NCBI GenBank assembly: GCA_028748685.1
Contig: JAJRDU010000064.1
Span: 1 to 40,310, forward strand
Length of the DNA: 40,310 nucleotides
Direction: 5' to 3'
DNA from: Methylococcaceae bacterium
GTDB lineage: Bacteria; Pseudomonadota; Gammaproteobacteria; Methylococcales; Methylomonadaceae
Below the pieces are notes generated by a model. It worked only from the letters and a program-made list of their open reading frames with translations, was not told the DNA's origin and did not search any database. This document shows, piece after piece, positions 1 through 40,310 of this stretch (the first letter of the stretch is position 1; each line of letters begins with the position of its first letter). A program made the translations under genes and the position numbers.

Positions 1-2
1 AA

Positions 3-242
3 AATATTAAGCCCGATCCGATCATTCGAGATAAAAAATTAGCTGGTCTGGAGGCTGCGGAAATTTCCTTTCATACAAGGGACCAAGCAGCCGTAAGGGT
101 AGTGATATTCCGTTCGCGCAATGATGCCGTGCCCATTATTTATACGCTGGGGTTGGATATCCATGGTTCGCGTGTCAAGCAAGATAAAAAGCTTTTAAAC
201 CGGATCATTCGTAGCTTTTCTCTATTGCCACTACCGAAATAA
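3..242 (+). CDS. C-terminal fragment of an unknown protein (cut by left edge)
   Basis: An open frame runs from the left edge to a TAA at 240-242 and encodes the last 79 residues of a protein whose start lies outside the window. It is missing from the ORF track because it has no start codon here. The tail reads as an alternating charged and hydrophobic domain ending in RSFSLLPLPK. I do not recognise the family. It lies on the same strand as the GNAT gene 120 bases downstream, with no obvious terminator between them. The continuous frame and ordinary amino acid composition support a real gene end, but no function can be assigned. Confidence 0.55.
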   Translation, partial: NIKPDPIIRDKKLAGLEAAEISFHTRDQAAVRVVIFRSRNDAVPIIYTLGLDIHGSRVKQDKKLLNRIIRSFSLLPLPK

Positions 243-362
243 GCTCTTATGCTTGATTCCAGCGCAGCCTGGGAGCCGTATCTTGAAAGCTTCGACCTTC
301 TTGATAAAGTCAGGTAGGGTACGCGCGGCGTAGCTTTTGGATTTCGTTAGCCCATATAGAAA

Positions 363-827
363 ATGAGTATCGTCAATTTATCAGTCGAACCCGACCATAT
401 CCCAACCCTTGCCGATTGGCACCATAACGAATGGGCTTACCTCAACCCCGGCGGTAGCCTTCAAAAGCGCATAGCGAAGATGCAAGGCTACCTTGGCAGC
501 GAACTGGTGCCCAGCACCTTTATCTATAAACAGGATGGGGTGTTGGCCGGGTCGGCGGCGATTGTGGTAAGCGACATGGACAGCCGGCCTGAACTGACGC
601 CGTGGTTGGCCAGCGTCTTTGTGGCTCCGGAGTTTCGAAGGCAGGGCATAGGTTCGCGTTTGGTAGAGCAGGTGATGACACAAGCCAGACAGGCCGGCAT
701 TGACCGCTTGTATCTGTTCACGCCGGATAGGGCGGATTTCTACCAGAAACTCGGTTGGACGCCGATGGCGGAAGAGATGTACCGTGGACATAGCGTCACG
801 GTGATGCAGGTCAGTTTGCACGAATAG
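363..827 (+). CDS. GNAT family N-acetyltransferase
   Basis: This 154-residue protein has the single-domain GNAT layout. The acetyl-CoA pyrophosphate-binding segment is visible as VAPEFRRQGIGSRLVEQ in the second half, matching the family Q/R-x-x-G-x-G/A signature. It is followed by the usual DRADFYQKLGW stretch of the last helix-strand pair. GNAT enzymes transfer an acetyl group from acetyl-CoA to a primary amine; the substrate cannot be read from the sequence. The protein is cytosolic with no signal or membrane segment. The ATG at 363 gives a normal family length but has no strong Shine-Dalgarno. The antisense ORF at 381-992 is its shadow. Confidence 0.85.
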   Translation: MSIVNLSVEPDHIPTLADWHHNEWAYLNPGGSLQKRIAKMQGYLGSELVPSTFIYKQDGVLAGSAAIVVSDMDSRPELTPWLASVFVAPEFRRQGIGSRLVEQVMTQARQAGIDRLYLFTPDRADFYQKLGWTPMAEEMYRGHSVTVMQVSLHE

Positions 828-898
828 CAGCCGGCACTCGCCTTTCGCAGATGGTATAACGCATCCCCTTGATTTGAATTGTTTTCCCGTTCGCGGCT

Positions 899-928
899 TT
901 GACTTTTCGCCTGGTATTAGTGTAGATT
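899..928 (+). promoter_or_regulatory. possible sigma-70 promoter for yjdM
   Basis: TTGACT and TAGATT are separated by 18 bases and end about 40 bases before the yjdM start. The -10 is a weak match, so this is a candidate only. Confidence 0.3.
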
Positions 929-967
929 GCCGGCTTTTTTCGTCAATCCATCCCCAAAAGGTATCCC

Positions 968-1309
968 ATGACTGCTCTTCCTTCATGTCCAAAATGCAAT
1001 TCGGAATTTACTTACGAAGACGGTGAGAATTTTGTTTGTCCGGAATGCGGATACGAATGGGCGAAAGCGGCGGGCGCGGATAGCGGCGACGAGGCCAAGG
1101 TTGTGAAAGACGCCTACGGCAATGTGCTGCAGGACGGCGACAGCGTCACGGTGATCAAGGATCTGAAGGTCAAGGGTTCGTCGTCGGTGGTAACGGTTGG
1201 AACCAAAGTCAGAAACATCCGCCTGGTCGACGGCGATCACGACATCGATTGCAAAATCGACGGTATCGGCTCGATGGGCCTGAAATCGGAATTCGTCAAG
1301 AAGGCTTAA
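968..1309 (+). CDS. yjdM: zinc-ribbon alkylphosphonate utilization protein YjdM (PhnA family)
   Basis: The protein has 113 residues, the normal size for YjdM/PhnA. It begins with a zinc ribbon whose ligands are C7, C10, C24 and C27 (CPKC and CPEC). The C-terminal domain carries family-typical text such as [23 protein letters not shown], and it ends KSEFVKKA as usual. Despite the historical phosphonate name, the family is widespread without phn genes and its biochemical role is unclear; no phosphonate genes are nearby. It is monocistronic and converges on the MBL-fold gene, with a large hairpin in between. A possible promoter lies at 899-928. Confidence 0.92.
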
Positions 1310-1324
1310 AAGATAGATATAGCG

Positions 1325-1369
1325 ACATCCGCTAATCAGACCGAACAAGTTGAGCACGATTAGCGGTGT
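1325..1369. terminator. hairpin between convergent yjdM and MBL-fold gene
   Basis: CCGCTAATC at 1329-1337 pairs with GATTAGCGG at 1358-1366. Allowing one bulged base, the stem extends to 12 pairs with a 20-base loop. It overlaps the stop codon of the minus-strand gene and lies 15 bases after yjdM. Neither side has a good T-tract, so a terminator role is a guess from its position between convergent genes. Confidence 0.35.
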
Positions 1370-1998
1370 ATCCCCACGAACGGATTACTGCGCATTTCCT
1401 CGCCGAAGGTCGACATCGGGCCGTGGCCGGGGATGAAAGCTACATCGCCGCCCAAGGGCCAGAGTTTTTGCTGTATGGAGTCGATCAAGGTCTGGTAATC
1501 GCCTCGTGGAAAGTCGGTGCGGCCGATGGAGCCTTTGAACAGCACGTCGCCGACCAACGCCAGACGGTGGCTTTCACTGTAAAAAACCACGTGGCCGGGC
1601 GTGTGGCCCGGACAATGAATCACCTGTAATACTTCATCGCCCACCTTGACCGTATCGCCGTCATTCAGCCAGCGCGTCGGCGTAAAAGCTTGCGCTATCG
1701 GCAAGCCGAAGGTTTGGCATTGTTCGGGCAGGGACTGAATCCAGAAATCATCCTCGCGCTGCGGGCCGATAATCGGCAATGCCAGCCGGTCCGCCAACTC
1801 GGCGACGCCGCCGATGTGGTCCATGTGGCCGTGGGTGATCAATATAGCTTCCAGTTCCACGTCTTGCCGTTTAACCTCGGCCAGCAACAATTCCAGATCG
1901 CCGCCGGGGTCGACCAGCGCGGCCTTGTTGGTTTGCTCGCAGATCAGCAGTGTGCAGTTTTGTTGGTAGGCGGTGACGGGAATGATGGCAAATCGCAT
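1360..1998 (-). CDS. MBL-fold metallohydrolase (glyoxalase II-like, YcbL type)
   Basis: The 212-residue protein is a compact metallo-beta-lactamase fold. The signature THGHMDHIGG at residues 55-64 supplies the H-x-H-x-D-H metal site. The later ligand motifs HCPGHTPGH, GDVLFKGSIGRTDF and PGHGP follow in the standard order. Its length and motifs match the short single-domain glyoxalase II-like (YcbL) group rather than full-length GloB, which has an extra C-terminal helical domain. A thioesterase activity on S-acylglutathione-like substrates is likely but unproven. It lies 57 bases downstream of sucB on the same strand, where many genomes carry lpd. The plus-strand ORF at 1690-2757 is a shadow. 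Confidence 0.88.
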   Translation of the reverse strand: MRFAIIPVTAYQQNCTLLICEQTNKAALVDPGGDLELLLAEVKRQDVELEAILITHGHMDHIGGVAELADRLALPIIGPQREDDFWIQSLPEQCQTFGLPIAQAFTPTRWLNDGDTVKVGDEVLQVIHCPGHTPGHVVFYSESHRLALVGDVLFKGSIGRTDFPRGDYQTLIDSIQQKLWPLGGDVAFIPGHGPMSTFGEEMRSNPFVGIHR

Positions 1999-2055
1999 GA
2001 GTATAATTGGGAGGCAGGAAGCATGCGCCGATATTCTCGGCGCGGAATCGGATGG

Positions 2056-3234
2056 TTAGATGTTGAGCAGCAGATGTGCCGGCGACTCCAGGCATTCCTT
2101 GACGACCCCCAGAAATTGCACCGCTTCCTTGCCGTCGACCAGCCGGTGGTCGTAGGACAGGGCCAAATACATGATGGGGCGGATCACGATTTCGCCATTT
2201 TCCACCACCGGCCTGTCCTTGATGGCGTGCATGCCCAGGATGGCGCATTGCGGCGGGTTGAGGATGGGCGTGGAAAGCATGGAGCCGAAGATGCCGCCGT
2301 TGGTGATGGTGAAAGTGCCGCCGCTGAGGTCCTCGACGCTGATCGAGCCATTACGGGCCTTGGTACCGAAGTCGTTAATACCTTTTTCGATGCCGGCGAA
2401 ATCCAGTTGATCGGCATCCCGCAAGATCGGCACGATCAGGCCGCGCGGCGTGGTGACGGCGATGCCAATGTCGTAATAACCGTGATAAATGATGTCGCTG
2501 CCGTCGATCGAAGCGTTGATGGCCGGAAAGCGTTTCAGGGCCTCGATGGAAGCCTTGACGAAGAAGGACATGAAACCGAGCTTGATGGCATGCTTTTGTT
2601 CGAAGCGGTTCTTGTACTGATTGCGCAGGTCGATCACAGCCTTGAGATTGACCTCGTTAAAAGTGGTCAGCATTGCCGCATTTTGCTGGGCTTGCAGCAA
2701 GCGTTCCGCCACCTTGGCGCGCAGACGGGTCATCGGTACGCGTTGTTCGGGGCGTAAGCTGGCAATGGCCGTGGCGGACAACGGCGTGTGCGATGTATCT
2801 GTAGTTGGGACGGGTTCCGATGGACTCTGCTGCTGTTCGCCGAGATAGTCCAGCACATCCGATTTCAGAATCCGGCCGTGTTTGCCCGAGCCGCTGATGG
2901 CATTGGGATCGACTGCCGTTTCGGCCACCAGTCTGCGCACCGAAGGACTCAGGCTGACGTCTTCTTTTTTGGCTGCCTTGGCGGCTTGCCTGGCGGGCTG
3001 AACATCCAGCAAGGCCAACAATTGGCCGCCGAGCACGGTTTCGCCATTCTGCTTGAGTATTTCTTTTAATACGCCCGATTTGGGGGCGGGCACTTCTAGG
3101 ATGACTTTATCGGTTTCAAGGTCGGCCAGGTTTTCGCCTTCATCAACCCAGTCGCCAGGTTGTTTGTGCCAAAGGACCAAGGTGGCGTCGGCGACAGATT
3201 CGGGGAGGCCGGGAACCAGAATTTCAAAACTCAT
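2056..3234 (-). CDS. sucB: 2-oxoglutarate dehydrogenase E2, dihydrolipoamide succinyltransferase
   Basis: The 392-residue E2 subunit transfers the succinyl group from E1-bound thiamine to CoA in the TCA cycle and forms the core of the complex. A single lipoyl domain spans about residues 2-76, with the lipoylated lysine at K43 in [10 protein letters not shown]. The E3/E1-binding peripheral domain covers about 95-130 ([11 protein letters not shown]). The catalytic domain ends with [12 protein letters not shown], placing the active-site histidine near H363. [11 protein letters not shown] is typical of the succinyl rather than acetyl transferase. Its ATG overlaps the sucA stop by four bases (ATGA), so translation is probably coupled. 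Confidence 0.97.
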
Positions 3235-6062
3235 GCGTTACTTCCTTCGTTGTTGCCGTAGAGAGCGCTATGGATGACCGCTCTTTGTTCACTGAGATGG
3301 GTTTTATAATTGCCCACCGCCGGCGCTGCCGATGCCACTCGTCCGGCGTAAGTTATGGGAATGTCTCTGCCTATAATATCGAAAAAATGATGATTGCTCT
3401 GATACCAGGCGCCTTGGTTCTTGGGCTCTTCCTGGCACCAGACGATATGCTCGGCATTGGGATATTTGTCGATTTCCGCTTTGAACTGATCGTTGGGGAA
3501 AGGATAAAGCTGCTCGATGCGGATGATGGCGATATGCTTGAGATCGTCCTGGCGCCTGGCTTCCAGCAAATCGTAATACACCTTACCAGCACACAGTACT
3601 AGCCGGGTGACGTGGTAGGGATCGATATCGTCCTGTTCGCCGATCACAGGTAAAAATTCGTTGTCCGTCAGGTCGCCGAGCGATGACACGGCCAGTTTGT
3701 GGCGTAGCAGGCTCTTGGGACTCATCACGATCAAGGGCTTACGATACTCCCGTATCAACTGGCGGCGCAGCAAATGGAAAATTTGTGCCGGCGTGGTCGG
3801 GGTGCAAACCTGGATGTTCTGGTCGGCGCACAGTTGCAGATAACGTTCGATACGGGCGGATGAGTGTTCCGGGCCCTGGCCCTCGAAACCGTGCGGCAGT
3901 AGCATCACCAGGCCGCTGAGTTTGCCCCATTTGGATTCCCCCGAGGTTATGAACTGGTCGATTACCACTTGCGCGCCGTTGGCGAAGTCGCCGAACTGCG
4001 CTTCCCAAACCACCAGGTTATTGGGCATGGTCGAGCTGTAACCATACTCGAAGGCTAGGACGCCGGCTTCGGACAGCAAGGAGTTGAAGATTTGCGGCCG
4101 GCCTTGAGTCTCGCTCAGGAACTTGAGCGGGATGTAGTTTTCGCCGTTGACTTGATTGAGCAGGATGGCATGGCGATGCGAAAACGTGCCTCGGCCGATG
4201 TCCTGGCCGGTCAAGCGTACATGGTAACCCTCCAGTAACAGCGTGGCATAAGCCATGTTTTCGGCGAACCCCCAATCCATGGGCAATTCGCCGCTGGCCA
4301 TTTTATTCCGCTCTTCCATGACTTTGGCGACCCTAGGGTGGAGTTCAAAGCCTTCGGGCAAGTCCTGCAGTCGCTGGTTGCAAAACTGGATGCGTTCCAA
4401 GGGTACCGCCGTGTGGGCCGGCATATCCCACTGTTTGTTGTGGAATTTTTCCCAGCGGGCCGAATAGGAGTAGTTTTTGTTTTCGATGATGGGCCGCGAC
4501 ACCATCTCGCCTTCGTTGAGCAACTGCACGTATTCCTGTTCCATGGCCGCGACCGCGTCTTCATCGAGCAAGCCTTCCGCTATCAACTTTTGGGCATAGA
4601 TTTGCCGGGTAGGTTGTAGGCTATTGATGGTTTTGTACATCATCGGTTGCGTGGTCGAAGGCTCGTCTGCTTCGTTATGACCCAGGCGGCGGTAGCAGAT
4701 CAAATCGATCACCACGTCCCTATGAAATTGCATCCGGAAATCCAGCGCTATTTGGGTCACGAAAGCCACGGCTTCGGGGTCGTCGCCGTTGACGTGAAAT
4801 ACCGGGGCCTGGATCATGTTGGCGACATCGGTGCAATACAGCGTGGAACGGGCGTCCAAGGGGTTGCTGGTGGTAAAGCCGATCTGGTTGTTGATGACGA
4901 TATGCACGGTGCCGCCGGTATTAAAGGCGCGGGTTTCCGACATATTTAGGGTTTCCATGACGATGCCTTGGCCGGCAAAGGCCGCATCGCCATGAATCAG
5001 GACCGGCACGACAGCGTCGACGCCGTCGATGCCATGCCGGTCCTGACGGGCCTTGACCGAGCCTTCGACGACCGGATTGATGATCTCCAGATGCGAAGGA
5101 TTGAAGGCCAGCGTCAGGTGGATGGGTCCGCCGGGCGTGGCGATATTGGAGGAAAAGCCCATGTGGTATTTAACGTCGCCGGTAATCGCGCCCAACATGG
5201 AGGTATGGGTGCCCTCGAATTCGCCGAATAATGCCGCCGGACTTTTGCCCAGGATGTTGACCAGCACGTTTAGGCGGCCGCGATGCGCCATGCCGAGCAC
5301 CATTTCGCTGACCTTGTTTTCGCCGGCTCGTTGAATCAATTCGTCGAGTATCAGAATCAGCGATTCGCCGCCTTCCAACGAAAAACGTTTTTGGCCGACG
5401 TATTTGCGATGCAGAAATTTTTCCAGCCCTTCGGCGGCGGTCAGCAGTTTTAACAGCCAAAGTCTCTTTTCCTGATGGCTGGCAAAATCCGGTTTGGCGC
5501 CTTCCAGTTTGTCCTTGATCCAGCATTTCGGCTCGGTGTCGACGATGTGCATGTATTCGCTACCGATACTGCCGCAATAAATTTCATTGAGTGTCTGAAT
5601 GATGGCGCGCAGCGGCAAGCGGTCGATACCGCATAAACCGCCGGTATCGAACAGTGTATTCATGTCGGTTTCGGTCAGGCCGTAATAAGCAGGGTCCAGA
5701 TCGGCCGGTATTGAATATTGTCTGCCCAAGGGATTATTGGCGGCAATTTGATGGCCTTTCACCCGGTAATGATTGATCAGGCGGGCCACGGCGGATTGCT
5801 TTTTGACGCTTTGCTCGGTAAAGCCCTGCATTTTAGCGAGACGGCCGGGCTCGACTTTCGCCAGTTGTTCGAAGCGGTCGACGATGATGCTGTGCGGCGT
5901 GTCTTCGGTGGAGTCGCGATGTATGTCGTCGAAACGTTGCCGCCAACCGTCGACGATGGATTCGGGGTCGTTCAGGTATTGTTCGTACAGATATTCAATA
6001 TAGCTGGCATTACCGCCATATAATGCGGAGGATTCTTCAAACAGCTTAAGCAGGTTACTCAT
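3231..6062 (-). CDS. sucA: 2-oxoglutarate dehydrogenase E1 component
   Basis: This 943-residue thiamine-diphosphate enzyme decarboxylates 2-oxoglutarate. The length is close to the approximately 930 of E. coli SucA. Family motifs are intact: the N-terminal [20 protein letters not shown] that docks to E2, [17 protein letters not shown], the cofactor-binding [18 protein letters not shown] with [13 protein letters not shown], and [14 protein letters not shown] in the pyrimidine domain. It is the first gene of sucAB; no sdh genes lie upstream and no lpd downstream, so E3 must be encoded elsewhere. Early enzymology regarded type I methanotrophs as lacking this activity, which makes an intact gene pair notable. 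Confidence 0.98.
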
Positions 6063-6202
6063 GCGAACATCCGGGATCTCGGCAAGTGATGCGCATTATG
6101 GTAGAGCTAAAATGGTATATTACCAAATGGAAAATGCGCTAAAGATACCCTCCGACAGGATATTAAAGGTATAGTTCAGTCAGTAAAAAACGAGAAAACA
6201 GA

Positions 6203-6907
6203 ATGGCCGAGAATAAAGTAGTTATTAAGATAAATTACGACAAGGATAAAATCCGCAGACCAGCGGAGCCTAAAATGGTTACGGTTTGGCATACCCGGCG
6301 AATATTAGCCGCAATCGCCATTCTAACGTTATTGGTAGGAATACCTATTTTTTGGTTTGGCGGTGATGATGGCCAGGACTTGGATAAACTTGAGCAAACG
6401 GAAACTGCAAAAAATGAACAGCCTTTAAATAACGGTGAAGCCGTAATTCAAGGAAGTGATGGAGCGGTTAGCGCCGATCAACCCGTAAGGCTTGCGCCGG
6501 AGAACGCGAAACAAAGTGTTAAGAATGGTATGGCTATTGACGGGACGAAACGTCCAGTGGCGATTATCTATACTAAGAAGGTTGTGCGGGCATCCCTGAA
6601 TAGTGGACTTAAAGACAAGGAACCCTATCAACCGGTTAAACTTCCGATCAGGCTCGGTCAAAATCAAAAAATCGAACTGTTTTATTTCACCGAGTTGAAG
6701 AATATGAAAGATGGAGTCTTATATCATTATTGGTCCAAGGATGGGCAGATGGTTGAGAAAAAACAACTGAACATCAAGGATAGTGGTGCCAAGCTCTTGT
6801 CGGGCAGGACATTGTCTTATAAGGACAAGGGTGAATGGCAAATACAGTTAGTCGATAAAAAAGACAAGGTATTCAGCGAAGTTAATTTTTTAGTCAATCC
6901 TGAATAA
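6203..6907 (+). CDS. DUF2914 domain-containing membrane-anchored protein
   Basis: The 234-residue protein has a short basic cytoplasmic N-terminus and one transmembrane helix at about residues 31-52 (RILAAIAILTLLVGIPIFWF). A low-complexity acidic and polar linker follows to about residue 110, then a C-terminal beta-rich domain. That domain matches DUF2914: VVRASLNSGLKDKEPY, a central ELFYFTELKNMKDGVLYHYW and a final strand EWQIQLVDKKDKVFSEVNF. The domain should face the periplasm. Its function is unknown. It is divergent from sucA and 62 bases upstream of the H-NS-like gene on the same strand. The lower GC content relative to sucAB may reflect the linker. Confidence 0.82.
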   Translation: MAENKVVIKINYDKDKIRRPAEPKMVTVWHTRRILAAIAILTLLVGIPIFWFGGDDGQDLDKLEQTETAKNEQPLNNGEAVIQGSDGAVSADQPVRLAPENAKQSVKNGMAIDGTKRPVAIIYTKKVVRASLNSGLKDKEPYQPVKLPIRLGQNQKIELFYFTELKNMKDGVLYHYWSKDGQMVEKKQLNIKDSGAKLLSGRTLSYKDKGEWQIQLVDKKDKVFSEVNFLVNPE

Positions 6908-6969
6908 CTATTTTCTTTATTGGAATATGGTGTTAATATCTATCCAGTTAGTAAATTAAAGAGGAAAAT

Positions 6970-7290
6970 ATGACTGATCTCAATAAACTCTCAGAAGCAG
7001 AATTGCAAGCGGTTATCGAAACCGCCGAGAAAGCCTTAAAAGAAAGACAATCCAGCAAGCGTAAGGAAGTAATTGCGCAGATTAAGGAATTGGCTGCATC
7101 GATTGGCGCAACGGTTGATATTCACGAAGGCGACAAGAAAGCTGAAAAAAAATCCAGCAGTAAGGTTGCCGCTAGATACCGTAATCCCGCCGATGCATCG
7201 CAAACTTGGTCTGGCCGCGGTTTAGCGCCAAAATGGATGCAAGCCTTGACTGCGTCTGGCCGGGATAAAAGCGAGTTTGAAATTAAATAG
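6970..7290 (+). CDS. H-NS family nucleoid-associated protein
   Basis: This 106-residue protein has an N-terminal coiled coil for dimerisation (about residues 1-45, ending KERQSSKRKEVIAQIKELAA). A lysine-rich linker follows, then the C-terminal H-NS DNA-binding domain. The diagnostic core is YRNPADASQTWSGRGLAPKW near residues 75-95, where the SGRGLAPKW loop corresponds to the AT-hook-like QGR motif of H-NS/BpH3-type proteins. It would bind AT-rich DNA and silence transcription. The start is supported by GAGGA eight bases upstream. It follows the DUF2914 gene but has its own spacing. Confidence 0.92.
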   Translation: MTDLNKLSEAELQAVIETAEKALKERQSSKRKEVIAQIKELAASIGATVDIHEGDKKAEKKSSSKVAARYRNPADASQTWSGRGLAPKWMQALTASGRDKSEFEIK

Positions 7291-7303
7291 TTCTAGCAGC
7301 AGA

Positions 7304-8068
7304 TTAAGCGCTGATCCAGTTTTTTAACTGCTGCGCCAGCCAAACACCATCGTCCAGGCTAAGGTCGTGCCCGGCCCAGGGGTGAGTGTTTAGTTCGATC
7401 TGCCATTGTTTATGAATGGCTTCCGAGCACATCGGGGCGACCAACCGGTCTCCCCGACTATTTAATAGTAGAACAGGTTGTCTTGGCTTGCTGACAGTGG
7501 GTCGATAGCTTGCCGCGGCAATGATCTGCCTTAGGCTGTTTTTGAAGCTGACCGGGCGCTTGGCTTGTATCTTTTCCCATTGCGAAGCAATTATGCGGTC
7601 CAGATCGCGGCGGTTACTCACGAGTTGAAGAATGGCTAATTCGCGGCGGAAAGTGTTGGTTTGCGCCAACACCTGCGCGAATTTGCCGTAACTTTGCCAG
7701 CGCAGGCGCTGATAAAAAGGGCTCAGGCTGGCGAAACTGGTGTTTACCAAGACGGCGCCGTTCACGTCGTCGGGATACTTCTGCATCCATTCCCAGGCCA
7801 CCATGCCGCCCAGAGATAATGCCAGAATCGTCACCGGTCGTGTTAGCAAACCTTGTTCAAGGGCTTGTCGGCGGATTGTATCTGTTATGTCTTGAATATT
7901 GCTGGGGCTAGTGTGGTGATAGAAACAGCCGGTACCCGGCAAATCCAGTGTATGGATGTTGGCCGACGGGAAGGTCGTTCGCATCAATTCCTCGAATTCT
8001 CCCCAATGCGCCGTTTCACGCGATAAACCGCGCAGCAGTAACCAGTTCCGACCCAGCTTATTATTCAT
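7304..8068 (-). CDS. alpha/beta hydrolase
   Basis: The 254-residue protein is an alpha/beta hydrolase with a complete triad: nucleophile S85 in ALSLGGMVAWEW, an aspartate in NSRGDRLVAP and a histidine in WAGHDLSLDDG near the C-terminus. The LRGLSRETAHW stretch at the N-terminus forms the oxyanion region. It should cleave an ester or thioester; the substrate is not readable. It is the last gene of a three-gene minus-strand unit, and its start overlaps the M14-family gene by eight bases. That context suggests lipid metabolism rather than a stand-alone esterase (inference). Confidence 0.88.
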   Translation of the reverse strand: MNNKLGRNWLLLRGLSRETAHWGEFEELMRTTFPSANIHTLDLPGTGCFYHHTSPSNIQDITDTIRRQALEQGLLTRPVTILALSLGGMVAWEWMQKYPDDVNGAVLVNTSFASLSPFYQRLRWQSYGKFAQVLAQTNTFRRELAILQLVSNRRDLDRIIASQWEKIQAKRPVSFKNSLRQIIAAASYRPTVSKPRQPVLLLNSRGDRLVAPMCSEAIHKQWQIELNTHPWAGHDLSLDDGVWLAQQLKNWISA

Positions 8069-9074
8069 ACCATAGCGCCAGCGCTTGTTGCCGGCAAATG
8101 TCTTTCCGCGTTTGCTGTAGATGTGCCCATTGTTTGGGGTACAGCAGGCTGCGATATAGAAAATCGAATAGCGTGAAATGACGCCTCAAGATACGTTGCT
8201 GGCGATGCGGCAACAGCGGGTGAAACAAACCATGGCGCTGGAACAAATGCAGGGGGCTCTTGCGCAGCCATAGCCATGATCCCATCTCCAGGGTCAGCGG
8301 CAGAAACAGTTTTTGCCCTGCGTTGCGCTGTTCGAATTCGTCGTACAGATAGTCCCACAAATCGCCGCTAATCACGTATTCCTGGCTCATGGGCTCGATC
8401 TTATAGAAATGGTTGGGATAACAGCGGTCGAATAATGCTTTCCAGGCATAAGCCTCGGCCAGCGAGGGCAGAGGTTTCTTGCAGGAGGCATAGGGAAACC
8501 ACAATCTGTCATGAATACCGAATCCCGAGTGCAGGTCGATCGCAATCGATAAGGGGGCGTCGAATAGATGTTGATGGACCACCCGGCACAAGGTTTGCGC
8601 TTCCTTTTCCATCCGCGACTCATCGCCCCTAAACCAGGGGAGGCGCGGGCTGAGTCTATGGCCGCTGTAAAGCTTGGTATTGCCGACGCCTTCGACCGGT
8701 GCATTGCGCATCAGATCGACGCCGTTGCCGTTACTGCGCGTGCCTCGGTAAACGCCGACCGGATTGACGATAGGTACGAATACCAACCGCGATTTCTCCA
8801 GACGGGAGGCAAACTCTTCGTCCCAGTCCAATAAGTGAATGATGGTTTGTAGGTACGACAGAATCACTTCCGAGCCGATTTTTTCCAGGCCATGCACGCC
8901 GCCGAAATAGGCCAGGACCGGAACGTCCGGCCGTTCAGAGCCCAATGCAATGCTGTAAATCGGAAATTCGCGGTCTTGATAGGCGATACGATCGACAACT
9001 TCAACGCGAGCCCGATTGCCCAGCTGGGCGATGATGTCCTCCAGCTGGGTCAGTTCCAGAAAAGGCTGACTCAT
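8061..9074 (-). CDS. M14-family zinc metalloenzyme (aspartoacylase/carboxypeptidase-like)
   Basis: The 337-residue protein has the M14 zinc site: H61 and E64 in GGVHGLEKIG and H182 in AIDLHSGFG. PIVNPVGVYRGTRSNGNGVDLMRN is a variant of the classic NPDG...R.N..GVDLNRN substrate-binding block. A catalytic glutamate is expected in LTLEMGSW near residue 283. M14 members are carboxypeptidases or, in the AstE/AspA branch, N-acyl-amino-acid amidohydrolases. No signal peptide is visible, arguing for a cytosolic enzyme. Only four bases separate it from the upstream acyltransferase gene, and it overlaps the hydrolase, so the three genes are almost certainly cotranscribed. Confidence 0.85.
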   Translation of the reverse strand: MSQPFLELTQLEDIIAQLGNRARVEVVDRIAYQDREFPIYSIALGSERPDVPVLAYFGGVHGLEKIGSEVILSYLQTIIHLLDWDEEFASRLEKSRLVFVPIVNPVGVYRGTRSNGNGVDLMRNAPVEGVGNTKLYSGHRLSPRLPWFRGDESRMEKEAQTLCRVVHQHLFDAPLSIAIDLHSGFGIHDRLWFPYASCKKPLPSLAEAYAWKALFDRCYPNHFYKIEPMSQEYVISGDLWDYLYDEFEQRNAGQKLFLPLTLEMGSWLWLRKSPLHLFQRHGLFHPLLPHRQQRILRRHFTLFDFLYRSLLYPKQWAHLQQTRKDICRQQALALWYE

Positions 9075-9078
9075 GGAG

Positions 9079-10800
9079 CTAACAAGTCATCGGCGTATCG
9101 ATATAACGCTGCCTTTTCTTGGGGGTGATTTTGTCGATTTCGACCATGATCAGGCTGTCGATGCAGTTGTTGAAGTCTGGGTCGATGTTAAAGTCGATAA
9201 AATGACAGCCCTTGTCCACGCATAGTTCGACATACTGTTTGTAAAGGGTAGGCACCTTGACGCCCAGTTTCTTCAGTTCGCTGTTGAGGATTTTAAAGCT
9301 GGTAGAATAATCGGCGTTAAATTCCGTAGCCGCAAATTGCCGGCTTTGCTCGGAAATTACGAACGGCGTCCTGGCCTTAGTCTGCCGCAGATCGGAACCG
9401 CATTGTTGCTGGTAGAAGCCGATGATCAGTTCCTTGGCGGGAAGCGGATAGGCGTTGCTGATGCTGACCGGGCCAAACAAATATTTGATGTTCGGCTGTT
9501 CGCGCAGGTAGGCACCGATGCCGTACCAGAGATATTCCAGGCTGTGTTGCCCCCAATAACGTGGCTGTACGAAGCTGCGCCCCAACTCTATGCTGTAAGG
9601 CAGATAAGCCGCGAAGTCGCTCTGCAGGTCGAACAGGGTTTGGGTATAAAAGCCTTCGATGCCGTGAGTCGCCATGATTTTCGGGCCTTCGCCGACCCGA
9701 TAAGCGCCGACGATTTCCAGGTCGTTATCGTCCCACAGCACGATATGGCTGTAGTAGATGTCGAACCTGTCCAGATCGAGTGCCAGACCGGTACCTTCCT
9801 CGACGGTGCGGAAAGTCAGTTCCCGTAGCCGGGCAATCTCCCGCATCACCGGGCAATCGTCCTTGAACTGGTATAGGAAAATCTTCTTACCGTCGCGGGT
9901 CTCGCCCAGCAGGCGCGACTGGTAAAGGGCTTTCTTCACGGCCTTGGCGTCGGCCGGATGAACTACGGTTTCCACGGTCTCGAACAGCAAGGGCTTGTTC
10001 TTATTGCCGAGGTTTAAAACGTGTTTACGGAAACGTTGGCTGAGCTGTTTGTTGGTTTCGTCGCTGTTTTCAATCGCAGCGTAAGGAATAGGCGAGCCAA
10101 CCTTGAACTTGATTTCCTGATTTTTCTTATTGAACATCTCCTTGACCAACAGCATGGTGCCCAGAGGTTTGTAGAGCGTCGACATGCTGTAGAACAAGGC
10201 CGAGTTCTTGGCCTTGATGTGGATCGGCAGAATAGGGCAGTGGGCTTTTTTCGCCAGTTTGACGAAGCCGGTCTGCCATTTGCCATCGCGTATGCCTTTA
10301 GGCGTGATGCGCGACACTTCGCCGGCCGGGAAAATGATAATGGCTTCCTCGTTTTCAAGCGCGTCCAGCATGGTCTTGTAAGTGTCTTTCAGTCCTTTCT
10401 TATCGGACAAGACATCCACCGGCAGAAATACCGATTGCAGGGGTTCCATGTGCGACAGTACCCGGTTGGCGACGATGCGCACATCGGGACGGACCGAGCG
10501 TATCAGCTTGACCATCGCCAGACCATCCAACGTGCCGATCGGATGATTGGCAACGATTAGCAATCGGCCTTCCGAGGGGATGTTGTTGAACGAGTCGTTG
10601 CTGACCTGATAATTGAACTTGAAGTAATGCAGCAGTTTATCGAGAAAGGCGAAGCCGCGCAGGTGTTGGTTTTTGTTGATGACGCTGTTGAAATCGTCTT
10701 CGTGGATCAGTTTTTTCAGGGCCTTCACAGCCAGTTTATTGTCTTTGCCCAGTTTGAAATTGGGGTAGGTTTCTTGCAATATACGTTCGGCATCAATCAT
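9079..10800 (-). CDS. bifunctional acyltransferase, OlsF-like (ornithine lipid type)
   Basis: The 573-residue protein joins two acyltransferase domains. The N-terminal part (about residues 75-270) is a lysophospholipid-acyltransferase fold with the ANHPIGTLDG motif at H86 and a downstream IIFPAGEVSRI glycerol-3-phosphate/acceptor motif. The C-terminal part (about 290-560) is a GNAT-like N-acyltransferase of the OlsB/hemolysin-associated type, with ELGRSFVQPRYWG and LEYLWYGIGAYL. This order matches OlsF, which makes ornithine lipids by N-acylating ornithine (C-terminal domain) and O-acylating the product (N-terminal domain). The amino acid used cannot be deduced. It is the first gene of the unit with the M14 and hydrolase genes. 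Confidence 0.8.
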   Translation of the reverse strand: MIDAERILQETYPNFKLGKDNKLAVKALKKLIHEDDFNSVINKNQHLRGFAFLDKLLHYFKFNYQVSNDSFNNIPSEGRLLIVANHPIGTLDGLAMVKLIRSVRPDVRIVANRVLSHMEPLQSVFLPVDVLSDKKGLKDTYKTMLDALENEEAIIIFPAGEVSRITPKGIRDGKWQTGFVKLAKKAHCPILPIHIKAKNSALFYSMSTLYKPLGTMLLVKEMFNKKNQEIKFKVGSPIPYAAIENSDETNKQLSQRFRKHVLNLGNKNKPLLFETVETVVHPADAKAVKKALYQSRLLGETRDGKKIFLYQFKDDCPVMREIARLRELTFRTVEEGTGLALDLDRFDIYYSHIVLWDDNDLEIVGAYRVGEGPKIMATHGIEGFYTQTLFDLQSDFAAYLPYSIELGRSFVQPRYWGQHSLEYLWYGIGAYLREQPNIKYLFGPVSISNAYPLPAKELIIGFYQQQCGSDLRQTKARTPFVISEQSRQFAATEFNADYSTSFKILNSELKKLGVKVPTLYKQYVELCVDKGCHFIDFNIDPDFNNCIDSLIMVEIDKITPKKRQRYIDTPMTC

Positions 10801-10924
10801 TGATGTTGATCCAATAGGAAATGGCTGGAAGGATGAGAAAAAGTCTAACCGCTCAATGTGTCAGAATTATGAAAGCCGTCCTGGCCTTTCGTAATGATTT
10901 TCTCATACAAAATAAATGTTTAGC

Positions 10925-12742
10925 CTAGCTTGTTTCGAGTTGGCTGGTATCGAAATTTAATGGAAATGCATTAGCTCTACCCGGTTTGAACGTTTGATTC
11001 AATGCCGCGCGGCGATTGATATAAACACTGTTGCCCGTCAGCTTCTTAGCCTGTTTTTTTGCTTCGCTGGCCAAATCGGCAATATTCACGTGCGACTGGC
11101 ACTGGCTAGTCGATTCGGAATCGACCAGGCCCACCGAAAGGCTCAGCAGCGGGAAGAAGCTTTTTCGGCCATGACGGTCTTCGCTGATAAGGCCGCTGGC
11201 TTTTGCATCCTGCGCCGAATAAAAATTCGGAACGATATGCTTGAAGGTAGCAAGGATGTCTTCGCAACGCTTAAACCAGTCCGCACAGCTGAAGATGACG
11301 ATGAAATCGTCGCCGCCGATATGGCCCACCATTCCTAGTTCTGCCGGGATATGTTGGCTGAGCGTATTGGCGACCGCCTTGATGATCTCATCGCCGGCGT
11401 GGTAACCATAGACGTCGTTAAACGGTTTGAAATTGTCCAGATCGAAATAACCCACGCAAAAAGGATGTCGCTCGGCAATCAGACGATTGATGTGGTTATT
11501 CATCGGTACGCTGCCGGCTAACAGGGTCAGTGGATTGGCGTGCTGGGCATTTTGAATTTGTTGGCGGGTCATTTCCTCCAGCAGATCGAGCACGGTTGCC
11601 ACGCCGAAATAGTGGCCGTTGTCGGTAATCACAAAAGCCTTGTCGCCGCTCATTGATGTGGTCAATTGTTTGCTGACCGATTCAATCGAGGTGTTTTTGT
11701 CCACGCTGAACGGTGTGTCGCTAACGAAAGTCTTGACGGCCTGCTTGCCGTAGAGCTCCAATCCATAGCGGCTGGAAAACAGTTTGCTGAGAAACTTTTC
11801 GCGAAATACCAGGCCGGATGCCAGACCTTGATCGACCAGCGGCAAGATACTCAAATCGTGATTGCGTTGAAACAGTTCCATTACCGTGTTGATCGAGGTT
11901 TCCGCCGATACCGGGCTAACGGTTTTGCAAATACTGCCGGCGAGTTTGGAGCCGGCGATCTGGTAATCCTGCTGCCGCGCACTGCGTTTTATAAATAGCT
12001 CGGTATCCAGTTCCAACACCGGTTGCGAGGCAGGTCTGGCAAAATAATAGCCTTGAGCATGGGTGATGCCGATATTCTCAACGATTTGGAAATCTTCGAG
12101 GGTTTCAATGCCTTCGGCGATAACCCGGCAATTCATGGCCTCGGCCATATTTTGGATGGACCTCACAAAGTTGAATTTGACTTTGTCGTCGTGCAGCCCC
12201 TTGATAAAGTGTTTGTCGATTTTGACATATTCGGGATGTAGCTCGGACCAAAGCCGTAATCCCGAATAACCCGCGCCTAAATCGTCCAGCGCGATTTCAA
12301 ATCCCATGGCCCGATAATGAATCAGCGCTTCGCGTAGCGCCTGGTAATCGTCGGTGGGTTTGTGCTCGGTCAGCTCGATGACGATAGTATCGGGATCAAG
12401 ATTGACTTTGGCGAGAAATTTCAGGGTTTCGCCTTTTTTGAATTCAGGCTCCAATAACACGGAGGGGCTGACATTGAGAAACAGTTTGCCGGGAACGGCC
12501 AGCTCGGCGAAGCGCTTGATGGTTACCTTGCGGCAGATATATTCCAGTTGAGTTTGTATATTCAGCCGCTCGGCGGCTGCGAACAAATCCAAGGGCTTAT
12601 GAAAAGCCGTGTTTTCCGGGCCTCTGATTAAGGCTTCATAGCCGATGATTTTTTTCTGATTGAGCGAGACTATCGGTTGAAATACGGGGAATAACACGCG
12701 GTTTTCAAGGATGTATTCTAATTCGGTTTTCAATTCCGTCAT
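10925..12742 (-). CDS. EAL-CBS-GGDEF cyclic-di-GMP regulator
   Basis: This 605-residue cytosolic protein has an EAL phosphodiesterase domain first (residues 15-245), then a CBS pair (about 270-395), then a GGDEF domain (about 410-580). The EAL domain is catalytically complete: YEALIRG, LNVSPS, ELTEH, LDDLGAGYSG, KIDKHF, EGIET. The GGDEF signature is GGDDF at 476-480, one conservative change from consensus, so cyclase activity is uncertain and it may act as a GTP sensor. The ATG at 12742 is chosen because GGAG lies nine bases upstream; the longer track ORF starts at a TTG that overlaps this ribosome site. CBS domains suggest adenylate-nucleotide sensing. Confidence 0.93.
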   Translation of the reverse strand: MTELKTELEYILENRVLFPVFQPIVSLNQKKIIGYEALIRGPENTAFHKPLDLFAAAERLNIQTQLEYICRKVTIKRFAELAVPGKLFLNVSPSVLLEPEFKKGETLKFLAKVNLDPDTIVIELTEHKPTDDYQALREALIHYRAMGFEIALDDLGAGYSGLRLWSELHPEYVKIDKHFIKGLHDDKVKFNFVRSIQNMAEAMNCRVIAEGIETLEDFQIVENIGITHAQGYYFARPASQPVLELDTELFIKRSARQQDYQIAGSKLAGSICKTVSPVSAETSINTVMELFQRNHDLSILPLVDQGLASGLVFREKFLSKLFSSRYGLELYGKQAVKTFVSDTPFSVDKNTSIESVSKQLTTSMSGDKAFVITDNGHYFGVATVLDLLEEMTRQQIQNAQHANPLTLLAGSVPMNNHINRLIAERHPFCVGYFDLDNFKPFNDVYGYHAGDEIIKAVANTLSQHIPAELGMVGHIGGDDFIVIFSCADWFKRCEDILATFKHIVPNFYSAQDAKASGLISEDRHGRKSFFPLLSLSVGLVDSESTSQCQSHVNIADLASEAKKQAKKLTGNSVYINRRAALNQTFKPGRANAFPLNFDTSQLETS

Positions 12743-13041
12743 GGTGTGTCGCTCCAAAATCTGTCATACAGACTAATGCCGGAATGTGACAGTAATATGA
12801 CAATGGTTTTGAGCGTGAGGTTGGTCGAGGTGAAGAATAAACGTCGCGGACAGTGCGTCGGGCATATATAGAATAAAGCATGCAGGATGTACGTAGCCGC
12901 GTTACCCGGTCCGATTTCAGATTGACCAATTTTTAGTCAATCTGTAAACACTTCAAACGAAGCAATGACTTACGACGGCTTGTCACGGTTTGGTAACAAT
13001 GTTATCCACAGCTTTTGTGGGTAACTGCCAATGCCTGTGTG

Positions 13042-13581
13042 CTAATGTGCGGCTTGCAATTGATTCAAGGTCTCGGCTACCCGTTGTGCATCCAATGCCG
13101 GATCGACATCGTCATCGATCTGACGAATCATTAAAGCCGGGTCAATGATAAACGTCCAGCGTTTGGCCATCTTCAACACCGGCATTTTTACGCCATAGGC
13201 TTCCGTTACGCTGGCGTCAGGGTCGGATAACAATGTAAAGCTCAGTTTGTGTTTTTGATGAAAATTCAGTAAGTCCTGAACCTCGTCGGTGCTGATACCG
13301 TAGACCTCGGCATTCTGACTGCGAATCGCTTGAATCGCATCGCGAAACGCGCAAGCCTGTGTCGTGCAGCCCGGTGTGCCCGCCTTGGGATAAAAATACA
13401 GCACCGTCCAGCCCTTGCCCTGGCGCGAAGTCAAGCTGATTTCATTGCCATCCTGCGCTTTCAGCTGAAACTGCGGCGCGGGCTGGCCGACCGTTAACGC
13501 ATCCGCCTGAGCCGAAGTGATGAATGGTAGCCAGGATAAAAACAGTGCAAGACGTTTGAGCAAGGAAGCAATTTTTCGCAT
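13042..13581 (-). CDS. exported Bcp-type peroxiredoxin
   Basis: From the ATG at 13581 the protein has 179 residues: a signal peptide (MRKIASLLKRLALFLSWLPF..., cut after about residue 27 at ADA) and a peroxiredoxin domain. The peroxidatic cysteine is C72 and the resolving cysteine C77 in GTPGCTTQAC, the E. coli Bcp spacing. The chosen start has GAGG seven bases upstream, whereas the track start 13 codons earlier has none and would bury the signal. It would reduce peroxides in the periplasm using a thioredoxin-like donor. A second, cytosolic homologue lies at 31110-31589. Confidence 0.87.
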   Translation of the reverse strand: MRKIASLLKRLALFLSWLPFITSAQADALTVGQPAPQFQLKAQDGNEISLTSRQGKGWTVLYFYPKAGTPGCTTQACAFRDAIQAIRSQNAEVYGISTDEVQDLLNFHQKHKLSFTLLSDPDASVTEAYGVKMPVLKMAKRWTFIIDPALMIRQIDDDVDPALDAQRVAETLNQLQAAH

Positions 13582-13961
13582 GGAAGGCCTCGAAAAAAGT
13601 GAGTGTGACGAATTGATCATGGCATAAGTCGAGGGTAGCGTAAACAGCGTACGTTATTTTCGAGATAGTGGGCGCGACGAAATCGATTTGTTCAGGGGCG
13701 AAATGGTAAAGGTGCAGCGGTTCACGATAGCCACGTATTTGATGAATTGCTCGACATGCGACTGATGAGGATGGAAACAAGGTGGCCGGTCAATACAGGC
13801 TAGGTTTGGCGAAGGTCGGCTAGTCTCAACCGCGGGGTGGTAAACAATAAAACTGGATATGCCGGACAATTTTGATAATAATCGGTCCACGCAGAGCAGT
13901 TTGTTGAAGGACCGTTTGCTATTCGGGATTAAAAAATAATAAACACAATGAGGAAGATAAG
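13582..13961. other. intergenic region, no gene seen
   Basis: The 380 bases between the divergent peroxiredoxin and CBS-protein genes contain overlapping minus-strand ORFs (13442-13780, 13654-13890) without recognisable domains or start signals. The region presumably holds the promoters of both genes. I see no convincing terminator or repeat here. Confidence 0.5.
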
Positions 13962-14357
13962 ATGCTAGCCAAAATTTCCGCAGCCGATTATATGTCTACA
14001 AATATTATTACCGTAACGCCCGGTACCGAAATTTCCCAGGCGATTAAGAAATTGTTGGATCACAAGATTACCAGCATGCCGGTGCTTGATGAGCGTGGGA
14101 AGCTGGTCGGCATTTTTTCGGAAAAGGATGGCATAAAGGTCGTGATGGAAACCGCCTATAACCAAAGCATGGACGGCACGGTCGGAGAGATTATGAATAG
14201 GGAGCCGGTAATGATCGACGCCGATTCGAGCCTGGTGGATGTCGCGGCCAAATTTGATGAAACGCCGATCAGAGGTTTCCCGGTTTTTCAAAACGGCGAA
14301 CTGGTGGGAATGATCAGTCGAGTTGACGTGTTGCGAGCGTTGCTGTCGCTTCGTTAA
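13962..14357 (+). CDS. CBS-pair domain protein
   Basis: The 131-residue protein is nearly all one CBS pair. CBS1 covers about residues 7-62 (AADYMSTNIITVTPGTEIS through MPVLDERGKLVGIFSEKDG) and CBS2 about 73-130 (IMNREPVMIDADSSLVDVA through FPVFQNGELVGMISRVDV). Stand-alone CBS pairs bind adenine nucleotides and modulate partner proteins; no partner is fused here. The start has AGGAAG a few bases upstream. A GC-rich hairpin follows at 14377-14405. Confidence 0.92.
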   Translation: MLAKISAADYMSTNIITVTPGTEISQAIKKLLDHKITSMPVLDERGKLVGIFSEKDGIKVVMETAYNQSMDGTVGEIMNREPVMIDADSSLVDVAAKFDETPIRGFPVFQNGELVGMISRVDVLRALLSLR

Positions 14358-14376
14358 CGACTCGCCTGGTCGTGAG

Positions 14377-14405
14377 AGAGGGCTGGAGTGCCAAATCAGC
14401 CCTCT
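14377..14405 (+). terminator. hairpin after CBS protein, possible terminator
   Basis: AGAGGGCTG pairs perfectly with CAGCCCTCT around an 11-base loop, 20 bases after the CBS gene stop. The T-tract is poor (TCTGAATATC), so efficiency is doubtful. Confidence 0.4.
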
Positions 14406-14536
14406 TCTGAATATCTTTGCAAGTGAGGGCTGAGTTATGTCCCCTATTTAGTAGGCGGCGTGTGCCGGTTCGATAAGGAACAAGCGCTTGAACGCTGTCG
14501 CACGGCTGGCGAATCGCCAGCGACTCTAACCTAAAG

Positions 14537-15115
14537 TCAGCGAGCCTTTCCGGCTTCCGTCGCTTCGGGTACTTCCAGCAAACGTCCGGTTTTGACGTCA
14601 TAAATGTAGCCGTAAACGGGAATCTCACCCGGTACAAGTGGATGCGACTTGATACGGGTCACGTCTTCCAACACGCTTTGCGCCTGATCCTTGATGGTTA
14701 ACCAGTCGATGTATTTGCCTTCGGCGGATCCCGGACCTTCGCCGCTGTCATGCCAGCCAGAAGCATCGATGCTGGCGGTTTTCAGGCTGCTGCCCAACAG
14801 GTGGCGCATGATTTCGTCGGTAAATGTTTCCATGCCGCAGTCGGTGTGATGAATCACAAACCATTCCTTGGTGCCGAGTAATTTGTAGGAAATAACCAAT
14901 GAACGGATTGCGTCGTCGCTGGCCCGGCCGCCGGCGTTGCGGATCACATGGGCGTCGCCTTCCGACAAACCAGCATATTTAGCGGGGTCGAGACGGGCAT
15001 CCATACAGGTCAGAATCGCAAACTGGCGGGCGGGTGGCATCGCCAGGTCGCCTTTGTCAAAGTCTGAAACGTATTCGCGATTGGCCAGGAGTACTTCGTT
15101 GTGTATTTTGCTCAT
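14537..15115 (-). CDS. beta-class carbonic anhydrase
   Basis: The 192-residue enzyme interconverts CO2 and bicarbonate. Zinc ligands are C37 in CMDARLDP, H90 and C93 in HHTDCG, with the D39-R41 dyad in the first motif, as in beta/Cab-type enzymes. [17 protein letters not shown] is the conserved substrate-side loop. GAGG lies six bases before the ATG. In this organism bicarbonate would feed carboxylation reactions that accompany one-carbon assimilation (inference). It is divergent from a LysR regulator across 152 bases that hold inverted repeats, suggesting regulation by that protein. Confidence 0.93.
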
Positions 15116-15139
15116 AAAAACCTCGGTGGGTTGAAAAAA

Positions 15140-15167
15140 CGTCTGGTCTTAAACCGCAAACCAGACG
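15140..15167. promoter_or_regulatory. inverted repeat between carbonic anhydrase and lysR
   Basis: CGTCTGGT and ACCAGACG form a perfect 8-bp inverted repeat spaced by 12 bases, 25 bases upstream of the carbonic anhydrase start. The position suits a regulator site or an early leader hairpin. No binding evidence is available. Confidence 0.35.
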
Positions 15168-15231
15168 ATGTAACGACTATCTCCGGGACGCATTGTATCC
15201 CTCGGCTTCGCTGGTTTAAAGACGTTGTTTG

Positions 15232-15260
15232 GTTTATAAAATATAAACTATAGGTTTATA
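15232..15260. promoter_or_regulatory. candidate LysR autoregulatory operator (three GTTTATA half-sites)
   Basis: GTTTATA at 15232-15238 faces TATAAAC at 15242-15248 with a three-base spacer, and a third direct GTTTATA lies at 15254-15260, directly before the LysR start. Palindromic AT-rich sites in the divergent intergenic region are typical of LysR-type autoregulation. Assignment to this regulator is inference. Confidence 0.4.
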
Positions 15261-15267
15261 TTGGGTA

Positions 15268-16158
15268 ATGGCTATGGATAAATTCAACAATATGCAAGTG
15301 TTTTGCCGGATCGTCGAGCTTGGTACATTTTCCGCAGTCGCCAAGGAACTTAAATGCTCGACGATGATGATCAGCAAATACATGGCGCAACTGGAAGCTT
15401 CGTTGGGTGTGGTATTGTTGAATCGTACCACCCGCAGTTTGAGTCTGACCAGTGCCGGCGAAGCCTATTACAACCGTAGCCGGCAATTGCTGGAGGATTT
15501 GGCCGATCTGGAAGCCTCTACGGCCCAAATGGGAGAGCGGATTAAAGGGCATATCAAAATCAGTGCGCCGATTGATTTCGGCGGCATGTACATGGTGCCG
15601 GTCATCGAACAGTTTTTGCACCAATATCCCGAAGTTAAGGTGTTGATGACCTTGGACAATAAGCCGCCCAATCTGCGCATCGGCAGCTTCGACATCTCGC
15701 TATTGGTGACGGATACGCTGGATCCCGGCGTGGTGGCGCGCAAGATAGCCGAAACCGAATTATGCACTTATGCCTCACCGGCCTATCTGGCCGAGAACGG
15801 CTATCCACAGAGTATCGAGGAGTTGGCCTCGCATCGCTGTCTGCATTATGTGGATACCCCGCACGGCGATTACTGGCTGTTCAATGTGGGTGGAGAGGTC
15901 AAAAAAATCAAAGTCGATTGGTTGCTGGCCTCCAATAATGGCCGGGCATTGTGTCAGGCCGCGGCACTGGGGATGGGGGTGGTTCGGGCTCCGAAATTGT
16001 CGGTGGCGCCTTATTTGCAAAGCGGAGAACTTGTCGAAATCTTGCGCGACTACCACCGACCGGCGCTCGCCATTTACGCCACTTATCTGCAACGCCGCTT
16101 TTATCCAGCCAAACTCACGGCCTTTATCGATTTTTTGATTCGGTATTTCGAGAGGTAG
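15268..16158 (+). CDS. LysR family transcriptional regulator
   Basis: The 296-residue protein has the standard LysR architecture. A winged helix-turn-helix occupies residues 4-64 (FNNMQVFCRIVELGTFSAVA through LLNRTTRSLSLTSAGEAYY). A substrate-binding-protein-like effector domain spans about 92-290, beginning GHIKISAPIDFGG. It belongs to the CrgA/AaeR-like group by the TTRSLSLT and SAPIDFG text. The effector is unknown. It is divergent from the carbonic anhydrase gene, so that gene and itself are the first regulatory targets to suspect. A second in-frame ATG two codons later is an alternative start. Confidence 0.93.
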   Translation: MAMDKFNNMQVFCRIVELGTFSAVAKELKCSTMMISKYMAQLEASLGVVLLNRTTRSLSLTSAGEAYYNRSRQLLEDLADLEASTAQMGERIKGHIKISAPIDFGGMYMVPVIEQFLHQYPEVKVLMTLDNKPPNLRIGSFDISLLVTDTLDPGVVARKIAETELCTYASPAYLAENGYPQSIEELASHRCLHYVDTPHGDYWLFNVGGEVKKIKVDWLLASNNGRALCQAAALGMGVVRAPKLSVAPYLQSGELVEILRDYHRPALAIYATYLQRRFYPAKLTAFIDFLIRYFER

Positions 16159-17075
16159 GTGAATTGGCCACCTAGATGCGGGAAAGGCCGAGCTAGTCGT
16201 TAGCGCTTTTCCAGGGGCTAGCTATCTCGGTACTGCCGGGTGAAAATGCGCTATATCCCGCAGTGTTTCGGCTATATGTCGTAAATTTCTAATCGGGAAG
16301 GGTTAAAGTATGTCTGTTTCGCTGGCGCGGACAGGCTGTTCCCGCGTTCGAACAAGTGGTGTTGACGCCAGCGGCATGGATTCGATTTGAAATACTGGTT
16401 GTTCTCGTCGGTGTTAGAGCCGAAAATGTGTTTGGGGCCGGAGCCATCGAGGCTGAGACCGGCAAAAGCCATGCTGTAAATAAATTGAGCATCATCTCCG
16501 CCACCGCTCAACTTTCTTGCAGGTTTTCATAAGGATGAGAATTGGGTCGTATACCGTAAATCCGGGGGAATATACTGTGGTGAATAACATAGTTAATTTA
16601 ATGGGGCATAATCAGTCCGGTAATTTATTGTCTCGGCTACTGATTTCTAGGGTTTGACCACTCGTTAATATCTTAGCGTTATCGTTGGCGGTTTCCCTGG
16701 AGAGCTAGCGATAGAAGGTGTCAATGCGGTGTTTTGCTTTGAGTTACAGAATCGGTTTTAAAGTTTAATGGCTTGATGCCCGAGGAATGTATTTTCGGCA
16801 TGGCTTTTGCAATAAGGTTGCATGAAAGATGCCGTTCATGCCTCGGTTGCGCGACCACTGATGTTGGATTCCAAGTTTATCGAGTCGGACTAATTAACAC
16901 CTTCCGTGATCGATGAGTCACTAAATGCGTACGGTTTTATCGCTTGTATTTTCAATGGATGACTCGTCTGGAAAGCTTGAATCGGCTTAGTTCGGTATTG
17001 TGTAGTTTAGGTCAGTCCTGGATTTACGGAAAAGCGTCACGTGATCAATTTAAAATTACACCTAAAGGACATCTA
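16159..17075. other. long intergenic region upstream of VPLPA-CTERM gene
   Basis: More than 900 bases without a convincing gene. The minus-strand ORFs at 16272-16511 have no recognisable domain and overlap in two frames, so they are at best a decayed remnant. The region contains a sigma-54-like box at 16796-16811 and a short palindrome TTGGATTCCAA near 16864-16874. AT content is higher than in the flanking genes. Confidence 0.5.
16796..16811 (+). promoter_or_regulatory. candidate sigma-54 (-24/-12) promoter
   Basis: CGGCATGGCTTTTGCA has GG and GC dinucleotides separated by exactly 10 bases, and matches the RpoN consensus TGGCACGNNNNTTGCA except at two positions. Its only downstream plus-strand gene is the VPLPA-CTERM protein 305 bases away. 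PEP-CTERM genes are known in other species to be under RpoN and PrsK/PrsR control. The long leader and single instance keep this tentative. Confidence 0.4.
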
Positions 17076-17111
17076 ATGGATTATGCGATTTGTCTGGCTA
17101 TATTGGATTAA
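17076..17111 (+). CDS. 11-codon upstream ORF (possible leader peptide)
   Basis: ATG at 17076 opens MDYAICLAILD followed by TAA, and is preceded by AAAGGA at six-base spacing. The stop lies four bases before the start of the VPLPA-CTERM gene, which itself has a weak ribosome site. This geometry suggests translational coupling. No attenuator hairpin is evident. Confidence 0.4.
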   Translation: MDYAICLAILD

Positions 17112-17115
17112 CTAA

Positions 17116-17754
17116 ATGCAAAAGTTCTTTACGAATCAAAAAGCACTGATCGGCATTATCGGACTTGCAATACTTGGGTCTGGTAATGCGCTAGCTACGA
17201 GTACTTTCAATAGCCGGACAAACGATCGGGTCGCTACCAGTAATATTTTGGCGTATTCGGAATTGCCGGGCACGGTTGCGCACGAGAGCTTCTTTGGTGA
17301 TGTGACCGCTAGTGGAGATTGTCGATCGAATAATTCGCTGGTTAGGTCGGTATGTATGGATTCAGTATCTACATCTGGCTTGAGCGGTGACGCGTGGTAT
17401 CGCCGCCGAATTGTCAACTTGGGTCAGGGAGGATACGGCATCCTATCCGGGATAAGATACGGGATTTCTGAAAATACCGATGGTCAATTCGTGTTCGGCG
17501 GCATCGGTCTTGATCGTCCGGATGCTTCGAATCTCGGCCGATATGATGGAACAATGCGTGGGAGCACGGAAAGTCTCCCAAAGGTAGTCGATATCGGGGC
17601 GTCCGATATACACGCTAAAAAAGTGGGGGCGGATGCTGGCGTGGAAGTGTCTCCGGTTCCGCTTCCGGCCGCGGTCTGGTCTTTTTTGGTGGGTCTGTTG
17701 GGTATTCTGGGGCTAAAAAAGCGTAAGCAAGCCCCGGCCGATACAACGTCATAA
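17116..17754 (+). CDS. VPLPA-CTERM (exosortase-sorted) surface protein
   Basis: The 212-residue protein has an N-terminal signal peptide (about residues 1-28, ending NALA) and a C-terminal tripartite sorting signal: VPLPAAVW, a hydrophobic helix SFLVGLLGILGL, and a basic tail KKRK. This is the VPLPA variant of PEP-CTERM, handled by an exosortase such as XrtD, so the protein should be exported, cleaved and displayed or released with exopolysaccharide. The central 150 residues have two cysteines (DCRSN, SVCMDS) and no known domain. A leader ORF ends four bases upstream. No exosortase gene lies in the window. Confidence 0.85.
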   Translation: MQKFFTNQKALIGIIGLAILGSGNALATSTFNSRTNDRVATSNILAYSELPGTVAHESFFGDVTASGDCRSNNSLVRSVCMDSVSTSGLSGDAWYRRRIVNLGQGGYGILSGIRYGISENTDGQFVFGGIGLDRPDASNLGRYDGTMRGSTESLPKVVDIGASDIHAKKVGADAGVEVSPVPLPAAVWSFLVGLLGILGLKKRKQAPADTTS

Positions 17755-17802
17755 ACTATTGGATGGGTGATGCCGCCTCGGTTCGGAAGGATTGTCAGCG
17801 AT

Positions 17803-18774
17803 TCAAATCACTCTATCGGGCAGTGTTTTTCCGGCAAAGTAAGCTGCTAGATTTTCCAGTACCTTTTCACCCATCGCGGTACGCGTGGCAATAGTGGCGC
17901 TACCCAGATGCGGCAATAGCGAGACATTCTCCAGCGTCAAGAAGCCAGCGTCTATGTTGGGCTCGCCTTCGTAAACATCCAGGCCGGCGCCGGCTATACG
18001 CTTTTCTTGTAAGGCCTTGATCAATGCCTTGCTGTCCACCACGTCACCGCGGGCGGTATTGATCAGATGCGCGGTCGGCTTCATCAAATTCAGCCTTTGT
18101 TCGTTGATCAAGTGACGTGTGTCGCTGCCGCCGGGGCAGTGGATGGACACGTAATCGCATTGCGGCAGCATGTCTTTCAAGGTTTCGCAGCGTGTGGCTT
18201 TCAAGTCATTAACAATGGCTTGATCGGCGGGGCTGGGTTTGAAATACAGGATTTTCATGCCGAAACCGTGATGGGCTTTTCTGGCCATCGCCTGGGCGAT
18301 GCGGCCGAAGCCGATCAATCCAAGTGTTGCGCCTGTGACGTCGCTGCTCATCATGTGGGTCGGGCACCAGCCCTTCCATTGTCCGGCTCGGATTAATCGG
18401 TCGCCTTCCGCTCCTCGACGCGCGGACATCAGCAATAGGGTCATGGCGATGTCGGCGGTGCTTTCGGTCAATACGCCGGGGGTATTGGTGACGATAATGC
18501 CTTGTTCCTTGGCGGTGTTAACGTCGATGTGATTATAGCCCACGCCAAAATTGCCCAATATCTTGCAGCGTTTCTCCGAGACATTTAGCACCTCGGCTGG
18601 CAATGAATCGCAGACCGTCGGGCAGACGGCATCATAGTTTCGCAGAGCGGATTTGAATTCGTCGGCGCTGAAGGGATGGTCATCAGCATTTAAGGTGACG
18701 TCGTACAGTGCTTGCAATTTGGCTTCCACCGATGCCGGCCAGCGGCGGGTGATCAGGACTTTGGGTTTGCTCAT
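17803..18774 (-). CDS. hprA: hydroxypyruvate reductase / D-2-hydroxyacid dehydrogenase (serine cycle)
   Basis: From the ATG at 18774 the protein has 323 residues, the usual length. It reduces hydroxypyruvate to D-glycerate with NAD(P)H. The nucleotide-binding motif is GLIGFGRIAQAMA, and the catalytic Arg-Glu-His set appears in NTARGDVVD, DVYEGEP and LLPHLGSAT. The 385-residue track ORF starts 62 codons too early and would translate the sga terminator; the chosen start begins MSKPKVLITRRWP and has GAGG upstream. Location beside sga supports the serine-cycle role over a generic glyoxylate reductase. Expression must rely on its own promoter or readthrough of the terminator. Confidence 0.9.
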   Translation of the reverse strand: MSKPKVLITRRWPASVEAKLQALYDVTLNADDHPFSADEFKSALRNYDAVCPTVCDSLPAEVLNVSEKRCKILGNFGVGYNHIDVNTAKEQGIIVTNTPGVLTESTADIAMTLLLMSARRGAEGDRLIRAGQWKGWCPTHMMSSDVTGATLGLIGFGRIAQAMARKAHHGFGMKILYFKPSPADQAIVNDLKATRCETLKDMLPQCDYVSIHCPGGSDTRHLINEQRLNLMKPTAHLINTARGDVVDSKALIKALQEKRIAGAGLDVYEGEPNIDAGFLTLENVSLLPHLGSATIATRTAMGEKVLENLAAYFAGKTLPDRVI

Positions 18775-18884
18775 GGTGCGGTCTGCCTCAAAGAATGAAA
18801 ATTTCGAGCAGTATAAAACAAGCCGACATTGCTTGTCGTCGAGGTGGGTGTTAAAAAAAGGTCGCCGGATAGATTCGGTGATCC

Positions 18885-18915
18885 AAAAACAAAGAGGGCA
18901 ACTAGTGCCCTCTTT
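18885..18915 (-). terminator. strong intrinsic terminator downstream of sga
   Basis: AAAGAGGGCA and TGCCCTCTTT form a perfect 10-bp stem with a five-base loop. Read on the minus strand it is followed by GTTTTTGG. It lies 68 bases past the sga stop and separates sga from hpr. Confidence 0.85.
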
Positions 18916-18982
18916 GGTATTCTCGGTAGTCAGAGGCTGTTGACCGATAGATCGGGTCAACCTTCCTGCATCAGTGAATGGC

Positions 18983-20149
18983 TTATTCGGCGGTCGAGCG
19001 GTAATACTCGATAGCCGCCGCGACGCCGCTGCCGGGTTTTATGTCGAAGCCATTATCCAGCATCGCCATCTCCACGCCGGCGATCGCGCCCAGCAAGGAG
19101 ACATCGTTCATGTCACCCAGGTGGCCGATGCGGAATACCTTGCCGGCCACTTCGCTCAAGCCCGCGCCCAGCGAAATCTGGTATTTGTTGAACGCGGTGC
19201 TGATGACATGGCGGGCATCCTTGTCGGCGGGGACCACGATTGCGGTCACGGTGTCGGATTCGAAGCCGGGTTGGGCGCAGATTTTCAAGCCCCAGGCCGC
19301 GACCGCGCGGCGTACGCCTTCGGCCAGACGATGGTGGCGGGCGTAAACGTTGTCTATGCCTTCGTCGAGCAGGATGTCCAGGGCTTTACGCAGTCCGTGC
19401 AGCATCGGGGTCGATGGTGTGTACGGGGTATAGCCGTCTTTGTTGGAAGCCGCCATGTCTTTCAAAGAAAAGAATGAGCGCGGGAAGTTGCTGGTTTCGA
19501 TTGCGGCCATGGCTTTCTGGCTGAAGCCTAAAATCGCGGCGCCGGCCGGCAGCATGAAGCCTTTTTGCGAACCGCTGATCGCGCCATCCACGCCCCAGTC
19601 GTCCATGCGGAATTCGATGCTGGCGATGGAGCTTACGCCATCGGCGAACAGCAGGGCAGGGTGGCCAGCCGCGTCCAGGGCTTTACGAACCCCGCCGATA
19701 TCGCTGGTGACGCCGGTCGAGGTTTCGTTGTGGGTAGCCAGTACCGCTTTAATCTCGTGGTTTTTGTCTTCTTTCAGGCGCGCTTCGAGGTGATCCAAGG
19801 GAATGCCCTTGCCCCATTCGACTTGGTGGACTTCGACGTCAAAGCCCAGCTTTTTCGCTGCTTCCGCCCATAAGTGGCCGAATTGGCCGAAGCGGTAAAT
19901 CAGCACTTTGTCGCCCATGTTCAGGCAATTGGTCAGCGCGATTTCCCAACCGGCGGTGCCGGTGGCCGGAAATACGAAACATTGGCCGGCTTCGGTGCGG
20001 AAGATTTTTTTCAGGTCGGCCAGGATGGGTTTGAGCAGGTTGGGGAAGGTCGGGGAGCGGTGATCTTCCATCGGCAGGTGCATCGCACTCAGCACTTCGT
20101 GTGGGGTGTTGGTTGGACCAGGGATAAATAAGTGACTGCGACCCGCCAT
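18983..20149 (-). CDS. sga: serine-glyoxylate aminotransferase
   Basis: The 388-residue fold-type I aminotransferase converts serine and glyoxylate to hydroxypyruvate and glycine in the serine cycle. It starts RSHLFIPGPTNTPHEV, the class V signature of alanine/serine-glyoxylate transaminases. The PLP-binding lysine is K196 in SGSQKGFM, and the PLP phosphate region is FADGVSSIASIEF. AAAGGAG lies eight bases before the ATG. It is divergent from mcl across 234 bases and ends in its own terminator before hpr. Confidence 0.96.
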   Translation of the reverse strand: MAGRSHLFIPGPTNTPHEVLSAMHLPMEDHRSPTFPNLLKPILADLKKIFRTEAGQCFVFPATGTAGWEIALTNCLNMGDKVLIYRFGQFGHLWAEAAKKLGFDVEVHQVEWGKGIPLDHLEARLKEDKNHEIKAVLATHNETSTGVTSDIGGVRKALDAAGHPALLFADGVSSIASIEFRMDDWGVDGAISGSQKGFMLPAGAAILGFSQKAMAAIETSNFPRSFFSLKDMAASNKDGYTPYTPSTPMLHGLRKALDILLDEGIDNVYARHHRLAEGVRRAVAAWGLKICAQPGFESDTVTAIVVPADKDARHVISTAFNKYQISLGAGLSEVAGKVFRIGHLGDMNDVSLLGAIAGVEMAMLDNGFDIKPGSGVAAAIEYYRSTAE

Positions 20150-20288
20150 CAGGTTTCTCCTTTGAATAAATTGAAGCAGCTAAAAAACCGGCGGATGGTG
20201 TCATATTTGCCCAGATTCGGCAAGTCGTTTGCAAAGGTAGGGCCAGAAAGTCCGTGATTTTGTTAGTGATTGTATTCAAGGGCGCCGA

Positions 20289-20316
20289 TTGACTTTGCCT
20301 GCCCTGAAAGTAAAAT
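20289..20316 (+). promoter_or_regulatory. sigma-70 promoter for mcl-mtk operon
   Basis: TTGACT and TAAAAT with 16-base spacing, ending 67 bases before the mcl start. Good matches at both boxes and the operon-head position support it. Confidence 0.55.
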
Positions 20317-20383
20317 GGCGGGTTCTTTATTTTAGTCTGGGCCGAGGACTGTCTTCGGCCGTCCATAGCGTAGGAAAATATTC

Positions 20384-21337
20384 ATGAGCCACACACTATA
20401 CGAAGCCAATGCCCAACGCGTTCAGCGCTGCGAGTTGGCGGTACCGGGTTCCAATCCCGACATGTTTGAAAAAGCCCTGAAAAGCGGTGTGGATTTTGTG
20501 TTTCTGGATCTTGAAGACGCGGTTGCTCCTGATGACAAGTTGCAAGCCCGCAAAAATGTGATCCAGGCCATCAACGATCTGGACTGGGCAGGTCATGGCA
20601 TCACGCTATCGGTGCGAATCAATGGTCTGGATACCCAATACATGGTGCGCGACGTGGTCGATCTGGTCGAACAGGCCGGCGCCAAGATAGACACCATTCT
20701 TATCCCTAAGGTCGGTGTATACGGCGACGTCTATATGGTGGAAGCCATGCTCAACCAGTTGGAAATGCAGCAAGGCCTGAAAAACAAGATCGGCATCGAA
20801 TGTCTGATCGAAACCGCGCTGGGCATGGCCAATGTCGAAGACATCGCCAAGCAGGGCGCCCTCGGTGGTCGGGTGGAAGCGCTGCACTTCGGCGTCGCCG
20901 ATTATGCGGCCAGCAACCGTGCCCGCACCGTCAACATCGGCGGTCTGAATCCCGATTATCCGGGCGACCAATGGCATGCGGCGATCAGCCGGATGACCGT
21001 GGCCTGTCGCGCTTATGGCCTGCGTCCTATCGACGGTCCGTTCGGCGACATCAAAGACCCGGAAGGATACAAAGCCGGCGCTCGCCGTGCCGCAGCGCTG
21101 GGTTGCGAAGGCAAGTGGGCGATCCATCCCTCGCAAATCGCGCTGGCTAACGAAGTCTTCACGCCGCCGGCTGCGGAAGTTGAAAAAGCCAAACGTATTC
21201 TGGAAGCACTGAAGGAAGCCGCCGCCCAGGGCAAGGGCGCTGCCGCGCTGGATGGAAGACTGATCGACGCCGCTTCCGAGCGCATGGCGAACAACATCGT
21301 CCGGGCAGCCGAAGCGATTGCCGCCAAGACCCGATAA
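20384..21337 (+). CDS. mcl: malyl-CoA lyase (HpcH/HpaI, CitE-like)
   Basis: The 317-residue enzyme cleaves L-malyl-CoA to acetyl-CoA and glyoxylate, closing the serine cycle. The TIM-barrel aldolase/lyase motifs are VFLDLEDAVAPDDK (magnesium and CoA side), CLIETALGMANVEDIA with the metal-binding glutamate, and ALHFGVADYAASN. The C-terminal KWAIHPSQIALANEVFTP is the conserved lid segment. AGGA lies eight bases before the ATG. It heads the operon that continues with the RRM-like gene, mtkA and mtkB; coupling with the thiokinase argues for malyl-CoA rather than citramalyl-CoA as substrate. Confidence 0.95.
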   Translation: MSHTLYEANAQRVQRCELAVPGSNPDMFEKALKSGVDFVFLDLEDAVAPDDKLQARKNVIQAINDLDWAGHGITLSVRINGLDTQYMVRDVVDLVEQAGAKIDTILIPKVGVYGDVYMVEAMLNQLEMQQGLKNKIGIECLIETALGMANVEDIAKQGALGGRVEALHFGVADYAASNRARTVNIGGLNPDYPGDQWHAAISRMTVACRAYGLRPIDGPFGDIKDPEGYKAGARRAAALGCEGKWAIHPSQIALANEVFTPPAAEVEKAKRILEALKEAAAQGKGAAALDGRLIDAASERMANNIVRAAEAIAAKTR

Positions 21338-21391
21338 CCGTAAAGCAATTTGAAATAACCCAGGAGAGGCGCTCTTTAACTTGCCAACGAA

Positions 21392-21772
21392 GTGCTAATC
21401 ATCATCAAAAATATTCCATTGGGGCTCAGCAAGCCTATATTGGAAGACCTGCTTAAGACCACCGTTGCCGATACCTTTTGGTTCGGCAAGGGCAGGGTGA
21501 TGGACGTTCACATGGTCCAGGCCGAAAACCGTCGAGGTAAGGTGATCGAATATCACTGCGTGGCGATGATTGAACCGGAAGCAGCCGCGAAGCGGGTGAT
21601 TCGAATTTTGACTGGCCGGCTTATTTTTGGCGTGCGGCTTAAGGTGAGCGAATACGTGGTGCGAAGCTGGTGCAACGACAGGCGGCAAGCTGGAAAATAC
21701 CTGCATTTGGCGCGAGAAAAGCGAGTGCGGGATCGCCGGCGCCACTTGCGAATCAATTCACGCTATTCGTAA
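21392..21772 (+). CDS. RRM-like putative RNA-binding protein in serine-cycle operon
   Basis: The 126-residue product is small and strongly basic. LIIIKNIPLGLSKPILEDLL resembles RNP2 plus helix 1 of an RNA-recognition motif, EYHCVAMIEPEAAAKRVIRI resembles RNP1/strand 3 plus helix 2, and LTGRLIFGVRLKVSEYVVR resembles the loop and strand 4 (N-G-x-x-x-x-G-R-x-L-x-V pattern). An arginine-rich tail (REKRVRDRRRHLRINSR) follows. The classic RNP1 aromatics are mostly replaced, so RNA binding is inference. The only plausible start is GTG at 21392, because an in-frame TAA lies at 21377; the best ribosome site, AGGAGAGG, is 22 bases away. It lies between mcl and mtkA with no terminator. Confidence 0.7.
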   Translation: MLIIIKNIPLGLSKPILEDLLKTTVADTFWFGKGRVMDVHMVQAENRRGKVIEYHCVAMIEPEAAAKRVIRILTGRLIFGVRLKVSEYVVRSWCNDRRQAGKYLHLAREKRVRDRRRHLRINSRYS

Positions 21773-21838
21773 GAACGCTGAAACGGAGCTTTTTCAGTGA
21801 ATAATGTAAACAAATTTTTTTGACTCAAGAGAGATACC

Positions 21839-23056
21839 ATGGACATTCATGAGTACCAAGCAAAGCAATTGCTGGCCGAATACGGCGTCAAGATCGCCGA
21901 AGGCGGACTGGCGTATAGCCCGGAAGACGCCGTACAACGCTCGCGCGAAATTGGCGGCCACGTCTGGGTAGTCAAGGCGCAGATTCATTCCGGTGCCCGC
22001 GGCAAGGCCGGCGGCATCAAGATCTGCAAAACCCACGACGAAGTGCGCGCCGCCGCCGATGAACTGCTCGGCAAGCGTCTGGTGACCCATCAAACCGGCC
22101 CGGCCGGTAAACAATGCCTGCGCCTGTATATCGAAGCCGGGACGGAAATCGCCAAGGAATTGTATTTCAGCTTGTTGATCGATCGTGCCCGCGAACGCAT
22201 CGTGATGGTCGGTTCCGCGCAAGGCGGCATGGAGATCGAGGAGTTGGCCGAGACCAATCCTCAGGCCATCAAGAAAATCTATATCGAACCGGCGGTGGGA
22301 TTGCAGGACTTCCAGGCCCGGAAAATGGCGTTTGCCCTGGGCATCCAGGCCGACCAGATTCAACATGCGGTGAAACTGATCCAGGGATGCTACCGGGCGA
22401 TGCGCGATCTGGACGCCAATATGGTCGAGATCAATCCGCTGGTCATCACCGGTCACGGCGAGCTGGTGGCGCTGGACGCGAAAATGGGCTTCGACGACAA
22501 CGCCTTGTTCCGCCGCCAAAAAATCTCCGAATTGCGCGACAAGACCCAGGAAGACCCCCGGGAAATGGCTGCAGCCGATCGCGGCTTGAGCTATGTGGGT
22601 CTCGATGGCGACATCGGCTGCATGATCAATGGCGCGGGCCTGGCGATGGCGACCATGGACATGATCAAACTGGCGGGCGGCGAGCCGGCCAACTTCCTGG
22701 ATGTTGGCGGCGGTGCCTCTGCCGAGCGTACCGAAAAAGCCTTCCGCATGGTATTGCAGGACAAAAACGTCAAGGCCATGTTGGTCAATATCTTCGCCGG
22801 TATCAACCGTTGCGACTGGATAGCCGAAGGTGTGGTACAGGCCGTGAAGAACATCGATATGAAGGTGCCTTTAGTGGTACGCCTGTCCGGCACCAATGTC
22901 GAGCAAGGCCGTAAAATCATCGAAGAAAGCGGTTTGCCCATCATCACCGCCGACACCTTGGCGGAAGCCGCCGAGAAAGCGGTGCAAGCACGTAATGATG
23001 TGGCAGCGGGTCGCTATCAGCCTCCTGCTTCACGCGACACTATTACTTCCCTGTAA
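21839..23056 (+). CDS. mtkA: malate thiokinase (malate-CoA ligase) beta subunit
   Basis: The 405-residue ATP-grasp subunit works with MtkB to form malyl-CoA from malate, CoA and ATP. The N-terminus [18 protein letters not shown] and [19 protein letters not shown] are typical of the succinyl-CoA synthetase beta family; [16 protein letters not shown] is the magnesium/nucleotide site and [13 protein letters not shown] starts the C-terminal ligase domain (SucC has GGGA-T-x-E-x-V). The difference from SucC and the position next to mcl favour malate as substrate. GAGAGA precedes the ATG. mtkB follows after 18 bases. Confidence 0.93.
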
Positions 23057-23074
23057 GGCGCAAGGTTAATCAAC

Positions 23075-23962
23075 ATGTCAATTTTTATCGATAAATCCAC
23101 CCGCATCATCGTCCAGGGCTTTACCGGCAAGATCGGTACTTTCCACGCCCAGGATATGATCAATTACGGCTCCAACGTGGTCGGTGGCATTACGCCGGGC
23201 AAGGGCGGCCAGAAACATCTGGACCGGCCGGTGTTCAACACCGTCAAGGAAGCCGTCGAACAAGCCGGCGCCGAAGCCAGCATCGTCTTCGTGCCGCCGG
23301 CTTACGCGGCCGATTCCATCATGGAAGCCGCCGAAGCCGGCATCAAATATTGCGTGGCGATCACCGACGGCATCCCGACCCAGGACATGATGAAGGTCAA
23401 AATCTTCCTGAGCCGTTTTCCCAAGGAGCAGCGCATGGTGTTGACTGGCCCCAATTGCGCCGGCACCATCAGCCCCGGCAAATCGATGCTGGGCATCATG
23501 CCGGGCCACATCTACATTCCCGGCAATGTCGGCATCGTCGGCCGTTCCGGCACCCTGGGCTACGAAGCCGCCGACCAGATGAAACGGTTGGGCATAGGCG
23601 TATCGACCTCTGTCGGCATCGGCGGCGACCCGATCAACGGCAGCTCGCACCGCGACATCCTGGAAAGATTCGAACAGGATCCTGAAACAAAAGTCGTGGT
23701 GATGATAGGCGAGATCGGCGGCCCGCAGGAAGTTGAAGCCGGCATCTTCGCCAAGGAATATATGAGCAAGCCGCTGGTGGCCTACATCGCCGGCCTCACC
23801 GCGCCTAAAGGCCGCCGCATGGGCCATGCCGGTGCGATTATTTCCTCGGTCGGTGAATCAGCGGCGGAAAAAGTCGAAATGCTGAAAGAACTGGGCGTGA
23901 CCATTGCCCCGACGCCGGCGGCGATGGGCGAGACGGTTGCCAAGGTATTGGCTAAACTGTAA
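23075..23962 (+). CDS. mtkB: malate thiokinase (malate-CoA ligase) alpha subunit
   Basis: The 295-residue subunit carries the CoA-binding Rossmann domain (MSIFIDKSTRIIVQGFTGKIG) and the phosphorylated histidine, H251 in RRMGHAGAIISS. GPNCAGTISPGKSMLGIMPGHI and GRSGTLGYEA are the family CoA-ligase signatures. Length matches the SucD/MtkB family. It is the last gene of the mcl-RRM-mtkA-mtkB operon and is followed after 19 bases by a strong terminator. A SucD assignment cannot be excluded by sequence alone, but context supports malate. Confidence 0.93.
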   Translation: MSIFIDKSTRIIVQGFTGKIGTFHAQDMINYGSNVVGGITPGKGGQKHLDRPVFNTVKEAVEQAGAEASIVFVPPAYAADSIMEAAEAGIKYCVAITDGIPTQDMMKVKIFLSRFPKEQRMVLTGPNCAGTISPGKSMLGIMPGHIYIPGNVGIVGRSGTLGYEAADQMKRLGIGVSTSVGIGGDPINGSSHRDILERFEQDPETKVVVMIGEIGGPQEVEAGIFAKEYMSKPLVAYIAGLTAPKGRRMGHAGAIISSVGESAAEKVEMLKELGVTIAPTPAAMGETVAKVLAKL

Positions 23963-23980
23963 GCTCAAGCCCATGGTGGA

Positions 23981-24010
23981 AAAGCCCGCGTCATGCGGGC
24001 TTTTTTATTT
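23981..24010 (+). terminator. strong intrinsic terminator after mtkB
   Basis: AAAGCCCGC pairs with GCGGGCTTT around a five-base loop and runs into TTTTTTATTTT. It ends the mcl-mtk operon. The track ORF for the SNF2 gene starts inside this hairpin, which argues for its later ATG. Confidence 0.92.
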
Positions 24011-24058
24011 TGGCGGCCGGTTTTCCGCCCACTCGAATTAGTCAAGATCCAACAAACT

Positions 24059-27000
24059 ATGCAAGCCTCCCAACGAGCAACATATCTGGATGCCTACCAC
24101 TCATTGCCCGCCGAGCTGCAAATGCTGGTCAATTTGTTGGCGGTTTATTACGGCTATTGTTCATTGACCAATATCGCCAAGTGTCTGGCGGGTCTGGGCA
24201 TCAAGGAAGGCAATCGTGTGCTGAAACCCGAGACGGTCAAGGCGCGATTGAGGCCATTGATAGCGGCGGGTTTACTGGAAGAAAATGCGCGGCCCGGCGG
24301 CACCCGCTGCGCCCGCACATTGGCGGAGACGATTACTCGGCAATTGGTGAGCGACAAGGAATTCGAGGCTTATGCCGTCTTGGTGCTGCAGTTAAATCCT
24401 CCCGGTAGCGGGTATTACCGTTACAACAGCGCCGACGACTGCATCCGCGAGGCGCGCATTCATTTCCATCGCCGCGATTATCCGAAGACGCAGGAATGCC
24501 TGGAGGCCGGGAGGCGTTATCCGGGGCATTTGCCCGACGCCGTCGACCTCTATCTGTCCTGGTTTCTCAATCCGGTGGACGTTGGCTGGTTCAGGCAAAA
24601 TCATCCCTTGATATTGCGCGAAATGGCGGCTTACGCCTGCTTGCATCAATTGACCTACCTGTATCGGGCGCCCGATCTCGACGCTTTTTTCGAGCAGCAG
24701 TTAGAGGACGGCGAAAGCCGCAATGATCCGCTGTTCACGCGGCTGTTCTTGGAGCTGATGTTATTGCGTGGCGAATGGGAGGAAGTGTCCGCGCTAATCG
24801 TCGACGCCGAGGAACCCGAGTTGCTGGCTATCGCCGCGATGCTGACATTTTTGCGCGGCGATTATGCCGAAGCCGTCAGCGAATACGAAAAAGCCTTGGC
24901 ACTGCTCAGAAAGCTGGCTGGGCAGCGTACCGCTTATTTTCATGGTCTGGCCGGCGTGTTTTATCCACTGGCTATCTTGAAGGCCAATGACGCCAAGACG
25001 CGCACCAAGCTTGCCGCATTGCTGAATCAGGCGATCAAGGCCGGCACCGACTGGAACGGTATCTATCATTGTCTGGTACTGTTTCAGCAGTTTTTACAGG
25101 GCGATTTGTCGGTACGCGACCAGCTGTTGTTCTGGACACCGGCATTCCGGGTGGTCAGTGGCTTTCGGGAAAGTGGCGCGCCGGATAGCGTATTGACTAT
25201 GCCCATGCTGCAGCCGGCGCTGCTGCTGATGATCAAATTTTGGGTCAAGGCCGATTTCGCCAGCAAGATCGACCCGGTCGATCAACAGCTATATACCTAT
25301 CTGTTGAATAACGGTTATCGCTGGCCGGCGGCTGAGATGGCAAAAATATTCATCAGCCTGCAACCGGCAAAGGCGGCTCAGTGGGACAGCCGGTTCTTCG
25401 ATGGGGGCCGCGCGGCGCTGGCCGATTTGTTCGTCAGCCGTGCCGATTGGGAAGTGGCGCTGGATGCCTTGTTGAATTTGCCGGTCGGCGAGCATAAAAC
25501 CGAAATTGTCGGTCAAGCCGAAAAACCCACCCGGCTGGCCTGGCTGTTGAGCTTCGATGATACCCACGACTACATTAAGGCCGAACCGCGCGAACAAAAG
25601 CTGCAAGCCAAGGGTGGCTGGAGCAAGGGCAGGGCTGTGGCCTTGAAACGCCTGGCTCAGGAGCGAGACAGCTTCGATTATCTGAGCGAGCAAGACCAGA
25701 AACTCTGTTCCCATATCAAGGAATATAGAGACAGCGGCTGGTACGGCAGCGGGACTTATTTTGAGTTCGATAGCGGTTTGCCGCAGGCCTTGATCGGCCA
25801 CCCCTTGCTGTTCTGGGCCGATGCGCCGGAGGTTAGGGTAGAAGTGGTGATGGGCGAAGCCGAATTGCGAGTCAAAAAGGTGGAGGGTGGCGACAAGATC
25901 AAGATCAGCCTGGAGCCTGCCCCTATCTACGAACAGAAGTTTCATGTGCTCAAGGAAACCCCGACCCGCTTGCGGGTGGTGGCTTTTACGTCTGATCATC
26001 ACAAGATTTACAGTGTGCTGGGCAGGGGACTGGAGGTACCGGCCTCGGCGCAAGAGCGGGTATTGCAGACCCTGACCAGCATCTCGGGGCTATTGACCGT
26101 GCATTCGGACATCGGTGGCAGTTCCAGTACCGCCGAACAGGTACAGGCCGACGCCGCGCCGCGCATTCATCTGCTGCCGCATGGCGAAGGTTTGCGGGTG
26201 GCGCTGCTGGTGCGGCCGTTTGCCGATGGCGGCGCTTATTTCCAGCCTGGTCAGGGCGGCGAAAGCGTGTTGGCGGAAGTCGACGGCAGACGCGTTCAAA
26301 CTCGGCGTGATCTGAATCGGGAGAAACAGCTCGCGGCGGCCGTGATAGACGCCTGCCTGGCATTGCGGGATGCCGAGCGCGATTCGGCCGGCGATTGGCT
26401 GCTGGACGACCCGGAACAATGTCTGGAATTGCTGTTGCAGTTGCAGGCCTTGCCGGAGGGCCAGACTATGCTGGAATGGCCGGAAGGTGTGCGTTTCAAG
26501 GTGTTGGGGCAAACAGCCGGCAGCGGTCTCAGCATGCGGATCATGCGTGACAATGACTGGTTTGCCTTGCAGGGCGAGCTGACAATCGATGAAGACAATG
26601 TTGTCGAGATCCAGCAATTGCTGGGTCTGCTGGACAAGCGCCAGGGCCGGTTTCTGCAACTCAAGGACGGCCAGTTTATCGCCTTGACCGACGAATTCCG
26701 GCGCCGCCTCGAGGACTTGAAAGCCTATGCCGATCTCAGTGGCAAGAAGGTGCGCGTCAATCCCTTGGCGGCGCTGACCCTGGAAGATTGGCGGGACGAA
26801 GCGGGTTTCAAGGCCGATAAACACTGGCAGGCCCATATTCAGCGCCTGCAACATGCCCGCGATTATCAGCCGCAACTGCCGTCGACCTTGCAGGCCGAAT
26901 TGCGCGATTACCAGCTGGACGGTTATCGCTGGCTGGCCCGGCTGGCGCAATGGGGCGTGGGCGCCTGTCTGGCCGACGACATGGGCTTGGGCAAGACCGT

Positions 27001-28279
27001 GCAAGGGCTGGCTTTGTTGGTCGAGAGGGCTCCAGGCGGTCCTGCCCTGATCGTTGCCCCGACCTCGGTGTGCATGAACTGGGAAAACGAAGCCCGCCGT
27101 TTCGCGCCGACCCTGAATCCAGTCGTGCTGGGAACCAGCGACCGCCAGCGCCTGATGGATAATCTGGCGCCCTTCGACCTGTTGATTTGCAGCTACGGCT
27201 TGCTGCAACAGGAGCAGGTGGCCGAAATGCTGGCGCAAATCCGTTTCCAGACCGTGATTTTGGACGAGGCGCAAGCCATCAAGAACATCGCCACCCGCCG
27301 TTCGCGGGGCGCGATGAATTTGCAGGCCGAGTTTAAAGTGATCATGACCGGCACGCCCCTGGAAAATCATCTGAGTGAATTGTGGAATTTGTTCCGTTTC
27401 ATCAACCCCGGCTTGCTGGGCTCGCTGGAACAGTTTAACCGGCGTTTCGTCGGACCGATAGAGCGGGATAGGAGCGCGGAGGCGCGCTATCGCTTGAAAA
27501 AGCTGATCCAGCCCTTCATCCTGCGCCGCACCAAGACCCAGGTGCTCCAGGAACTGCCGCCGCGCACCGAAATCCCGATTTATGTGGAACTCAGCGCCGA
27601 GGAAATGGCGTTTTACGAAGCCTTGCGCCGAGAAAGCCTAGCGATATTGACCACTGCCAACGTTCAGCCGGGGCAGAAACAGTTGCAGATACTGGCGGCG
27701 ATCACCAAGCTGAGGCGCAGTTGCTGCAATACCCGGTTGGCCAACGCCGACGTGGTTTTGCCCAGCAGCAAGCTGGCGGCCTTCGGCGAAATCGTCGATG
27801 AGTTGCTGGATAACAAACACAAGGCGCTGGTGTTCAGCCAGTTCGTGGATCATCTGCAGCTGATCAAGGACTACGTCGAGCGGCGCGGGATCGCCTATCA
27901 ATATCTGGATGGCGGCACGCCCGCCAAGGAGCGTCAGAAAAGGGTCGACGCCTTTCAGCGCGGCGAGGGCGAGTTGTTCCTGATCAGCCTAAAGGCCGGC
28001 GGCGTCGGTCTGAATCTGACGGCGGCCGATTACGTGATCCACATGGACCCCTGGTGGAATCCGGCGGTGGAAGATCAGGCTTCGGATCGTGCTCACCGCA
28101 TGGGCCAGCAACGCCCCGTGACGATATACCGGTTGGTCGCCAAGCAGACTATAGAGGAAAAGATCGTCGCCTTGCATAGCCATAAGCGCGATTTAGCCGA
28201 CAGCCTGCTGGAAGGTGCCGACATCAGCGGCAAAATGTCTGCGGACGATTTGTTGGGCTTGATGAAGGCGGATGTTTGA
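24059..28279 (+). CDS. SNF2-family DEAD/DEAH-like ATPase/helicase
   Basis: From the ATG at 24059 the protein has 1406 residues. The C-terminal third is a SNF2 motor: YQLDGYRWLARLAQWGVGAC near residue 955, Walker A DDMGLGKTVQ near 975, Walker B variant LDEAQAIKN near 1070, MTGTPLENHLSELWNL, and the second RecA lobe with SLKAGGVGLNLTAADYVIHM, DPWWNPAVEDQASDRAHRMGQ near 1340. The first 940 residues are a poorly conserved alpha-helical and beta region containing TPR-like segments (AVSEYEKALALLRKLAG). Such enzymes translocate on duplex DNA and remodel protein-DNA complexes; the target is unknown. The earlier track start lies within the mtkB terminator. Confidence 0.92.
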   Translation: MQASQRATYLDAYHSLPAELQMLVNLLAVYYGYCSLTNIAKCLAGLGIKEGNRVLKPETVKARLRPLIAAGLLEENARPGGTRCARTLAETITRQLVSDKEFEAYAVLVLQLNPPGSGYYRYNSADDCIREARIHFHRRDYPKTQECLEAGRRYPGHLPDAVDLYLSWFLNPVDVGWFRQNHPLILREMAAYACLHQLTYLYRAPDLDAFFEQQLEDGESRNDPLFTRLFLELMLLRGEWEEVSALIVDAEEPELLAIAAMLTFLRGDYAEAVSEYEKALALLRKLAGQRTAYFHGLAGVFYPLAILKANDAKTRTKLAALLNQAIKAGTDWNGIYHCLVLFQQFLQGDLSVRDQLLFWTPAFRVVSGFRESGAPDSVLTMPMLQPALLLMIKFWVKADFASKIDPVDQQLYTYLLNNGYRWPAAEMAKIFISLQPAKAAQWDSRFFDGGRAALADLFVSRADWEVALDALLNLPVGEHKTEIVGQAEKPTRLAWLLSFDDTHDYIKAEPREQKLQAKGGWSKGRAVALKRLAQERDSFDYLSEQDQKLCSHIKEYRDSGWYGSGTYFEFDSGLPQALIGHPLLFWADAPEVRVEVVMGEAELRVKKVEGGDKIKISLEPAPIYEQKFHVLKETPTRLRVVAFTSDHHKIYSVLGRGLEVPASAQERVLQTLTSISGLLTVHSDIGGSSSTAEQVQADAAPRIHLLPHGEGLRVALLVRPFADGGAYFQPGQGGESVLAEVDGRRVQTRRDLNREKQLAAAVIDACLALRDAERDSAGDWLLDDPEQCLELLLQLQALPEGQTMLEWPEGVRFKVLGQTAGSGLSMRIMRDNDWFALQGELTIDEDNVVEIQQLLGLLDKRQGRFLQLKDGQFIALTDEFRRRLEDLKAYADLSGKKVRVNPLAALTLEDWRDEAGFKADKHWQAHIQRLQHARDYQPQLPSTLQAELRDYQLDGYRWLARLAQWGVGACLADDMGLGKTVQGLALLVERAPGGPALIVAPTSVCMNWENEARRFAPTLNPVVLGTSDRQRLMDNLAPFDLLICSYGLLQQEQVAEMLAQIRFQTVILDEAQAIKNIATRRSRGAMNLQAEFKVIMTGTPLENHLSELWNLFRFINPGLLGSLEQFNRRFVGPIERDRSAEARYRLKKLIQPFILRRTKTQVLQELPPRTEIPIYVELSAEEMAFYEALRRESLAILTTANVQPGQKQLQILAAITKLRRSCCNTRLANADVVLPSSKLAAFGEIVDELLDNKHKALVFSQFVDHLQLIKDYVERRGIAYQYLDGGTPAKERQKRVDAFQRGEGELFLISLKAGGVGLNLTAADYVIHMDPWWNPAVEDQASDRAHRMGQQRPVTIYRLVAKQTIEEKIVALHSHKRDLADSLLEGADISGKMSADDLLGLMKADV

Positions 28280-28281
28280 GC

Positions 28282-28311
28282 GATTGCCGACTTACGATGA
28301 GAGCGGCAATC
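28282..28311. terminator. hairpin between convergent SNF2 and DUF1640 genes
   Basis: GATTGCCG and CGGCAATC pair perfectly over a 14-base loop, just after the SNF2 stop. There is no T-tract on the plus side. Possible weak bidirectional terminator. Confidence 0.35.
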
Positions 28312-28330
28312 AGTGTCTGATCGGTATGGA

Positions 28331-28693
28331 TCAGATCAAATGCGCGACTTTCAACAATACGCCGATAATCAGCGTGGTTTGTAAAAAGCCGGCGCCGATA
28401 ATCCAACGGGTTAAATCGGCTTTGCATTCCGCGATGCGTTGATTGGTTTCCGCAATGCGTTGATAGGTTTCGGCTTTGAGTAACTCTATTTTGTGTTCCA
28501 GTGCCGTTTCCATTTCTTTCAGGTCGCGCTTGGTGGCCGCCTCGTCGAAATGGTATTCGTGCTTGGCTTGCTCCAGCGTGTTGCCTGTGGCGGTGCGCTG
28601 TAGTTCGGTAATGACTTGAGCTTGTTCTTCCGAAAAGCCTACGGATTTGAGGCGGTTGGCAAATTCCAGGGTATCAAAAGGGATGGCGTTCAT
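28331..28693 (-). CDS. DUF1640 coiled-coil membrane protein
   Basis: The 120-residue protein starts IPFDTLEFANRLKSVGFSEEQA, continues with a long amphipathic coiled coil (residues 45-92: AATKRDLKEMETALEHKIELLKAE, then QRIAETNQRIAECKADLTRW) and ends in one transmembrane helix (IIGAGFLQTTLIIGVLLKV). This matches DUF1640, the bacterial relatives of mitochondrial CCDC90/MCUR1-type proteins. It would be a tail-anchored inner-membrane protein. The role in bacteria is unknown. GAGG lies eight bases before the ATG. It is convergent with the SNF2 gene. Confidence 0.85.
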   Translation of the reverse strand: MNAIPFDTLEFANRLKSVGFSEEQAQVITELQRTATGNTLEQAKHEYHFDEAATKRDLKEMETALEHKIELLKAETYQRIAETNQRIAECKADLTRWIIGAGFLQTTLIIGVLLKVAHLI

Positions 28694-29008
28694 AGTCGGG
28701 CCTCATGGAATCTTTATAAGGCTTATTCTACAGCAAGAGCCCGATTAGCCGCCACGGTTAGCCTGTATTTCGCGCGATGTGGAGAGATTTTGTATCGCCA
28801 CGTGTCAAAGTTTAGTCAATAGTGCAATATTGGAACGCACTGTTGATCCGGTTTACAATTGGGCTAGAAGTTCATGGTAACTTGGAAGGCTTTGCTCACG
28901 GTAAAGTTTGCCGGTTGAATGAGGCTCATTTTTTATGGTGTCGGCGGCCTTTGTTTTATCTAACGTCGATTTTCTTGATTCGATTCATTGTTCCAGAGCC
29001 TTTAAGCC
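28694..29008. other. intergenic region, no gene seen
   Basis: About 315 bases between divergent DUF1640 and HD-GYP genes. The track ORF at 28822-29028 has no recognisable domain. The region presumably holds both promoters. Confidence 0.45.
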
Positions 29009-30232
29009 ATGAACTTGCAGCATGTTGATATACATAACGCCATTACCGCATTAAGTTGCGCGCTGGATTTCGTGGGAGTCGACGAAGTCAGGCACGGTAA
29101 ACGGGTGGCGTTCATGGCTCGGGCTATCGCTGAACGCCTAGGCTGGCCGGAGACAGAATGCTTATCCATCCTCTATGGTGGAATGTTGCATGATTGCGGA
29201 GTTTCCAGAATTCATGAACACCGTCGTCTTACCGAAACGCTGGAGTGGGACGGTGCCGAAGACCATTGCCTCCGTGGTGCCGATTATTTATCAGCCTGTC
29301 TGCCGTTGGCTCATCTGGCGGCCGAGATTCGCTATCACCACACCCGCTGGATAAAACTGCTCGAATTGCCGGTCGAGCAGCGCGTTCGCTTGCGTGCTAA
29401 TTTATTGTTTTTGGCGGATCGCATCGATGTGTTACAGGCGCCTTTCCTGAATAGTGGAGCTATCCTGACGGAATATCAGGGGATTATTGCGCGTATCAAG
29501 ACGCTGTCCGGCACACTGTTTGCGCCGGAACTGGTGGAGGCCTTTGCCGAAATCGCCGATGTCGAAGCTTTTTGGTTGGCCATGGAGCCTGAATATCTGG
29601 ATGAGGATTTGCGCGATATAGGCAGCCAAATACCAACGGCGATGCTCGATATTTCAGCGCTCAAGGAATTGGCGCGCTTATTTTCCAGGGTTGTGGACGC
29701 CAAAACCCCGTATACCGATGAACATTCGCAAAGAGTGGCGCAAATTTCTCGGCAATTGGCGGCGGACTTTGGCCTTGAAAATTACGATCTGGAGCAGGTT
29801 GAAATCGCCGGCTTGTTGCATGACATCGGCAAGTTACGGGTATCGGAAGACATTATCGAAAAACCGGGAGGTCTCACGCCGACGGAACGGGCCACCATGC
29901 ACCGGCATAGCTATGATACCTTTCGCATCCTGCAGCGGGTGTTCAGCGATTCCAAGATCCCAATCTGGGCTGGATTTCACCATGAAACCTTGAACGGCGA
30001 AGGTTATCCTTTTAAATCCAGCCACAAGGAATTGGATTTGGAATGCCGCATCATTGCCGTCGCCGATATTTTCCAAGCATTGGCGCAGGAGAGGCCTTAC
30101 CGCCATACCATGAGTCTTCAGTATATTCTCGACAATATGCAGTCGCGGGTTGCGGCAGGTCAACTTGATGCGGCAGTGGTTGCTAAATTGACCGAAAATG
30201 CCGAACGCTATTATCGGCTGGCGGTGGCTTGA
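29009..30232 (+). CDS. tandem HD / HD-GYP phosphohydrolase
   Basis: The 407-residue cytosolic protein has two HD domains. The N-terminal one (about 20-145) has H29, H61-D62 in LHDCG, HHTRW at 110-114 and LADRID, but lacks the GYP signature. The C-terminal one (about 225-400) is a full HD-GYP: DEHS at H239, LLHDIGK at 271-275, HHETLNGEGYP at 324-334 and AVADIFQAL. The second domain is likely to hydrolyse cyclic-di-GMP. No sensory or membrane domain is visible, so input may come through the first HD unit. The two small secreted proteins follow on the same strand. Confidence 0.92.
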   Translation: MNLQHVDIHNAITALSCALDFVGVDEVRHGKRVAFMARAIAERLGWPETECLSILYGGMLHDCGVSRIHEHRRLTETLEWDGAEDHCLRGADYLSACLPLAHLAAEIRYHHTRWIKLLELPVEQRVRLRANLLFLADRIDVLQAPFLNSGAILTEYQGIIARIKTLSGTLFAPELVEAFAEIADVEAFWLAMEPEYLDEDLRDIGSQIPTAMLDISALKELARLFSRVVDAKTPYTDEHSQRVAQISRQLAADFGLENYDLEQVEIAGLLHDIGKLRVSEDIIEKPGGLTPTERATMHRHSYDTFRILQRVFSDSKIPIWAGFHHETLNGEGYPFKSSHKELDLECRIIAVADIFQALAQERPYRHTMSLQYILDNMQSRVAAGQLDAAVVAKLTENAERYYRLAVA

Positions 30233-30257
30233 TACCTTAACTTTTTGGAGAAAGACA

Positions 30258-30650
30258 ATGAAAAAAACAATCGGATTTGGTCTTTTAATATTACCCTTGA
30301 TTGCCAGCGCGCAAAATTATGGCGGCATGGATGAAGCGGCGATGCAAAAGATGATGGAGCAAGCGCAGGGCATGCAGACTTGCATGGAAAATATAGACCA
30401 GGCGGAAATGGAGGCCTTTCAACAACGCGCCGAGCAAATGGACGCCGACGTTAAGGCATTGTGCGCCGCCGGTAAACGTGATGCCGCCAATGCGCGAGCG
30501 GTTAGCTTCGGCCGCGAAGCAGCGTCCAGCAAAGTCATGCAGCAAATGAAAAAATGCGGCGAAGGTATGCAGCAGATGCTGCCGAAGACTGCTACGACGG
30601 CCACGGAACACTCCGGTGCATCTGCGCGGCATATTTGCGACGATAATTAG
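30258..30650 (+). CDS. small secreted protein of unknown function, methionine/glutamine-rich
   Basis: From the ATG at 30258, which has GGAG upstream, the protein has 130 residues: a signal peptide MKKTIGFGLLILPLIASA and a helical mature part rich in Met, Gln and Ala (MDEAAMQKMMEQAQGMQ). Four cysteines (QTCMEN, ALCAAG, KKCGEG, HICDDN) suggest two periplasmic disulfides. I do not recognise the family. The 26-base gap to the HD-GYP stop suggests cotranscription. The earlier track start would bury the signal peptide. Confidence 0.75.
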   Translation: MKKTIGFGLLILPLIASAQNYGGMDEAAMQKMMEQAQGMQTCMENIDQAEMEAFQQRAEQMDADVKALCAAGKRDAANARAVSFGREAASSKVMQQMKKCGEGMQQMLPKTATTATEHSGASARHICDDN

Positions 30651-30711
30651 TTTTCGTACAAAATCGGTATTTCCATCTATCATTTCCGTAAAGATACACT
30701 GGAGCGCACAC

Positions 30712-31059
30712 ATGAAACTGCCTGGTTTGTTAGTCGCCGTCTTAATGGTTTATGTCTCGAATCCGGTGAGTGCAGGGACGCTGGTGAACGGCAATTGGGC
30801 GCCGGCTGGTTGCGGCGTCAAGCCCGAAGCGCCAGTGATCGATGACAAGGATGTCGACGCCTACAATAAAAGCGTGGCGGCCATTAATGATTGGCAGCAA
30901 AAAGCCAGAACCTATTACGAATGTTTGATCAAGGAAGCCAACGCTGATAATTCCGCGATTGCCGACACCGCCAACCGCGAGCAAGCCGGTTATCGGGAGT
31001 CCGTTGAAAAAGTCGGCGCGGCTGTCGATGCGGCGAAGAAGAAGTTGGATAGCAAATGA
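30712..31059 (+). CDS. small secreted protein of unknown function
   Basis: From ATG 30712 (GGAG at seven-base spacing) the protein has 115 residues with signal peptide MKLPGLLVAVLMVYVSNPVSA. The mature part holds two cysteines (GCGVKP, YECLIKEAN) and a helical charged tail ending AAKKKLDSK. The paired positions suggest a single disulfide. No family is recognised. It follows the previous secreted protein by 61 bases on the same strand, and a strong hairpin follows it. Confidence 0.75.
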   Translation: MKLPGLLVAVLMVYVSNPVSAGTLVNGNWAPAGCGVKPEAPVIDDKDVDAYNKSVAAINDWQQKARTYYECLIKEANADNSAIADTANREQAGYRESVEKVGAAVDAAKKKLDSK

Positions 31060-31067
31060 TGTTGGTC

Positions 31068-31103
31068 GCGGACCGGGTTGGCTCTATCGGGCTAACCCGG
31101 CCG
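31068..31103. terminator. hairpin between convergent secreted-protein gene and peroxiredoxin gene
   Basis: CCGGGTTGGC pairs with GCTAACCCGG (one G-T pair) and the stem extends through GCGG/CCGC with one bulged base. The GC-rich stem lies between convergent stop codons. T-tracts are weak, so it may be a bidirectional transcription barrier of moderate strength. Confidence 0.5.
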
Positions 31104-31109
31104 CTATTC

Positions 31110-31589
31110 TTAAGCGTTTAGAGCTTTAACCAGTTCCAATACTGCTTGGGCATGTCCCTCGGGATTGACGCCGTATTGGGCTTCTTCCAGTATCCCTTGC
31201 TTGTTGATGATAAAGGTCGAACGCACGATTTTCCATTTCTTGACACCGTCCTTTTCCACTTCCTGCCAGACGCCGTAGCTCTCGCACAATTCGCCCGAGG
31301 TGTCGGCCAGGAGTTGCACATCCAGGCCGTACTTGTCGATAAAAGCGCGATGGCTTGCGCAATCGTCCTTGCTGACGCCGATAATCACGGTGTTCTCAGC
31401 GGCAAATTCCTTGGCCAGGGCGGTAAAGTCATTGGCTTCTATGGTGCAGCCCGGCGTATCGTCCTTGGGATAAAAATACAATACCACATTTTTTTCGCCT
31501 TTGTAATCGGACAAATACAGCAACTGGTTATGCTGGTTGACGGCTCTGAAAAAAGGCGCTTCCTGATTTTTTTCTAATAATTTTGACAT
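31110..31589 (-). CDS. cytosolic peroxiredoxin, Bcp/PrxQ family
   Basis: From the ATG at 31589, with AGAGGAGA upstream, the protein has 159 residues and no signal peptide; the 195-codon track ORF starts too early. The peroxidatic cysteine is C48 in DTPGCTIEAN. The position five residues later, which is the resolving cysteine in Bcp, is N53. Other cysteines are C77 and C102. It is therefore a one-cysteine enzyme or uses a different resolving residue. It reduces hydroperoxides with thiol donors. It is convergent with the secreted-protein genes. Confidence 0.9.
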   Translation of the reverse strand: MSKLLEKNQEAPFFRAVNQHNQLLYLSDYKGEKNVVLYFYPKDDTPGCTIEANDFTALAKEFAAENTVIIGVSKDDCASHRAFIDKYGLDVQLLADTSGELCESYGVWQEVEKDGVKKWKIVRSTFIINKQGILEEAQYGVNPEGHAQAVLELVKALNA

Positions 31590-31752
31590 GGGATTCTCCT
31601 CTTGATTTGCCAGAAAACAGCCGCCTATTGGTGCCGGCCGGCTGACAGTGTTTGGCGGCACTGTGCTTTCGACGACGGTCCGTCGTTGAAACAATAGGGC
31701 TTTCGGTTAGTCGCTCGGCCAAAAGCCAATAATCAGGATTGACTAGCACAAG

Positions 31753-31859
31753 TTATACCTTTCGCACATCAAATTTCGGCGCACTAACTCCCTCGCCCTT
31801 AGGGAGAGGGCTGAGGTGAGGGCGTCAACAAAACGAAATTTGATGTGCGATGACTATAA
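31753..31859. mobile_element. MITE-like inverted-repeat element
   Basis: A 17-bp perfect inverted repeat, TCGCACATCAAATTTCG at 31762-31778 and its complement at 31834-31850, is flanked by further inverted TTATA/TATAA ends. The interior holds CTCCCTCGCCCTTAGGGAG, a motif resembling dispersed repeats in gammaproteobacteria. No ORF is present. It would form a long hairpin downstream of rpiA. Assignment to a mobile class is inference. Confidence 0.6.
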
Positions 31860-31880
31860 TTCCGAGGTATCGTCCCCGCT

Positions 31881-32558
31881 TTAGGCCCATTCCTCGTCCA
31901 CTTGTCCGTCATGGCCGCAAAATACCGCGCGGGTCAGACCGCTGAAAATGCCGTGTTCGACGATGCCCGGAATGGCGTTGAGCCGCTCGTTCAGGGTTTT
32001 GCCGTCGATGTTCGATTCAAACACCACATCCAGCACCAGGCTGCCATGAGAGGTCACGGCCAGGCCGTCCTGGTTAGCGGTCTGCCGGAGCGTGCCGTGG
32101 CCGCCGATAGTTGCCACGCTACGTTGCACCAGTCGCCAGGCGAACGGCATCACCTCGATTGGAACCGGAAAATTCTGGCCGATGCGTTTGACGCGCTTGC
32201 TGGCATCGATCAACACCAGGAACGAGTCGCAGGCCTTGGCCAGCAGTTTTTCGCGCACCAGGTCATAACCCTGGCCTTTCAACAGCGTCATATCCGGAGC
32301 GACCTCGTCGGCGCCGTCGACATAGAGATCGAGGCGGTTGACATGCTCCATCGCCAACAGCGGCAAGCCCAGTTGTTGGGCCTTGATGGTGCTGACGACC
32401 GAACTCGCTACTGTCTGAATTCTCAAGCTATCCTCGGAACAGCGCCGGGCCAGTTCTTCGATAAAGTAATTGGCGGTGGAACCCGTGCCCAGCCCGACGA
32501 TCATGCCATTCTTAACGTGCTGGGCGGCGGAATAGGCAACGCGTTGTTTGTCGTTCAT
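31881..32558 (-). CDS. rpiA: ribose-5-phosphate isomerase A
   Basis: The 225-residue enzyme interconverts ribose 5-phosphate and ribulose 5-phosphate in the pentose phosphate pathway and, in type I methanotrophs, the ribulose monophosphate cycle. Phosphate-binding GLGTGSTANYF (22-32) and catalytic D81, D84 in DGADEV, K94 and E103 align exactly with E. coli numbering. The loop after K94 reads KGQGYDLVREK instead of the usual KGGGAALxREK, a visible substitution near the active site. AAGGAG lies eight bases before the ATG. It follows lpxD by 92 bases with a hairpin in between. Confidence 0.95.
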   Translation of the reverse strand: MNDKQRVAYSAAQHVKNGMIVGLGTGSTANYFIEELARRCSEDSLRIQTVASSVVSTIKAQQLGLPLLAMEHVNRLDLYVDGADEVAPDMTLLKGQGYDLVREKLLAKACDSFLVLIDASKRVKRIGQNFPVPIEVMPFAWRLVQRSVATIGGHGTLRQTANQDGLAVTSHGSLVLDVVFESNIDGKTLNERLNAIPGIVEHGIFSGLTRAVFCGHDGQVDEEWA

Positions 32559-32590
32559 GATCAGGCTCCTTGTTTTGGTTGGTGGGCAGA

Positions 32591-32638
32591 GGGGAGTAGA
32601 AAGTGGGACGTCAAAAACACTCTCACTCCCTACTCCCC
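32591..32638. repeat. imperfect inverted repeat between lpxD and rpiA
   Basis: GGGGAGTAG at 32591-32599 pairs with CTACTCCCC at 32630-32638; the stem continues inward with a few mismatches to about 18 pairs. It resembles dispersed GGGAGTAG-type repeats of gammaproteobacteria. It may also slow transcription out of lpxD. Confidence 0.5.
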
Positions 32639-32650
32639 ACTCTCTACTTT

Positions 32651-33679
32651 CTATTCCTCCAGGCTTTTGACCCGGCTTTCCAGTGCTTTGAATCGTTGCA
32701 ATAGCTCCGGCAACTTGGCTAATGCCGCAAGCTCCTTCCAGGCCACTTTCCTGTCCTTGGCCGGGCTGCCGAACACTTGCGTGCCGGGCGCCACATCCGC
32801 CGAGATACCGCTACGCGCCATCACTACCGCCCGCGCACCGATTTTCACATGGTCGGCGACGCCGGCGCTACCCGCCAGAATCGCGCCGTCCTCGATGGTG
32901 CAGGAGCCGGAGATGCCGGATTGGCCGCAGATGATCACGTTGCGGCCGACGATATTGTTATGGCCGAGCTGCACCAGATTGTCGATCTTGCTGCCGGCGC
33001 CGATGCGGGTGGCGCCCAGTGCACCACGGTCGATACAGGTGTTGGCGCCGATTTCCACGTGATCGGCGATCTCGACGTGGCCGACGTGGGGCACCTTGAT
33101 GTGTTGGTTATCGCGGAATTTGTAGCCGAAACCGTCGGCGCCGATGATAGCGCCGGCGTGGATGATCACGTCGTTCCCGATCACCGTGTGATCGTAGATC
33201 ACCACATTGGGATGTATCCGGCAATTTTTGCCGATCGCGACATGATTGCCGATGCGGACGCCGGCTTCGATGGTGCTGCTGTCGCCAACGCTGCTGTGTT
33301 GGCCGATGCTGGCGAACGGGCCGACATGCACATCGTAACCCAGTGTCGTGGTATCGGCCAATACCGCATGTTCTGAGACCTGGCGCTTGAATACCGGTTC
33401 CGGATGCAGCAGTTTCACGGCGTTCAGAAAGCTGATTTCCGGATCCTTGCAGATCAGCAGCGTCAATCCGTCGGGAATTTCGTCCTCGGCAAGCTGTTCG
33501 GAAATGAAGCAGGCCGAAGCCTTTGAGTCCTTGAGATATTTTTTGTATTTGCCATCGCTTAATACCGTCACCTGATGAGCATGGGCCGACATGATGTCGG
33601 CGGCCGAATTGACGGTCAGGGTGGCGTCGCCGCCTCTGGGTTGTGCGTCGCAATGGTGGGCAAGATCCGTGATTAACAT
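32651..33679 (-). CDS. lpxD: UDP-3-O-acylglucosamine N-acyltransferase (LpxD)
   Basis: The 342-residue enzyme adds the second hydroxyacyl chain in lipid A synthesis. The N-terminal uridine-binding domain (1-100) is followed by a left-handed beta-helix of hexapeptide repeats and a C-terminal helix (LPELLQRFKALESRVKSLEE). The catalytic histidine is H240 in KIDNLVQLGHNN, aligning with E. coli H239. AGGA precedes the start. It is not in the usual bamA-skp-lpxD-fabZ-lpxA context, so it may be a second copy. Confidence 0.93.
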   Translation of the reverse strand: MLITDLAHHCDAQPRGGDATLTVNSAADIMSAHAHQVTVLSDGKYKKYLKDSKASACFISEQLAEDEIPDGLTLLICKDPEISFLNAVKLLHPEPVFKRQVSEHAVLADTTTLGYDVHVGPFASIGQHSSVGDSSTIEAGVRIGNHVAIGKNCRIHPNVVIYDHTVIGNDVIIHAGAIIGADGFGYKFRDNQHIKVPHVGHVEIADHVEIGANTCIDRGALGATRIGAGSKIDNLVQLGHNNIVGRNVIICGQSGISGSCTIEDGAILAGSAGVADHVKIGARAVVMARSGISADVAPGTQVFGSPAKDRKVAWKELAALAKLPELLQRFKALESRVKSLEE

Positions 33680-33687
33680 GCTATTTC

Positions 33688-35916
33688 CTATTTCCAGATT
33701 CCAATGATATGAGTGAAGTCGTCGGTCCAGGGCTTAAGACCGAACGACAGCGGCAGTTTCTGCCAGTGGCCGAGGCGGCTTTGCTGCAAGCGTTGCAGTC
33801 GCTCCGGCCGTTTGCTGATCACCACCCAGTCGGTGGCGACCACCAAGGGGACATCGCCTTCGGGTTTAAATTCCTGCAGCAAGGCTTCCAGGTGCAGGGC
33901 GTTGACATGATCGGCCAGCACTTTTTTCAAGGCCAGGTGGCGATTGGTGATGTGAAACGCCAATAGGCCGTCGTCCTTCAGTTTGCTGAAGTACAGCTCC
34001 AGCGCTTCGCGGGTCAGCAAATGCGTGGGCACCGCGTCCGAGCTGAAGGCGTCCATGATCAACAGGTCGAAACTGCTGTCGGCTTCCTTGTTCAGCGACA
34101 GCCGGGCGTCGCCGACCACCATTTCCGCTCGCGGATTGCAGCGTTCCAGATAATGAAACCAGGTCGGATCCTCGGCGACTTTTACCACCAAGGGATCGAT
34201 TTCGTAAAATTTCCAGTGCTGATGTTCCTTGCTGTAACAGGCCAGCGCTCCCGCCCCCAGGCCCACGGCGCCGATGTGCCAGTCCCGGTTTTCCTTGTCG
34301 AACTCGCTGAACAGTTGGCCAATGGGGCCGGGACGGCTGTAATAGGTCAGCGGCGTGGTGATATTGGCGGCCGTCAGGCGCTCGGCGCCGTGTTTGGTGG
34401 TGCCGTGGTAAAGTTCATGGACTTTTTCCGGGCGCTGATTTTCATCGGCGATTACCGTTTCACGCACCGACAGCACGCCAAAGAAGCTGCGTTTCTGGTA
34501 AAGAATGTTCGATGCCATGCTATGCAGGCCCAGCGTAAATAGCAGAATCACCGCCGTCAGAAGTCCCAGGCCAATAGGGCTGTTGCGTAAGGAATAAGTC
34601 AAACCCGCCAGCAGAATCAGCGCGCCGCCTATCAGGTCCAGGTAGTCGAATAATTGTTCGGTGCTGAAATAAATCGCCAAGCCAGTAGCCAGCACCAGCA
34701 GCGGAAAAATGATCTGCAAAAACCATCTGCCGTTGAAAAAGCCCGGACGCAGTAACAGCGCGGCGACGATCATGATCGGATATTCGTAAACCGCGTTGAA
34801 GGCGAACGGCGCCACGAAGGTATTGAACAAGCCGCCCAACATGCCGCCGAACGACATCACCAGATAAAAGCGGGTCAGATATTTGGTATGTGGCCGGCGC
34901 TTGGCAAGCTCGCCGTGGCAGACCATGATAGCTAGAAAAAATGCCACCAGATGCAGGATCAAATCCAGCCAGTAAGGCAAGGTGGCCGGGTTGATGAAGG
35001 AATAGGCGATGAACACCAACAATACGGCCGGTTGCGCGGCGACCATGGCCGGATGGATGCGGTCGGCCCACTTGGAAAAAACCAGGATGAAGGACAATAG
35101 ATATATCGTCAGCGGCACGATCCACAGCAAGGGCACGGCGGCGATATCGGTGCTGATGAATTGAGTCAGCCCCAACAACAAGCTGGAAGGCACCAGCGCC
35201 AGGGCCAGCCAATGAAGCTGCTCTCGCATCGGTGGTTGATCGTTGCCATCGTCGGCAATCGTTTCGCCGTTATCGTCGTCAATTTGGCTGCGCCACAGCG
35301 TCAGCGCGCAGGCTATCACCAGCAAGCATAGCAGGCCGTAAGCGACACTCCAGAGCAAGCGTTGATCGGCCAGACCGATTTGTGGTTCGATGACAAACGG
35401 GTAGCTCAGCAGAGCCAGTAGGCTGCCGGCATTGCTGGCGGCGTATAAATAATAAGGATCGTGGCTGCTATGGTGGCCGCAGTGCGAAAACCATTTTTGC
35501 AGCAAGGGCGCCGTGGTCGACACCACGAAGAACGGCATGCCGATGGCAAGGAATAGCGTCCAGATCAGCCAGAGCGTAGGGTTGCTGTCGGTCGGCGGCG
35601 TGGTACCCGGCGGCAGTGCCACCGGCAGGGCGATGATGCTGATAATCAGCAAGGCGGTATGCACCTGGATCTGCCGCTGATGGCCCGAGTTCGACGTCAG
35701 CCAGTGGGCATACAGATAGCCAAAAAACAGCAAGGCCTGATAAAACACCATGCAGGTATTCCACACCGCCGGCGTGCCGCCCAGCAGCGGCAGCAGTATC
35801 TTGCCGAACATCGGCTGCAATACAAACATCAGTGTGGCGCTGATGAATAAGGTGCCGGCAAATAAGAAAACCGGTGAAAACAAAGGTTTGGCTATGGGTT
35901 GTGGTGCGCTGTTCAT
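33688..35916 (-). CDS. fused membrane / spermidine-synthase-like protein
   Basis: From ATG 35916 the protein has 742 residues. The first 480 contain about a dozen hydrophobic helices (FLFAGTLFISATLMFVLQPM onward); the C-terminal 240 are a class I methyltransferase fold of the spermidine synthase type, with VGLGAGALACYS, FYEIDPLVVKVA, VVGDARLSL and LIMDAFSSDAVPTHLLT. The aminopropyltransferase catalytic DAFSSD motif resembles SpeE. It would be an inner-membrane protein; the polyamine activity of such fusions is unproven. The track start 15 codons earlier lacks a ribosome site as well, so the start is uncertain. lpxD follows after eight bases. Confidence 0.85.
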   Translation of the reverse strand: MNSAPQPIAKPLFSPVFLFAGTLFISATLMFVLQPMFGKILLPLLGGTPAVWNTCMVFYQALLFFGYLYAHWLTSNSGHQRQIQVHTALLIISIIALPVALPPGTTPPTDSNPTLWLIWTLFLAIGMPFFVVSTTAPLLQKWFSHCGHHSSHDPYYLYAASNAGSLLALLSYPFVIEPQIGLADQRLLWSVAYGLLCLLVIACALTLWRSQIDDDNGETIADDGNDQPPMREQLHWLALALVPSSLLLGLTQFISTDIAAVPLLWIVPLTIYLLSFILVFSKWADRIHPAMVAAQPAVLLVFIAYSFINPATLPYWLDLILHLVAFFLAIMVCHGELAKRRPHTKYLTRFYLVMSFGGMLGGLFNTFVAPFAFNAVYEYPIMIVAALLLRPGFFNGRWFLQIIFPLLVLATGLAIYFSTEQLFDYLDLIGGALILLAGLTYSLRNSPIGLGLLTAVILLFTLGLHSMASNILYQKRSFFGVLSVRETVIADENQRPEKVHELYHGTTKHGAERLTAANITTPLTYYSRPGPIGQLFSEFDKENRDWHIGAVGLGAGALACYSKEHQHWKFYEIDPLVVKVAEDPTWFHYLERCNPRAEMVVGDARLSLNKEADSSFDLLIMDAFSSDAVPTHLLTREALELYFSKLKDDGLLAFHITNRHLALKKVLADHVNALHLEALLQEFKPEGDVPLVVATDWVVISKRPERLQRLQQSRLGHWQKLPLSFGLKPWTDDFTHIIGIWK

Positions 35917-36145
35917 TATTATGGTTATTGTAAAACGTGTGTTTCCCCAATGATAAAACATTTGATGGTGATTGTGGCCCGCAATTCCTCGATTGGAAGG
36001 TTCAAGAAGGTTCTGTGGCGAGAAAAAACGGAGAAAGGTATTAATCGAGGCCGTTGGGTTGAGGTAGTACTCTTCCTGGCATAATTTCTATTTGGGAGGT
36101 GGGCACAAATAACTTCCCGCTTAGGAATCTCCGGATAAGTTGATT

Positions 36146-36178
36146 CCATTCATGGTTCGACAGACTCGCCACGAACGG
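36146..36178. repeat. degenerate REP-like element, copy 1
   Basis: CCATTCATGGTTCGACAGAC and the following CTCGCCACGAACGG resemble the gammaproteobacterial REP consensus (CCGTTCGTGCTGAGCTTGTCGAA...GAACGG) in reverse orientation, with several substitutions. Confidence 0.55.
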
Positions 36179-36191
36179 AATTGACAACTTA

Positions 36192-36218
36192 CCACCCGTG
36201 CTGGGCCTATCGAAGGAC
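36192..36218. repeat. degenerate REP-like element, copy 2, inverted
   Basis: CCGTGCTGGGCCTATCGAAG resembles the same REP consensus (CGTGCTGAGCCTGTCGAAGG) in the opposite orientation. Together with copy 1 it forms a BIME-like pair 13 bases apart. Confidence 0.5.
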
Positions 36219-36360
36219 TTAATCAGAGTTTCCTTTACGGGGCAGCATCTCACCGGGATAGGAGAGGTCTTCGGCGAACGGCCCTATTATTTAGCGGTTG
36301 AATATTGGGTTGGCTGACAAAAAACGAATCATTTCCAACGGGGACCGAGCGGCATAACTG

Positions 36361-36391
36361 AAAACGCTCTGTTCGGCGGGCAAACAGAGCG
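36361..36391 (-). terminator. intrinsic terminator of cytochrome c4 gene
   Basis: CGCTCTGTT and AACAGAGCG form a perfect 9-bp stem with a nine-base loop, 11 bases past the gene stop. On the minus strand it is followed by TTTT. Confidence 0.75.
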
Positions 36392-36401
36392 AGCTGTGTT
36401 G

Positions 36402-36971
36402 TCAGTTTGTTAACGATCCCAGATAGGTGGCAATCGCCTTGATATTGTCCTCGGTGAGCGTTTTGGCGATCGCATTCATGGTGCTTGAGTTACGGCTGCC
36501 GCTTTTGAAATCGCTCAATTGTTTGGCCAGATATTGCGGATGCTGGCCGGCGAGTCTGGGGAATTGGCCCTGGCCCTGCAGTTTATTGCCATGGCAGCCC
36601 ATGCATTGCGGCACCTGGTCTTTACCGGCCTTAGCCAGCGTGGCATCGCCGCCCGACGATTTGGCTGGCAAGCTGGCGAAATAGGCAGCCAGATTCTGAA
36701 TGTCCGCGTCGCTTAACGCCTCGGCGATCGGCTTCATGGTTGGATTGTCGCGTGTTCCGGATTTGAATTTCTTCAATTGCGCTTCGAGATAGATGGCGGG
36801 TTGACCGGCCAGATTGGGCCACAACGAATTATTGCTGACACCGGCATTGCCATGGCAGCCTTGGCAAGTCTCTGCCCGGCTCTTGCCGGCAGCGATGTCG
36901 GCGGCGTTAAGGGTGGAGGCGAACAAGCATAACATTAAGGCAAAGCCGATTTTATGATGATTGGCGTTCAT
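36402..36971 (-). CDS. diheme cytochrome c4
   Basis: From ATG 36971 (GAGGT upstream) the protein has 189 residues with signal peptide MNANHHKIGFALMLCLFAST, cleaved near LNAA. Two heme-binding sites, CQGCH at 36-40 and CMGCH at 123-127, are each followed by a methionine ligand region, NPTMKPIAEAL (M79) and SSTMNAIAKTL (M165). The duplicated cytochrome c domain layout is that of c4, a periplasmic electron carrier to terminal oxidases. The longer track start would hide the signal peptide. No partner oxidase genes are nearby. Confidence 0.94.
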   Translation of the reverse strand: MNANHHKIGFALMLCLFASTLNAADIAAGKSRAETCQGCHGNAGVSNNSLWPNLAGQPAIYLEAQLKKFKSGTRDNPTMKPIAEALSDADIQNLAAYFASLPAKSSGGDATLAKAGKDQVPQCMGCHGNKLQGQGQFPRLAGQHPQYLAKQLSDFKSGSRNSSTMNAIAKTLTEDNIKAIATYLGSLTN

Positions 36972-37098
36972 ATCAGTACCTCGCTGGTGTTGTTGTACTA
37001 TGATTACGGCGAACAACGTCTCTGTGATCCAATCATAAGTTAGCCGCCTGGCTGGACGCAAATACATTAAACCTTTACTCTCGCAAACGCAGGATTCA

Positions 37099-38760
37099 AT
37101 GGCCTGGTTACTTCAACTCTTCACTCAGGATTCCGTTCCTCACAGTTTACTGATGATTGGTTTGGTGGTAGCGAGCGGGCTGACGCTGGGGCGTTTATCG
37201 TTAGCGGGTATCCAGCTTGGCATCGCCGGCGTGCTATTTTCGGGGCTGATATTCGGCCATTTTCGGCTGACTATCAATGCCCAGGTGATGGATTTTTTGC
37301 GCGAGTTTGGCTTGGTGCTGTTTGTCTACGCCATCGGCTTGCAAGTGGGCCCAGGCTTTGTCAGTTCGTTTTTTCGTTACGGTCTGCGCCTGAATCTGCT
37401 GGCGGCCGCGGTGGTTGTTTTGGGGGGGCTAATCGCGGTTCTGATCAGCCGGGTTGGCGAGATTCCGATGCCGGTGGCGGTGGGCTTGTTCTCCGGCGCC
37501 ACCACCAATACGCCATCCTTGGCGGCGGCCCAACAGATGCTGGGCGGTTTGTCCGGTATCGGTACCGAGACCTTGAAAATGCCTGGCCTCGGCTATGCAG
37601 TCGCCTATCCGTTTGGTATTTTCGGCATTATTCTGACCATGTTATTGACTAAGCGTTTGTTCAGGGTCGATATTGCCGACGAAGCCGACCATTTCAGCGT
37701 TATCCAGCGGCAACAAGCCCATGTGCCGATCTGGAAGGATTTTGTGGTGGACAATCCTAATCTGAATGGTTTAACCGTCAGCCAGATTCAGCTGTTTGAA
37801 GACATGAATGTGGTGATGACGCGCATCATGCATGACGGTAAGGTTGGTCTTGCTAGCCATCACAGCAAGCTGATACTCGGCGATACCGTGCGTCTGGTCG
37901 GCGAACGGGAACATCTGGAACAACTAAAAATGCTGATCGGCCATGAGTCCGATGTCGATCTGCAACAGGTTTCCACCAGTCTGCAAACCAGGCGCTTGAT
38001 CGTGACCAACAAGGAGGCGATCAACCAGACCATCGGTAAATTGTGCGTGATGCATGGCGTCACGATTTCCCGCGTCCACCGGCCCGATGTCGAATTTACG
38101 CCGGCCAGTAGCATGCACGTGCATTTTGGCGATGAGCTGCTGGTGGTGGGGAGTCCGGAGGCTTTGAACGCTATCGAAACGGCCCTGGGCAATTCCCTGG
38201 AAGAACTCAATCACCCGCAAGTGATGCCGATTTTTATCGGCATCACGCTGGGCATTTTGTTGGGCAGCTGGCCGCTGTATCTGCCCGGCGTATCAGCGGC
38301 GGTCAAGCTGGGGATGGCGGGGGGGCCGTTGCTGATGGCGATCCTGCTCAGCCGCATCGGCAATTGGGGAACAATGACCTGGCATTTGCCGAAGAGCTCC
38401 AACATCATCCTCAAGGATATCGGCATCGTGCTGTTTCTGGCCTGCGTCGGCCTGCATTCCGGTGACGAGTTTGTGAAAACTTTGGTAAATGGCGACGGAG
38501 TCTATTGGATGGCCTACGCGGCGCTGATTACCTTGTTGCCCTTGCTGATAGTGGCGTTCGTGGCACGTTTGTTTTTTAAACTCAATTTCCTGTCGCTATG
38601 CGGTTTGCTGGCCGGCAGCATGACCGACCCGCCGGCCTTGGCGTTCGCCAATAATCTCAATCCGTCGGCGGCCGTATCGATGGCTTATGCGACGGTGTAT
38701 CCCTTGGTCATGATCATGAGGATAGTCGCCGCGCAGCTGATTATTCTGCTGGTGATCTGA
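37099..38760 (+). CDS. AAE-family transporter with two RCK_C (TrkA-C) domains
   Basis: The 553-residue membrane protein has two hydrophobic halves separated by two cytosolic TrkA-C domains (about 210-290 and 295-370). Membrane motifs GLQVGPGFVSSFFRYGL, SGATTNTPSLAAAQQ and, in the second half, GSMTDPPALAFANN are repeated signatures of the aspartate:alanine exchanger family (YidE/YbjL/AspT). The substrate is unknown, a dicarboxylate or amino acid by family. AGGA precedes the ATG. AlkB starts eight bases after the stop, so the two are likely cotranscribed. Confidence 0.9.
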   Translation: MAWLLQLFTQDSVPHSLLMIGLVVASGLTLGRLSLAGIQLGIAGVLFSGLIFGHFRLTINAQVMDFLREFGLVLFVYAIGLQVGPGFVSSFFRYGLRLNLLAAAVVVLGGLIAVLISRVGEIPMPVAVGLFSGATTNTPSLAAAQQMLGGLSGIGTETLKMPGLGYAVAYPFGIFGIILTMLLTKRLFRVDIADEADHFSVIQRQQAHVPIWKDFVVDNPNLNGLTVSQIQLFEDMNVVMTRIMHDGKVGLASHHSKLILGDTVRLVGEREHLEQLKMLIGHESDVDLQQVSTSLQTRRLIVTNKEAINQTIGKLCVMHGVTISRVHRPDVEFTPASSMHVHFGDELLVVGSPEALNAIETALGNSLEELNHPQVMPIFIGITLGILLGSWPLYLPGVSAAVKLGMAGGPLLMAILLSRIGNWGTMTWHLPKSSNIILKDIGIVLFLACVGLHSGDEFVKTLVNGDGVYWMAYAALITLLPLLIVAFVARLFFKLNFLSLCGLLAGSMTDPPALAFANNLNPSAAVSMAYATVYPLVMIMRIVAAQLIILLVI

Positions 38761-38768
38761 AGCCAGCG

Positions 38769-39362
38769 ATGCATATCTCGCCTGATTTGGAGAACCTAGT
38801 CCCTTTCGATGGCGAACTTTATCTGGTCAGGGCGTTTTATCCTTTGGATGTGGCTGACCGCTATTATCGGCGGCTTTATCAGACCCTGGCTTGGCAAGCG
38901 GAACAACTGTTGATTTACGGCCGGCGGGTGAATGTGCCGCGTTTGATGGCCTGGTACGGCGACGCCGAAGCGCATTACCGTTATTCGGGTGTCGATCATA
39001 TTCCGCAGCCTTGGACTGCGGACTTATTGGCATTGAGAGCCGATGTCGAAGCGGCTTGCGGTCAGTCGTTCAATAGCGTCCTAGGCAATCTTTACCGCGA
39101 TGGCCGCGATTCGATGGGTTGCCACGCCGACGACGAAAAGGAGCTGGGCATCAATCCCGTGATTGCTTCGTTGAGTTTCGGCGAAACCCGTTTGCTGCGC
39201 TTTAGGCATGCGCAAAGTCGGCACAGACTCGATCTCGAACTGGCGCACGGGGATTTGTTGATCATGGCCGGCGAGTTACAGCATCACTGGCGGCATGAAC
39301 TGCCAAAGACCCGCAAACCCAAACAACCCAGAATTAATCTGACTTTTCGGAGGATCGTTTGA
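38769..39362 (+). CDS. alkB: AlkB-type alpha-ketoglutarate-dependent dioxygenase
   Basis: The 197-residue enzyme should oxidatively demethylate alkylated DNA bases using iron and 2-oxoglutarate. Iron ligands are H119, D121 (GCHADDE) and H176 (WRHELPK); 2-oxoglutarate contacts are R188 and R194 in RINLTFR. NSVLGNLYRDGRDSMGCHAD is the typical ALKBH2/3-like or short AlkB core. It is probably coupled to the upstream transporter gene. In a methylotroph it would repair alkylation damage and release formaldehyde. No Ada or LexA site was recognised. Confidence 0.93.
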   Translation: MHISPDLENLVPFDGELYLVRAFYPLDVADRYYRRLYQTLAWQAEQLLIYGRRVNVPRLMAWYGDAEAHYRYSGVDHIPQPWTADLLALRADVEAACGQSFNSVLGNLYRDGRDSMGCHADDEKELGINPVIASLSFGETRLLRFRHAQSRHRLDLELAHGDLLIMAGELQHHWRHELPKTRKPKQPRINLTFRRIV

Positions 39363-39446
39363 TGCGCGTTTATTACTAGGAAAGCGTTGGTTAGTTTGCT
39401 TGTTCTGGAAGAACGTAATTTCAGACGGGTAGTGGCTGTATATCCA

Positions 39447-39620
39447 TCAGTCGTGTTTGTCCTCATAAATATTATCGACCAGTCTTTTAAACCAGTTTGG
39501 TCGAAAAATAACCACAAATAATCCAATCGTGCTGGTGATCGGAATAGGCACAACACTCGTGGTCATCAAGACAATAAGAACTATCGCGGCTTTGATTCTT
39601 GCCGAGGCTGAAGAATGCAT
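39447..39620 (-). CDS. 57-aa small membrane protein (absent from the ORF track)
   Basis: ATG at 39620 to TGA at 39447-39449 encodes 57 residues, just under the track cutoff. The sequence is a short polar N-terminus, a hydrophobic stretch AAIVLIVLMTT, SVVPIPITST, a second stretch IGLFVVIF and a basic/acidic tail RPNWFKRLVDNIYEDKHD. The PIP turn and RPxWF-Y-D-K tail look like a genuine conserved small protein rather than noise. An in-frame TAA directly upstream fixes the start, although no strong ribosome site is present. It is convergent with alkB. Function unknown. Confidence 0.6.
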   Translation of the reverse strand: MHSSASARIKAAIVLIVLMTTSVVPIPITSTIGLFVVIFRPNWFKRLVDNIYEDKHD

Positions 39621-40082
39621 CGTGATTTAACCGTTCGATTGTTCGGTCCTCAAGCGTATCATAATTCCGCAATCTTTGGTTACGTCTAACTCGTGCTTTC
39701 ATTGGTGGACGTACCCTTGTAATACCACATATTACTGTCGCCGAAGAACTGTACAGAATGAGGGCAGAGACGCATTGAGTCGAGGTAGAGTCGGTTTCCT
39801 CGACAATATTCGTCCGATTTACACTACGGTAATTAGATCGCGAACAGTGCTTTTAACTATGTCGATTGAAAACGGCAAAGTGGTCAAGCAGGTTGCATTG
39901 GGCCGCTCGAAAATCGAAACCTGCGAGATTGTTGAAAAGCAGGTATTAATATGGTGTTAGTGCCAAATGGTAGGGTGATAGGGGGGCGACAGCAAACTGC
40001 CGCTAAATCCTCAAGGCTTTGATGGATTGCCTGTCGGCGATCATTTCTGTGTCCAAAAGCCATTTTCGAAGTTTCGCTCGAA
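39621..40082. other. intergenic region, no supported gene
   Basis: The plus-strand ORF at 39676-39960 starts at TTG and has no recognisable domain. I see no clear terminator or repeat. Confidence 0.4.
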
Positions 40083-40310
40083 TTAAGAGTCTGATTGACG
40101 GCGTGAATTTAAACCCAATAACCCAAGCAAGCCGGAACCCATTATCCAAACAGCAGAGGGAGTCGGCATCGGTGTAAACGTCATGCTAAATTGCTTTCCT
40201 CCTCCTGGAGCGAAAGATATAGTTGCTGGTGTAACCCATGATGCGGTAAAAGTTCCATTGCCTTCATCTATGAGAGGTATCCAGTCATGACTCCCTATCT
40301 CCCAAGTAAC
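40083..40310 (-). CDS. PEP-CTERM type surface protein, C-terminal 75 residues (cut by right edge)
   Basis: The minus-strand frame from the right edge ends at TAA 40083-40085. The last residues give TPMPTPSAVW, a hydrophobic helix IMGSGLLGLLGL and the tail NSRRQ, the tripartite exosortase sorting signal. The preceding part (SHDWIPLIDEGNGTFTASW, TPATISFAPGGG) is a beta-rich secreted domain. It is not in the ORF track because the start is outside the window. It would be exported and processed like the protein at 17116. Confidence 0.8.
   Translation of the reverse strand, partial: VTWEIGSHDWIPLIDEGNGTFTASWVTPATISFAPGGGKQFSMTFTPMPTPSAVWIMGSGLLGLLGLNSRRQSDS

Follow-up and report, generated by a model that had tools for sequence, protein, structure and literature searches.

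A predicted RRM-fold protein with an arginine-rich tail, encoded between mcl and mtkA in a Methylomonas genome, belongs to a scattered multi-copy family

The window analysed here, a stretch of 40,310 nucleotides from a Methylococcaceae bacterium, carries a small open reading frame (ORF) between the serine-cycle genes mcl and mtkA. The initial annotation described its product as an RRM-like RNA-binding protein embedded in the serine-cycle operon, and possibly a regulator of that operon or of C1 metabolism. Two questions follow: does the protein have an RRM fold, and does it belong to the serine cycle? Post-transcriptional regulators of methanotrophs have, to our knowledge, been little studied, and a search of the literature for RRM proteins in methanotrophs found none described.

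The features of the locus are listed in Table 1. The RRM gene begins 54 nt downstream of the stop codon of mcl (21337), ends 66 nt before the mtkA ATG (21839) and lies on the same strand as both. Judging from this spacing, a single transcription unit of mcl, the RRM gene and mtkA is plausible. The start context of the RRM gene is weak, the nearest AGGAG being about 25 nt upstream of the GTG. Promoter and terminator scans gave nothing above shuffled sequences, the inverted repeat behind the gene being too weak for the terminator scan, and an Rfam search of the window found no element. The mcl product matches NCBIfam models (CitE-type lyases and the haloarchaeal malyl-CoA lyase) only below their cut-offs, and the name "malyl-CoA lyase" therefore rests partly on gene context. 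Directly after mtkB there is a 1428-aa Snf2-type helicase ORF (window 23993-28279), whose scores against NCBIfam helicase models stay below the cut-offs; a similar ORF is also situated 3' of mtkB in the congeners G029 and G004.

Table 1. Features of the mcl-mtkB region in the window
Feature	Position	Strand	Remarks
mcl, malyl-CoA lyase-type CitE/HpcH protein, upstream neighbour	20384..21337	+	Below NCBIfam cut-offs; name partly from context
Gene of 126-aa single-RRM protein with arginine-rich C-terminal tail	21392..21772	+	GTG start, TAA stop; omega, AlphaFold model, fold matches
Predicted RRM-fold domain, residues ~1-90	21392..21661	+	AlphaFold
C-terminal tail, residues 91-126	21662..21769	+	Near-invariant R91, N95, D96, R98, R111, R115, R116; pLDDT 54-59
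Small A/T-rich inverted repeat 3' of the RRM gene stop, CTGAAA...TTTCAG	21778..21800	+	Similar sequence in congener G029
mtkA, malate--CoA ligase beta subunit, downstream neighbour	21839..23056	+	NCBIfam NF010647, 707.7 bits, cut-off 604
mtkB, malate/succinate--CoA ligase alpha subunit	23075..23962	+	NCBIfam search

The small basic reading frame, whose product has a net charge of +15, is real. In G029 the genes mcl, a 126-codon gene, mtkA and mtkB follow each other in the same order, and the GTG start is at the same codon. The two RRM proteins have 70% amino acid identity, with dN 0.23, dS 1.28 and omega 0.18, as against an omega of 0.03-0.04 for mcl, mtkA and mtkB between the same two genomes; the dS of the flanking genes is about 0.65-0.9. 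The RRM gene is therefore a maintained protein gene under purifying selection, not a chance ORF, and evolves faster than its three neighbours. An antisense ORF at 21395-21745 was rejected, as selection acts on the plus-strand frame.

When used alone, the window protein matched nothing in Pfam, NCBIfam or the PDB (phmmer), and a search for related loci with this single sequence found nothing. Neither it nor the other copies in its genome reach the curated score of the Pfam model PF00076 (RRM_1). At the level of the family, 14 of the 22 aligned members match PF00076 weakly (best 7.6e-5), a profile of the aligned members matches RRM chains in the PDB with E down to 3.6e-7, and distant gammaproteobacterial members exceed the PF00076 cut-off (39 and 24.6 bits). 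The AlphaFold model, whose input alignment did not include the loci from the genome searches, is composed of beta1 (residues 2-6), alpha1 (14-26), beta2 (35-46), beta3 (51-61), alpha2 (63-73) and beta4 (84-87), with a block-mean pLDDT of 79-93 over residues 1-90 and lower values beyond. The best 50 PDB fold matches listed are all RRM proteins or assemblies containing RRM proteins, and include AB-Elavl of A. baumannii (7qzp, TM 0.84 by target) and RbpPg1 of P. gingivalis (7jly). RRM matches in the viral fold library were weaker and came from giant viruses. The RRM reading of the initial annotation is thus right, because a confident predicted fold, its PDB matches and the reach of the family profiles agree; the beta-alpha-beta-beta-alpha-beta arrangement is confirmed as a prediction. 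Fold and transitive homology place the protein in the RRM superfamily; it is not counted as a direct member of PF00076.

Residue conservation was tallied after aligning 106 distinct members with the family profile. At the stacking positions RNP2-2, RNP1-3 and RNP1-5 the residues of the window protein are Ile4, His55 and Val57, so that it lacks the canonical aromatic set of RNA-binding RRMs. Across the family, RNP1-3 is His in 65 members, Tyr in 34 and Phe in 7; RNP1-5 is aromatic in one of the 106; RNP1-1 is mostly Glu; and for RNP2-2, Phe is found in 47 of the 84 members scored and Ile in 31. Set against these losses, R91 is invariant (106/106) and R98, R111, R115 and R116 are each kept in 101-104 members, so that the strictest conservation falls on the basic tail after strand 4. 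There the window protein has the family motif RxWxND(R)R ... (K/R)RxxxRR(R). This most strictly conserved part is the low-confidence part of the model.

Because the canonical stacking residues are absent from the window protein, its binding of RNA may be weak, or the RRM domain may bind something else. The contrast between the degenerate RNP1-5 and RNP1-1 positions and the nearly fixed arginines would also be expected if the RRM fold had ceased to bind RNA and now mediated protein-protein contacts, the function residing in the arginine tail, and the fusions of family members to a DUF3240-like domain and to a nucleotide-cyclase domain, described below, agree with such a role. We consider this rather unlikely. 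RNP1-3 stays His, Tyr or Phe throughout and RNP2-2 is frequently Phe, the basic tail would suit RNA equally, and AB-Elavl binds RNA despite its divergent RNP motifs (PMC9313427).

The mcl-mtkA spacer was compared in 37 Methylomonas genomes, 31 of them (including G029) directly and the other six from gene coordinates. The RRM gene is found in the spacer of two genomes, that of the window (G000) and G029, and is missing from the other 35. The spacer is about 30-155 bp long in 33 genomes, which is too short for the gene, and is filled by an unrelated 166-aa ORF in two (G004 and G010). The gene thus lacks the conserved linkage to mcl-mtkA of a serine-cycle operon component. Absence from this position in relatives had been named by the initial annotation as grounds for refuting it; these largely apply to the operon-specific role, whereas the predicted structure withstands the test of the fold. 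In the other mcl-bearing genomes, a comparison of coordinates found no member of the tailed RRM family within 5 kb of mcl. The 166-aa ORF (L124:2213-2710) has a lipoprotein-like start (LYLFNTGC) and no Pfam match. Many of the short spacers (L033, L036, L039 and others) contain an inverted repeat, GTAGGTTGGGTT...AACCCAACCTAC. This repeat recurs elsewhere in the genomes, with 1-6 strict matches in five of the seven searched, and looks like a dispersed small element.

In a tree of mcl and mtkA, G000 and G029 are placed apart; an AU test did not reject their being sisters (p 0.075). The shared position may be due either to one insertion with later loss or to two events. The place of the RRM gene between mcl and mtkA is best read, from the comparison of spacers, as a lineage-specific acquisition at a site that varies among congeners. 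Many congeners have inverted repeats in the spacer, of a kind that recurs elsewhere in the genomes, two have an unrelated ORF there and two the RRM gene; the spacer might accordingly be an insertion hot spot where the gene is a selfish or drifting copy without a role. This is very improbable, as the low omega, the intact frame and the identical length in two species point to a maintained protein, and neither a transposase gene nor a repeat was seen next to the RRM gene.

The same comparison bears on the proposal that the protein is dedicated to regulating the serine-cycle operon or C1 metabolism; it might, for instance, bind the mcl-mtk mRNA on which its own gene lies. The common strand and short gaps would suit such a regulator, as would the retention of the position under purifying selection in two congeners at the flanking-gene dS given above, and the mclA gene of Methylomonas sp. 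DH-1 is substrate-responsive, being 2.78-fold up on methanol (PMC6373157). However, in nearly all congeners the spacer cannot accommodate the gene or is filled by another ORF, and the closest relatives of the protein adjoin unrelated genes. We therefore regard this explanation as quite unlikely. On the genomes compared, a dedicated role is unlikely and the operon-specific serine-cycle claim should not be carried forward.

Members of the tailed RRM family occur in 40 of the 101 genomes around the window genome. Methylomonas genomes often have 2-6 copies, the maximum of six being reached in one; the window genome has four. In an even sampling of the Gammaproteobacteria, 30 of 369 genomes were found to have family members. 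An alignment search of 299 genomes across the phylum, a sample that is thin per group, found it only in the organism's own genome. Viral contigs gave no member in a search with the family alignment, so that phage carriage is not suggested. For PF00076 itself, a match that passes the cut-off is present in 225 of 369 gammaproteobacterial genomes sampled evenly, and RRM proteins are hence not uncommon in the class, contrary to what had been supposed. In the protein tree, the window protein and seven others form a supported clade (98/92). The clade members examined have as neighbours genes for minor pilins and chemotaxis, glycosyltransferase and glycolate oxidase genes, cspA together with an FtsX-type permease, or parC, these names being a reading of the translations. 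The family combines a degenerate RRM with an arginine-rich tail, in multiple copies and many contexts, in Methylomonas and other Gammaproteobacteria.

One context recurs as a conserved operon. An RND efflux pump gene and a 101-aa DUF3240 gene stand next to the RRM gene at 14 of 26 loci on genome contigs, and many Methylomonas have two family members after this pair. The first of the two is a fusion, whose C-terminal half is DUF3240-like at or just below the Pfam cut-off. A model of one such fusion has two beta-alpha-beta-beta-alpha-beta-like halves, with moderate to low confidence (pLDDT 66, pTM 0.44). The order of pump (ACR_tran), DUF3240 gene and RRM/DUF3240-like fusion is seen in the window organism's own genome (L121:1617-5998, contig C254) and in L061-L067, L069, L071-L073 and L077-L079, with a second RRM paralogue in some. 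In three genomes of one other genus of the same family of bacteria, the RRM is fused C-terminally to a class III nucleotide-cyclase domain (Guanylate_cyc, PF00211; L161:1955-3319, L162:1614-3146, L163:1581-2945). For clues to function, these associations are worth more than the location among serine-cycle genes. That the tailed proteins are in general RNA regulators coupled to small-molecule signals, with the DUF3240-like partners in the RND efflux operons and the cyclase partners tying RNA control to metal or nucleotide signals, and that the window copy has likewise been recruited to serine-cycle expression, seems unlikely.

The window protein resembles RbpB of Bacteroides, RbpPg1 (PDB 7JLY), AB-Elavl (PDB 7QZP) and cyanobacterial Rbp in being a small protein of one RRM followed by a tail, with the same predicted fold, and these bacterial proteins, like the tailed family, are present in several copies per genome in some hosts. 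It differs from them in that its family has the arginine motif after strand 4 and has lost the RNP1-5 aromatic, and in that the single sequence is missed by PF00076, a model matched by the family profile and the distant gammaproteobacterial members and not by the window protein or its genome's copies. The fold is shared with eukaryotic RRMs such as PABPC1 RRM2, HuR, Rna15 and CstF-64 (TM by target up to 0.84 among the single-domain matches listed), whereas sequence identity to them is 12-23% and the canonical aromatics are missing in the window protein. In Bacteroides, RbpB binds RNA globally (PMC11697453), and RbpPg1 binds RNA, with a zinc exporter transcript as its most enriched target (PMC12119571).

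The explanation that we favour with moderate confidence is that the window protein is a stand-alone RNA-binding protein acting post-transcriptionally, having a degenerate RRM and an arginine tail, and that it came to be encoded between mcl and mtkA through a gain specific to the lineage. RNA would be contacted by the face of the beta-sheet together with the conserved arginine tail; RNA binding and a regulatory role are the most likely functions of the protein. As one copy of a scattered family, found at this position in two of 37 genomes, it is probably a general RNA-binding protein and not a dedicated part of the serine cycle. Given a gain in a variable spacer, the gene would at most be co-transcribed with the malyl-CoA and malate-CoA genes in G000 and G029. 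Of the earlier reading as a whole, the predicted RRM fold stands, while the rarity of RRM proteins in the class and the serine-cycle role do not.

The lineage-specific position may cause the RRM gene to be co-expressed with mcl-mtk. More broadly, a multi-copy RRM family that is mostly missed by Pfam, whose arginine tail is near-invariant and some of whose members are fused to sensory or signalling domains, constitutes a testable set of candidates.
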